From Paracyclopina nana (taxonomy: Eukaryota > Arthropoda > Copepoda > Cyclopoida > Cyclopettidae), in the NCBI GenBank assembly GCA_019096065.1, contig JAGUCH010000004.1, positions 8,184,001 through 8,248,000 on the forward strand: DNA of 64,000 bases, written 5' to 3'. Position 1 is the stretch's first letter, and each line of letters opens with the position of its first letter. A program made the position numbers and the translations under genes. Shown piece by piece: positions 1 to 64,000 of this stretch. A model generated the notes under the pieces. The model worked only from the letters and a program-made list of their open reading frames with translations. It did not search any database and was not told the DNA's origin.

Positions 1-183
1 CCTCCCACCCATTTATTGTCAAAAAATAAATAATACACGCTTCAGGCCTTTTTTTACTTCTACAATAGATAATCAAAAGGTATGCTTTTTCAAAGAAAAT
101 GAAGCATTTTCTCAAGTGGTGCTTACACACAATCAACTATTATGCAAAGACTGCAGATTATGAAAGTGCTAATTTTTGCTTAC

Positions 184-327
184 CTGCTTTAAGATGGCCT
201 CAAAGATTTGCGGAAAAAACAGGGTGACTCCGCCTGAAGAGATGATTCCACAAATGCATAAACATGCCACAATTTCGTACTTAAGCCTTGCAATTTTCCT
301 CAGAATGCAGCATTGGTCTGAGGTCAT
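184..327 (-). CDS. CD36-family scavenger receptor, first exon only (partial)
   Basis: N-terminal exon of a second CD36/SCARB-family gene that continues off the left edge. It encodes about 48 residues from the Met at 327, a cytoplasmic stub followed by a hydrophobic segment ending in LFFPQIFEAILKQ, and stops at a clean donor (CAG|GTAAGC). The equivalent exon of the complete gene upstream ends LFFPKIFDQVLSQ, and both sit just before the same phase-0 intron, so these are tandem paralogs. The reading frame is open further upstream (to 453), but the Met at 327 best matches the family's short N-tail. Only intron-like sequence is visible from 183 to 1. CD36 proteins are two-pass membrane receptors for lipoproteins and other hydrophobic ligands; this gene's ligand cannot be inferred. 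Confidence 0.7.
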
Positions 328-906
328 TTTCCCGCTATATGAATGCAGGTCTTGCTCAGCCAAAGGCATGGACTCGACTGAGAAAATTGGGGCAATTTGA
401 AAAGACAAAAAGTTGGCTGCTTCCACTGCTACTGCATAAAACCTCAGGAGCATAAAAACTAGTTTGCTACATTGATGGTTAGTTACTTTTGGAAATATGG
501 GAGATATTTACTGGTTCCAAAATGCATCAAATCTAATGTTTCACATCTATTGGAAATATTTTGACCACCCTGTATTTTTATTAATGGTATCCCATTAATT
601 GTCCTGGGTTTGGTCATGACCCTCTTTCCTTAAATTGTTTTATGGCATTTGGCACTCTGCTTTAGCATTTTATTATACTTAAAAGTATCTTGATTTTGAG
701 ACTTTTTTTTAGAAAAGTTTGGGTCTCCCTGTAACTCTTGTGATGAAAGACTTCACTTTTTGCTCCCCTAGCTGCTAATAAATGGTCTTTTTTGCACTTT
801 TGTGGTGCAAGAAATGCACTTGACACTTGTGAGGGTAGGTGAGGCCCAATTACATCAAAATTAGTGGCACAGCAGCAATAAAATGTATTTATTTTTTTAC
901 TTTGGT

Positions 907-3900
907 TCAACACAGAGGGGCATTGGTAGAATCTGTGGAAGAAGAGTTGAGCAACTTGATTTCACAGCCTAGCTGAGCTTCAAAGGCTTGAAGCACAACT
1001 TTGGATTTTTTTGAGGTTTTGGCTCTCAGTGAGCAATTGAGCAGTACACTAATGATAACACCAACCAGGCAGCAAACAACCATGATGGATCCACCAATTT
1101 TCACCAACCTAGGCATGTCCAGAAGAGTTTCCAATTGCTCTCCAGACTCTGGAGACATCATGGCAATGCCTTCAAACCAAATTGTAGGCAAGTAGAGATC
1201 ACTTGGAACATCTTGCATCAGCCTGCCAAGTGTTATGAATAATTAATGAGGTAGTTAAAAAGGTTTATTTAACTCACGTGATGCTTGGATTGGGATGAAT
1301 CCTCATATTGATTTGAAACCTCATTGTCACCTCCATGGGAATGCCCATTTTCTGAAAATGATAAAGGTTAAGCCATTTTTCTTTATAGGGACAAATAAAA
1401 CTGCTTACGGGAAGTAACACCATCCTGGATGCATGCTTTTCCTTGGACGGTGCAAAATCTGAGTCTGGATGGAATTTGCTGATGAAATATGGATCAGCAC
1501 CATAAAAGTGTGGAAATGAAATGAAGAGTGGTGATTTGTCTTCTTTACAATAGGTGGCGTTCAGCACCCCTGAAGGCAGATTGTTTTCAAAGCACCAATT
1601 TGGCGGGTAGACAGACTTGTTCGCAAAGGTTGTAACAGGTAGCTCATAAACTATGCCTGGCATGTTTTGCACGTAGTCAATTTCACCATGAGTGACATAT
1701 GTCAAGGTGCGACAAACTTGATGAGAGTACAACTCCACAGAGTCCTCCTCCAGATTAGGTGGAAAAAATCCACTGGCTGAGCCTCGGATTTCACCACACT
1801 GCCCTTCATACTGAGTTTGGGACTTGCCGTTCCATGTATTGATCTTACCAATTTTGGTGGCATCATCTTCTCCTGTGAAGACATTGAAAACGCCATCACC
1901 CCACAATGTACCATTGCGCTGAAAACAGACATATTCTATGTAGCGGTCAACTAAGGGGCAAAAACTAGTTTGGTCTAATGGCCTGACTCAGTTCTTGCCT
2001 ACTTTTCTCTTCCCAGGGAAAAAAAGCTACTCTACTACATGTTTAGCGATAACTTTGATACGGTAATGATCTTTTGGTTTTACCTTGTAGAAAAAGCCAA
2101 ATTTATCCATGGGAGCAAAGGTCTTTGCTCCACTCAGCTCAGCAATTGAGAGCAGTGTGTCTTCATAGCCCTCAAACAAAAGTTCGCCAACAGTTTTGTT
2201 GACAAACAGTGTGGCAGATATTGAGGAATATACAGCATCGAGCATCAATGATGTCCAATAATCTCCTCGTTTGCTCTCTTGGCTGGCCACAACTGGGACA
2301 TTGAGTGTAGTGACATAATCTTCCAGAGTTCCGTTTGATAATTCAGGTACAAAATGCCATGTTTTTTTCACTTGATACGTTGATGTAAAGTTTTCGGCAT
2401 GGTGTTGAATATTGCACTTTTGCTCCCGCTCTCTGGAAAAGCTCTTTAGATGTACCTGCTATATGTGCTTCAAGAAAGGGAGAAAAATATACCTGAATAC
2501 ATATGGGCCTATTTGTTTGAGTAGTGGCTTTCCTATGTTTTGCGAAATATCATCAGGGTTGACGACATGGAACATGTAGATTTTCAAATAAACTGGATCT
2601 GTTGGCTCCTTCCAAACATCATAAGCTGGAGTACCATCAACTAAAGCCAATTTCTGAAGACAAAAAAAACCCTCAGACATTCCTTGCGTTATCAGACAAT
2701 GTATATAGTACGTTAGATGCCTAAGATAAGATGTCTGCTTCTGTACGTACTAAAAGCCACCTTTGCTCTAGGGAATTAAGATGAGTTGAGTGATTTTACA
2801 TTAATCCACTCGGTTTACATAAGAGGCTCAAAAGAGGCCTACTTGGATTTGTGTGCCCTGAAGCAAATGCTATTAACTTTTTGTGCCAAGTGTTGAAGGA
2901 TTGGCACCTTCTATACTTGAGTTGCAAAAAATGAAAAGGGTTTGATAATGCTGGAAACCTTCAATATAGAGTTATGCAAAGCTGTCAATTAAAGAGCAAT
3001 GTTGACATGTGCTTTTTGCCTCACTGCATCCAACTAAAATAACTAGACTTCTGGTTTAGTTGGGGTGGAAAAATACCACTGATGCAGAATCCCATAAAAA
3101 TGCACTCAACAAAAAAAAAAGGGAAAAAATCACAGTTGATCCAGCTTCCAAGAAAGAAGACTGCAAACTATTTCTGAATGAATTCCATCCTTTTTTAATG
3201 ATGCATTATCAATGTTAGCAAACCACTTAGCTCATCAACCTCTATTATTCATGAAAATCTTTCAGCTACACAGCTAATGAATCAAGTGTTGCAGAATCAG
3301 CTGCATTAGACACATCAATCAATGGTGCTGTTATATAGACTGGAAGAGTTGTTAGCATTGAGTCGAAATAGTTTGAAAGTGTATTGAAGTGGATTGGTCC
3401 AGCCCAAATCGGGAGTCTTAGAGTACAACCTCAATTCTGATACAGTTACACAAGAAGCAACTTTGGCCTCAGGGCAAAAAGCAGGACCAAATAAAAAATG
3501 TCACCAAAAGCACAAAATTAATGTGAAAAAAACCTCACTACCTCATTCCTTAAGACAGTCCAAAAATATAAAATAATCTAAAACATCTAAAAAATTAGGT
3601 ATTGAATTTAAAAATTAGTTTATTTCTAGTTTGTGATTGTTCCACTTTGCCTTACTCTAACTTCATTAACTTTAGGCCGTTCTCATATTGCCGGAAAAAG
3701 CTAAGCTAAGGTAAAATTAGCTAAGCTAAGGTAAAAATTATGCAACGAAAACCGGTTATTTCGCTCAACATTCACAAAAAGCAGCTACTTTGCTTGAAAT
3801 GTTGAGCGTTTGCTTAGCTATTTTTACCTTAGCTTAGCTATTTTCACCTTAGCTTAGCTTTTTCCGGCAATATGAGAACGGCCTTTTATCACTTGTTTTA

Positions 3901-4159
3901 ACTGGCAAAATCAGGCAGAAAAGCAAAGTACGTTTTGCAAGATAAGAGCAGTGCAGAAATTTGCTTCAGGAGCAAAAAATTTATGGCATACCTGTGAAAG
4001 AACTTGGTCAAAGATTTTAGGGAAGAAGAGTGTGAATCCTGCACAGGAAAACATGCCAATGATGCAGAGCAGGGCAGCCAACTCGAATTTAAGCACTCTG
4101 CTGTCATTGAAGCAGCAGCCAGCCCAACCGGCTAATCCATCAGCTGACTTCTTCTTCAT
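907..4159 (-). CDS. CD36/SCARB-family scavenger receptor, complete
   Basis: Six coding exons on the minus strand: 4159-3992, 2653-2493, 2432-2084, 1918-1409, 1351-1278 and 1222-907. All junctions are GT-AG and the phases fit, giving 525 residues, normal for CD36/SCARB. Topology is the family's hairpin: an N-terminal membrane segment at about residues 25-46 (ending LFFPKIFDQ), a large ectodomain, and a C-terminal membrane segment at about 463-482 (IGGSIMVVCCLVGVIISVLL). Conserved landmarks include GPYVFRE at the exon 2/3 junction, then GDGVFNVFTG, KIGKINTWNG and SFPHFYGADP, with several N-glycosylation sites. Intron 4 is only 57 bp and in frame, so an unspliced reading would insert 19 residues. 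I chose the Met at 4159 because the codons upstream lack another ATG. Whether it corresponds to SCARB1, LIMP-2 or croquemort-type receptors cannot be decided by eye. Confidence 0.9.
3674..3884. repeat. Foldback/MITE-like inverted-repeat element
   Basis: About 211 bp with long, nearly perfect terminal inverted repeats. The left end starts AGGCCGTTCTCATATTGCCG and the right end is its reverse complement. Each arm (about 65 bp) contains two copies of a GCTAAGCTAAGGTAAAA-type subrepeat, and a non-palindromic loop of roughly 80 bp lies between. No reading frame is seen inside. Flanks are T-rich (TTT on each side), so a short TTT or TT target duplication is possible but not certain. It lies in intron 1 of the CD36 gene. 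The structure fits a non-autonomous foldback DNA transposon. Confidence 0.85.
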
Positions 4160-4186
4160 TGTGTTTCCCCTTTTTCTCTTGCTCAA

Positions 4187-5175
4187 TTAACTAATTTGCA
4201 AATTGTGGTCTACCCCTCTGGGTCGATTTTGATCAAGTGTCGAACATTTATCTACTAGCCACCTAGATGAGATGCGCAAAAAATAACATGGAGTCGGCGC
4301 TTATTTAGGAGAATGCGCTCTTGAGGGAGACGAGCTCGGAAAAATAAGGCGTGGCTCGTTTGATGGCGCAGCAGCGGTCAGGCCTGATTTTCGTACTTTC
4401 CATTCATTCCATAAAAAAAGATCCTTTTTTTAAATTCAAGTAATAAGAAGTTTTTTCTGAGTTGCAAAAGAAGCGTTTGTCTTATTTTGAAAAGGAATCA
4501 CTTTTTGAATGGAATTTGAAAAACCCCGAAAAATGACTTATGATTGAAAAAGAATCTCTTTTTGAATCGAATAAGATAAGCCCCACAAAAAGCACTTTTT
4601 GAATGAAAAAAGAAGCATACTTTGAACTTGAAGAGAATCATTTTCTATACTAGAAATGAAAAAAGTACATTTTTGAATATAAAAAAAGAGCCTCAAAAGG
4701 TTGGAAATATTGTTTTTGAATTTTGCCATCCATTGCACAATTTGACGATTTTAAGCATATTAGAAATGGCAAAAAATCAAAATTACTGGTGGTTTTACCC
4801 GGAAAAAACATTTGAAAGGACACAAAAAGCGTCCATAAAAGTAAACAACAATTTGTGTACGCGATAGTTGCGTACATTTGCTATTTAGTGAGGCAACGAA
4901 CCTTGAAGTTTTGCGGGAAAATGGATTTTCCGCTGGATGTTCAAGGAAGTCGAATTGCTAGTGCAACTGCGGAGATTCCAACGCGAGGTCATATAATATC
5001 GAATCAACGGCCCTGATTGACTTGGCGTCCCGATCCCTTTTTAGAGCGCCCGCTCACTCACTACGCTGCAACTCGCGAGGGATCCAAAGAAGTTACATAA
5101 CTTTTTACGTAAGTCAACAAAAGCAGCAGCTGCTGCAGCTCCTCTCAATATTCCAGTCTTTTTAAAACCAGAAAT
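4187..5175. promoter_or_regulatory. Divergent intergenic region between CD36 and Patched-related genes
   Basis: No gene seen in this 1-kb gap between the minus-strand CD36 gene and the plus-strand Patched-related gene. It must hold both promoters and 5' UTRs, but I cannot point to a TATA box or initiator with confidence. The part from about 4400 to 4700 is repetitive and listed separately. The 4800-5100 part is relatively CpG-rich, as might be expected near a transcription start. Confidence 0.4.
4440..4700. repeat. Degenerate tandem repeat (CTTTTTGAATG-type)
   Basis: Diverged direct copies of a roughly 35-60-bp unit built around CTTTTTGAATGGAA or CTTTTTGAATGAAA, followed by an A-rich GAAAAA stretch. 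Copies are recognisable near 4500, 4557, 4597, 4620 and 4670. No coding potential. It looks like a decayed satellite or slippage-derived array. Confidence 0.55.
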
Positions 5176-8100
5176 ATGGCTGACAAAGCTGAAATTCCCT
5201 GGATTGTCAGGATTCTCGAGGATTTCTTCTACAGGTAAGACTTGTTTACTCACGTAAAAAACAATTGGGTCAAATGGACACAGATGATGATTGTTTGCCG
5301 GCAAAACAATGTCAAAAACAATTTAAGATTATTGCCTCTAAAAGTGAACTTTGAATCCATTTGTACTGCATTTTGAGTTTAGTTTATGCTCATTTATGTA
5401 GAGTAGAGTGCAATTTTTCTAGCCCGAGCCTGCGGGGTAGGTAATTTCATGTGAATTCAAAAATGCTTTTTTAAACTTACAAAGAAATCATTTTCATGAT
5501 TAGAACACTTGGAGCTATGATTATAGACTTAATAGCGTGGGTATGATCAGCTTGTGGACTTTGGCCATGTACCTGTCATCATTGTCCATGTCTGAAAAAA
5601 ACTGTTTGCTTGCAATAATGAAGTCAAACAGTGTGATGATGCTTGATCCAACTGATAATTGTTCAACTAGAGTAACATTTCTATATGATTTAATTATTAT
5701 TTTTTTGGCTTGACTAAATTCATTTTTAGCAAGATTTAATGACAAGATGGCTGACTTGAGATTTTATCCTTACTGCAAGGCTTTTATGGCACTAATTCTT
5801 TTTTTTCTTTTTTGAGTTGGACACAAAAACAATAAAAGTTTTTTTGTCTTGAGCATCATTAAGTGGCTAGACTTGGAAAAAATACTCTCTAAAAGAAGGA
5901 TTAATCCAAGTGGGATACTTTTTAAGATTAATTAGTGTTGTATACAATTAGTATTCATGTTGGGGCTGAGCCTTCCGTGGACGTCATAACCTGTTTGGAA
6001 AAAATCCAGACTGGTTTTGTTTTATTGCAAATAAAACTGCTACTTCCAATGCACGTGTGTGAATAAGCAGCAATATGTGGCTTCAAACTGATTTAAATGC
6101 GAATTTAAGTCCAGTTTTCATCGCCCCAATTAAAAAAGCTCAAATCAAGCTTGATTAATTGTTGGGGGCGGGCGCGCGAAGCGTGCTACCCCCACACAGC
6201 TAAAAAAGCCCTCTTGATTTTAATATTTTTTAATTGGCTTTTAATAAAGCTAGTTTTGTAATTACTAGTATATCATTTACCTTCTATTGACTATTCACTT
6301 GGAAAATTCAATTTATTATGAAAAAAATGCATCTAAATGTACAATGACTTTTAAAACTTGTTTACTTAATTTTGCAGTACACCTGGAATTATGTGGCAAT
6401 TTTTTTTGCTCTCTGTTTACTCACTCTTTGAACACATAGTGATGCAAAACAATAAGTTGTTGTCATGCTTAACCCATTTGTCATTTTTCGCGGGCACTTT
6501 TTTATACCTGCTTATTAGAAGGGTTCAGCAACATCCTAATCCTTTGTACACACAAAGTTCATACCTGACTTAAAAGAGAATTGCCTATGAACACTGTTAC
6601 ACAACTGTTGTTATATGAAAAATTGGCTTGTTCAAAATGTTACCTAACAGTGCCTAGGGCATGGATTTTTTTCAGCTTTTTGCGGCTCATCATCAATTTT
6701 GCATGGTGCCAAAATGGACAAGGGTTAATCTGAGGACTGACGGCTCAATTGCCAGCCCAAAATATCAACATGATCCTTTTACTTATTTCTTAAGAATTAA
6801 ATATAATAATTTTTAACTACATTGCATTGCTGGAAAAATCAAAAGCTTTAAAAACTACAAATTTAAAATTAGCTGAAAGCTATGAAATTATTTGAAACAA
6901 TTTTTAATGCTTAGATTTTGAGAGATTCCAAATTACATTGATTATTATTTAGCATAAATTATTGCTTCTTAAAGTATGCCAATTCTCTGCTAAAAGAGCA
7001 ACTTTTGGGCGGATCCCCAAAGTGTCCTTGACAGGGCACAAAAAGGGCTCATTTCTGGCTAGCAATCTCAATTCAAAGCTGAAAAATTCAATTAATTACA
7101 AGTAATTTCAAGTCAGAGAATGGCCATTTTAATGAAGGTATTGCATGTGAAATCCATTTTTCCTGTTCCAGTCATGGCAAAAGAGTTGCAAGAAGACCTT
7201 GGCTGGTGATTCCTGTGTGTCTTGCAATTTGTGGGCTGCTCAGCATTGGTTTGTTGAATTTTGACACTGAGGCCAGCCCTTACAAATTGTGGATCCCCCA
7301 AGAAGCAGATTTTGTAGTGAATACAAATTGGCTGTGGGAGAATTTCCCCTCTGATACCAGGTATCATTCTGTGATTGTGACAGCCGACAATGTGCTCACT
7401 CCTGAAGTGTTGCAATATGTAAGCACTCAAAAAAAGCCATGCATGCCCAGAAAAAGTCACTTTTTGCCCATTCCAGATTTTCCTGATACACCAAAAAGTT
7501 CACCAAGTCAAGACAGAAGCCAAGACCTGGAAATCCAGTTGTTACAAGTAAGCAAAAATTGGAATAGCCCTAGTGGAGCTTTTTTAGGCCGAGCCTGCGA
7601 GAGCTGTAATTTTAAATGCTGTATTCATGGGTTTTTTCCTTGGCAGGATTCCTGTGGTTGATCTGAGAGGCGAAAGAGTGCCAATAACTGAAGAAGAGAA
7701 CAACCTGCTCCACTTTGATTCTGAACTTAATTTTGATACTGGTGATTATAGTGGCAATTATGACTATTACTCAACTGACAATGACAACAGCAGTGTCCTT
7801 ATCAGCAGGAAAAAAAGAAGGTAATTGAAAAAAACATCTCCTAACGTGATAGATCATAGCTCATTCTCACAAGCAACCCAAGATAAGCAAGGCAACCTGA
7901 ACTGATCTCACTCAATTTAAACCATCTCATTATTTTTGACATGGAAAAAAAGATATGTTATCTCTTGATAATGCAACCTGACACTGATGAGCACCACATC
8001 AGGCCATTTTAGCTATGGTTGGCATTTTACCTTCAGAGACGGTCATGCACCTCTTGGTTACGTAAACCTCACAAAGACCGTCGTCATCTCGTAGACACAT

Positions 8101-11100
8101 TTCTCAGCTCAGAGCTACCTACAAGCTGTAGTTATGTTACAAAACCGGTTTTTTAGACTCTTCAAAGGCAACAGGCCAATTCACAGTTGGTGGGGTGGGA
8201 GTTGGGGAAGCTGAACATTCTTTATTTTGGGAGCACCAACAACACCTTTGTCTGTTTCTTCAGTTTTCTGCCAAAAGTCCATATTTACCCTTTGGCTGCC
8301 AGAGCAGATTTAACTGGTCCTTATTTGTAAAATTATTGCTTATCTCAGTTTCTCAAGAATGTAGATCAATTACCTGTGCACTTGCTCCAATTGCAAATAT
8401 TACTCCACAAAATGCCATAATGAATGGGTTGGAGAAAAAATGCCCCTCATAAAAGCTTAGAAAAAACTCAAATCAATCTTATAGCGAAATGCCAGGCGTA
8501 CTTTGCACTGTACTTTGATCTTGATGAGCTGCCCGCGCCTATAAACAAAGAGATGTAGCCTTCCTTTAACCATAACTGTACAAAGGGATTATGCTCAAAG
8601 GTCTCAGTTCTATTTGACCATTTCTATTTTTTGGCTGGCTTGTGCATTGGGAATCATATTAAGTATATGTAACTTGTAAGCAGTCAGCTTTTATTTTTAT
8701 GTTGGAAAATTCCAATTTTTATGTAAGACATCCATGAAAAATGACGAAAATTGGGCTTGCTTTTCGTGCCCATACAAAAAACAGCAGCATGACGGCATAA
8801 TTTGCGGGTTTTTTATCAACTTTTTGACGGATTGGCTTTTTTGCGTAACAAGTGGCTATTTTCGAGCGGCCTGTTCTGAAGCAACAACTTTGTTTTAACG
8901 AAAGAAAAAAATCCCCGCTAAAATCAGGGCCATGTTGAGCTGCTGCATTTAGATCCTTCATGCGGAAGACAAGTGCTTGGACATCATGGGGCAAATGAAC
9001 TGGAATGCCTTGATGACAAGTCAACTAAGAGCAACCCTTGCAAAAAAAGTGTTGCAAGCTTGGTGTCAACTGCCAATCTCCATTTTGATGACTAAAGTTT
9101 AAAACCATGCATTCTTTTTTGGCGCCATGTAGAAGTCCTTTGAAATGTTTTTAGCTATAATTTGCTTTTTTCCGAAATTCCACTCAACTTTTTTCATGAG
9201 CAGTGTCAGCTGACAGTCCCAGGTGTTGCACTAAAAGGTCGCTAGGATCGCCCTACATCAATGTTGTTGTTATGATACTAATGTGAATTTTTCAGCTAGC
9301 ATCGGTTTTGCAAAGTTGATTAATGTCAACCGCGAGCCTAATTGAGTGTTAATTTGAGAGGGATTAATTGACTAACCAAAGAATGCTGTCAAATAGCTAG
9401 CTTTAGTGATGCATATTTGATCTTCTCATTACTATATAGCTTGGCATCCATGGAGACAAAGGACATTTTTCTACTGTTTTTGCATAGGTGGTTCAAATAG
9501 TATCATTTTTTCAATTGCTCAGCAATCCATTTCGACTACAATGGAGCCATCAAATCTTTAAGTGGCTCTAAAATGTGCAGCAGCCCATAAATACTTGGCT
9601 GAGTCAATGTAAATGGCTGCCATAAAAAGAGGAGCTAATTGATGATGACTTTTCCCTCAAAATGTGTTTTTTGCAGCAGCTCTGATCCCAGTGTGGAATT
9701 GTATCCAACTGATTACTGCAAGATTGTCGAGGACGTCACGAGGCCAACCTGCTTTGAGACCAGCATAGCAGAGTTGTGGGCAATGGAGGACAGCTTTGAC
9801 GACCTCGATGATTCGCACATCCAGTCTTTGACCCCGCAGTCCATCCTTGATACCATCAACACTGAGAAGAGCAGCAAGATATTCCTGTTCGACAAGGACT
9901 TCATCTCCTATTTGGGTGGGATTGAGAGGAATGAGTCTGGCCACGTGGTTGGCGCCAAAGCCACACTGGTGCAGTTCTTTGGACTCACCAATCTTTCAGC
10001 TGTCACCCAGGAAGACATCAAGGCCAGCACTTTTGGAGCTGCCACCGACAAGGACACGTTGGACTTTGAAAAGCACCTTTTGCGAGCGCTTCTGGAGCTG
10101 CCAACAAGTGACCAAGTCAGGGTGTTCATCAACGTGGCCTCCAGCTTCACTGACTTGTCCAACGAGGCCGTTTTCACCGATGTCGTTGGACTCATCATTG
10201 GCGTGGGCATTGTGTACTTTTATGCACTTGTCATGATCGGTGGCTTTGGCTGCGTCGAGCAGAAGGTAACGAATTTCACATTTATCTTATGTTGTCAAGA
10301 TTGTCATCATATTTTCAGCCCATGCTCGGAGGATGTGGATTGCTATGTGTGGGTCTTTCCATTGCCTGCTCCTATGGAGTTTCCTCTGCCATTGGACTAG
10401 TTTTCAGCCCCATGCATGGCATCATCCCATTTTTGTTACTAGGTAAAAAAATTGAGTGGCCAATAATTAATGCTTGAAACTACTTAGAAGTAATTTTGCT
10501 GCTGGCATTTTTTCAGCCTATATTACCCTTTTGTAAATAATGGCTTGCAATTTTCAAGCTGGCCACAAATTGCTGCTGTCCGACTTTTAAATACAGTTCA
10601 GCAGCTAAATTGTTGAATATTATTTATGAGCAGTTTGTACTGCCACTTCGACTTCCAGCTGGGATGAAAAAACTGGTTCAGGATGCCATATCTTTTATCT
10701 TTTTGTCCATCTGCAGGCATAGGCATCGATGACATGTTCGTCATTGTCCAATGCCTGAATAACATCCAACAGAGCCAAAATTGGGAGAAAATGCCAGTGG
10801 AGGAAATTGTGGGCCAGACCATGAAGCATGCCGGAGTGGCCATCACCATCACCTCCTTCACAGATCTGGTCGTTTTTGGCATTGGTGCCATTTCAGTGAG
10901 TTGAAAAGTTGATGATGATGAGGGCTTTTCTGATGCATCTTTTTTTACCACAGCTGTTGCCAGCCTTGAAGTCCTTCTGCCTTTATTGTGCTTTCGGAGT
11001 GGGATTCGTGTACCTGTTGCAATCCTCCCTTTTTGTGGCTTGCCTGACTTACGACATCAAAAGAGTCAAAGCCAAAAGGAACGGATTCTTCCCTTGCTTC

Positions 11101-12474
11101 AAGCATGCCAAGGACTGCGATTCAGATCAGGACAACAACTTTGATCAAGAAGCTGCTGCTGCTGCGGGTGCCAAAAAGCTGCTGCCCTGGTGGAGAGTCA
11201 ATCCAGGCTCGGTGTTTTTCAGGAAATATGCAGAAATTCTAGTCAGACCTGCCAGCAAAAGCCTGGTGATGGTATCCACTCTGTTGTTAACTTGCGCGAG
11301 TATCTATGGATTGACCCAGTTGAGGCAGGAATTTGTCCCTGCCAAATTCCTGCCTTCCGGATCCTACCTGACTCACTGGCTGAAAGCCAGCGAAACCTTT
11401 TTCCCACAAAATGGGGTCAAGGTGAAGGTCAACATTGCTGATTTCAACCACACCACTGAGTTGGACAAGTTGGGCAATTTGAGCAGAATCCTGAAGGAGC
11501 AAAGGGACATTGTGAGTTCTGTGGACTCCTGGCTGGATCATTTCACGGATTATGTCAATGACAACAACTTGACCATGCTTGACCAGGACTTTCCATACAG
11601 GCTGACCCAGTACTTGCACAGCCCATCCGGTGCCAAGTATAGGAAAAATTTCCACTTTGCCTCCAATTTGGTGTGCGGTGAGAACTCACCAAGCATAAAG
11701 GTTGTCATTCTTAATTGGGCGTGAAAGATGCTCATGTTTAACATATGTCAATTCCAGCTCACTTCCATTGAGTTCACTCACCAGCTCTTCATCGGCTCCA
11801 AAGAACACGTGCCAGCCATGCAAAGGATCCAGGATTTGGTGCAAGCCATGAATTTCTCTTCCTTTGCGTTTGCCATCGGAGATGAATATGCAGCTTGGGA
11901 GACTGACAAAATCATCAGCTGGGAAACGTACCAGAATCTGGTGTTGTCCTCCATTTGTGTTTTCCTGGTCACTGGAGCCCTCCTAGTCAAGTGGCAGGCT
12001 TGTCTCCTGGTTTTTGCCTGTGTGGTCTTGACCCTGATTGATGTGGCAGGGTTCATGTTTTACTGGGACTTGACCATCGATGTCATCAGCTGTGTCAATC
12101 TGGTCATCGCTGTTGGATTATGTGTGGACTACTCAGCGCATGTGGCTCACTCGTTCATGGTCACTGATGGCAGTGACAACAATGAGAAAACCATCAAAAC
12201 CCTGGCTGACATTGGGCCTGCAGTCATGAATGGTGGCTTCAGCACTTTCCTCGCTTTCATCGTGGTCAGTGGGTCAGAATCTCATGTCTTCATCACGTTC
12301 TTCAAGATCTTCTTCATGGTTGTCGTGTTTGGCCTTTACCATGGCTTGGTGTTTCTTCCTGTGGCCCTGTCACTTGTAGGTACAAATTCAGCTTGTTGCT
12401 CCAGGAAAATATGCTGCAGTGCCAAAGTTGAGCCTGAAACAGGAGTTGTCGCAACAGCATCAGTCGAAACATAA
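5176..12474 (+). CDS. Patched-related (PTCHD/PTR-type) sterol-sensing-domain membrane protein
   Basis: Nine coding exons: 5176-5234, 7172-7418, 7477-7547, 7647-7820, 9677-10265, 10319-10442, 10717-10895, 10954-11700 and 11758-12474. Phases are consistent and encode 968 residues, typical for Patched-domain proteins with two six-helix RND halves. After the first helix comes a luminal loop, then a sterol-sensing-type bundle (exons 5-8) and a second bundle in the last exon. The RND proton-relay-like motifs are visible: GIGIDD at residues 422-427 and GLCVDY at 850-855. The N-terminus reads FFYSHGKRVARRPWLVIP across the first intron, a family hallmark. Family members resemble Patched, Dispatched and NPC1 and may export or bind sterol or lipid; no substrate is inferable. 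The exon 8 donor (AAG|GTTGTC) is non-optimal and was chosen because it keeps the frame. The stop at 12474 is followed by AATAAA at 12562. Confidence 0.88.
5235..7171. other. Intron 1 of the Patched-related gene
   Basis: A 1.9-kb AT-rich intron with no supported gene inside. One short GC-rich, CpG-dense patch lies around 6162-6200 with inverted GGGGG/CCCCC ends; I see no known element in it. Confidence 0.5.
7821..9676. other. Intron 4 of the Patched-related gene
   Basis: A 1.9-kb intron. Several short open frames on both strands show no protein-family resemblance and no splice logic. I see nothing else in it. Confidence 0.5.
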
Positions 12475-12590
12475 TGCGCTTGTCTGCAACAAAAAATAGC
12501 AAACTTAACCTCCCCACTTGTTGTTCACCCTCACTTTTTTTGTATGTGTATCTATGGCTCAAATAAAGCAATAGTAATATAGCTGATTTG

Positions 12591-12754
12591 TTAGGCTTGT
12601 ACCATGGCTTGGTTTTTCTCCCCATGGCTTTGTCACTTGTTTGTCACTTGTAGGTACAAATTCAGCTTGTAGCACCAGATCAATCATCAGCAGTGCCAAA
12701 GTTGAGCCTGAAACCGGAGTTGTAGCAAAACCCAAGATGATCGCAAAACCATAA
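12591..12754 (+). pseudogene. Duplicated 3' end of the Patched-related gene (possible alternative last exon)
   Basis: This stretch repeats the gene's own last 130 bp or so (source about 12331-12460), including the codons for YHGLVFLP and the tail SAKVEPETGVVA, with scattered substitutions and a short CACTTGTTTGT duplication. A TTGTAG acceptor at 12652-12653 sits exactly where the source copy reads TTGTAG|GTACAA. Splicing from a donor at 12380 in the true last exon to 12654 would keep the frame and give an alternative C-terminal tail ending at TAA 12752-12754. It may be either a dead tandem duplicate or an alternative terminal exon. The AATAAA at 12562 separates the two. Confidence 0.65.
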
Positions 12755-12850
12755 AAGAGATGCACTTTTCAATGAAATTAAATATTTTAAAGATGAAAAC
12801 AGCAAAACAGGGATGATATTTAAAAATAGCTTTGCAAGGGGGCGGCCGTA

Positions 12851-13314
12851 CTTGGATCGACAAGAACAAACCGTCTCTGAATCGATTGCAACTCCCTGGA
12901 TTGACTATGTGAACACACTGTCCTTGGATCGACAGTTATAACAGAGAAGGACCTGGATCGACTAGAACGAACTGTACCTGCATTGAAAAACGGATCGTTC
13001 TTGGATCGACAGGCATAATGAACAGTCACTGTATGGACTAGAACTAACCTGGTACTATTGAGAATTCCTCCCTAGAATTTTTTCTTATGCCAAATTTCAA
13101 GACTATCCAAGCTAGATTGGGCAAGGGGACTTATGGGTTAAGGTAGCTCTAGCCTTGAGAAAAGCAAGAGCTACCAAGCATAAATAGCCTTCTAGTCTAA
13201 AATTCATGTTCCATATACAGTCAGTCCTGGTCTATCTAAGGAGTATGTGTTCCCGTAGTCGATCCAGGGACGACTCGTTTTGTTGATCAAAGTCCGGTTG
13301 GTTGTCGATCCAAG
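12851..13314. repeat. Dispersed CTTGGATCGACA repeats with inverted copies
   Basis: Direct copies of (C)TTGGATCGACA or CCTGGATCGACT occur at about 12851, 12923, 12952 and 13000. Inverted copies (AGTCGATCCAGGG, TGTCGATCCAAG) occur at about 13257 and 13303. The arrangement, direct copies on the left and inverted ones on the right over about 460 bp, suggests a decayed foldback element or relic satellite. No coding capacity. Confidence 0.55.
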
Positions 13315-13411
13315 GAACTTTTTTTTCATTTTGAATCTTCATTCCTTGCTTGTTTCTGGCGTGTTCCATTTAAAAGCATCAAGTTCTCTTGTATTTATTG
13401 CTCAAAATAGT

Positions 13412-14883
13412 TCATTTTCCGTTGAATACTTTTTGTGTGCTTTCGAAGAAAACTTTGGTGAGCTTCTCCAATTTGGCAACTTTGTCCCTCGCTTCTTCAG
13501 TCCTGATGTGTTCAATCTCCCTTTGCAAGTCATCAATGCGCTTGGTCAGCTCGAGATTCTGAGCCTTTTCTCTGCTCAACTCCTCCTTGAGCGACTTCAT
13601 CTTGTCATTGAGCGCTTTCTGGATGCGAACCTTGTCCAAGAGCAGATCTTGCACCCGCTTTTTCAGCCCCGTGATTTCCGCATCGTTGCGCTTGAATTGC
13701 TCCTCAATGTCTTTCATGGTGGATCCTGCCTCAATGGCCTCATCATCCGGGTCGATTCTGTTTGTGGAGCTGGGCATTTCAACCTCAATCCTCTCCTTCT
13801 TTATGCCACTTTCCTCAATCACATCATCATCGTCAACTTTCCTCTTTTTGCCCTTGTCCTCGCCATTCGATGCTGGATCTGGATCATCGACTGGTTCATC
13901 CTTGATGACAACACTTATAGGAGCCTGACACTGATAAAAAGCAAATGAAAAAGATGAGAATGAATCATTTTAAAATGTCTCTCACATTGGGTGATTCGGA
14001 GGAAGATCCAGATGCCTCATTTATCGTGTTTTCCTTGGAAGAAAATAAAGAATCGATAAATGCAAAAATAAGCTTGATTTGTGAGTTGTTACAGGTGCAT
14101 TGTTATCAGTGTCGAGTGGATCTTTTTCCGTGATGTTCACTTCCTGCACCAGGCCGGCTAAGTGTGTCATTTTCACATGCTTGGCCTTGCCAAAATTCTG
14201 AAAATACAGACCAAATACGTAATAAATACATATAATCTAAAACATAAATATGAACAGACCCTTTTGAGGATTTCGGCGATTGGCAAGGCCGCTTTGCTGA
14301 GCTTTTCTTTCAGCCTTTTCACCTTGGGCATGTAGGGCGGCCCAGTGGCTGGCCAGTAGCCGAAGACGAATTTACCAGTCTCCTCATCTTTTTTCGGGTA
14401 GTTGTATCCGGTGGAGATTTTCTCCACGAACAAGTCCACCAATTTCAAATATCCTTCCTTCCCCTCCTCGGCCTCGAAAAAAGGCTGAATTCTCGCGTTC
14501 AAATCCTCCAAAATCAGCTGGACTTTTTCGGCCTCATTGTCTGAAAAGATGGCCTCAAATGAGCACATTTTTCAAAGGATTCTTACACTTGAATTACCGT
14601 CTTGAATGCGGCAAAAAATGGCGGCTGTCAAGGCTTCATTTTGGTGGCGAACTTGAGCGAATTTCCGCCGGTTTTCGTCGCAAATCCGGAGATGCAAGGG
14701 AAACTTGAAATTCATGTACAAAGGCTGGCCGCCATCTTGGCTCACTTCGTCGACTGCAACCAACTCAAAGGGATTCTCTTCTCGCTCCAAAAAGAAGGCA
14801 ATCACAGTGGAATACGTGCGATCGTGCGCAGCCATTTCGAAAATGTTTTCCGAATTGTTTTGTTTGCGAAATGTTGTTGACAT
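13412..14883 (-). CDS. Unrecognised nuclear coiled-coil protein
   Basis: Five exons on the minus strand: 14883-14598, 14540-14260, 14197-14093, 14033-13986 and 13924-13412. All are GT-AG and phase-consistent, encoding 410 residues (394 if translation starts at the Met at 14835). I do not recognise the family. Residues from about 17 to 215 look like a folded domain (contains TYSTVIAFFLEREENPFELV and FGYWPATGPPYMPKVKRL). A low-complexity acidic linker follows, with a sumoylation-type site (VIKDEP) and a basic KGKKRK nuclear-localisation-like patch. The last 110 residues or so are a heptad-rich coiled coil (TMKDIEEQFKRNDAEITGLK onward). Exon 4 is a 48-nt in-frame microexon encoding a Ser/Glu-rich segment that could be skipped without a frameshift. 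The layout suggests a self-associating nuclear protein; function is not inferred. Confidence 0.75.
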
Positions 14884-15002
14884 ACGCAGGGCTACCAGAT
14901 GTTTTGAAATGGTTAACGGCTGGAACCTTATCAAAAATGCCCGATATCGGTTGCTCTAGTTTTCCCGCCAAAATTAGGACAATTTTGAAAATTCCTCAAT
15001 TC

Positions 15003-15640
15003 GTGAAAATGTGAAAATTCGCGAGTAGATTCTTGAATGCTTTTTGAAAGCACGTGGGTAAATATTTATCTTATTTTCATCTCAGCAAGATGTGTGTGAG
15101 CTTCAATTCACCAACTTGATTTAAATTCATGAACTCGAGTAAATTTCATAATCTCATGTAATTAAGGAGTAAATCGTGGCAAATCGTGATTTGTTCTAAA
15201 TTCAGTAAATTGTGATAGTTCATGATCCCTCGTGAATCTTGAAAATTCATGATTAGGTGAAAATTCATGAACTAGCAAAAATTCCCGAAAATTTCATGAA
15301 CTCTTGCAATAGATGAAATTGATTTCTTCTAAATTGTGATAGTTCATGATCCGGTGTGAATCTTGAAAATTCATGAAACTAGCGAAAATTCATGAAATCG
15401 TGTTTATTTCATGAACTCTTGTAATTACGTAGTAAATCGTGGCAGTTCAAGATTTCATCAAAAACTCGTGAAAATTCATGAAATCGTGTAAATTTCATGA
15501 ACTCATGTAATTAAGGAGTAAATCGTGGCAGTTCAAGATTTCATCAAAATCGTGACAATTTGTGATCCCGTGCTAATCTTGAAAATTCATAAACTAGCTA
15601 AAATTCATGAACTCGTGAAAATTTCATGAACTCGCATAAA
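15003..15640. repeat. Degenerate AT-rich tandem repeat (AAATTCATGAACTCGTG-type)
   Basis: About 640 bp of diverged short direct repeats around AAATTCATGAACTCGTG / AAATTTCATGAACTC, with higher-order copies: blocks containing TAATTA(A/C)G(G/T)AGTAAATCGTGGCA recur near 15160, 15420 and 15510. TTCATGAA is itself palindromic, so the strand is ambiguous. No gene. Confidence 0.7.
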
Positions 15641-16968
15641 TATGGGAATTAGCATACCAAAAACCTTAGGTTATTTCAACTTTGATGATTCATTAAATTG
15701 TTCAAAATCATAAGCATCAAAGATCGATAATGTATGTTTTTTGCTTTTCAAGTAATTTCAGCACAATATGCAGCCAGGATTTTGATTAAAAAGAGCATGA
15801 TGGAGCATATTTTTGGCACATTTGCTACATTGCCAAATGCATTATTTGGACCATTAAACTCAATTTTTCCAATGTTCCAATGCATTTCTTACCAAGAATG
15901 ATGATTATCATGAAGTAAAAGTGCACAAATTGGTTGCCTCTTTTATCAAACCTCTTTTTCACCTGTGTCAGTTCATTTAGTGGAAAATCCAGTCTTTAAA
16001 GTTGCACCAGATGATAAAAAAGACAGTCAGTCACTTGGAAATGACCAAACAATTCCTATCTAGCCAAAAAATATAGTCTTGAACAAGTGTTGAAAGCTTT
16101 ATAACAATCGGTCAAATTAGCCCAACTTTTTTATGAATCAATTTGTGAATAAGTCTTTGTAGGTGAGTTGACTCAAAAAAAGCATTGTCTACACTTGTTC
16201 TATTTTTGTTCCTATTTGGCTTCTCCACTTGTGAAGACTATATTACTTCACTGACAATGCTTGCTAAATAAGGTGAACAAATTATGCATATTTGCTACTC
16301 TAGCTTCACCCTTGAAAATCCAGGTATAAGAGCTTGATTTTGTCAGGATTTTTTTGCATGATTTTCAGTCAAAGGAGTTGAGAGGAGGAAGTTACAAAAT
16401 CCCATCCCAAATCCTCATTTCCAACCCAATTCTCATTATTGCATAAGCACACTTCAGACTAGAAACAACAGGTAAGTAATGCAGCATGTAACCTTATACA
16501 TATTATTTATGCAACTTATGAGCCGGAAGGGTGATTAATCATAGATCAATAATAGCTGTAATTAGGCCATTTTATTCATGTACCTGGTTCAGTATACAAA
16601 GGCCAATTACAGCGAGCTCAAGCTCATGCAAAATTCGAACTTTAGCATAGTGGCATTTTTTTACAAATTTTGGCCACTTTGCAAAAGCCTACACTAAGTC
16701 ACTCTAACTTGTTCAGTTTATAGCTGAGTGCCTTATCACACAATAGCAGCAAATTTCAAAACAATTTAGTAATTTTCAGTTTGAGTTCATCAGCTGGAAA
16801 TTCAAGTTGGAAGTTGGCTCATAAAAATCATTCCACAATAAATCAGAGTCAAATTACTGCACAACATCACACTCCTATAATATACTTGAAGTGAGAAGTA
16901 GGATGAAATTAAATAAAATGGCAATTTTGCTGGGTAAGCTCTCATAATTAAATTACTTTTATTTCCAG
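15641..16968. other. Intergenic sequence with a probable 5' UTR exon
   Basis: No coding gene seen. A likely non-coding first exon of the downstream methyltransferase-like gene ends at 16471 with a strong donor (CAG|GTAAGT). Its partner acceptor is TTATTTCCAG at 16968. The rest is AT-rich with nothing recognisable. Confidence 0.4.
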
Positions 16969-17120
16969 GTAACCCAGAAGAAGCCAAAGATGGCCAGTTT
17001 TCATGGCAGGAGGCAATGGCCAACTTTGAGGGGACAGGCAGCAAAAGTTTTGCCACAATTCAGCTTATCTTGCCAAATATGACTGCAACTCTGATAAGAG
17101 CTCTCAAATCATCACTCAAA

Positions 17121-18271
17121 ATGACAGCAGCAACATTGATAGTGGACAAAAAATGGATCACAGTCATGTTAATTCTCATGGCTTTTGTGGGCTCTTTTCG
17201 CTTTCTACCAGACGAACTTCCTCAAAATGGACAACTTCAAGCTAGAAGAGCCAATCAGAAGCAATTCCTGCGAAGAAGCAAAAGTTATCGAAGACAACCC
17301 TCTCAATGGGTGCTATCATGTCTATTTAGATGTGGGAACCAACATTGGCATCCAAGTAAGCTTACATTTGTGAATCAATTAAAGTTAGGCAAAAACCCTT
17401 TTTTAGATAAGGAAGCTGTATGAGCCCAAACTGTATCCAGATGCTCCAATACACAATGTGTTCAACAAGTATTTCAAGAGGAACGCGTTACCACATGAGT
17501 CACAAAATCTGCCCTATATTTGCTCAGTAGGATTTGAGCCCAATCCACACCATGAGAAAATCCTCACAGGTGAATTTCCCTCTTTTGCTATGAAAAAGAG
17601 TTTAAAATGGCTTCTTCCAGAGCTTGAAGAGGCCTACCTTGCTTGTGATTGGAAGGTCAAGATTTTCACCAAAACTGCTGTCTCCAATGTGGATGGTGTG
17701 ACCAGTTTCTACACTGACAACAGCTTCTCCAACATGGAATGGGAGGCACTGTGATTGGTAAACAAAAATAACCAGTCTGTGGAAGCAGAGCACACTTTTT
17801 AAGGCATCTTTCTCGTTTTCCGCAGATCCTGAGCTGAGTGAGACAGCCATTGAAAAGGTCAAAGTTGAAGTCCAGCTGATGAGATTGTCCAACTTCATCA
17901 ACCAAGTGGTTGGCACCAGATCCATTCCCAAGAAACTGGATGCAGTGTTTCCAGAGGGGCCCAAAGTGGTCATGAAATTGGACATTGAAGGCAGTGAGGT
18001 GGAAGTGCTACCAGATCTGCTCTCTGAAGGGAGCTTCAAGTTCATCGATGTCATCATGGTGGAGTTCCATGAGCACTTAGCAAAGACTGAGCTGAGAAAG
18101 TCTGCTGGTCAACTGCTCAGGTCATTGTTTGACACCTTTGGCAACTTGAACAGTGTGCTCAAGCAGAGTGGGTATCCCAATCCACTGACAGAACTCATTG
18201 AAGTGGATGATGAGTCCTACTATACATCCATGTTTGAATTGCCAAAAAAGTGCAAAAAGCAAAATAGTTAA
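17121..18271 (+). pseudogene. FkbM-type methyltransferase-like gene with frame breaks
   Basis: Exon blocks 17121-17355, 17407-17569, 17621-17757 and 17826-18271 encode an FkbM/Methyltransf_21-like protein with the SAM-binding motif YLDVGTNIG, the central CSVGFEPNPHHEKIL, and VVMKLDIEGSEVEVLP, all in good condition. Two places do not join in frame. First, the hydrophobic N-terminus (DKKWITVMLILMAFVGSF) is in a different frame from NPLNGCYHVYLDVG; a 49-nt intron at 17163-17211 with a weak donor (A|GTCATG) would restore frame but delete the membrane anchor. Second, near 17735-17757 the frame runs into TGA, where one extra G in TGGGAGG would give WGGTVI and a phase-correct join to DPELSE. The 51-nt intron 17570-17620 is in frame. 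Either a young pseudogene or small sequence errors. Function if intact: SAM-dependent O-methylation of unknown substrate, probably as a type II membrane protein. Confidence 0.7.
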
Positions 18272-18444
18272 GTGGACCAACAGCAAATGTGTGAATTTCA
18301 TCAGAACAAAAGTGCATTTTAAAAACCTGTTGCAAGTGCAGTTGCATTATATGATATTTTTGTTAACATATTCAGGACAGTGAACAAATAGTAGTCCAGG
18401 TGAAAGCAACAAAAGGACTAATTTTGGCATTGAGTGACAAGAAA

Positions 18445-19485
18445 ATGAAGTGGGCATTTGTGGCTGTTTTTGCCATTTGTCTGACCACTTATGCAATTAC
18501 CACCATGAACAAGGAGGAATGGGAAAATAATCCTTTTAATGGTTGCTACCATGTTTTTGTTGATGTTGGCCCCAATCCTGGTACCTATGTAATTTAAAAG
18601 ATAAAGGGTGTTTTTTTGCATTCTATGTAAGAACTGTTTTATTTGTGTGTAGCTTAGCATGCTCTTTGATCCCAAAATACATCCAGGTGTACTTATGCAT
18701 GACGGTTTTAATGCCCTGTTTGAAAGAAAAAATGGTACAGCCAGAGATACCTCTGATATTTGTGCCATTGGCCTTAAGCTTCGTCCCAATGAAGATATCA
18801 TCATCAAAGGTATCCACTCTACTTACAGAACAATTGAAAATGACAAAAATGGCCGAATCCTGGAACTGTCAGTTTTCTTCTTCCTTGTCAAGGATTGAGG
18901 CCGAACAGTTTTTCAAGATTTACCTTTTCTTTCTTCATAACTAAGGAAGTTGGATGCTAAGAAAAAGAGCTAGAGGTCATTTGGGGCTTTTTGTGTTTAC
19001 TTAGTAGTTTTCAATACTACTAAAGAATTCTTGTTTTTTTAGAGTTGCAAAAAATGCCACATTCCCTGGGACAAACAAGATTTTTCACCAGAATGTCAGA
19101 GCCAGATTCCAGAGGATCAATACACTTTTTCACTAATATTCCTGGAGGCATAGGCAAGCATATGGAGCTGTCTGAGTTCATCAACAAGGTGATTGGAACA
19201 AGGAAAATACCAGAGAGGCCTGACCATGTCCAACCAAAAGTTGTGCTAAAAGTGACTGCAAATGAGATGGATTTGGCAGTGCTCCCAAATTTGCATGGGT
19301 CTGGATGCTTCAGCGTCATCAATGCAGTCATCATTGAGGGCCTCAAGGAGCATCTACTCACTCACCAAATTAACCAGTCCTTGAGCAACTTTTTCAAACG
19401 TTTCATAGGCTATGATGAACATGCTTTGTTGGAAATGAGCTCCAGAAACTGGACTCAAGTGGAAACTTTGCAGATTTCATATTGA
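18445..19485 (+). CDS. Divergent FkbM-type methyltransferase-like protein, probably inactive
   Basis: Three exons: 18445-18588, 18653-18809 and 19043-19485, phase-consistent, 247 residues. It is a tandem paralog of the preceding gene. The N-terminal anchor (MKWAFVAVFAICLTTYAITT) is followed by NPFNGCYHVFVDVGPNPG, matching NPLNGCYHVYLDVGTNIG upstream, and ELSEFINKVIGTRKIPERPD matches RLSNFINQVVGTRSIPKKLD. The key motifs have decayed: DVGTNIG has become DVGPNPG, and the LDIEGSE motif near the substrate site has become VTANEMD. The frame is nevertheless open from start to stop and splice sites are intact, suggesting a retained non-enzymatic role rather than a dead copy. The intron between exons 2 and 3 was set by phase (K|E junction) since an unspliced reading hits a stop. 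N-glycosylation sites are present. Confidence 0.7.
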
Positions 19486-19881
19486 TAAAAAAAATGTGCC
19501 ATGTCCTACAAAAAATGCAAGTTTTGTTGCATCAAACTAATATTAAAACCTGCTGAAAAGTATGCAAGTGTCCACAGTAAAAACATGAAAAACATGTGCA
19601 GTGAAATACATTTTTAACATTGAAAAACAATTTGGGGGCAAAACAGTGAGAAAGAGGGGGGTACAGAAAAACTGGAAAGCAAAATATGAAAGCATTCTTA
19701 GGTAGCTCAAATTGTTCAGATGCAAAAGCTAGGACAAGCTTTCTTGGCTTGGCTTGCTTGCTTTCCCCCCTGTGTGATCTGTTTGCTTCACAAACATATC
19801 CCTGACAGTCTCAGCAGTAGTGGGCCAAGGGCCAAGTCAACATGAAACTCTAATTTTCTCACATGTGTGAACACTAAAATA
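19486..19881. other. Intergenic gap between methyltransferase-like and glutamate receptor genes
   Basis: About 400 bp holding the 3' end of the upstream gene (ATTAAA near 19541) and the promoter/5' UTR of the receptor. No further gene or repeat seen. Confidence 0.4.
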
Positions 19882-22800
19882 ATGATGCCACTTCTCATTG
19901 GATGCCTGGTGCTGGTTTTAACCAGTTCCAAGGTCTCATCAAATCCTCCACAACTTCCAGAGTCTCTGAGAATTGGTAAGCAAAAAATCACCCAGTTCTA
20001 AATTTTGCTTCAGATGACAAGAAATTGTAGAGGGCGCTGCATATGTCCTTCTTGATTTAGGGTGTCCCAGCATGGCTGTTATCACTTTAAAAAAGTATTC
20101 GTTAAATTCCAGGTGCAATTTTTGATGAGGGTGAATCTGCTCTGGAGACAGCTTTCCAATTTGCAGTAGACCTCACAAATGCTGATAGATCAGTACTGGT
20201 AAGAACAAGACTGATCTCTCATATAGAAAAAATACCTTATGGTGACAGCTTCAAGGCTTCCAAGAAAGGTACCTTTGATTAAGAAATTGAGAAATCTTCA
20301 TTCAGTTCAATTTGTTGGTTAGTCTGCCAAATGACCATGCCAGGCTTGACAGCTATTGTTGGACCTACTTCATCATCTGCTGCCAATCATGTCCAATGCA
20401 TGGCTGCTCAAATGCATGTTCCTCACATAGAAACCAGGTTTGACTATTCAGACCATGAACACCCCTTTTCAGTCAATGTTCACCCACATCCTTCAGTATT
20501 GGGAAAGGTGATTGAAAATAATACATCTGTGTTCATGACAAATTCATTACTTCTTTTCAAAGGCTTATGCTGATCTAGTAAAAACATTAGGATGGAAGTC
20601 ATTAGTGATCTTGTTTGAGAATGAAAACAGCCTGATAAAGCTTCAGGAAGTGCTCAAACTGTCCCAATCTTTTGATGACATCAAAATCACTCTGAGACAG
20701 CTTGATCTGGACACAGATGACTACAGACCTTTGCTCAAGGAGGTGAAAAAGTCTGGAGAAACTAGGATCATATTAGACTGTGAGTACAGCAAAGTTGGAG
20801 GCATTTTGAAGCAAGCTGAAGAGATTGGCATGATCAATGACTACCACAGCTACCTGATCACCAATCTTGATGTGGAGAGACTTGAGCTTGCCTCTTTCAA
20901 GTACAACAATGTCAACATCACTGGCTTCAGGATTGTCGACATGGCCAATCCAGAGGTTGGAGAGTATGCCAAGGCTTGGAGTGGCACATTTGGCAACAGC
21001 AGAGGCAAAGCCCACCCACTTTATGTGAGAAGAAAGCAAGCCTTTCAGAATTGAATTGTTCAATGCTTCTTTTTTAGTCTGCCAATGCTTTGATTGCTGA
21101 TGCTGTTGGGTTGTATGCTTCAGCAATGAATGACTTGGGCAACATTGAAAGTATCCAGTCTGAGCCATTGAATTGTAGGCAAGGATCACCTTGGACAGGG
21201 GGAGAAAGCTTCCTCAGGTACCTTAAAGGGGTGAGTCCTTCTTAAGTAGTTTCTAAAGACTTACAAAAAACTTGTAAATTTTTGTTAAGGTTGAGTTTTC
21301 TGGCATCACAGGAGAAATCGTTCTTGACCAGAACGGACAGAGAACTGACTTTAAGTTGGACTTGATTGAGAAGCAGAGAGATAACATGATCAAAACTGGC
21401 ACCTGGAGACCTGAAGCTGGTGTCAACTATACTAGAACTAGTGAAGAGGGGGATGCAATTGTTGATGAGCAGCTGCAAAACAAAACCATGAGAGTCACCA
21501 CTGCTTTGGTGAGCTAATTGGCCAAAGCAGTCCCAAAAGTGCCTTAAGTAATCCTCTTACTATCTAGAACACACCATTTATCATAAGAAAGATGCTGGAT
21601 GTGCCCAAGGAGGCTTTGGAAAGAATGTCCTTTGAGGAAAAATATGAAGGCTATGTAATAGACTTCATGAAGCATCTCAGTGAAGAGCTGAAATTCAAGT
21701 ACAAATTTCACTTGGTGGGAGATGGGAAATATGGAAGTCTTGATCCAACCACAGGAGAGTGGAATGGGATGATAAGGGAACTAATTGATCAAGTACCAGA
21801 AAATTATTCTCCCTCACTCACTTTATGACTGATTGTGTGACATTTCAGAAAGCTGACATTGCTGTTGTGGACCTATCAATGACCTCACAAAGACAAAAGG
21901 CTGTTGACTTTACCATGCCCTACATGACTACAGGTCAACTCACTTTCAAAGCTTATCTAAACATAAATTCAAGTCAGTTTCATTTCAGGTGTTGGGATTT
22001 TGTACAAGAAAAAGGCTCCGCCCAAACCAAATTTATTCTCCTTCTTGTCCCCTTTGTCTCTAGATGTTTGGATCTATATGACAACCGCTTACTTGGCTGT
22101 CTCAGTCCTGATGTTTTTGCTTGCAAGGTATAAAGTTTATGATAGGCGATGATGCTCCTATGTCAATTGGCATCATACAGAAAAAATCTCTTTTCAGTAT
22201 CCTTTTTTCAGCCAAGCAGAGTAGCCAGTGCAGAGTAGCGTTTAACCTCCTTTCTGTCCACAGAATAACACCTTATGAATGGGATAACCCCCATCCATGT
22301 AAATCTGATCCAGATGAGCTAGAGACCCAATTCAATTTGACCAACGCTTTGTGGTTTGGCATTGGGTCATTTTTGTGTCAAGGGTCTGATATTCTCCCCA
22401 AGTAAGGAGCTAGCCAAAGGCGTTGACTACCAGTCCCCCTTTTCTATACACGTTTGAAGTGATACTTGTATAAAAATGATCTGTGTACAATATTTAAAAA
22501 AACATAAGTTGATCCTTGAGAGAGTGGAACAAGGTCGCTGAAGGCTAGGAACCAAATTATTAGAGCAATCACTGAGCAAGGAGAATGTCAGACTCAATGC
22601 CCAAAAAGATGAAGTGAGACTGGAGAAAGACTTTATAACTGTTATTATCATATTTCCAACAGACTCACTCCTTTTGAATGGATTAATCCCACACCCTGGA
22701 CTGAAACTGACGAGCTAGAAAATTGTTGTACCCTGCACAACTGTTTCTGGCACAACTGGGGCTCTCTTATGCAGCAGGGATCAGACATTTGCCCCAGGTA

Positions 22801-24848
22801 TTTTCTTTGGTTGCTCCAGAAAAGGGAACTACTTTCTCTAGTTAAAGCAGCTGGGCTTGACTTGCATCACCACTTGATAAGCCCCAAGCCAACTGAGACA
22901 TATTTTGAAGCGCTTGCTTCTAAACTGGATCAGGTGCTACCAGACCTGATGGGAAGCAAATGGTCAAGTCAAGTCAGCTTGTGACAGTCTTCTTCTGTTG
23001 TAGTAGTTAAAAAGCTTTTATCATCATGATTATCATGCTGCTTCAAATTTTTAGCCTGCTGAACTGCTTTTAGAGCGCAAGCACCCAAAAGGCTGCCGTG
23101 CAAACAAGTTGAGTAGTCTAGATTCTAGCATTTTACACTTAAAACAGTACTATGGGTTTTGGGCTGGAACACACAAATTGTCCTTGCAACAAAACTACAT
23201 CATAAGGCCCAAAATCTCAGCGATCTTGACACCAGCAGAGTCAAGGACTGCTTTGACCTAAGTCATCAAAGTGGTCCATGACAATGTTGCTGCACCAGTA
23301 ACACTTTTTGCTGTCCAATTTGCAATAACCCAGTCCTTTGAATGAGTGACTTAAGTTTGTATTGAGCTATCTTTAGTAACATTGCTTTCTTTGATGATTA
23401 GGGCCATATCAACAAGGATGGTGGCTGGTATGTGGTGGTTCTTTACCCTCATCATGATTTCCTCCTACACTGCCAACTTGGCTGCCTTCTTGACAGCAGC
23501 CAAAATGGACACTCCCATCAACTCAGCTGAAGACATGGCTAAGCAGACCAAAATCAAGTATGGCACTTATTGTTGCGGATCCACCAATGCCTTCTTCAGG
23601 GTAAACCAATTTTCTTTTTCAAAGGGCTCAAAAATCTTTCATCTTCACCACTGCAGGGCTCAAGTATTCCCACTTACCAAAAGTTGAATGCTGTCATGGA
23701 ATCTGCCAAGCCATCTGTCTACACTAGTGGTAACTCTGAGGGGATTGATAGGGTAAGAAAGGAGGATGGAATGTATGCCTTCTTCATGGAAGCTGCCTCA
23801 ATCGAATACCATGTTGAAAGGAAATGTGATTTGACACAAATTGGTGGACTCTTGGATACAAAAGGTTATGGAGTTGCCCTACCACCTAGTAAGATTGCTT
23901 CTAATGTTGAAGGTCTACTACTTGTCATTGTCATGCTTCCAGATTCTCCATACACTAAAGCACTATCAGCAGGGGTATTGAAGTTGCAGGAAAAGGGTAT
24001 CTTACAGACCTTGAAGATCAAATGGTGGAAAGAGATGCATGGAGGTGGTCAATGTTTGGTGAGTGAGCACTACATCCAACTGTTCAACAGTAGCTCTTAT
24101 AGAGATTGAAACCTTAATTTCTAGATTTGTCTCTCTCAATGTCCAAACTTTTTTTTACTCCTTTTTAGTTTCTGTAAAAATTCCTTTCTTTCAGAGTGTG
24201 AGTAGAGTTATCCAAGGCTGAGTATGTAGTTTCACCAATGCTTCATAAATTCTTTTATAAAAATATTTTGGGGTTTGCTTTTGTGCATGTAAATTAAGTG
24301 TATAACTCAATGTGCATGAATAATTGTTGCTTCATTTTCTTTACCACAAAAGTCTTTCTGTTCCATTATTGTTTTTGTACAGGGTGGTGACAGTGATGAT
24401 AGTGCTCAATTGGGTTTACCAAACCTTGGTGGAGTTTTCATTGTCCTCTGCGGTGGCATGATTGTGGCTTGCTTCATAGCTGTTCTTGAATTCATGTGGG
24501 AACATAGGAAATTGGCAGCTGACCAAAATGTAATTCTCACTTTTAAAACACTCACAATAATAGATTTAAACCAAATTTCTTGCATGCTAGGAATCCATTT
24601 GGGCAGAGTGTTGGAAAGAACTCAAGTTTGCTGTTGATGTCAGAGCAGGAGACTCCAAACCAGTTGAGAAAGAGGGAAGTTCTTCTGGTTCAAGAAGCAG
24701 TGGATCAGATGAAGAGTCTGAGACCAAATCTGCTGAAGATCACTATGGAGTGATCAATGAGGATCACTCCAAAGCAACTTCATTGTCAAAGAAGAACAAA
24801 TCTGATTCAACATTTGCTGTATTCAATAATGATGCTAAAAGACATTAG
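19882..24848 (+). CDS. Kainate-type ionotropic glutamate receptor
   Basis: Fifteen exons in the transcript using pore exon 10a: 19882-19975, 20113-20268, 20323-20507, 20563-21024, 21078-21230, 21290-21508, 21568-21792, 21849-21933, 21989-22127, 22264-22401, 23402-23600, 23657-23888, 23943-24058, 24383-24529 and 24591-24848. It encodes 935 residues. Order: signal peptide (about 1-20), amino-terminal domain (to about 420), S1 ([22 protein letters not shown] with the ligand-carboxylate Arg), M1, pore loop, M3 with SYTANLAAF at 640-648, S2 (FFMEA with the binding Glu), M4 ([19 protein letters not shown]) and a Ser/Glu-rich tail. GYG and FAKQTKI-like surroundings ([13 protein letters not shown]) favour the kainate class over AMPA. 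The 54-nt intron 23889-23942 is in frame; reading through it would insert 18 residues next to ALPP. AATAAA overlaps the end at 24849. Likely an excitatory postsynaptic or chemosensory channel. Confidence 0.9.
22663..22797 (+). CDS. Alternative pore-loop exon (10b) of the kainate-type receptor
   Basis: A duplicate of exon 10a (22264-22401) lying in the following intron. It starts after TTTCCAACAG with the same split Arg codon, continues [20 protein letters not shown] (10a: [20 protein letters not shown]), ends [12 protein letters not shown] with the same split codon and a donor (CAG|GTATTT). Lengths are 135 and 138 nt, so either alone keeps the frame with exon 11 ([14 protein letters not shown]), and both together would duplicate the pore helix. 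At the position equivalent to the vertebrate Q/R site, 10b has Gln (MQQG) and 10a has Cys (LCQG). The pore helix of 10b is otherwise more divergent ([10 protein letters not shown] versus [10 protein letters not shown]). Mutually exclusive use is inferred. Confidence 0.8.
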
Positions 24849-25149
24849 AATAAAGCAAAAAATATAGAAGCAGTTTGGCAAAGTGGTTGTTGAAAACATA
24901 CTGGTAGGCCTATCCCAATAGCACAATCTTAATTAAGGGAAGTTATGTGGATGATCTAGTTTTTTCTCTAACAAAGCAAAACTCACACATACATCAAAAG
25001 GTACACACCTAATCATCAGTGATGGGTAAGGATTACTAGATTTTGTACACAGAATTTATCAATACGTACTCACAAGCACTTTTAATAAGAAGATAAGAGC
25101 ATACATAAAATGGTCAAAACTTACTTAGATAACATCATTCAATTTTGTC

Positions 25150-28100
25150 ATGGCAGCCCAGAAAGGCTCTTTATTATTCATACTTGCATTGCTCACCTTG
25201 ACTAGAGCACAAGAATGTAATATCCCAGGACAGTGTATCAATAGCAACATTCTTACCATCACTGCAGCTAATTCAGTGCAAAAATGCCAATCCGATTGCC
25301 AATTGCTTTCAAACTGCCACTGGTTCTCATACTCAGACAACTTTTGCCAATTGTTCAGTGATTGCAATTCAGTCTCAAGTGATGCTTGTCAAGAGTGTAT
25401 CACTAGTGAAGTCACATGTGAAGCTGAAGTTCAGTGTAACCTGAATGGGTTTTGCCAGGTACAGCAAGACATTTCAAAAACTTTTGATATCATTACTGAT
25501 AAAAACCATTTTCAGGGAAACTTGACTAATGCCTTCCAATATGGCACTCACAGGCAATGCTGGCTGAGCTGTAGTACCTCAAATCAGTGTGCTTGGTACT
25601 CTTACAGACAATCAGATGAAAGATGCTTCCACTTTTCATCATGTGATAGTTTAGATGAGGAATTGGAGGGATTCAATAGTGGTCAAGCCAAGTGCACATT
25701 CCCCTTGGACAATTTAAGTGAGTGCTGAACAATGACTTGAAAGTACTTTCTAATATTAGTTAACTTTGAACACAGCTAAGCTTTTGGTGGTAACTGGTGA
25801 CCCTAAGGACTCTTCTGTCTTGGCAGAAGTTTTGGACTTTTCTGGAGACAATTTGAAATGCCAGTCACTTGGCAATTATCCTGACAAAGTGTCTTGGTCA
25901 ACTGGTGGGTTGCTTAATGACAAGCACCCCTTAGTTTGCGGTGGGTACGCCTCTGATGATTGCTATGTAGTGGGCCAAGGTTCAGAGGTTGTTGCCAACA
26001 TGATCAAGTACAAAACCTACACAGCCTCAGCAGTGGTGAACAATTCTGTCTTGTGGATCACAGGAGGCTTTGATGGAGCCTTCAGGTCGATCTCAACAGA
26101 ATTTATTCAACTAGACAACAAAGCTTCCTCTTCTGAAAGAGGTCCTAATTTACCAATGCCTCTGCTAGGCCATTGTTTAGTGCCTATTAGCCAGACTAAG
26201 TATCTCATAATTGGAGGTGACACAGGATCCAATGACAGTCCCACAACATTCCTGTATGACTTTGCTGGTATGGACAAGTCATCATGGAAGACCTTACCCA
26301 ACATGAAAACACCAAGGTCTGAACATGCCTGTTCTACCTTTATGCATCAAGGACAACTCATGGTGGCAGTGAGTGGTGGAACCAATGCTGGACTTAAACT
26401 AGACACAACTGAGATCTTCAATCCTCAAACACTCACCTGGAGTGAAGGTAAGAGTTTATTTTTCAGAGGATGTACACATAAGTAGTCCAATAGGCCAAGT
26501 TTAGTAACAAAAAGGATAAGGGGAAAAGTTTCCTGCTTACACTGTCCACTCTGAAGCAAACTTTGTTGGTATTTGTAAAGAATTGCATAGACCTGACCGG
26601 CTTTTTTGAGCAGTACAGCTTGAACACCAATGCCTCCAGCCAATCCAAACACCTATCTGACCAACTTATATTAATTTCGACTGTGTCAGTCAGCTCAATT
26701 GTCTCAGGCTCACTGGAACAACAATATAGCTGGTATAGGTGCTACCAGAGGAATTGTTTGATTTGATTTACCTTGGGGTGGGTTGCCTATTGATGATGAC
26801 TCTGTCAGCTCCATTGATGATCATGGTCTCGATGGTCTCCCATTGACTACTTTGGTAGGTAGGCTCATGACTAGGAGATTCCACAGGTGTGAGCAAATTC
26901 TCATCCTCAAGGATGGCATCATTGTCATGCACTGACTCCAATCGATCAGCTCTGCTCATTCTCCTGGTACTCTTTGATGTACTCATGTGAGCTGCCACAA
27001 AAAAGGTCCCCTGAGCCTTGGTGATGAAAGAGGAAACTGTCTTCCTGTCTCGGTCCTTCTTCTTGATTCTCCTCACAAAAGTGTCAATGAAGTTCAGAAT
27101 GGCAAACTCCACAAGAGCAGCAAAAACTATGAAAAAGCAGAGGATGATGAAGACATCAAGAGCTGTGGCATATCCAACTTGAGGCTTGCTTTTGCCACCA
27201 AAGCCTATGGTGACCACAGACAGGACTGTGGTGGCTCCTAGGCTGGTTCTGGCTGGAATCTCTGAGCCTTTTTCAGTTTTCACAAGCCAAAAGGTCACCC
27301 ATGAGCAGCACACAATCAAGGTCAAGGGGACATAGATCTGAAATAAGGACAACATTGAGCACCTGCAAACCCTTGCAAAGGTAGAAGAGTACTTGAAGGA
27401 TGAAGAAACCAGTTTGCCTCTTGAAGGTGAACTCCAAGGCAACAATGGAAGTGTTTGACCGGTCTTTACCCTCTTCATTCCTGCCAATATTAGATGTTGA
27501 CTCCCATTTCACCAAGTCATACTGAGCCAGCTCTAGTTCATCCATTGACAAAGGCTTGGGGCTCCACTAATAGATATTGAGAAATGAACTGATCAAAAAC
27601 TTCAAAGGATATTTCCAACTACTGAACTTTTGGACCTATTAAAGACTCTTTTTGGCCTTACTGACTTATAGAGGCTGCTGAAGGCCAATTAATGATTGGG
27701 AATTGTAACCTTAGCAAACAAAATATAACTAACCTTGTAGATAATATCTCCTGCATCATGTCCAAAACTTCCTATTTTCAGAGGGCAAGTTTGGGAGTCT
27801 AGGGGAAATTTTCTCAAATCCATTTGGCACCTAAAAGCAAAGAGCTCAAAACATTGTCATCTTTTAAAGTGATGCTCTAACCTTGCTTTTAAAGTTAATC
27901 TTTGTGAATAAGAAATCCTGCCAGAGGGTGATATTCTGATGAATCTATTAGGAACTGTCATTTTGTGCAAGTAGGAGTTTTTCCCATTCACAATGAAAGT
28001 ATCTGGTCTCCAGATTTTGTTAAGGAATGCCCAATTCATTGCAAGCTGATCAAGACTGGTTGTGCTGTTGAATTTTAGCCTTGGGTCAGTCCAGAATTGC

Positions 28101-31100
28101 CTAAAGTAGCAATCAAAGGCAAAGGTCTGAGTAGTTTCATCCACAGGTCCCATTGATCTGATTGCAACATTGACTTCAACTTCAAGTGGAGGTCCAGCAA
28201 TTTGAGGCCTGATTTGTCTGTCATATCCAGAATTGAAAAGCTGCAAACAATGGAATGAAGTGAAAATTCCCATTCCTTACATAGTAAACTAATTAAAGGA
28301 ATTTGATTGGTTAATGGGTTAGGACAGCCAATCAAACTGCAGGAAAGAAGCTGCTACACTCACACCATCTAGCGCCATTTTGGTAGTTTACCTCATCTAA
28401 AATGCTGGTGATTTGAGTAGACAAATATCTCTCACTTCTGAAAGGATGAAAGGATCTCTTGGTCCTCATGTTGTCTTCGCAGAAGTCCTCTTGACAGGTC
28501 CAAGCAATATGGATCAAATTGAATAAGATCCAAACAATCATAACTCTGCTGTGGTGCTCTCAGGTTACTTCTTCTTGTCCAACTGCTGGTTTCTTTTCAT
28601 GACCATTATAAATATAGCAGAAGACATAGACAGTTTATAGTAGTAGGAAACTTATTCTACTCTACTATACACAGCTAGGGTTTGGCCAATGAAGAGAGGT
28701 GGCCTGGTATGGTGTAGCAAACTTGGTTGAAGAATTGCTCTATTGGCTGGCTCTTCCCTAGAGCAATCAAGAAAGAATGCAGAAAAAAGGCACGAAAGGT
28801 TGTTTGGCAAAGGGCAAAAATGAAAGAAAGCTGAGTAGAAGTTATTGATGAAATGCTAAAAATTCTCTTGAATATATCAGGACATACTGCTGGTCCAACG
28901 TCACCAAAATTGAGACACTCCCTCCTGTCATTCCTTTCAGATTCATGAATTTATAGAGTGCACTTTTTAAGTCCCATAAGGCTGACCCAGCTCGGCTTCT
29001 GCAAAAACTTTTAATCTAATAGGCCTACAGCATGCAACCAATTTTCTAAATGTCTTTTTTGTCTATTTCATCACATGACATACAAGTAGAGAGACCAGTA
29101 CATGATCTGAAGGATGAGGAAAACAATAGGAAACATCTTTCTTGCACAGGCATCAATAGACCAAATGACTTCTGTGGTGTTATTAAAAATGGCCAAGCCT
29201 TCAATTGGCCCCCAAATAGACTCGATCATCCATTCAGCCTTGATAAAGGTAGTTTCAGACCACCAGCTCACCATTTTGGCAAGGTAATTGATAACTCCAG
29301 GCCTTGGGGACTTTCCTTCTTGAACAGCCTCCTCCTCTTCTTCATCGATGTCTTCAAAAGCCTCTTCACCATCATCTGCAGCTAAAGGGGCTTCATTTTG
29401 TAATTTGAGCTCTTGTTCCTCCTTTTTCTTTTCTGCCTTTTCCTCCTCCTGTTTTAGCTTCTCAGCAATTTTGGCCTTCTTCCTTTTTATGAAAGTATCA
29501 AGAAAGTTGATACAAGCAAATTCCACCAGGGCTGCAAATACTGCAATGAAGCAGAGAATAATGAAAGTATCCAGAGCTGTGGCATATCCCACTTGAGGCC
29601 TGGATTTGCCCCCAAAGCCAATATTGACCACTGACAGGACAGAGGTGGCTCCCAATGCAGTTCTTGCAGGAACCTCCCCACCCTTTTCAGTCTTGATCAG
29701 CCAGAAAGCCACCCAAGAGCAGAAAACAATCAGAGTGAGAGGTGTGTAAATTTGCAAGAGAAAAAAGCCAGTCTGCCTTTCAAAAATAAAGTCCAATGAG
29801 GCTGTGGAGTCATTGCGAAAGCCTTGTCGAGTCCTTCGAGTGCCTTCATGTATTTCTTCATAGGACTTGAAGTCCACCAAATGAAACTGGGCAAGGCCTA
29901 GCTTGTCAATGGAAACAGCTGTGGGTGTGGCCCATTTGTACACCAAATCCTTGGCACTGTAGCCAAAGCTGCCAATGACCAAGGGGCACACCTGGAGAAA
30001 GAGACAACAGATTGGCTTCTTGTATGCAAATATTTATCAATTTTGGCATTTCTTCAAATAGCAGCTAGGGTTTCTACTGAACTCTTTTGGGCAGCACTTG
30101 GTAAAAAGATAAAATAAGACTTACCTGGGAATCGAGAGGGAATTTCCTTAGGTCCATGGGACAGCTTGCCCAGAGAGTCAACCTTTGTGAATAAGACACT
30201 CTTCCACTGGGACTAATTCTGACAAACCGGTTGGGTACTGTGATTTTGTGCAAATAGCTTTTCTTGCCATTGACCACATAAGTGTCAGGCACCCAGATTT
30301 TGGCCAGAAATGCCCAATTCAGAGCCAGCTCAGAGATTCCAGTAGCATTGAATTTCAGCCTGGGATCCACCCAGGATTGCCTGAAATAGCAATCTAATGA
30401 GTAGGCCATTTTGCCCTCATCCACTGGTCCCATCGACCTGATAGACAGGTTAATCACAACAGACACAGGTGGGCCTCCAACCTAGAAATGCAAACTTGAG
30501 TAGACAATTGCTATTCAACATTCGCTTTATCTTACCTGAGGCCTGATTCTCTTGTCATAGCCAGAGTAAAGGAGAAGATGATCAAGAGCATTGCTCACTT
30601 GACTTGCAACCTTTTTGCCAGTTCTGTAAGGTACAAAAGTGGCTTCCCTTCTGTATCGACTATGGGCCTGTGAACAGCCTTCATCGCAGTAATAGTTGCC
30701 ATCTTCTTCATTTAGATAGTCATAATCTTGAGTGGAGTTAATGAGGGTAATTAGGTGAGTGAATAGGAGCAGCTTGATCATGTTGACTTGGCACCTGCAT
30801 GAAACTCTGACATGCTTTCCAATTTGCTACTGCTGAAAGTTGCAAGCAGGACTTTCCCTATGAGCACCTGAATCTAAACTGTTACACTCTCAGCTCCTGT
30901 GAAGAAAGTTGTAACTTTCTGCTAGCAAATAAATCCGCAGAAAAAAGCACTAGAGCTTCTTCTTCTTGTTATTGTGCAACTAGATCATAAAAACACATAT
31001 AAAATAGTAACAAGGCTTTCTAAAAAACCGTTTTTATTGGATCAAATCTTGGCCTTCCATTTTCAGTTGCTGTCATGCAATCCTTGTCAATTCTCGAATA

Positions 31101-31391
31101 TAAGATAACCAATATTCTTCAGTGAAAGCACAGATGACTTTTTTCCTTTTAGGACCAAAATTGCCTGCGAGATTGTCAAGTGCTCAAATGGTGACCAATC
31201 CTGGAGGAAATGGAGTACTTGTCATTGGGGGAAAAACAAGCACTTACCAGGATGTAATTTATGAGTTGGTTTGCTTGAATTCTGAAAATGACAATGACTG
31301 CATGTGGACTCGATTGGATAAAACATTGGAAGTGGCCAGATCAGCTTTTGTGTCCATGTGGATCCCTGATGATTTGGTGGAATGTTCTTAA
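25150..31391 (+). CDS. Secreted apple/PAN-like plus kelch-repeat protein
   Basis: Four exons: 25150-25458, 25516-25717, 25776-26447 and 31153-31391, encoding 473 residues. A signal peptide (MAAQKGSLLFILALLTLTRA) is followed by two cysteine-rich apple/PAN-like modules, each opening C-x-(I/L)-x-G-(Q/F)-C and containing C-x-W-(F/Y)-S-Y (about residues 22-90 and 97-165). Then come kelch-type blades with paired glycines (LWITGGFDG, YLIIGGDTG, VAVSGGTN, VLVIGGKT) from about 172 to the end. The join of exon 3 to exon 4 gives WSEGPKLPARLSS, an uninterrupted kelch signature, and the phase fits, which shows that the 4.7-kb intron 26448-31152 is real. That intron contains two complete opposite-strand receptor genes. 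The 57-nt intron 1 is in frame. Such secreted kelch proteins have no assigned function that I know. The stop lies 5 bp from the NCAPG2 stop on the other strand; ATTAAA at 31430 is the likely polyadenylation signal. Confidence 0.85.
26463..28541 (-). CDS. Anion-selective Cys-loop receptor subunit (nested)
   Basis: Six exons on the minus strand: 28541-28392, 28240-27882, 27830-27734, 27566-27393, 27337-26772 and 26712-26463; phases fit, 531 residues. After a signal peptide and short linker comes the ligand-binding domain with SGYDRQIRPQ, WTDPRLKF, IWRPDTFIVNGKNS, and the Cys-loop CQMDLRKFPLDSQTC (13 residues between cysteines). M1 is IYVPLTLIVCCSWVTFWL; M2 is IPARTSLGATTVLSVVT, whose PAR motif marks anion selectivity; M3 follows in PQVGYATALDVFIILCFFIV; M4 (KLFPLSFLLLNLAYWTTYVYIL) is in the last exon and ends the protein, as is usual. 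The M3-M4 loop is basic then Ser/Glu-rich. The M2-M3 linker (GFGGKSKPQVGY) resembles arthropod pH- or amine-gated chloride channels more than GABA receptors, but the ligand is not assignable. It lies wholly inside the kelch gene's last intron. Confidence 0.88.
28542..29070. other. Gap between the two nested receptor genes
   Basis: About 530 bp, inside the kelch intron, that must contain the 3' UTR of the upstream receptor and the promoter of the downstream one. No other feature recognised. Confidence 0.4.
29071..30781 (-). CDS. Anion-selective Cys-loop receptor subunit (nested paralog)
   Basis: Three exons on the minus strand: 30781-30536, 30481-30125 and 29991-29071, encoding 507 residues. 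It is a paralog of the downstream receptor: SGYDKRIRPQ, WVDPRLKFNATG, IWVPDTYVVNGKKS, Cys-loop CPMDLRKFPLDSQVC, M2 VPARTALGATSVLSVVN with the anion-type PAR motif, then PQVGYATALDTFIILCFIAV. The M3-M4 loop is a long charged segment (KKKEEQELKL, then acidic EEEEEAV), and M4 is KMFPIVFLILQIMYWSLYLYVM at the C-terminus. The whole region from the Cys-loop to the stop is one 921-nt exon, whereas the paralog has introns after DIIYK, before M1 and before M4, so introns were lost here or gained there. Likely forms homomers or heteromers with its neighbour; ligand unknown. Confidence 0.88.
30782..31152. other. Upstream region of the nested receptor / end of kelch intron
   Basis: About 370 bp containing the presumed promoter of the nested receptor (minus) and the acceptor of the final kelch exon (TTTTAG at 31147-31152). 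Nothing else seen. Confidence 0.35.
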
Positions 31392-31396
31392 TTTGT

Positions 31397-34300
31397 TTAT
31401 ATTCTAGTCTTTGCCTTGAGCAACATTTCATTAAAGCTGCCCCTCAATTCATGATTTTCTGTATCTTCAACTGATTCAACATTGATTTCAATTTCTTGAA
31501 TCAACTCCTTGAATTGATGTCTACAATAGGAAAATCGAAAATTCAAGATAATTTAGATAATAAAATAACTTACTTGGCAGAGGTGGTTTTAACTAAATGA
31601 GATGCAACATAAGCAAATAGTAGATGACAAGCCAAAGCTTTGATTGTAGAATCAATTTTCATGGCTTGAATCAAGCATGGGATAATACTCTTGAGTGTCT
31701 TTTTGTCACAGCAGAGTTCACAAAATAAATAAGATGAACTGTTCCTTTCTGGAGCATCAATTATTTCCTTCTGAAAATGAAATTTGTAAAAAAAATCATC
31801 AAATACACATAATAACCAAAGAGTTTACCTCATTTATGTGAAATTCAAAAGATGTCAGCATGGATTTTGACAAAGTGTCAACCACTTCAGATTTTGTCTC
31901 GAATGAAGTCAGAGAAATGCTCAAGAAGAGTGCTAAATGTTTTTTTGCATCAAGGTAAATTTCCTTGGACAAATTTCCCCCTTGATGTAAACAAGTGCAC
32001 ACTTTGCTGAACATTTGACTTAGCAACTGAGTAGAGCACTCTTTATGGCATGACAACCACTGAGCAATCTCTGTCATGAGTGGCAAAAAAATCTTGACTC
32101 GTTCACAGCCAGTATCTAATTAAAAAAACAGAATTAAGCAAGATCCTAGCAATGAAAAAAACCAATTTATTTTTGGCCAAACTAGTTACCTTCAGTGATC
32201 ATGTCATGAGAAATCTGAATGAACTTTTGGATATAAGAGTCTTGACAAACGATGTTCAAGGTGACCAAATTTGAGGTCATCATCAAGACATTGGACACAA
32301 TATGATCAGCCAGGAGGGATTTCTTGCCCATAATTTTGTTTTGGCACCAAGACATTAAGTTGGTTACTAAAAGCATGATATCTTCATGCTCGTCAGTTTT
32401 TTGGGCCATATGCAAAAACACTTCCATTTGAAGGTAGGCAGTCCAAGCTGACCCCAAAACCTCAAGATGTCCCTCCAAATGTGCGCCCTCATCTTCATCC
32501 ACTTCCAAAGCCTTGTCCATGAATGGCAAGTAGCCCTGCAAAGAAATATTGAAGTAACCCTTAGTTAAAAAGATGTTAAAGTTTACCTTTAGGATCAATT
32601 TGGCATCTTCTAGTTGTTTGATGTTTTTCTTAACCAGAATGGATCTGTTGATCGTATGCGACAAGAGATAGCGTAAAAGGATTAAGCCATATCCAGGCCT
32701 TGGCTTTTCATCAAATCTTACTCCTTTCCTTGGTTTGTCTTTCAGCTTTGTAGACCTTTCTTGCAAATCTGAAAGAAAAAACAGTTTTTCATCAAAGCTT
32801 TGCAATAATTACAGCATGAATTGTACCTTTCTTTAACCATTGGCCAATCATGTCAAGAATGTCGTCACCTCGCTTCCAATTACATAGAGCATCAGCATAA
32901 GTGGTGAATGTGGTCTCACTCAATTCCAATTTGGGATCTTCTGCCCATCCAGGATATTTCGAGATCAGTTCTGGTTCAGTGGCAGACTTGAGTCTGGATA
33001 GGCAAAAGCTGGCCATGGTCAAAGAAGCTGAATGTGGCAAAAAGCTACTCAAATAAATGACACTCCTGTGCACTTGGCTTGACTTGTACACTTTGAACAG
33101 AAGGGTTAGGATCTTGCTTGATTTCTTCTCGAGCAAGGCTCGATATTCAGCATTGTCCTTCGATGACAGCTCCTTGCATCTTGCCATCCATAGGATGCAA
33201 ACAACGTCCACCAGACCACCAACCACAAATGTGTCCGACAAGCTTTGGTGCAAAGAGTCATTGGCCAGCTTTATGCTTCCATCTTTCAAAGTACTCGCTT
33301 CAATTTGATCTCCAGCATTGGCACTCACATTTTCCTTGTCCTCAGTATCTTCACAATCAACTTGGCAATGTTTCTTCAAATTGACCAGGATGCCAAGCAT
33401 GAATTTGACAATGCCATGCAAATTGACGAGCCTGTCAATGAGCAAATAAAAACGTCGAGATGCCTCAATGTTGGTCTTTATGAGGTACACACATCGTTCC
33501 AATTTGGCCTCTTCATTTTGCTCCAGGGGAAAGAAGCTGTTAAAAAGCAAGCTGGCAATTCTTTGAGCCACAGGCTTTTTGTCTTTGGCCAGTTGATCCA
33601 AGAGGTCAGTTAGGGGACAAATTGTCCAGTACTGAATTGACTTGACAGCTTTGACAGCAATGAGCAAATCGATCATTGCCAATCTCACGCTTTCATTGGA
33701 GTCATATAAGCCATCCTTCAACTTGGGCAAGATTTTTTTCATATACAGATGACACCTTGGACAAGTTTTCACGAGGGCTGCCATGCCTTTTATCACAGTC
33801 TGCCTCACTTTGGGAGAGCTCATGTCATTGGCCAGTGTTTTGACAATGATCAGCATCAATTTTTGCACTTGACTGGCCTCAAAAATGAGCCAGAATCTTG
33901 AGAGAATTGTGACAGCTCCATTGATGGCAGCTATGCGAACTTCAGGCACTTCATCCTTGAGCAAGTCATGAAAGGCTTGAATTTGAGCTTCTTGATGAGT
34001 TGCCTTTAGCTCCAAATCAGCCTCTGGATCTTCGATGGGGAAAGCTTCAGTCAGAATTTGAATAGCATTGCATCTCACATCACTGTTTGCCACCCTCAAA
34101 TGCCTCCAGAGCAAAGGCTCCCACAACTTGTGCACAGTGGCTTGAGCTTTCTTGTTGTTTTTAGCCATGTGGAAAGGTGCAAGCAGTGCCAATAAGGGAT
34201 CAAACAATTTGGCCTTTTTGTTGGCCAAAACACAGTGGTACATGAAATCTTGGAGCTGCTCTTCAATGATTTCAGTCTCAGTACCATTGCTCCATGCTTT

Positions 34301-35278
34301 AAAGTAGATCTCTCCAATGTGACTGGCATCTTGTCTTGAGCATCCTGGAAGGACAGCCTTGAAGGATTTGTGAATATCCTTGATCAAAGAAGCTTGGTTG
34401 GTGAAGAAAAGGCTGACAATAAATCGTTGCCCTTCATGGCTTCTGTAAAAGGTTGGACTTTGCAGAGCCACCAAAACCCTTGATTTTAATTTGGAGTCCT
34501 CTATCAGCTTGGCTGTGAAAGTAGCATTATTTGCTGTCATCGAGTAGATCTTTTTGATGTCACTTTTCTAAATGAAGTAATATTATAGTACATGAATTTA
34601 TTTGATCTAGAAGCAAACTCACTGTTCCAGATGGTTGGGCTGTTTTTCTGAGCAGAAATTCTACTGCATTCAATGACATGGACTCCTTGTTGGGAAGATT
34701 TTTGACATACCAAATTTCACACAACTTCGCAATGTGGTTACTCAATGAGACATTCATCAGTGACGGCATAGACTCGTGGAAAAGGAAAACCTAGAAAAAG
34801 AGTTCAGGCTAAACGAGAAAAAGATTGACTTTTCAACATACAGATTTTTCCATTTCCTCAATTAAATCTGGAGAGGTTTCGGCTTCCAAAAGGGATTTAG
34901 CAATAGCAATGCAATTATCCACCGTGCTTTCCACTCTTCCAATATCATCTTCAGTGGTTTTTTGCAGAATAGCAAGAATTGACTCGGCAATCAAAACGTG
35001 GCAACTTGACCAGATTTCAAGCTTTCTTACTTCACTCAAATTTGCCAAAATTGAAGCAAAATCGCCCTGGAAAACAAACAAAATGAATTTCATTCTTCAA
35101 AGTAAAAGTAAAAGAAAAAAGCAACCTTAGATCGAACTATTGCCAATAACTCATGAGCAGAAATATTTTTCTGAATAGCGGTCAACTTTGGCACATCTCC
35201 GCAATCTTGAACCTTTGGAGACTTGTTTTGACTGCGTCCTGGTGACGGCGAAGTCGATTTTCGCTTTCTGGCCGGCAT
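31397..35278 (-). CDS. NCAPG2: Condensin-2 complex subunit G2
   Basis: Nine exons on the minus strand: 35278-35126, 35066-34842, 34790-34623, 34567-32827, 32768-32587, 32535-32190, 32115-31829, 31770-31574 and 31520-31397. Phases fit and the product is 1140 residues, essentially the length of vertebrate NCAPG2. The central part contains the family's HEAT-repeat stretch, including FHDLLKDEVPEVRIAAINGA and GEIYFKAW, with helical repeats over most of the length. The basic, Ser/Pro-rich N-terminus (MPARKRKSTSPSPGRSQNKS) looks like a nuclear-localisation and phosphorylation region. NCAPG2 is the HEAT/kleisin-associated subunit of condensin II, which compacts chromosomes from prophase; its presence implies the organism keeps condensin II, a complex lost or reduced in some insects. 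It is divergent from SMARCAL1 and convergent with the kelch gene (stop codons 5 bp apart). Confidence 0.92.
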
Positions 35279-35604
35279 TTTTTAACTTCACTCAATTATT
35301 CGTCGCTTTGATTTGCACTCCAGTCATTTGACAGAAAAAATTTAATTTGCGCTCAGACGGTTTATTTTGAATTGAGCCAACGTTGCTCAAGTTCTCATTG
35401 CGTAAAGAGTAAAAAAGTTTCAAAAAATGCCAAAATTAGCTTTTACGTGACTTTCCAAGTGAAAATGTGTAACTATGTTAATTTGTTGACATTTTTGAAT
35501 TTGTTTCGCGGAAAACTTCAGATTTTTCATTTTTCAGAATTGAGGTCAAAATTTCGCGAAATCAAAGATTGGCAGTGTTTCGTGTGATTGAAATTGAGAA
35601 CATC
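35279..35604. promoter_or_regulatory. Bidirectional promoter region, NCAPG2/SMARCAL1
   Basis: Only 326 bp separate the two start codons, so both promoters and both 5' UTRs must lie here. Two chromosome/genome-maintenance genes sharing a head-to-head promoter is a common arrangement for cell-cycle genes. No convincing TATA box; TTTCGCG(A/G)AA-like elements (TTTCGCGGAAAA at about 35502, TTTCGCGAAAT at about 35552) resemble E2F sites. Confidence 0.5.
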
Positions 35605-38070
35605 ATGGCTTTGACTGAGGAGCAAAAAAAGCGAATGGAAGAAAATCGGAGGAAAGCTCTTGAAAAAAGGCAGCTCAACAAGTCTGGACAAGTTTTGCCA
35701 AGCTCTGCAGGACAAGCTCAGCCGAGTCTTGAAAAATCTACTTCATCTTTTTATGGGAAGACCTCAGTAAGCAGAGTAAGCTTTTTAAAATATCTCAGTA
35801 CCCTTATTGATTTTCATCAAAGAACTATTTAATTTCCTAGCCTGAGTTGAAGCTAAATGCTGGTCCATCAAAGCTGTCAACAAGTAGCCATGTAAGATAA
35901 CAGAAATGAATCAATTAATTAGTGAGTAGCCATATTGAACATAACTTTTTGATTAATGTTCAGGGTAGTAAAATTTCTGCGAGTCCTGATGTCTTGTCAC
36001 CACAACAAATTACTGGAAGATGTGTTCTTATGTCACGAGAACGATTCATCATTGACATCAAGTATCATGCTCAAGTCATCGCTATCTTCAAATCATCCAA
36101 GTCAGGCCAATACAATGCTCAGACTAGGAATTGGCACTTTAAATTACTTGAACATGACGACTTGATAGCCAAGCTGAAATCAATCAAGGTGTTTGTTGAA
36201 CCACTGCACAAGTGGATTCTAGGAACATTCAACTCCCATCAGTTCAAAGGGAAACTGATTCCTGATGAAGCCATTGATTGGGGGAAAATAGAGCCTACTT
36301 TGGACGAGACATTGATGCCTTTCCAAAGAGATGGAGTCATGTATGCTCTCAAACGACATGGGCGTATCTTGCTTGCAGATGATATGGGACTTGGAAAGAC
36401 TTTGCAGGTGAGTCTCCTCTGACCTCCAAAGCTGAATGTAGCTTAATTTTCTCATGTAGGCATTGGCAATAGCTAGTTATTACAAAGAAGAGTGGCCAAT
36501 GGTCATTGTTTGTCCCAGCTCAGTGAGGTTTGCTTGGAAGTCTGCATTGATTCGATGGATCCCTTCAATACCTGAGGAAGATGTAGTTGTCGTCACCTCA
36601 GGCAGAGATGAGCTGGAAGGTGAACAAGTCATCATTATAAGCTATGATCTGTTAAGCAAGAAGCAAGATGAACTTATCAAAATTGCCCCCAAAGTTGCCA
36701 TACTGGATGAGTGTCACTTGATCAAGTCTGCTAAAAGCGCAAGGACAAAAGCTGCAGAAGCAATCTTTCAAAACTCATCAAGGTGAGCTCATTTCTTCCT
36801 CTCGTAACTTGAATGTTTTCAACTAAGTCAATTTCAGGATTCTGTTGCTATCAGGAACTCCTGCTTTGTCTAGGCCAATTGAACTCTACTCGCAAATATC
36901 CCTAATTGATCCAAAGCTATTTCCATATGTTACTGATTTTGGCATGAGATACTGTGAGGGGAAGAAAGTCACTTTTGGCCCCAACAAGTCACATTATGAC
37001 TTTCAAGGCTCATCAAACATGGAAGAGCTGAAGATTCTCATGAGTGAAAGGTTCATGGTACGCAGGCTCAAATCGGAAGTCTTGTCTCAATTGCCTGCCA
37101 AGTTGAGACAAATGGTGATATTAGATCCTAGTCTGGTCAAGTCCAAGTCCAGGGAAATGCAGAGCTCAGCACGGCTCATGAAGAATAAGTCTTTGTCTAA
37201 GAGCGAGCAAAGGGGAATTCTGTTGGAGTGGTTTCACAGCACTGCCAATGCCAAGTCTGCAGCTGTACAAGACTACATAAAAGTGCATAATCAGTTCTTG
37301 AGCTTTTTTCAATAATTTAACTATTGCCTTTAACTTTCTTAGGACTTAATTGAAGGAGATAGGAAGTTCCTTTGCTTTGCACACCATAATACAATGATGA
37401 ATGACATTGCTGCCACACTTGACAAACTCAAGACTAGATACATACGCATTGATGGCTCAACCAGTTCTAGCTTGCGCAAACATCTCTGTGATGCTTTTCA
37501 GACTGAAGACAGTGTCAGGTGAATTTTCCATTGTCTTTAATTAATCATGCATATATAATGTGTGATATGTTTAGGGTTGCTTTGTTGTCGATAACTGCAG
37601 CCAACTCAGGGCTCACTTTGACTGCTGCTCAACTGGTGGTTTTTGCTGAGCTCTTCTGGAATCCAGGCATTTTGACTCAGGCTGAAGATCGAGCTCATCG
37701 CATTGGCCAGACTGACAATGTCACCATTCAATACTTGGTGGCCACCAGTAAGTCGATTTCATTTTCTAATAGTTACAATGTGACTTTACTTGATATCCTT
37801 GTAGGCACAGCAGATGATGAGCTGTGGCCATTGATCCAAAGGAAGTTAGATGTGCTCAATAAAGCTGGGCTTAGCAAAGACAACTTCATGGAATCAGAGT
37901 CCCATAAATTAGCCTCAGCTGCTAGTGACAATACAAAGATAACTGACTTCTTTTCAACATCAATGACAGAGGAAGACATGGCTGCACTTGATGAGGAGTG
38001 GGATGGAACTTGTGATGTTGATGATAATGTGGAAAATCTGGCAAAAAGACAAAGGCACTGTGATGAATAA
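35605..38070 (+). CDS. SMARCAL1: SMARCAL1-type annealing helicase
   Basis: Eight exons: 35605-35766, 35841-35891, 35964-36407, 36460-36782, 36838-37282, 37343-37518, 37575-37747 and 37805-38070; 679 residues. The N-terminus [20 protein letters not shown] matches the RPA-binding motif of SMARCAL1. A single HARP domain follows (about 73-160, [20 protein letters not shown]), then an SNF2 ATPase: motif I DDMGLGKT at 210-217, motif II DECH at 302-305, motif [15 protein letters not shown], and the C-terminal lobe with [20 protein letters not shown] and [11 protein letters not shown]. The enzyme reanneals RPA-coated single-stranded DNA and remodels stalled replication forks. The protein is shorter than vertebrate SMARCAL1, with one HARP domain rather than two, as in other invertebrates. 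Near the C-terminus [10 protein letters not shown] resembles a PCNA-interacting (PIP-like) motif. AATAAA overlaps the stop codon (38066-38071). Confidence 0.92.
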
Positions 38071-38286
38071 AAGCTATTAACTACCTCAAAATGTGTTAGT
38101 TAATTCTATTGACTTTTTGCTAAATAGCTAATGAAGTAATAACCAAAGTAGTGACATTTCCACATTGTTTTGCACATAATATGCATTATAGGCTTTATCT
38201 TGCTTACTATTATTATCTGATATCAGTTAATCATAGGAGCGGTAACTGGCAGCTTAAAGTGCACTTTGCTTGATTTTTTATTCAAG

Positions 38287-38622
38287 ATGGGCCTTGCTAA
38301 CATCGTTTCATATGTACTAGTGTTCCTGTTTGGTGGAATGACTTACTACTTTTATCAATCTGCCAATGAAGAGAATCCAGTGAAAGAAAAGTCACAAGAG
38401 GATACCCGAAAAAAGGGAAGGGAAGATTTGAGCAAACAAAGGGAGGAGCAGTGGAGGAATTCTTGCTCGATTTGCCTGTCAAATACTGTGGAAATCATGC
38501 TACAACCTTGCGGTCATGCTTGCCTGTGCCAGGATTGCTCTATCCAAACGTCAGATCGTGTCCTAAAGTGCCCAATTTGTAGAGAGAAAATCGCCAAAGC
38601 TCAAAAGATATATTGGTCATGA
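38287..38622 (+). CDS. Small membrane-anchored RING-finger protein (MUL1-like C-terminus)
   Basis: Single exon, 111 residues. An N-terminal hydrophobic segment (NIVSYVLVFLFGGMTYYFY, about 5-23) is followed by a charged linker and a C-terminal C3HC4 RING: CSICLSNTVEIMLQPCGHACLC then C-x2-C in CPICREKI. The very short tail after the last zinc pair (AKAQKIYWS) and the QPCGH/CLC spacing resemble MUL1 and related membrane-bound E3 ubiquitin ligases, but the rest of MUL1 is missing. Likely an organelle-outer-membrane E3. It is paired tail-to-tail with a paralog 216 bp away. The start is the only in-frame ATG. Confidence 0.82.
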   Translation: MGLANIVSYVLVFLFGGMTYYFYQSANEENPVKEKSQEDTRKKGREDLSKQREEQWRNSCSICLSNTVEIMLQPCGHACLCQDCSIQTSDRVLKCPICREKIAKAQKIYWS

Positions 38623-38838
38623 TTTCTAATAAATATCAAATACACACTTCTAATGCTACTAACTACTATTATATTGTGTGACACCTATGAGCCAATCAAA
38701 AGCTGGGGCAATAATCACAGGACCAATCAAAAATTATAATTTTATTGACGTTATCTGGTTGCGTGAAGCGAGCCGAGTTTTGTAAGGCCTATAAAAAAAT
38801 TTATTCAACTTGGAGTAAAATCGATGATCAGGTTGTTT

Positions 38839-39207
38839 TTATGACAAGTAGATTCGTTGAATTTTGACAATCTTCTCCCTGCAAATGGGACACCTTTGGC
38901 CCAGGTCTGACATTTTGATGGCACAATTCTCGCACAAGCAGATATGTCCACAGGGTTGAACCAGAATCTCCAGAGGATTTGAAAGGCAAACTGTGCATCG
39001 ATCGTCTTTATCGCCATGATTTTTCCTCTTCACTCGAAGGATCTCCTGGTGCAGCTTCTCATTCTTTTCCTGCTCACTTTTTGCTTTTTGGTAGAAGAAG
39101 AGGCCAAAAAAGGCCGAGCAGAGGATGACAAGTAGCTCAAAGGTTCTCTTGAGTGTCTGGCTGAACCGGTTGGCCACTGATGGCGTCACTGGCTGTTCTT
39201 GCACCAT
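38839..39207 (-). CDS. Small membrane-anchored RING-finger protein (paralog)
   Basis: Single exon, 122 residues from the Met at 39207. A hydrophobic segment (ELLVILCSAFFGLFFYQKA) is followed by a charged, probably helical linker (SEQEKNEKLHQEILRVKRKN) and a C-terminal C3HC4 RING: CTVCLSNPLEILVQPCGHIC, then CPICREKIVKIQRIYLS. It shares the short C-terminal tail and RING spacing with the convergent neighbour, so the pair arose by an inverted duplication. Probably an E3 ubiquitin ligase of an intracellular membrane; substrate unknown. Confidence 0.82.
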   Translation of the reverse strand: MVQEQPVTPSVANRFSQTLKRTFELLVILCSAFFGLFFYQKAKSEQEKNEKLHQEILRVKRKNHGDKDDRCTVCLSNPLEILVQPCGHICLCENCAIKMSDLGQRCPICREKIVKIQRIYLS

Positions 39208-39674
39208 GATCAATCAGACTACTAGCCTTTAATTACACGGTGGCCGGGCGAAATGCAGTTGAGGATTCTTTAAGAGAACCTGTAATTTGTTTATTTATTT
39301 GGGAGTGATTGAGCAGAAAACGACTCAGCCTCAAAGCCTTAGCTGAAATTACGGTTTTCACTACTAAAGCGCTTTTAAAATTATTTGATTACTCAACTTG
39401 ACATTCTAATAAACCCAAACTTTTCGACTTGTTCTTGAACTGACAGGAACATTTCATAAGACTAATTTAAAGAGGTCCTCCCTCGCAAGTATTCAAATGT
39501 TGACAATCTATGACAGTTATCCTAAGAAATCCTAGGAAGCTCAATCATGACGAGTAAGAGGAACCAAGACCTAATCCTGATGACGACGAAAAGAAGTCAA
39601 TAGGTTTCTGCCATTATTTATTCCCGATCAAAAGGCAAAAAGAGAACAGACACAATCTACGCGATGTTGCGGCC
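39208..39674. other. Intergenic, RING paralog to RPL18A
   Basis: About 470 bp with the RING gene's promoter and the RPL18A 3' flank. Nothing further recognised. Confidence 0.35.
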
Positions 39675-40604
39675 TTAGAGGAAGTAGGTGTTGGGTCTGT
39701 TGGCCTTGAAGAGCGATCCCGACGACTTTTGGACGCGGGAAGGCAGAGGGAACTTGATCTTGGAGTCGTGCATCTGCTTCACGATGTTCCTGCGCGTCTG
39801 CGAGGCGGCCACGGGCTCCACGCGGATGATTTGGATGCTGTGCGCCCTGGCCCTGTGCCTGGCGCCCATGTCCCTGTAGCACTGGGTCACGGCGTCGGAC
39901 GGGGTCATGTCACGGTACTCCCTGTACATGTTGTGAGTGCCGGACCTGTAATTTTGGAAAAAACAATTATTGCATTTCTACACTTTTCCCACCTTCATGA
40001 GCTTGGTATTTTTTTTTTTTTTTTGGAAAGACTCAACTCTTCTATAAGAAAACTCACCTGGAGTCGTAGCGGAGCCAGATGCCGTAGTTCTTGATCTTCA
40101 AGGGCTTCTTCTCGCGGATCTCCTCTACGCTCACGATCTCGCCGGTGGTCTTCTTGAACTTACGCAGCTGACGCAAGAAATACCAAAACCTGTAACGAAG
40201 AGAGTAAACGGTGAGCCGTTGTTATGAAATTCAAATAAGGAGAGAAATTAACGCTTGGACGTAAACAAAGATGGGGAAAATCGTCAAATGGCAGCGACTT
40301 CAAGCTGCGTAGGTGGTAACCGCAGCGATTTGACGAGAAATCCAGAAAACATTAAAAATTAAATCAACGAAGAAAACGGCAGCGATTGAACGATACAATT
40401 TCAATGATACAAAACTGTGACTGAAAAGACATCAATTGCAATTTTTAGGGGCCGATAGCAATGGAGTGAAACGTACCTAGATTTGGCGACAACTGGATCG
40501 GGAGCAAAGATCCTCATCCTGTACAAAGGAGTCTCGGGCTCATCTTCGGTGGGCAACTTCCTGCCAATCACACGGAATTCCCTCAAAGGTCCCTTCGCCT
40601 TCAT
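39675..40604 (-). CDS. RPL18A: 60S ribosomal protein L18a (eL20)
   Basis: Three exons on the minus strand: 40604-40477, 40189-40058 and 39945-39675, encoding 176 residues, the standard length. Typical sequence throughout: [60 protein letters not shown], and the C-terminus [12 protein letters not shown] structural protein of the large cytosolic ribosomal subunit. The third exon is markedly GC-richer than its surroundings, as expected for a highly expressed gene with optimised codons. No intronic snoRNA could be confirmed. Confidence 0.97.
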
Positions 40605-41207
40605 TTTAGATTATTTCTTACACTCTCTCACAACGGCAAGTTCAACCGGAAAAGGAACGTGCAGAATGTAAACAATTCTAACTTGCACAGAGCTCTACTT
40701 ATGCAGTGAATTCACAGAGTTGCTAAAGTGTAAACACAGCACCAAACGGAGACTTTTAAGGCGTTAAATGTGGCAGTTAATATGTTAGTTCAGCTTTACT
40801 TGCTCATTTTTTGAGTGAACAAATAGAAATTGTGTGCTTCTAAAGAAATCTTAAACTTACAAAACACACATATGTGAACAGCTAAAGGCCTAATCTGAAG
40901 GAATGATTTTTTCAGAGAAGATCGAGCTTTATTTTGTTTTTCTTTTCACGAAGCATGTGACATTTTTTAAGGCACTTTGCCCTCATCATCTTTTGGCTAA
41001 AACTTGTTATTTTTGAAAAAATACGCTCAATATTTAGCCTTAACCGAATTTGAAATAGTTTGCAATTTTATTTGATGCAATACTTAGATGGAAAAATACT
41101 CTATTACAGAATTTTATGCTTAGGAGATTCTAGGTCTCGAAATCGATTTTTTGCTTATGAAATGAATCTGATTTTCGTCAGCCGAAATTCCGGGGAATGA
41201 GAGCACG
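40605..41207. promoter_or_regulatory. Divergent intergenic region, RPL18A/POLR3K
   Basis: About 600 bp between two outward-facing genes of the translation machinery. Must contain both promoters. No clear terminal-pyrimidine start or TATA box that I can defend. Confidence 0.4.
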
Positions 41208-41593
41208 ATGTTAATGTTTTGCCCAACATGTGCAAATATCCTTGGTGTTGAAGAGGGCCCGAATTGCTTGAGATTTTCCTGTTCAACCTGTCCATACGTG
41301 CAAAACATCAAGAGCCGGATTTCAAACAAGACCTATCCAAAGCTGAAAGAAGTAAGTCCTTGCAAAAGAAAGCACATGGGATCCTTTTTCAGCATGTCTT
41401 TGAATTTTAGGTTGATGACGTTCTCGGCGGAGCTGCAGCTTGGGAAAACGTGGATGCCACTGACACTACTTGTCCCAAGTGCGATCACGGCAGAGCTTAC
41501 TTCATGCAAATCCAGACCCGCAGTGCTGACGAACCAATGACCACGTTTTACAAGTGCTGTGCTGCAACCTGTGGATTCCGCTGGAAAGAATAG
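41208..41593 (+). CDS. POLR3K: RNA polymerase III subunit RPC10/RPC11
   Basis: Two exons, 41208-41351 and 41411-41593, 108 residues, the usual length. N-terminal zinc ribbon [13 protein letters not shown]...CSTCPY and C-terminal TFIIS-like ribbon [20 protein letters not shown] with [10 protein letters not shown]; the RSADEP acidic catalytic hairpin used for RNA cleavage and termination is intact. Works in Pol III transcription of tRNA and 5S genes. The stop is only 10 bp before the ATG of YRDC on the same strand, suggesting a shared transcript. Confidence 0.96.
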
Positions 41594-41603
41594 GCAGTCG
41601 TTC

Positions 41604-42314
41604 ATGTTTCGCTTCCTCAACATCCCAATGAAGGCCAACAAGAATGGCCTTGCAAGACCTCTGATCGCCAAGCTCAAGCCAGCTGATCTTCTAGGACAAG
41701 CCACATTGGCAGCTCAAGCCCTGAACCAAGGAGAGGTCATTGCCACACCCACTGATACCATTTATGGTCTGGCTGCCTTGGCCAACAATACGAAGGCTGT
41801 TCGCAAGATCTACGAGATCAAGGGGCGAAACGAGGCCAAGCCTGTGGCCATTTGTGTTGCCGACATCACCGATGTCTACCTTTGGGGACATGTTCCAATT
41901 TCACCAGAGCTTTTAAAGACGCTTTTACCAGGACCGGTGACCCTGTGCTTCACTCGAAAGCCCAGTCTGAATCCTGAGCTGAATCCCGAATCGTCCCTGA
42001 TTGGCATTCGCATTCCAGATCACCCATTCATACAGGAAGTCTGTCGACAAACTAGATTGCCCTTGGCCTTGACAAGTGCCAATGTCAGCTCTGAACAGAG
42101 CAGCTTGGCTGTCCATGAGTTTGCTGATCTTTATCCGCATCTAAGCGTTGTCTTTGACGGTGGAACCCTGGGACTTACAAGTCAATCGCGACTTGGATCA
42201 ACTGTTGTCGATTTGTCGCAAGAGGGTACCTACAAGATCATTCGACCTGGTTCGGCTGAGGAGCAGACAGCCAAGACACTTCAATCATTTGGGCTAATTG
42301 AGACCCATGATTGA
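41604..42314 (+). CDS. YRDC: Threonylcarbamoyl-AMP synthase (YrdC/Sua5 domain)
   Basis: Intronless, 236 residues, one YrdC/Sua5 domain: GEVIATPTDTIYGLAALANN, KGRNEAKPVAICVAD, LLPGPVTLCFTRKP, GIRIPDHPFI and LALTSANVSSEQSS are the standard substrate-binding signatures. The enzyme makes threonylcarbamoyl-adenylate from threonine, bicarbonate and ATP for the t6A37 modification of ANN-decoding tRNAs. The N-terminus (MFRFLNIPMKANKNGLARPL) is basic and could be a mitochondrial targeting sequence. The start is the first in-frame ATG, 10 bp after the POLR3K stop; the frame is open upstream into POLR3K but without another ATG. Its 3' end is duplicated twice downstream. Confidence 0.93.
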   Translation: MFRFLNIPMKANKNGLARPLIAKLKPADLLGQATLAAQALNQGEVIATPTDTIYGLAALANNTKAVRKIYEIKGRNEAKPVAICVADITDVYLWGHVPISPELLKTLLPGPVTLCFTRKPSLNPELNPESSLIGIRIPDHPFIQEVCRQTRLPLALTSANVSSEQSSLAVHEFADLYPHLSVVFDGGTLGLTSQSRLGSTVVDLSQEGTYKIIRPGSAEEQTAKTLQSFGLIETHD

Positions 42315-42402
42315 CTTGTTTTTTAAAATCTCTGCATCTACAATCGTCCAGAAATTAACATTGCCCTTGAACTATACAAGAAACCAGTGAGAGATTCGAA
42401 AA

Positions 42403-42609
42403 GAGCAGCTTAGCAGTCTACAAGTTTGCTGGTCTTTATCCCACCTAATCATTATCTTTGACGGTGAAACCTTGTAGCTCACGACTTGGATCAACTGTTG
42501 TGGATTTGTCACAAGAGGGAAACTACAAGATCATTCGACCTGGTTTGGCTGAGGAGCAGACAGCCAAGACACTTCAATCATTTGGGCTAATTGAGACCCA
42601 AGATTAACT
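42403..42609 (+). pseudogene. First tandem copy of the YRDC 3' end
   Basis: Corresponds to YRDC from about 42101 to its stop, including the decayed codons for LGSTVVDLSQEG and QTAKTLQSFGLIET, with several indels and stops. The preceding spacer (42315-42402, with TCTGCATCTACAATCGTCCA) is itself repeated at 42610-42697, so the duplicated unit is about 295 bp and includes 3' flank. Not translatable as a YrdC domain. Confidence 0.85.
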
Positions 42610-42697
42610 TGTTTTAAATCTCTGCATCTACAATCGTCCACAAATTAACGTTACCCTTGAACTATACTAGAAACCAGTGAGGGATTCGAAAAGACCA

Positions 42698-42917
42698 ACA
42701 GGGCTGTCCATGAGTTTGCTGATCTTTATCCCCATCTAAGCATTGTCTTTGACGGAGGAACCTTGGGACTCTCAAGTCAATCACAACTTGGATCAACTGT
42801 TGTGGATTTGTTGCAAGAGGAAACCTACAAGATCATTTGCCCCAGGACCTATCAGCCAAGGCACTTCAATCAATTGGGCTAATTGAGACCCATCATTTAC
42901 TTGTTTTAAAGCTTCGC
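42698..42917 (+). pseudogene. Second tandem copy of the YRDC 3' end
   Basis: A third occurrence of the same YRDC segment, starting at the GCTGTCCATGAGTTTGCTGA block and ending GGGCTAATTGAGACCCAT. Better conserved than the first copy in its left part (close to source up to about 42830) and then deleted near the codons for RPGSAEEQT. Between stop-containing copies no alternative exon can be built in frame that I can see. Confidence 0.85.
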
Positions 42918-42944
42918 GTCAAAGGAGCTTAAATCCATTATTGT

Positions 42945-44729
42945 ATGATCTATCTGAAGATTGAGGTCATTGAGAGAGCATCAACTATATTTTGCATGGC
43001 CATGGATGTTGAGTACCGAGGCCATAGTACGGTTTTACACCTCAATCATCCAATGAAGTTTTATGATGATGAGTGCCATCTAAGTGCTCAAGCATGCCTT
43101 TTCTTACTGAGTCTGCTCAGGAAGAGCCCCTTTTTCTACACACATTTCATGCACCGCTATCAACACTGCAAGTCGCTGACAATCCACCTCCAAGATGAGA
43201 TCAAGCTAGACATTGACTACAAGTCATGCAGGATTGTCTTCCAAAAGCTGTGGGAGCAAGTTGAGCTAGAGGATGCTCTCCATTGGATGTCCACCTTAGG
43301 AGGGGCCTTCTCCAACCTTGGGGACCATTCGCTAGATTTTGTAAGTTGTTTTTCTCCTTCTCTAAAAAAACCACTGTATACAATTAAGCCAGCCAAATAT
43401 CCGCCTCTTGGCTGCACCCACTTGTATAGCTGTAATTAGGGTGTCAAGTGTCTCTCCTCTCACTACAGAAGCATATAGTCTTTGTGAAAGCATCATGGAA
43501 GACATAGCTCTGGTTGGTCTTGTGAGCATCAATGTGCTGGCCACCATCTTTCAGCTGTTTCTATTTGCCCTGATTTGGCGCTACTTGAGCCGAAAGCCGC
43601 TTGGCATGCAGACCCCTTTGGATCAAATGATCAAGGATCTGTTGGTGATTGCATTTGCCAGCTCGGCCATCTCAAACTTGACCTCGTTCAAGATTGGTCC
43701 TTTCGCTCTATGGCCCGATGCTGCATTGGGGTACTTCTTCATTGAAATGATGGTGGCACATTGCATGTTTTTGCACATATTTCTCACTGTGCTCATGCGA
43801 TACATATACATCTTTCATGCCTCGTGGCTCAATGAGCTCAATGATGATTTGATGATAGCCTGCTCTCGATATCTCAAACTTGCTCTAGCTGTTGCATTGG
43901 CATCGTACGAAATGCTGGCCTACGATTATAGACAAGGCAAGATGTATCAGTTTTTGACTCGGATTCCCAATGACCACGTTCAAGCAGTCCCATCACCGAC
44001 CATAAAGATCATGATTGTTCTGGTACTCGTCACTGTCGCTAGCATGCAGATCCGCATTGAATTGAGTAGGCTCAGCTCAAAAGAGAAGAATCCGGATCTT
44101 GGCTACTCCTTCTGGACTCTGCGATCATTGGTTGTTATCATGGCCATTGGTGGCATGCTTGCGATTCTTTGGCTGATTGATGGAATGATGACGCAGGGGG
44201 ACAATCGACTCCTTTTGCACAGTGCCACAAATGTCACCCTCATGAATCTTCTACCCGTCATAATGATCTCAAGGCATCCTCAATTGCGCCACTACTTGTT
44301 CAAAAGTCAACGAAATAGCCAACCATGAGGATCATGATCAGATTCGTGATTCTAGTTAGTCTGAAGCTAATCATTATAAATCTGTAAAAGGAGCCCTTCA
44401 AAAATTCAAGATTAGCCCTGCTCTTTAGAATACTCATTGGAATGTATTTTTTTGCGTTCTAGGCTGTCAAGGCTGGAGAAAATGCCTTCAAGCAAATGAA
44501 GATAGCTTTGAAGAGCGAAGATCCTTTTGTGCTCTACAAATGTTGGCTGTTTGTGGCCATGAGCCTTTTGCAGCAGAAAAGGCTGCGAAAATCGAAGGCC
44601 ATCATTCGAAATGTCTTCGCTGAAGTCAAGCTGAAACACAATGACAAAACTCTGTTATCTATGTGTAAAGGCATATGGGCTAGGCTGCAATATGCCTGGA
44701 AAAATGAAAATAAAGGCCATCTGAGATAA
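42945..44729 (+). CDS. Conserved-looking hypothetical protein, host of a nested receptor gene
   Basis: Two exons, 42945-43340 and 44463-44729, joined in phase 0 (donor TTT|GTAAGT, acceptor TTCTAG|GCT), 220 residues, or 203 if translation begins at the ATG at 42996 in its better start context. I cannot name the family. The protein is soluble-looking and mostly helical: an N-terminal part (HSTVLHLNHPMKFYDDECHL) and a C-terminal helical part (AFKQMKIALKSEDPFVLYKC, LLQQKRLRKSKAIIRNVFAE) reminiscent of a TPR-like helical repeat. The 1.1-kb intron contains a complete single-exon seven-helix gene on the same strand. Confidence 0.7.
43495..44328 (+). CDS. Seven-transmembrane receptor-like protein, nested and intronless
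   Basis: Single exon, 277 residues, from the ATG at 43495. Seven hydrophobic segments: about 4-31 (LVGLVSINVLATIFQLFLFA), 45-66, 82-107 (FFIEMMVAHCMFLHIFLTVL, followed by MRYIYIF at the usual DRY position), 126-143, 168-190 (IKIMIVLVLVTVASMQIRIE), 207-226 and 241-260, then a short tail HPQLRHYLFKSQRNSQP. The layout is that of a small class-A-like or chemoreceptor-like GPCR, though the DRY and NPxxY motifs are not canonical (LLPVIMISRHP in helix 7). N-glycosylation sites occur near helix 7. It lies entirely within the intron of the flanking gene, in the same orientation, so it needs its own promoter or is a retrogene-like insertion. Confidence 0.65.
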   Translation: MEDIALVGLVSINVLATIFQLFLFALIWRYLSRKPLGMQTPLDQMIKDLLVIAFASSAISNLTSFKIGPFALWPDAALGYFFIEMMVAHCMFLHIFLTVLMRYIYIFHASWLNELNDDLMIACSRYLKLALAVALASYEMLAYDYRQGKMYQFLTRIPNDHVQAVPSPTIKIMIVLVLVTVASMQIRIELSRLSSKEKNPDLGYSFWTLRSLVVIMAIGGMLAILWLIDGMMTQGDNRLLLHSATNVTLMNLLPVIMISRHPQLRHYLFKSQRNSQP

Positions 44730-44777
44730 GACATCAATTAGCAACTGCACACTTTTTTCAATTTACAGGTCTAAATC

Positions 44778-45882
44778 ATGGCCTTGGTGGTTGATAGAGC
44801 TGGTCTGCTCTTTGACACTTTGGCACTGAGAATGAAGCCTTTGAGAGATGCCTTGCTTCTGGCTGGCCTTTATTATACAACCAAATGGGCCTGCAAAGGC
44901 CTCAGAGGGGCCTTCCAAGGGTTCAAGACTTTTGCTTTGCCTGTAATTTGGCCAAGGGACTTCCCAAAGGAATATGGAGCATGGGCTGGTAGAAAATTCT
45001 CAACAATTCATCATTATTACTGTTTTGATTGGCCTTTCTTTGCAGTTATCACTGGATGCACCAGAGGCATTGGCCTTTGCTTTGCTCAAGAATTGGCCAG
45101 AAGGGGAATGCATTTGGTACTCATTGGCAGAGACAAGCCAAGAATTCAGTCATTGGCTGAAGAGTTGATGCTCAAGTACCAAATCAAGGTTGAAATCATT
45201 GAGGCCAACTTTGCCAAAGGCCAGTCTATTTATGAAATGATCAAGGATGGCCTTGCTGACAAGGAAATTGGCATTCTGGTCAACAATGTGGGTGTCATAC
45301 CACCCCACCCAATGTATTTTCATGAGGTAAGTTGTCATAGTTTTTTTAAGCCAAGGCTTCGCGACAAGTCTTGGCCTTTCCTAGGTAACCGAAGACCAAA
45401 TTTGGAACTTGATCAATGTCAACATAGCTTCAGCCACAATGATGACAAAAATAGTTTTGCCCAAGCTGATGAGAAGAAGGAAAGGAGCCATCATCAACTT
45501 GGCCTCAAGTGCTGCTTTGGATCCTCAGCCTTTACAACAAGTGTACACAGCGACAAAGGCTTACATGGACTTTTTTTCGAAAGCCTTGGCTTGCGAATAT
45601 GCTGAATATGGCATCACCATTCAAACTGTCAGCCCAATGTATGTGTGCACTGAAATGGTGGCCTTCAGTGATTCCTTGAGCAAACCAACATTGCTTGTTC
45701 CAAGTCCAGAAGCCTTCGCAGCCCAAGCAATCAGGACCTTGGGATTCAGCTCGAATACCACTGGCTATTGGAGTCATGGGCTGCAAACCAGCATCATGGG
45801 ATTTTTCATCTTTCCAAAGCTTTGGATAACCAAATGTATGAACCAGCAGTTTCGCAAAGAGGCCATGAAAAAATTGAACTAG
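44778..45882 (+). CDS. HSD17B12: Very-long-chain 3-oxoacyl-CoA reductase / 17-beta-HSD 12-like SDR
   Basis: Three exons, 44778-44988, 45046-45326 and 45385-45882, 329 residues. A hydrophobic N-terminus (DALLLAGLYYTTKWACKGL) anchors it in the ER. Classical SDR motifs are all present: cofactor TGCTRGIG at 73-80, NNVG at 150-153, catalytic Ser at 205/206 (NLASSAA), Tyr218 and Lys222 in YTATK. The C-terminal arrangement (EYAEYGITIQTVSPMYVCTE) matches HSD17B12, which reduces 3-ketoacyl-CoA in fatty-acid elongation and can act on steroids. Intron 1 is 57 nt and in frame; reading through it would break the Rossmann strand. A 5' UTR acceptor (TTTACAG at 44768) precedes the ATG; AATAAA at 45925. Confidence 0.9.
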
Positions 45883-46936
45883 GCCATACTTTTCAATTAG
45901 TTTAGATCTCATTTTCAAAATATGAATAAATGAAAGCATTGTGTGAAAGCTGTTTATTTTTGGCATGAAGAACTTCTTCTTCTTCTGGCAGAGTGTCTAT
46001 TGATCAAACAATTGCAAAAGGGGCCCCCTCCAAATCCAAGGTGATTTCCACAAGGGAATTCACCAACAACATCCACACAAAATTAGACACACAACTACAG
46101 ACAAATGTGCACATGGTCAGTCAGTGCTGGCAAGTTGGGAAATGTCAGCACTCTTCATTGCTGAGACCTTAAAAACTGGAATTTATGAAAAAAGGTTCAA
46201 GAGGTCATCCGAAATGCCAAGCACTCCCAAAGTCACTCCATTCATTCACGCGTAAGCCAGAAAAATTGTGTGTTAAGTCACATAGGAAATGGGAGCACAC
46301 AAAGTAGACAGTTTTAAGGGAAAAGTTGGTGAATTCCCATGGGAGTCAAAAAGCAAGGCTGCTTTCTCAGCTACATTGCTTTGGTGTAGACCAGGTTGAC
46401 ACAGAAAAGAGCTAGTATACTTACTTAACACTATTATTGTGTCCATCATGGCTGTTATTATTACCATTAGTACTAACAACTCTGGTAAGTCACATCTTTT
46501 TATTGCATGTCTAAGGACATTTCTTTCTGCACAACAACAGCTTTCTTATTACTTATAATGGCTGCTCTCTATCTCTAGTGCATTATAATGCTTCATTACA
46601 CAGCCTATAAACCATGATTAAGTTGTGTTTGAAGTTTTCACATAAATCATATGGGCGACAAGTAAAATTCAATTTTATTTTTTCTGTTCATTTTCATTTT
46701 GATGCAGCATCACCTCACCAGCCTTGACCCGTATGATCGTAGCTTTTATCGTTAGTTGTGAAACTTTTTTAAGCTTGGTGAAATAAGTATGATTGCTTTT
46801 TGGCACAGAGAAGGTTTCTGCAGAAATATTGCAAGCCTTTTATTGCCATTATTATCTGCATTGAGTCAGAGCCACACACAAAAAGACACTTCAGTTTTGA
46901 TTGTCAAGGCAAAGTCGGTAGAAATATAAAAGCAAT
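45883..46936. other. Intergenic, HSD17B12-like to dynein first exons
   Basis: About 1 kb with the 3' UTR of the reductase gene and presumed promoter of the first dynein leader exon. No other gene, RNA or repeat recognised. Confidence 0.4.
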
Positions 46937-46998
46937 ATGAGTACCAAGAAAAAGAGTGGATCAGTGAGCTTTTACATCTGCTGCAAACTGAAAACAAT
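46937..46998 (+). CDS. Candidate alternative first exon A of the dynein heavy chain
   Basis: ATG to donor AT|GTAAGC, 62 nt, phase 2, encoding a 20-residue leader (starts MSTKKKSGSV, ends CKLKT plus a split codon). Joined to the acceptor at 50265 it continues [14 protein letters not shown] in frame. Shares the terminal K-L-K with exons B, C and E. Confidence 0.5.
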
Positions 46999-47275
46999 GT
47001 AAGCTCTATTTTAACAAATTAAGTGATAAAAAAACCTTTCACTTAAACTATTCTGCTGATATGAATAAATGTTTGGTTACTACTTGCTATAATAGCATTG
47101 TCTATAATGGAATCCAGATTTTACTTGAATGCGGAATAGCCATGAATGAAGAAAGAGCTACAAAAAATCAGGCAATCAAGAGTTGCTTTGCTAGCTATGT
47201 AGTCTTCATATTTTTGTGTACTGCACTAATATTAGCTCTGTCATAAAAACGTGACCAACTTGATCAGATAGAAAA

Positions 47276-47343
47276 ATGAATTCAGTGGGATTCAAGGGAA
47301 AAGCCTCAATTAGCATTTTCTTGTTTGCTAAGCTAAAAGCCAA
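47276..47343 (+). CDS. Candidate alternative first exon B of the dynein heavy chain
   Basis: ATG to donor AA|GTAAGT, 68 nt, phase 2, leader MNSVGFKGKA...LFAKLKAK. The strong donor and the LFAKLKAK ending, followed after splicing by IRRKKMAS, make this one of the best candidates. Confidence 0.6.
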
Positions 47344-47670
47344 GTAAGTAACATTCAAATGCCCACGTAACAATGCCAATTTTATTATGACGTTCTCTTC
47401 AATTTATGTTTCTTTTTTCGATGCCCGCGTGATTAACCTATAATGACCACTCAGAAATATCCCCATGCTATGGAAAATCACCATTTTTAAATAAATCAAG
47501 CTCCTTCAAATTATTTTTAAATGACATGCATACTTGTTTCTTTTAAATGAACTCTCTCGCAAAAAATATCCAGATGACCGATCTATCATAATCACTTTTT
47601 CACAACTCCTTTTAACATAAGGACTACTTACGACCACTCTCTGTGGAATCTAAATGACCACAATTAAAAG

Positions 47671-47978
47671 ACCACTCTCGGTGGACCACTCTCGGTGGAC
47701 CACTCTCGGTGGACCACTCTCGGTGGACCACTCTCGGTGGACCACTCTCGGTGGACCACTCTCGGTGGACCACTCTCGGTGGACCACTCTCGGTGGACCA
47801 CTCTCGGTGGACCACTCTCGGTGGACCACTCTCGGTGGACCACTCTCGGTGGACCACTCTCGGTGGACCACTCTCGGTGGACCACTCTCGGTGGACCACT
47901 CTCGGTGGACCACTCTCGGTGGACCACTCTCGGTGGACCACTCTCGGTGGACCACTCTCGGTGGACCACTCTCGGTGG
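47671..47978. repeat. 14-bp minisatellite, 22 perfect copies
   Basis: Exactly 22 uninterrupted copies of ACCACTCTCGGTGG (308 bp), 9 G/C of 14 in otherwise AT-rich sequence. Each unit carries inverted half-sites CCAC...GTGG and could form hairpins. All six frames are open because 14 is not a multiple of 3 and no frame forms a stop, so the long predicted peptides here are artefacts. Degenerate copies flank it (GACCACTCTCTGTGG near 47631; GGACCACTTTCTGTGGACC near 48045; GGACCACTCAAAGTGGACC near 48088). It lies between candidate dynein first exons B and C. Confidence 0.98.
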
Positions 47979-48743
47979 ACCATTCTAAAATGACCCCTCT
48001 CAAATAACCACTTTTAAATGTGGCACACTCTCAGGAGCACCGTATGGACCACTTTCTGTGGACCTCAATATTCGGAGCATGTTATGCGGACCACTCAAAG
48101 TGGACCTTTCTCTATTATCTTTAATAGCCAGTCTAAACACTAGACTTTTCTAGCTTCAAATTTACGACCACTAATGACTGCTTCATTATTGCCACTCTTT
48201 AATGGCTTCTCTCATATGACCACTATTGTATGGCCAATCTCTTATGATCACTGTCTTATATCAAAAGACAGCTTGATTGCGATAACTTTTCAATATATGT
48301 CTGTCCTGTAATAAAACCAGAAGCCATTGCATTGGCAATTTTTTAAGTACAACTGAATATCTTGTTTCAGAAACCACCTTTATTAATATTCTGTCTCAAA
48401 TCCACCCAAAATTGACACTCTCTTATTTTCCACAATCTCACTACTTTGCATTGTTCCATTATAATGCATTTGATATGATTAAGTCATTTTTTTGAATGGT
48501 AGCATATAATGCATTTTTTGCCAATTTTGTCTGCTGTCATTGCATAAAAGGCCTTAGTGATAGTGAGAAATAACAGGGTTTCTAGTAATTTTCCATGCCT
48601 ATCTTGTGACCTGGACCATTAGACCAACTTTGTTCCTCGACACTCTTTATTGGAGACACTAATAATAGATTTTTTATGCGTTTCTTGGTACTTTGCATTG
48701 AATCATAGACATTTAATAACAAATCGTTCCAGTCTCTGCCAAG

Positions 48744-48844
48744 ATGTCTCTTAGGAAGGGTGCAAACTTAGTGAGCAAAATAAACTTGAACTCAGCCAAA
48801 AGGACTCAATTGCAGTTGTTTGTTTTGGCCAAGTTGAAATTAAG
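48744..48844 (+). CDS. Candidate alternative first exon C of the dynein heavy chain
   Basis: ATG to donor AG|GTCAGT, 101 nt, phase 2, leader starting MSLRKGANLV and ending LFVLAKLKLR. The longest of the five; the tail LAKLKLR matches LFAKLKAK of exon B. In frame with IRRKKMAS after splicing to 50266. Confidence 0.6.
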
Positions 48845-49523
48845 GTCAGTCACAAAGAATAATGGAGCACCTGAACATTATCATACAGCCATAATAAGTC
48901 AAGACATTTCTGTTGACAAACGTGATAGATTGCCACAACTGCTGACTTGTTAACTGTCCATGTCAGTAAGCTGCCTGCAATCATTGCCAAGCTTTTTAGG
49001 CTTAAAGCTTTTGAGCATTCAGTGCCCTTTAGGCCTTAAGCTGACATTGCCACTTTTCTCATATTTAACCAACTGTCAAGTTTATTGCTCTTTATCGCTG
49101 AACTAAAGAAAAAACAACAAGATTTTATGCATAATTTCTGAAAATTCACCAAGAGACCACAAATGACATAAAATTCGAAATTGAAATTGTACTTTATGTA
49201 TCGCCCATGGCTTAAAAAGCCTCACCACTAAAATAAAAAGTACATCTTTCTAACTTTGATGAGTCTAGAATTAAAATCTAGACATGGCTTAAAATAGTTA
49301 TCAATTTAAATTAGGATATGCTTGCAATAGAAATGTTAAGTTATAGGCTCTTGCGCAACTTCTAGACAAAGTTATTCAATCACCAAATAAGTAAGCGCCT
49401 TTCATGTCTCCAATAAGGCAAAGTAGGCAAAATGCTTTCACCTTAAAAGAGGTATAGGTACACAATAAGGACAGTCAGTTTGTAGATCAACACCAATCCA
49501 GAAGCATATTTATTGTTATCAAA

Positions 49524-49573
49524 ATGGCTACCAGTTCATTAGTTCCTATGGTTTTTGCAAGACTCAGAGCCAG
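49524..49573 (+). CDS. Candidate alternative first exon D of the dynein heavy chain
   Basis: ATG to donor AG|GTAATC, 50 nt, phase 2, encoding MATSSLVPMVFARLRAR. The tail FARLRAR is a conservative version of FAKLKAK in exon B. Confidence 0.6.
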
Positions 49574-50147
49574 GTAATCTTGACCTAACATCAAAATTGT
49601 TCATTGATAATTGGCAATTATCCGAAATGAGTCAAACTTCAAAGTTTTAGATGATTTTAAAACTTTAAGTTATGAAGTTGTAATTTGGCTAGATTATTAC
49701 CATTTTGATATGTTTTGAGCTGAAGCTTTTATCACTGCTCTATTAAATTGCTTGGCTTTTCAAAAGTTAGCAGCTTTATTTGATCTTGTTCTCCTATAGT
49801 TAAATCAAATAGAAACATTGGCATCTTAATTTTTCTTCTCAGGTTGAGCATTCGAATTGATTTGCTGTCATTCAAGTTTTATTTTAGTGGGATTAATTTA
49901 GGTTGGTGCCAAGAAAGCTGTGGTGCAATAATGAAAGTTAGTAGCTCAGGCTAAGGAATTTTCCATAGAGCAATATGAGACTCTACTGAGTGTTTATGGT
50001 CATGAAATACAGTAGTTACAGGAAGCATTGTGAAAAACAATGCTTAAGAGATCACGGCAATAAACAATACAATAGCTTTTGGTGCTGCAATGTTTCCAAA
50101 AGGATCAGTCAGGCCATTTAGTTTATAGCTATTGATTCATCAACAGC

Positions 50148-50185
50148 ATGGATAATTTGCTTGTTCTAACCAAACTCAAATCCAA
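50148..50185 (+). CDS. Candidate alternative first exon E of the dynein heavy chain
   Basis: ATG to donor AA|GTAAAC, 38 nt, phase 2, encoding MDNLLVLTKLKSK. The nearest of the five to the shared body; the intron to 50265 would be 80 nt. The tail LTKLKSK followed by IRRKK resembles the LTQRLKGEKEAKR region at the N-terminus of vertebrate DNAH5 as I remember it. Confidence 0.6.
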
Positions 50186-50265
50186 GTAAACAAACTTAGC
50201 CTGCCTTGTCATCATCATTATGCCTAGTCTGTAATCTATGCCTAAATCTTTTCACTGTATTCCAG

Positions 50266-53200
50266 AATAAGAAGAAAAAAGATGGCTTCCAGGGAGGAAG
50301 AGCTTCAGAAAAAGAGGGAGGAGGCTGAAAGAAAAGCGAGAAGGGGTGAAATTGACCCTACCCATGAGTTCACATTTCAGGTAAAACAACTTAACCAATT
50401 TACATTTAGCTACGTGCAAGCTTGTTTATTTCAGATTGTGGCCCAGCTTAGTGGGCTGCTCAGGCATGAAATCATGGACTTCATGTTCTCCAATCCTACC
50501 ATGCTTGATGATTTGGACTACTTGTACAAGTCTGACACTGCAAGGAAGCTCATGTTCTACTATCAGGACGAAAGGATCAAAGATGATCTGGAAAAGTACA
50601 AGTCCAAATCTAAGAGAAGAGGAGGAGAGAAAATCAAAGAAATTCCACAGACAGTCAAGAAGGTCTTGACTGTTGAAGATGGGACTGATGCCCCACTGAC
50701 AGGAGTGGCAATTTATCTGCTCAGAACTTCCACTAAAAGGACTCTTGGGTAAGTCCATGTACAAAATGAGTAAAAGAAAACACAGATAACTATTTTCATA
50801 CAGGGAGGAGACCTTTCAGAGGGAGATCATGTGTGGATTGTTGAATGCTCAAGAAGGAGACTACATTCTTTGGAACATAGAACGAACAATCACAAAGATT
50901 TACATTCCTGTCTTGCTTGACTCTTGTATGGGAGACAAAGGGACAAAAGACCTATTGATAAAGGTGAAAATTACTAGAATCACTCTGATCTAACAAATCA
51001 AAGATTGATGTTTAGGTGAAAAAAGAACTACTGCCATGTCTGAGGTCATTCACAAGTTCACTAAGAGTTGCTGAGCTTGTGTGGAATGAGGGAACACTGA
51101 TCAAAGACTATCCTCCTGAAGCTTATGACATCAAATGTATGGATGACACTTGGGAGTACTTAAAAACAGAGAATGCAGTTCCAAAATTTGAAAGCTACAT
51201 CAGGGGATGGATGAAGCAAATTCAAGAGCTGTTGCTTGAAAGCGAACAGCTAAGGTTGGAAACTGATGATGCTGGACCTCAAGTAAGTGATATCACATAA
51301 AGTTAAAAACATAATGTTAAACAAAACTTGCTGGTTTGATCTTAAAGGATGAATTGGAGTATTGGAAGGCAAGAGGAGCAAAGTTGACCTTGCTTGTTAA
51401 TCAAATCAATACTCAACCTGCTAGGATGACTCTGGTCACTCTGAGAGCAGCTCAGTCAAAAATTCTCAAAGTATGGAATAACATTGACAAGAGGATAACC
51501 AAGTACCATGTAGAAGCAGCTGATAATGCCAAGTTTCTTGGTGCTATTGAAAAAACTAGTCACTCCATTTACTTGGAAGATCCAAGTGAACTGAAAGGTA
51601 ATGATAAACAGTAATCAATGACAAACAGCAAGGCAGACAATAATTATGATATTTCAGAGTCATTGATGAGAGTTATACATATTGTCAAGATGATTTATAA
51701 TGTCTCCCACCATTACAATACACCAGAAAGAGTGGCATCTTTGCTGGTCAAAATCACAAATCAAGTAATCAGAACCTGTAAGAGGTACATAACTCAGGGA
51801 GGAAGGAAAACAATTTGGAATCAAGATAGAGTAGAAGTGGAAGAGAAACTCATGCAATGCATCAAGTTGAATCAAGACTACAAGGATGCCTATGCTAGGG
51901 TTAAGAACAGAAAAGTTGGCAAGGAAATCAGAGAGTTCAGCTTCAGTGAGAAGTATATTTTTGGCCGATTTGATTCCTTCTGTACAAGGCTGAGGAACTT
52001 GCTGAGCATGTTTAAGAAGATTAACTTGTACACAAGGCTATTTAGTGAAAGAATGGAAGCCCTCCTACCTGAAGAAGCCTTGGAAGATGACTTTAAGAAC
52101 TTTGACTCAGCTGTCAGGGTTCTGACATTGAGGGACTATGACTATTTGGACTTTCGCAATGAAGGTTTTGACAAAGACTATGTTGAGTTCTTGAGCAGGA
52201 TGGACACACTAACAGACAAATTGCAAAATAAGCTTGAATCTACTTATGATGGAGTATGGGATACACCTCATGCATTCCAATACTTGCCAAGGTTTGAGAA
52301 ACTTTCGGAGGTAATGCCAGTAGGCCATCTCTCTGAAAAATACTTGAGGATGATAAACACATTCAGCCATGAGATGGACCGAATAACTAAGTTCTTCAAG
52401 AAGCAGGTAGGTAGACCTCCTATCCCAAGAAACTATCCAGACTCCTCTGGAAGAATTGCATGGGCAAGGAGTTTATTGCAGCATCTAAAATACTTCATGG
52501 AACACTTCAAGATTCAGAGAACATTGAAGAACCGCCCTGAGTATTCTTCCCTTGTTAAGCAATATAACGAGACTGGTGTGATGCTGATGAGGTATGAGTT
52601 GGATGTACAAGAAAATTGGAAAAATCTCCGTATCAGGCAGATTGAATTCATGATTTCCAAACCCATATTTGCCACCAATGATGTTGGTGAATTTGTGTGC
52701 AATTTTGATAGAGTGTTCTACACTTTTCTGAAAGAAAATGAGAGGTTGGCCAAGATGGACATCAACATACCTAGCGTGAATCAGTTCTTAATCAAGAGGA
52801 AGGACTATTTCATTGAGTACTATGACACAGTCAATATGATCCTTGAAAGGTACAATTCTGCCATGAGTATCATAACTCCGGATCTCAGGCGTTTGTTTAC
52901 TCCTCATGTCAACAAAATGAGAACCAGCCTCGAGCCAGGACTATCTGAAATAACCTGGACTAACTTTGATTGGGTAGAATTCACTGACAAATGTCTTGAG
53001 GATATTGACAACTTCAGATATTTGATGAGTAGAGCTAATGACATCTATGCAAATAGAATAGAGAAGGTCCTGAATGCAATGGACTATGTTAGGCTCTATG
53101 CTCTTCCCAAAACTGAGCCATGGACATTGGACCGATTTCTTGAAGAGATAAAGGACACTTGCAAGGAATCTGCTGCTGACTTGAACCGAAAAAGTATTAT

Positions 53201-56200
53201 GATAGAAGATGCTGTTGAAGACTTGATTGGGCTGGCATTGCAGGCACTAAATTTGCCAGATCCAGATTGTGAAGATGCCTGTTCAATGGGGTCTTCCCAA
53301 GTGTCTCCTGCTGAAAGTGGTGATGAGGGAGAAGCAAGGCCTAAGCCAATGAACAAAAGGAAGAGTAAGAAGAGGGATTCCATTGGATCCACTACGCAAG
53401 AATCGGTACCAATGGCAAACCTTTTGCAGGTTGTGGACAAAAACAGTCAAAATGCAGTCAATAGTGCAGCTAAAGAGCTCAGAAGAAACTATAGCAAAAA
53501 GGTAGCTGACAAGCTTGCCTTCCTGACAAAGACATCATTGAAAATTTTGAGCAAGCATTTTGCTTCTGCCTCCACTGATGTAAAAGTCGAAGATATGGAG
53601 GAGAGTGTAAATAGCATTGTTTTTGTGCTCACTGCTTACTTGAGCATTCCAGACATAGAGGTCAGGCCATCAATTGATGAAGTACAAAGTGTTCTTGTAC
53701 AAGCGGGCAAAATAATCTTAAGTGTCTCTAAGGGTGTGGCAACATGGAAGAAATCTATCAAGAAGCCCAAAACTCCAAGAGGACCTCCAGCAAAGCCTAA
53801 CAAAGACGCACCTAATTTTGTTCCCAACTGTGACAGTGGGAAGGAGCTGAAGCTTTATAGTGCTAAGAAAGAAGAGAAACCAGTTATAACTGAGAAGCAA
53901 TCAAACTTTTACAAAACAGTCTCTGAGAGCAAGGAGGTCAGCAAAATGTACTCAATGCTTTCTGGGTGCATGCAAGGAGTCAAGATGGAATTTACAGTAT
54001 TCAGTAAGATCTGGGATGCGTACAAACATGTTTGGGAGATTGACAGGGAAGATACCATTAATATCTTTCTCAAGAAAAAACCCAAGCTCAAAGACTTTGA
54101 AAATGAGCTGTGCAAGTACAACATGTCCAAGTCCCAGTTGACAACAGAAAAGACAGACTACAGATACGGCAGCATTATGATAGATTGCTCCAACCTAAAA
54201 GAAACCATTGACATGGAGATCAAGCAGTGGATCTCTGTGTATGGTAAAGCAATGCAAATTAAGTACAGACGTGAAATGGATTTCATTGTTGCTCAAGTAA
54301 TTGATTTTGATCGTAAGCTTGACAGACCAATCAATGATCTTGATGACATAAGAATCATCATGGAAACACAAAAGAAAATCAGAGACCAGGAAATTGACAT
54401 GGATATGAAGATTGACTTGGTTGAAGAAGCATTTTCTCTCCTTTCAAAGTATGAAATTCAGCTGACCAAAGAGGAAGTGGAAAAGGTTGAAAGCCTAGAG
54501 TACAATTGGCTGCAGTTGCAAGGAAAGGCAATGGATGTCCAGATACTTTTGCTTACTGTGCAAGAGCACTTCCAAAAGGAATTGATTGCTAACCTAGAAA
54601 TCTTCCAGGATGATTGCTCACAATTTGTCTTTGACTATCATGACAATGGTCCCATGCAGCCAGGCCTGACCCCAAGAGAAGCCTCTGACCGTTTGCAAAT
54701 GTTTCAGAACCACTTTGATGCCCTATGGAGAAAACATAGTTCATATACCATTGGGGAAGATCTCTTTGGTTTACCACACTCTGAGCAGCCAGAGCTCAAT
54801 AAGATCAAAAAGGAGCTGAACTTACTGCAAAGGTTGTACAAGCTGTATAATGATGTCATTGACAGTGTCAATAATTATCATAATATTCCCTGGGCTGAGG
54901 TTAACATTGAAGACATCAATAATGAGCTGCTTGAGTTCCAAAACAGATGTCGTAAGCTGCCCAAAGGTCTCAAAGAGTGGCCAGCTTTCCATGCCTTGAA
55001 AAAGACGATTGATGACTTTAACGACATTTGTCCCTTGCTTGAGCTGATGAGCAACAAAGCTATGAAATATAGGCATTGGCAGAAAATCCAGCAGATAACT
55101 GGATTTACCTTTGACTTGGAGAGACCAGGCTTCTGTCTCAAGGACATTTTGGAAGCACCTCTCCTTCCAAACAAAGAAGACATTGAAGATGTCTGCATAT
55201 CAGCTTTGAAAGAAAAAGATATTGAGGCAAAGTTGAGACAGGTTACAAGTGAATGGTCTACACAAGAACTGTCTTTTATGGTATTCAAGAACAGAGGAGA
55301 GCTCTTACTTAGGGGAGACACAACAGCTGAGATTGTAGGGCAAGTCGAGGATAGCTTGATGGTTTTGGGCTCATTGCTATCAAACAGATACAATGCACCA
55401 TTTAGGAAGCAAATTCAGAAATGGGTGCAAGACTTGTCAAATACAAATGAAATTCTTGAACGATGGCTCCTGGTACAAAACATGTGGGTTTACTTGGAAG
55501 CTGTATTTGTGGGTGGTGATATTGCAAAGCAACTGCCAAAAGAGGCCAAAAGATTTTACAAGATTGACAAGTCATGGCAAAAGATCATGCTTAGAGCTCA
55601 TGAAACTCCTGGAGTTGTAAATTGTTGTGTTGGTGATGAGTTCTTGAGACAAACTTTACCTCATCTACAAGAGCAGCTTGAGCTTTGTCAGAAGTCATTG
55701 ACTGGGTATCTAGAAAAGAAGAGACTCATGTTCCCAAGATTCTTCTTTGTGTCTGATCCTGCTTTGCTTGAAATTCTTGGACAAGCCTCAGACTCACACA
55801 CCATTCAAGCCCACTTGCTGTCAATATTTGACAACACAGCTAATGTCAAATTCCATGAGCAAGATTACAACAAGATTCTCTCTATTGTGTCTGCTGAGGG
55901 TGAGGTTGTTCATCTTGAAAGACCAGTGAGAGCAGAGGGAAGTGTGGAAGTATGGTTGATGTCTTTGCTGACTGCATCTCAAGAGTCAGTTCATTGCATC
56001 ATTAGACAAGCCTTTCATTTCATCAATGACAACCAGTTTGACATGCTGGAATTCCTTGGTAGATTCCAGGCTCAAGTTGGTATATTAGGAATACAAATGG
56101 TCTGGACTCGAGACTCTGAATCTGCACTTGTCCAATCCAGATCAGATAGAAAAATTATGCAAGAGACCAACAACAAATTCCTTGATGTCCTTAACACTTT

Positions 56201-59200
56201 GATTAGTCAGACCACCAAAAATCTAGACAAGATGGAAAGAACCAAGTTTGAAACTCTCATCACTGTACACATGCATCAAAGAGATATATTTGACATGTTG
56301 GTACGCCTCAACATAAGATCAGTTCAAGATTTTGAATGGCTGAAGCAATCAAGGTTCTACTTCAAGCAAGATATGGAGAAGACAATGATCAGCATTACTG
56401 ATGTCAACTTTTATTACCAAAATGAATACTTGGGCTGTCAAGAAAGACTTGTCATTACCCCACTAACTGATAGATGCTACATAACCTTAGCCCAAGCCTT
56501 GGGCATGTGCATGGGGGGATCTCCAGCTGGTCCTGCTGGTACTGGCAAAACAGAGACAGTGAAAGACATGGGCAAGTCATTGGGGAAATATGTAGTTGTG
56601 TTCAATTGTTCTGATCAGATGGATTACAGAGGCTTGGGTCGGATTTTCAAGGGCCTTGCTCAATCAGGTTCTTGGGGATGCTTTGATGAATTCAATAGGA
56701 TCACATTGCCAGTTCTGTCTGTGGCAGCTCAACAAATAGCTGTTGTGTTGGGATGCAAGAAAGAGAAGAGGAAAACATTCATCTTCACAGATGGCGATAC
56801 AGTGGAGATGAACCCTGAGTTTGGCATCTTCCTTACCATGAATCCAACATACCAAGGAAGGCAAGAGCTTCCAGAGAACCTTAAAATTCAATTCAGGAAT
56901 GTGGCCATGATGGTGCCTGATAGACAAATCATCATCAGGGTGAAGCTAGCCAGTTGTGGTTTCCTTGAGAATATCACTCTTGCTAGGAAGTTCTTTACAC
57001 TCTATAAATTATGTGAAGAGCAGCTGACAAAGCAAGTACATTATGACTTTGGTCTGAGAAACATTTTGTCAGTCCTGAGAACATTGGGAGCCACAAAACG
57101 AGACAGTCCAAAAGACTCAGAATCAACCATTGTCATGAGGGTGTTGAGAGATATGAATTTATCAAAATTGGTTGATGAAGATGAACCCCTTTTCTTGTCT
57201 CTGGTCAATGACCTATTTCCTAACATGCAGTTGGAAAAAACTGGCTATCCAGACTTGGAGAATGCAATAGCAGATAAAGTAGAAGAAGCAGAACTGATCA
57301 ACCACCCTCCATGGACAATCAAATTGATTCAACTGTATGAAACTCAAAGAGTGCGTCATGGGATCATGGTTCTTGGGCCAAGTGGTGCTGGCAAGACATC
57401 TTGTATTCAAATACTGATGAAGGGTTTAACTGTTACTGGACTACCACACAGAGAAATGAGGCTTAACCCAAAAGCAATCACTTCTGGTCAGATGTTTGGA
57501 AGGTTGGATGTTGCTACAAATGATTGGACAGATGGGATATTCTCAGCCTTGTGGAGAAAAACTTTAAAAGCAAAGAAAAATGAGCACATCTGGCTAGTTT
57601 TGGATGGACCAGTTGATCCCTTGTGGATTGAAAACTTGAATTCAGTCTTGGATGACAACAAAACTTTGACATTAGCCAATGGTGACAGACTGCCCATGAT
57701 GGCTAATTGCAAACTTATATTTGAACCTCAAAACGTTGATAATGCATCACCAGCCACAGTATCACGAAATGGTATGGTCTACATGTCCAGCTCTGGTCTT
57801 GATTGGAATCCTTTGTTTGCATCCTGGACCAAGAAGAAGAAAGTATGCCCAGAAGATGCAGCCAAAATGAGGAGGCTATTTGAAGAACACTTTGCAGATC
57901 TTTTCAAATGGTGCTACACTACTCTACATATGGTAATGGATATCATCCAAGTCAATATTGTCAATCAAATCTTAGCAATGCTTGAAGGCCTTCTGCCATC
58001 TATGCAAGTGGATGAAGAAGAAAAGACGCCTTCAGCATCTGAGCTGAAAAAAGAAAAACGGTATCAAAGTGCTAAAAATGATGACAGTGATGAGGACGAT
58101 TATGTTGAGGAAAGGATCAAACGGAAGATTGAAGTTGAGAAGATCATCAATAAAGAGGACACTGAACATGAGCAAATCTTTATATTTTGCTTACTGTGGT
58201 CCTTGGGAGCCTTCTTGGAAAGCAGTGATAGGATTAAGTTTGAATCTTATCTAAATAAGCACACTAAGCTAAAAATGCCCAAACTCCCAGATGGTGACAG
58301 TATTTTTAACTACAATGTCAATGTCCACACAGGCAAATGGAGTCATTGGAACAATCTCATTCATGACTACCAACCACCAGAAATTACACCCTTGATCTAC
58401 AGTTCTCTTCTTATTCCGAATGTCAGCAGTATAAGAACAGAGTTCTTGATCAATTTAGTGGCAAAAAATGAGTTCTCTGTCTTATTGATGGGTGAGCAAG
58501 GATCAGCTAAGACAACCATGATCAATTCTCACATTAAGAACTACTCCCCTGAGAGCTTTATGGTAATGGCATCAACCTTCTCATCAACTACTACACCTCA
58601 ACTTTTCCAAAAGAGCATTGAAAGCAATGTTGACAAGAGAATGGGAACAACCTATGGACCACCAGCTGGAAAAAAGCTCATTGTATTCATTGATGATGTT
58701 AACCTTCCATCTTTCAATGAATGGGGTGATCAAGTGACTAATGAGCTACTTAGACAACTGATGGAAATGGGTGGCTTCTACAGTCTTGAGAAACCAGGAG
58801 ATTTTAGCAACATTGTTGATGTTCAGTATTTGGCAGCTATGATACAGCCTGGAGGGGGTAGAAATGACATACCACAGAGATTAAAACGGCACTTTGTCAT
58901 CTACAACTGCACACTTCCTACCAATGATGCAATTGATAGGATATTCAAAACAATAGCTCTTGGTCACTATAATGAGCAGAGGCAGTTTGTAGATGATGTT
59001 TGTCAGTTGGCTGAGAAGTTGGTTCCAATTACCAGGATTCTTTGGTTCACAACAAAGACCAAAATGCTTCCAACACCAGCCAAGTTCCATTACATCTTCA
59101 ACTTGAGAGACTTGAGCAGAATTTGGCTTGGAATGATTGGCACAATACCAACAGTCATTAATAATGAAGCTGTTATGCTTCACTTGTGGAGGCATGAGTG

Positions 59201-62200
59201 CACCAGAGTACTAGCAGACAGGTTCATCACTGATGCTGACAAAGAATGGTTTGATGTTGAGCTCATGAATACAATTCACAATGAACTAGGTGAAGAGCAA
59301 GCTGAGATCATTAGAGAACCAAAGTACTTCGTTGACTTCATGAGGGATGCGCCTGAACCAACTGGAGAAGAGGTTGAAGACACAGACATGGAGCTTCCCA
59401 AGATTTATGAACCTATTGAGTCATTCAAGGCACTTGAAGACAGGCTCAGATACTTTTTAGACCAATACAATGACATCATCAGAGGATCAGACATGGACCT
59501 GGTCTTCTTCCCAGATGCAATCATCCATTTAATCAAGATTTCTAGAGTTATACGAAACCCAGGAGGAAACTTGATGCTTGTTGGAGTCGGTGGATCAGGA
59601 AAGCAATCCCTAACTAAGTTGGCTACTTTCATTGCTGGCTACAAAACATTCCAAGTGACTATGACTAGGTCCTACAATGTGGGTAACTTTTTAGAAGATT
59701 TGAAGGTCTTGTATAGGACATGTGGTATTCAAGGCAAAGGCACCACATTCTTATTCACAGATCAAGACATCAAAGAAGAGAGCTTTCTTGAGTATGTCAA
59801 TAATATTTTGGCATCAGGTCTGGTCTCAAATTTGTTTACAAGAGATGAGCAAGGAGAAATCATAACTGAGCTGATTCCCATTATGAAAAGAGAATGCCCC
59901 AAAATCCCACCAACCCCAGAAAATGTCATGCAATTCTTCATTGACAGAGTCAAAAACAACTTGCATGTTGTTCTTTGTTTCTCACCTGTTGGAGAGAAAT
60001 TCAGGAACAGGTCACTCAAGTTTCCAGGGCTGATTTCTGGCTGCACTGTTGATTGGTTCCAGCCCTGGCCTAAAGATGCTTTGGTATCAGTGGCAACCCA
60101 CTTTTTGGGAGACCAAGAGTTCCAATGCAGCAATGATACAAAAAGACAACTTTTCAAAACCATGGCTCAAGTCCAAGATTCAGTTTCATTGGCTTGTATC
60201 AACTATTTCCAAAAGTTTAGGAGGTCAGCTCATGTTACACCCAAGTCCTTCCTCTCTTTCATCAACAGCTACAAAGAGGTCTATGTTCGAAAAGAAGAAG
60301 ACATAGGAGATATGTCTCAGCGAATGAACTCTGGTCTGAACAAGCTTGAGGAGGCCTCTCAATCAGTTGAGTTACTGAAGGAAGAGCTCAACGTTATGGA
60401 GAAGCACTTGAGAAAGGCAAACAAAAAGGCTGAAGAAGTACTGCTAGAAGTTACACAAAAAGCAAAAGAGGCAGAGAAAATCAAGGAAAGTGTGACTAAA
60501 GTAAGAGACAAAGCTGAAAAAATTGTTGCTCACATTGGAGTTGAAAAAGCATATGCTGAGGAAAAACTAGAAGCAGCTAAACCAGCTTTGGAAGAGGCTG
60601 AGGAAGCACTGAATACTATCAAACCAGCAAACATAGCAACAGTTAGAAAGCTTGGAAGGCCTCCTCACTTAATCATGAGAGTCATGGACTGTGTCATAAT
60701 TTTGTTTAGGAAGAAGCTATCAACCATGATGCCTGACCCCACTGTACCCTCTCCCAAGCCATCATGGGGAGATGCTTTGAAAATAATGGCTTCAACCTCC
60801 TTTTTGAGCCAGTTGCTGCATTTTCCTAAGGACACTATCAATGATGAAATGGTTGAACTCCTGGAGCCATACCTGACAATGGAAGATTACAATATGACAA
60901 CTGCCAAGAGGGTTTGTGGTGATGTTGCTGGTCTGTTGTGCTGGACCAAAGCAATGGCCTTCTTCTTTGGTGTCAATAAAGAAGTTTTGCCACTTAAAAT
61001 CAATTTGGCATTCCAAGAGGCAAGACTAAAATCTGCCAACAATGACCTGCACAGAGCCCAAGTCACACTTATCCAAAAAGAGGAAGAGTTGTCTAATGTG
61101 AAGAAATTGTACTGCTCTGCTGTTAAGGAGAAGCAAAAGCTGACTACAGAGGCTGAGATTTGCAGAAGGAAAATGTCTGCAGCTTCAACATTGATAAATG
61201 GTCTTAGCGGTGAAAAAATGAGATGGACAATGCAAAGCAAGGCTTTTAAAGAGCAAATGGTTAGGCTTGTTGGAGATGTTCTTTTGGCTTGTGGATTCCT
61301 CTCATATGCTGGACCCTTCAATCAAGAGTTTAGACAGTCCTTGATGCAAAATTGGAAAGGGTTGCTGAAAAATCGGAACATTCCTTACACAAATTCTATA
61401 AATGTCGTTAACATGCTGATTGACACCATTGAAACATCAGAGTGGGCACTTCAAGGGCTTCCAAATGATGAGCTGTCACTTCAGAATGCAGCAATTGTAA
61501 CAAAGGCCCAAAGCTACCCATTACTTATTGATCCTCAAGGCCAAGGCAAGATTTGGATCAAGACTAAGGAGCAATACAATGACTTGCAAGTGACATCACT
61601 TAATCACAAGTACTTCAGAACCCATCTTGAAGATTCATTGTCTTTGGGAAGACCTTTACTTATAGAAGATGTTGGTGAAGAGCTGGATCCTATACTGGAC
61701 AATTTGCTAGATAAAAACTTCATTAAACAGGGTACCATCATGAAGGTCATGCTTGGTGACAAAGAAATGGATATCCTTGATGGCTTCCAGCTATTCATCA
61801 CTACAAAGCTACCCAATCCAGCATACACTCCTGAAATCAGTGCAAGATGTGCCATCATTGATTTCACAGTCACCATGAAGGGCTTGGAAGATCAGTTGCT
61901 TGGTAGGGTAATCAGAATGGAGAAGAGTGACTTGGAGACAGAAAGGTTGAGGCTTGTTGAAGATGTACTAGAGCATAAGTCAACAATGAAAGACCTTGAA
62001 GACAATCTTCTTGAAAAACTCAATTCTGTAGAAGGTTCTCTTGTGGAGGATGAAGAGCTGATTCATGTGCTTCAAGAGACAAAGGCCACTGCTGAGGAAG
62101 TAAGCAAGAAGCTAGTTGTAGCCTCAGAAACTGAAGCAAAGATCAACACAGCTAGAGAAGAGTACAGGCCAGTTGCCACCAGGGGCTCCATCTTGTACTT

Positions 62201-64000
62201 TTTGATTGTTGAGCTGAGCAAGGTAAATGTCATGTATCAGACATCACTGAGGCAATTCTTGAATCTTTTTGATGGCTCAATCACTAAGTCAAAACCTACC
62301 CACATTGTTGAAAAGAGGATCAACAATGTCTTGGAATACCTCACCAAAATAGTGTGGCGATATACTCTGAGAGGACTCTACGAGAGGCACAAGTTTTTGT
62401 TCACTCTCTTGCTGGCTCTCAAAATTGATCTGAACTCATCAAGGATCACACATGCAGAGTTCCTATTGCTTCTGAAGGGTGGTGCAGCATTGGATTTGAA
62501 TGCTGTAAAACCCAAGCCATTTCGATGGATGCTTGATGTCATTTGGCTGAATTTGGTAGAATTAAGCAAGCAGGAGATTTTTAATCAACTATTGGAAAAA
62601 GTCACTGAAAATGAAAAAGAATGGAAATACTGGTGTGACACAGAAGCTCCCGAAGAAGAGGAGATCCCTTGTGGATACCAAGCAACACTCGATGTCTTCC
62701 GCAAACTTTTACTCATAAGAGCCTGGTGCCCAGACAGAACCTTGTCACAGGCCAGGAAATATATATTTGACTCTCTTGGAGCAGAATACCTAGAAAGCAG
62801 TGTTTTGGATTTGGAATCAATGCTGGAGGAATCAGATAACAGAATTCCACTCATTTGCTTATTGTCTATTGGTTCAGATCCTACTCCACAAATTGAAGCT
62901 ATTGCAAAGTCAAGGTGCCAGGAAATGCATGCCTTGTCAATGGGTCAGGGTCAAGAAGAGGCAGCAAGGAAGCTACTCACAGTGAGTCATGACTTTAATT
63001 GATATTATTTTGCGTTATAACACTTTTATGTAGGACTCAATCGCTCAAGGACATTGGCTACTGCTTCAAAACTGTCACTTATCCTTGTACTTTTGTGATG
63101 AAATCATGCAAACTGTTATTGACTCTGAGGAAATTCATGCCAACTTCAGGCTCTGGTTGACAACAGAGAAGCACCCACAATTCCCCATTGGTCTGCTTCA
63201 AATGTCAATCAAATTTACAAATGAACCACCTCAAGGAATCAGGGCTAGCTTGAAGAGAACATATTCAGACATAACTCAGGATACTTTGGACTATTCCAAT
63301 CACCCAAGCTGGCCTATGTTGCTGTATTCTGTTGCGTTCTTGCACACAGTTGTGCAGGAAAGGCGAAAGTATGGAGCATTGGGATGGAATGTACCCTATG
63401 AGTTCAATCAAGCTGACTTCTCAGCGTCAATACAGTTCATCATGAATCATTTGGATGATCTGGATCCTAAAAGAGGAATTTCTTGGAACACAGTCTGCTT
63501 TATGCTTGGTGAAGTCCAATATGGTGGAAGGGTAACTGATGACTTTGACAAGAGGCTATTATGCACCTTTACCAATGTATGGTTTTCTGATGGTCTCCTT
63601 CAACCTGGCTTCAAGTTCTATGAAGGCTATCCCTTGCCTGACTACAAAACAATTGATGAATACCATGATCACATTATCAACATGCCTCTTCAAGACATCC
63701 CTGAAGTGTTTGGATTACATTCAAATGCAGACATTTCATACCAAATCAATACAGCCAAAGGCATTCTTGACACTATCTTGAGTGTGCAACCAAAGGAGAG
63801 TGCAGCTGGCAAACCAGGAGAGACCAGAGAGGCAATAGTATACAAAATTGCAGAGGACATGCTTAGGAAGTTACCAAGGGACTATGTTCCTCATGAGGTT
63901 AAAGAGTCATTGGTCAGACTAGGTGGTCTACTTCCAATGAACATATTTTTGCGACAAGAAATTGATCGAGTTCAAAAGATTCTCACAATGGGTATGATAA
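50266..64000 (+). CDS. DNAH5: Axonemal outer-arm dynein heavy chain, DNAH5/8 class (3' end outside window)
   Basis: Shared exons 50266-50380, 50435-50748, 50804-50963, 51016-51282, 51348-51597, 51658-62981 and 63034 to beyond 64000, all in phase. Translation may start at the ATG at 50282, but the exon is open from 50266 ([13 protein letters not shown]) and fits upstream leader exons. Numbering from 50282, the tail domain (about 1-1500) includes the DNAH5/8 signature block ([40 protein letters not shown]). The motor follows with four Walker A loops: AAA1 GPAGTGKT at 1988, AAA2 GPSGAGKT at 2270, AAA3 GEQGSAKT at 2642, AAA4 GVGGSGKQ at 3006; then the stalk coiled coil with the microtubule-binding tip ([18 protein letters not shown]) and AAA5-6 ([13 protein letters not shown]). 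DNAH5 and DNAH8 are too alike to separate by eye. Powers ciliary or sperm-flagellar beating. Exon 6 is 11,324 nt, exceptionally long. Confidence 0.93.

Follow-up and report, generated by a model that had tools for sequence, protein, structure and literature searches.

Five candidate alternative first exons ahead of a gamma outer-arm dynein heavy chain gene in the copepod Paracyclopina nana

Introduction

A stretch of 64,000 nucleotides from the genome of Paracyclopina nana (assembly GCA_019096065.1, contig JAGUCH010000004.1, positions 8,184,001 to 8,248,000 of the forward strand; hereafter the window) carries a dynein heavy chain gene preceded by several short open exons, and raises the question of whether one gene can furnish a single motor with different N-terminal leaders. 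An initial annotation proposed a phase-matched array of first exons with a common ending, leading into a region similar to the N-terminus of vertebrate outer-arm chains. The array and its ending are well supported by exon anatomy, a motif scan, a genome-wide pattern and comparisons of reading frames and flanks, whereas the vertebrate match was not borne out for the segment named. In this genome, TTAGG-type repeats are present in the inspected portions of 4 of 10 contig starts (C2, C5, C6 and C7; C8 and C9 read as N), which points to an arthropod.

The locus is best read, with good though not complete confidence, as five alternative coding first exons of a single gamma outer-arm dynein heavy chain gene, probably with their own promoters and with a common acceptor, and likely to serve cell-type supply. 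Each first exon would probably bring its own start codon and be transcribed from a promoter of its own; after the polymerase had started at one of these, splicing would join the phase-2 donor of that exon to the acceptor at 50266. The predicted outcome is a single motor body with five possible leaders that share a junction at their ends: roughly three hydrophobic residues, followed by A/T/C, K/R, L, K/R, x. Their likely use would be a cell-type-specific supply of gamma chain from one gene, for instance in sperm versus sensory cilia.

Exon anatomy and the shared acceptor

The candidate exons and the shared exon that follows them are listed below.

46937..46998, forward strand: candidate first exon 1, MSTKKKSGSVSFYICCKLKT(I); anatomy and motif scan, the motif being weaker than in the other four
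47276..47343, forward strand: candidate first exon 2, MNSVGFKGKASISIFLFAKLKA(K); anatomy, motif scan, tight and relaxed genome patterns, DNA similarity to exons 3 and 5
48744..48844, forward strand: candidate first exon 3, MSLRKGANLVSKINLNSAKRTQLQLFVLAKLKL(R); anatomy, motif scan, genome pattern, DNA similarity
49524..49573, forward strand: candidate first exon 4, MATSSLVPMVFARLRA(R); anatomy, motif scan, genome pattern
50148..50185, forward strand: candidate first exon 5, MDNLLVLTKLKS(K); anatomy, motif scan, genome pattern
50266..50380, forward strand: shared exon 2, split codon followed by 38 residues, with an internal ATG at 50282

All five candidates have an ATG start, an open frame and a GT donor after their end in phase 2, exactly where the initial annotation had placed them, and the acceptor (CAG followed by AATAAGAAG) makes the shared exon begin at 50266. 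Each of these five ATGs opens its frame, the preceding in-frame stop lying 5–23 codons upstream, and the predicted leaders are 13–34 residues long. Several start-codon exons whose donors match the phase of one common acceptor, an arrangement expected of such an array, were thus found, and the observation behind the proposed first-exon array is confirmed as real.

The heavy chain body and its class

Downstream of the shared exon lies the body of the gene.

50435..63002, forward strand: DNAH5/8-type heavy chain body; exons separated by short introns as far as roughly 51659, followed by more than 11 kb of uninterrupted open frame

The gene probably extends beyond 63002, because its length falls short of that of DNAH5 (4624 residues). 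Among solved dynein chains the best match is DNAH5 (8j07_n0, E 2e-82), and the body contains the dynein tail and motor domains DHC_N1, DHC_N2 and AAA_6, which bears out its earlier description as DNAH5-like; the DYH2-5-8_CC domain narrowly exceeds its threshold (27.3 against a cut-off of 27). The second match, 9fqr_I3 (E 1.4e-63, 4730 residues), bears the table label CFAP57 and is probably DNAH8. A 502-aa query against the genome returned itself and then matches at 27, 21, and 19%, and by this comparison the body appears to be the sole DNAH5/8-type (gamma outer-arm) heavy chain detected in the genome.

The N-terminal region and the inner ATG

The HMMER alignment to human DNAH5 begins at KKREEAERK of the predicted protein, corresponding to DNAH5 residue 19, and that to 9fqr_I3 begins at REEEL. 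The segment IRRKKMAS, which had been put forward as the match to the vertebrate outer-arm N-terminus, lies outside both alignments. No significant match to the solved dynein chains was found for the leaders, an alignment of DNAH5 with a profile built from the five isoforms began only at KKREEAERK, and among the matches listed those that extend into the junction or leader are weak and concern release factor 2 and a ribosomal protein (E 0.31 to 6.2).

These alignments bear on a different reading of the locus, in which translation truly starts at the ATG inside the shared exon, at 50282, the upstream exons are 5' leaders and the acceptor perhaps takes a trans-spliced leader. This ATG is in frame, lies 16 bases past the acceptor and could serve alone, and neither the DNAH5 nor the 9fqr_I3 alignment requires anything upstream of it. 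The leaders, however, carry in-frame ATGs of their own and resemble one another as peptides in one frame only, which would be needless in non-coding leaders, and a start at 50282 is considered highly improbable.

The junction motif

Short open stretches before a GT are common, and similar ones might have been selected by eye. The scan for candidates comprised phase-2 ATG..GT stretches of at least 8 residues between 45900 and 50265 (4.4 kb), and 41 were counted; matched phase alone is therefore weak evidence. The ending [KR]L[KR]xx, on the other hand, is confined among these 41 to the five exons, one of which appears twice through an inner ATG, and the strict form of the motif is present at four donors of the real sequence. 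In 3000 Markov simulations (1000 each of order 1, 2, and 3, with the minisatellite left out of the model) a single strict match was obtained in one sequence and none in all others, so that two strict matches occurred in 0 of 3000. A single loose ending of the exon 1 type was present in about 4% of simulations, and exon 1, the poorest fit to the motif, ends in CCKLKT(I) and does not match the genome pattern described next.

A tighter DNA motif pattern recovered exon 47276 alone, and a relaxed pattern, RCNARRYTNARRNNNARGTNA, was therefore used. Composed after the exons had been seen and run on both strands of the 92-Mb genome, it gave 63 matches, 4 of them within 2.9 kb at this array, compared with 44 for a reversed-pattern control. 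Both this clustering and the simulations speak against chance for exons 2–5. Of the earlier argument that shared phase and shared motif would be unlikely by chance, the part concerning the motif is upheld and that concerning phase alone is not. The motif is non-random: a shared ending by chance is very unlikely, and selection by eye as an account of the whole array has a negligible probability.

Sequence similarity among the five exons

The last 26 bases of the exons gave a mean pairwise BLOSUM62 score of 17.1 in frame; the two remaining frames gave -1.9 and 2.4. This test is partly circular because the in-frame motif had been used to pick the exons. The invariant leucine is encoded by CTG, CTA, TTG, CTC, and CTC (nine of the ten pairs are synonymous and one is identical), and the second lysine is without synonymous change. 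Over all eight codons there are 48 non-synonymous versus 18 synonymous pairs, and at codons 4–7 the figures are 15 versus 16. In 19 of 20 flank pairs at least 34 of 200 resampled sequences scored as well as the real ones, and in the remaining pair 7 of 200 did so; for exon pairs 2-3 and 2-5 the values were 0 and 1 of 200. The same pairwise resampling comparison revealed no DNA similarity between exon 1 and the other four. The endings are alike in the coding frame and the flanks are unlike. Exons 2, 3, and 5, at the least, seem to be copies made long ago of a single ancestral first exon, with divergence since then outside the junction.

Duplication also admits a reading in which one or two exons are live and the rest are decaying copies of the first exon, recognisable only through their age. 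The weak motif of exon 46937 and its lack of DNA similarity to the others are consistent with decay, but none of the five has lost its frame, donor, phase or motif even though the flanks have diverged, the leucine codons have changed synonymously, and equally old neutral copies would be expected to lose frame or donor. Partial decay is unlikely on balance, and five usable first exons is the reading retained here.

Upstream signals

Initiator-like sequences precede three of the exons and are suggestive.

46891..46896, forward strand: TCAGTT before exon 1, 46 bases upstream of the ATG
49475..49480, forward strand: TCAGTT before exon 4, 49 bases upstream of the ATG
50105..50110, forward strand: TCAGTC before exon 5, 43 bases upstream of the ATG

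TCAGTY stands 30–60 bases before 3 of the 5 exon ATGs, compared with 27 of the 1449 ATGs in the window (binomial 6e-5, with the range fixed after inspection of the data) and none of 20 other candidate ATGs; within 80 bases it occurs at 3 of 5 exons versus 3 of 20 other candidates (Fisher P 0.07). Exons 2 and 3 have no TCAGTY within 80 bases upstream, which also speaks for decayed copies. At 293 crude ORF starts, most of which are probably not true gene starts, the density of TCAGTY is 1.02 per kb at 20–60 bases and 0.51–0.85 elsewhere up to 200, which does not amount to a clear peak. No exact 6-mer common to at least four of the exons was found in their 110 upstream bases; with one mismatch allowed, 32 7-mers and one 8-mer were obtained at scattered positions, and the upstream flanks yielded no strong common element. 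A scan for bacterial-type promoters and terminators (17 versus 13.4 and 3 versus 2.7 in shuffles) is unsuited to an animal gene, and Rfam gave no match in the window at the gathering threshold. Evidence of promoters for individual first exons is thus mixed.

Comparison with known systems

Human DNAH5, also a gamma outer-arm heavy chain, is stated in PMC11344339 (citing Hornef 2006 as reference 13) to have one alternative first exon ahead of a common body, versus four here. Testis isoforms of mouse Dnahc8, a DNAH8 of the gamma class, differ at the amino terminus according to a paper title (Samant 2002, in PMC2978682), but by the same title they vary at the carboxyl end too. The initial annotation knew of no first-exon array in an axonemal heavy chain; this can be kept for a five-exon array and not, given human DNAH5, for an alternative first exon as such, and with both mammalian cases in view the novelty of the array is moderate.

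Should the exons be in use, a single organism would vary the very N-terminal end of its outer-arm dyneins through the choice of promoter, with no need for a duplicated gene, and it would become testable whether arm assembly or docking draws on cell-type information in the gamma-chain leader. There would also be reason to examine the reported alternative first exon of human DNAH5, a primary ciliary dyskinesia gene. A stronger proposal, advanced tentatively and with more doubt than confidence, is that one gamma gene yields at least five outer-arm dyneins differing only in the leader, each with its own promoter and ciliated cell or sperm stage, that the leader junction sets arm packaging or docking, and that promoters here substitute for the DNAH5/DNAH8 gene split.

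In Drosophila the gamma chain is divided between chordotonal neurons and testis through two separate genes, CG9492 and kl-3, as both the text and a table of PMC6367277 have it (another table there gives kl-3 as Ch + Testis), in contrast to the several candidate first exons of the one gene detected here. The same paper reports that CG17150 (DNAH3), an axonemal heavy chain of the inner arm, has different isoforms in chordotonal neurons and sperm via alternative splicing. One invertebrate gene covering several vertebrate genes is also exemplified, in an unrelated protein, by the ryanodine receptor gene unc-68 of C. elegans, for which PMC7644089 describes tissue-specific isoforms made from a single gene, several genes being present in vertebrates.

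Anatomy of the Candidate First-Exon Array

The initial annotation had placed five alternative first exons ahead of a dynein heavy chain gene, and this observation was confirmed both in the anatomy of the exons and in the non-random ending of the leaders, i.e., the peptides they encode.

46937-46998, plus strand, candidate first exon 1
47276-47343, plus strand, candidate first exon 2
47670-47986, 14-base minisatellite GACCACTCTCGGTG, 22.6 copies at 99% matches, separating candidate first exons 2 and 3
48744-48844, plus strand, candidate first exon 3
49524-49573, plus strand, candidate first exon 4
50148-50185, plus strand, candidate first exon 5
50266-50380, plus strand, shared exon

All five lie exactly at the positions originally given, start with ATG, are open and are followed by GT. 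Each leaves two bases before the GT, the codon being completed by the first base past the acceptor (50266). In all five, a stop codon in the same frame stands 5 to 23 codons before the ATG, which is thus the first of its frame. The upstream gene, by eye presumably an HSD17B12-like reductase, has its final listed ORF ending at 45882, about 4.4 kb ahead of the shared exon.

Chance Origin of the Shared Junction

The interval 45900-50265 holds 41 phase-2 ATG-to-GT candidates of at least 8 residues; a phase match by itself is weak evidence and the ending carries the weight. Among these candidates the loose ending [KR]L[KR]xx occurs exclusively in the five exons (in exon 4 twice, via an inner ATG), and four distinct donors show the strict form of the motif. 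Of 3000 simulated sequences, 1000 per Markov order (1, 2, and 3), a single one reached a strict count of 1 and all others had 0, against 4 observed; the loose count never exceeded 2, a value found in two sequences, against 5 observed.

Genome-wide, RCNARRYTNARRNNNARGTNA as a DNA pattern occurs 63 times (28 and 35 on the two strands), and four of these matches lie here within 2.9 kb; a reversed-pattern control gave 20 and 24 per strand. From the other 59 matches about 0.0014 would be expected per 4.4-kb stretch of one strand, which puts four at the order of 1e-13, a figure weakened by the pattern having been composed after the exons had been seen, though the conclusion hardly is. Other close groups, on contigs C2 (three, near 1.039 Mb) and C4 (two, near 7.334 Mb), consist of identical 21-mers and are probably repeats. 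Tightening the pattern left exon 2 as the sole match. Exon 1 is missed by RCNARRYTNARRNNNARGTNA and is supported by its loose ending, its phase and its position. For exons 2-5 a chance origin is very unlikely; for exon 1 it is also unlikely, though less firmly so.

Likeness between the First Exons

Each exon and the 150 bases before and after it were compared for all ten pairs, with 200 resampled sequences each. Exon pairs 2-3 (0/200 as good) and 2-5 (1/200) stood out, followed by the weaker 3-5 (9/200), 2-4 (18/200), and 4-5 (24/200); exon 1 resembled none of the other exons. The flanks were at about the resampled level, the best pair being 1-3 upstream (7/200).

Over the last 26 bases the mean pairwise BLOSUM62 score was 17.1 in the coding frame versus -1.9 and 2.4 in the others, a test that is partly circular because the exons were selected by that in-frame motif. 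Within codons 4-7 of this stretch, 52% of the comparisons show a difference at the third position versus 28% and 30% at the first and second, and four different codons encode the invariant leucine. All eight codons together give 48 non-synonymous versus 18 synonymous pairs, since hydrophobic positions are free to change. Judged from sequence, the junction peptide reads as being under selection and the exons as old duplicates.

Possible Promoter Signals

A sequence of the arthropod initiator type precedes the ATG of exon 1 (TCAGTT) by 46 bases, that of exon 4 (TCAGTT) by 49 and that of exon 5 (TCAGTC) by 43; for exons 2 and 3, no TCAGTY occurs within 80 bases. Against all 1449 plus-strand ATGs of the window the binomial value is 6e-5 for 30-60 bases, a range picked after inspection, and 1e-3 for up to 80 bases. 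Against the other 20 candidate ATGs the counts are 3/5 versus 0/20 and 3/5 versus 3/20 (Fisher P 0.07), respectively. At crude ORF starts the initiator had no clear peak. TCAGTY is suggestive as a promoter sign of these putative first exons.

Gene Identity

50435-63002, plus strand, dynein heavy chain body

The DNAH5-like assignment held: with the first 502 residues of the spliced protein as query, human DNAH5 was the top match (E 2e-82), ahead of 9fqr_I3 (4730 residues; listed as CFAP57), which we infer to be DNAH8, and of further outer-arm chains. Pfam recognizes DHC_N1, DHC_N2, and AAA_6, with the DNAH2/5/8 coiled coil barely above cut-off. The alignment to human DNAH5 begins with KKREEAERK here and residue 19 there; RIGRR in the human N-terminus (MFRIGRRQ) is similar to the junction RIRRK here, a likeness that no alignment supports.

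Searched against the genome, the 502 residues found their own gene at 100% and then three matches of 27%, 21%, and 19%, making this the sole gamma chain (DNAH5/8-type) detected. A DHC_N2 profile gave 11 matches at ten places. Locus L005 encodes a DNAH17/DNAH9-like heavy chain; by eye, L003, about 0.19 Mb from it on contig C8, resembles the same type, which points to a possible duplication of the beta chain next to the single gamma chain detected.

From 51660 to 63002 the body runs open for about 3,780 codons without a break, after a few short introns near its 5' end, an unusual structure for a heavy chain gene; human DNAH5 has 79 exons (PMC11344339).

Possible Use of the Leaders

Alternative first exons are already known in this dynein gene class; human DNAH5 is reported to possess a single one (PMC11344339). 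In Drosophila, according to the text of PMC6367277, chordotonal neurons receive their gamma chain from CG9492 and testis from a second gene, kl-3, which one table of that paper lists in both; Drosophila DNAH3 has different splice isoforms in the two cell types. The gamma supply there comes from two genes, in contrast to one detected gene with several first exons here. The matches listed in open-licence literature included no array of five first exons that share a junction motif, and no system closer than known alternative first exons.

The original interpretation is partly supported: the array and the gene class hold up well, and transcription, cell type and function have the rank of proposals. 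Each first exon would have a separate transcription start, the selected donor being spliced to 50266 and the leaders mutually replaceable. One gene could thereby serve where Drosophila uses two, and the count of five would then mirror different types of cell or stages of sperm. With 13-34 residues that turn from hydrophobic to basic, the leaders may be part of an N-terminal region for arm cohesion or docking.

Other Features of the Window and Genome

The inspected parts of four of ten contig starts (C2, C5, C6, and C7; 3-kb pieces L023, L026, L027, and L028) carry TTAGG-type (CCTAA) repeats with many variants, e.g., CCCAA and CTCCAA, which suggests arthropod telomeres. The inspected parts of the start of C1 (L022) and the end of C4 (L032) have GGCCT/AGGCC-type repeats and no TTAGG. 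A likely local duplication, going by the similarity of its two members, lies within the window:

38221-39213, two adjacent ORFs on opposite strands with very similar RING-finger-like ends (CSICLSNTVEIMLQPCGHACLC / CTVCLSNPLEILVQPCGHICLC)
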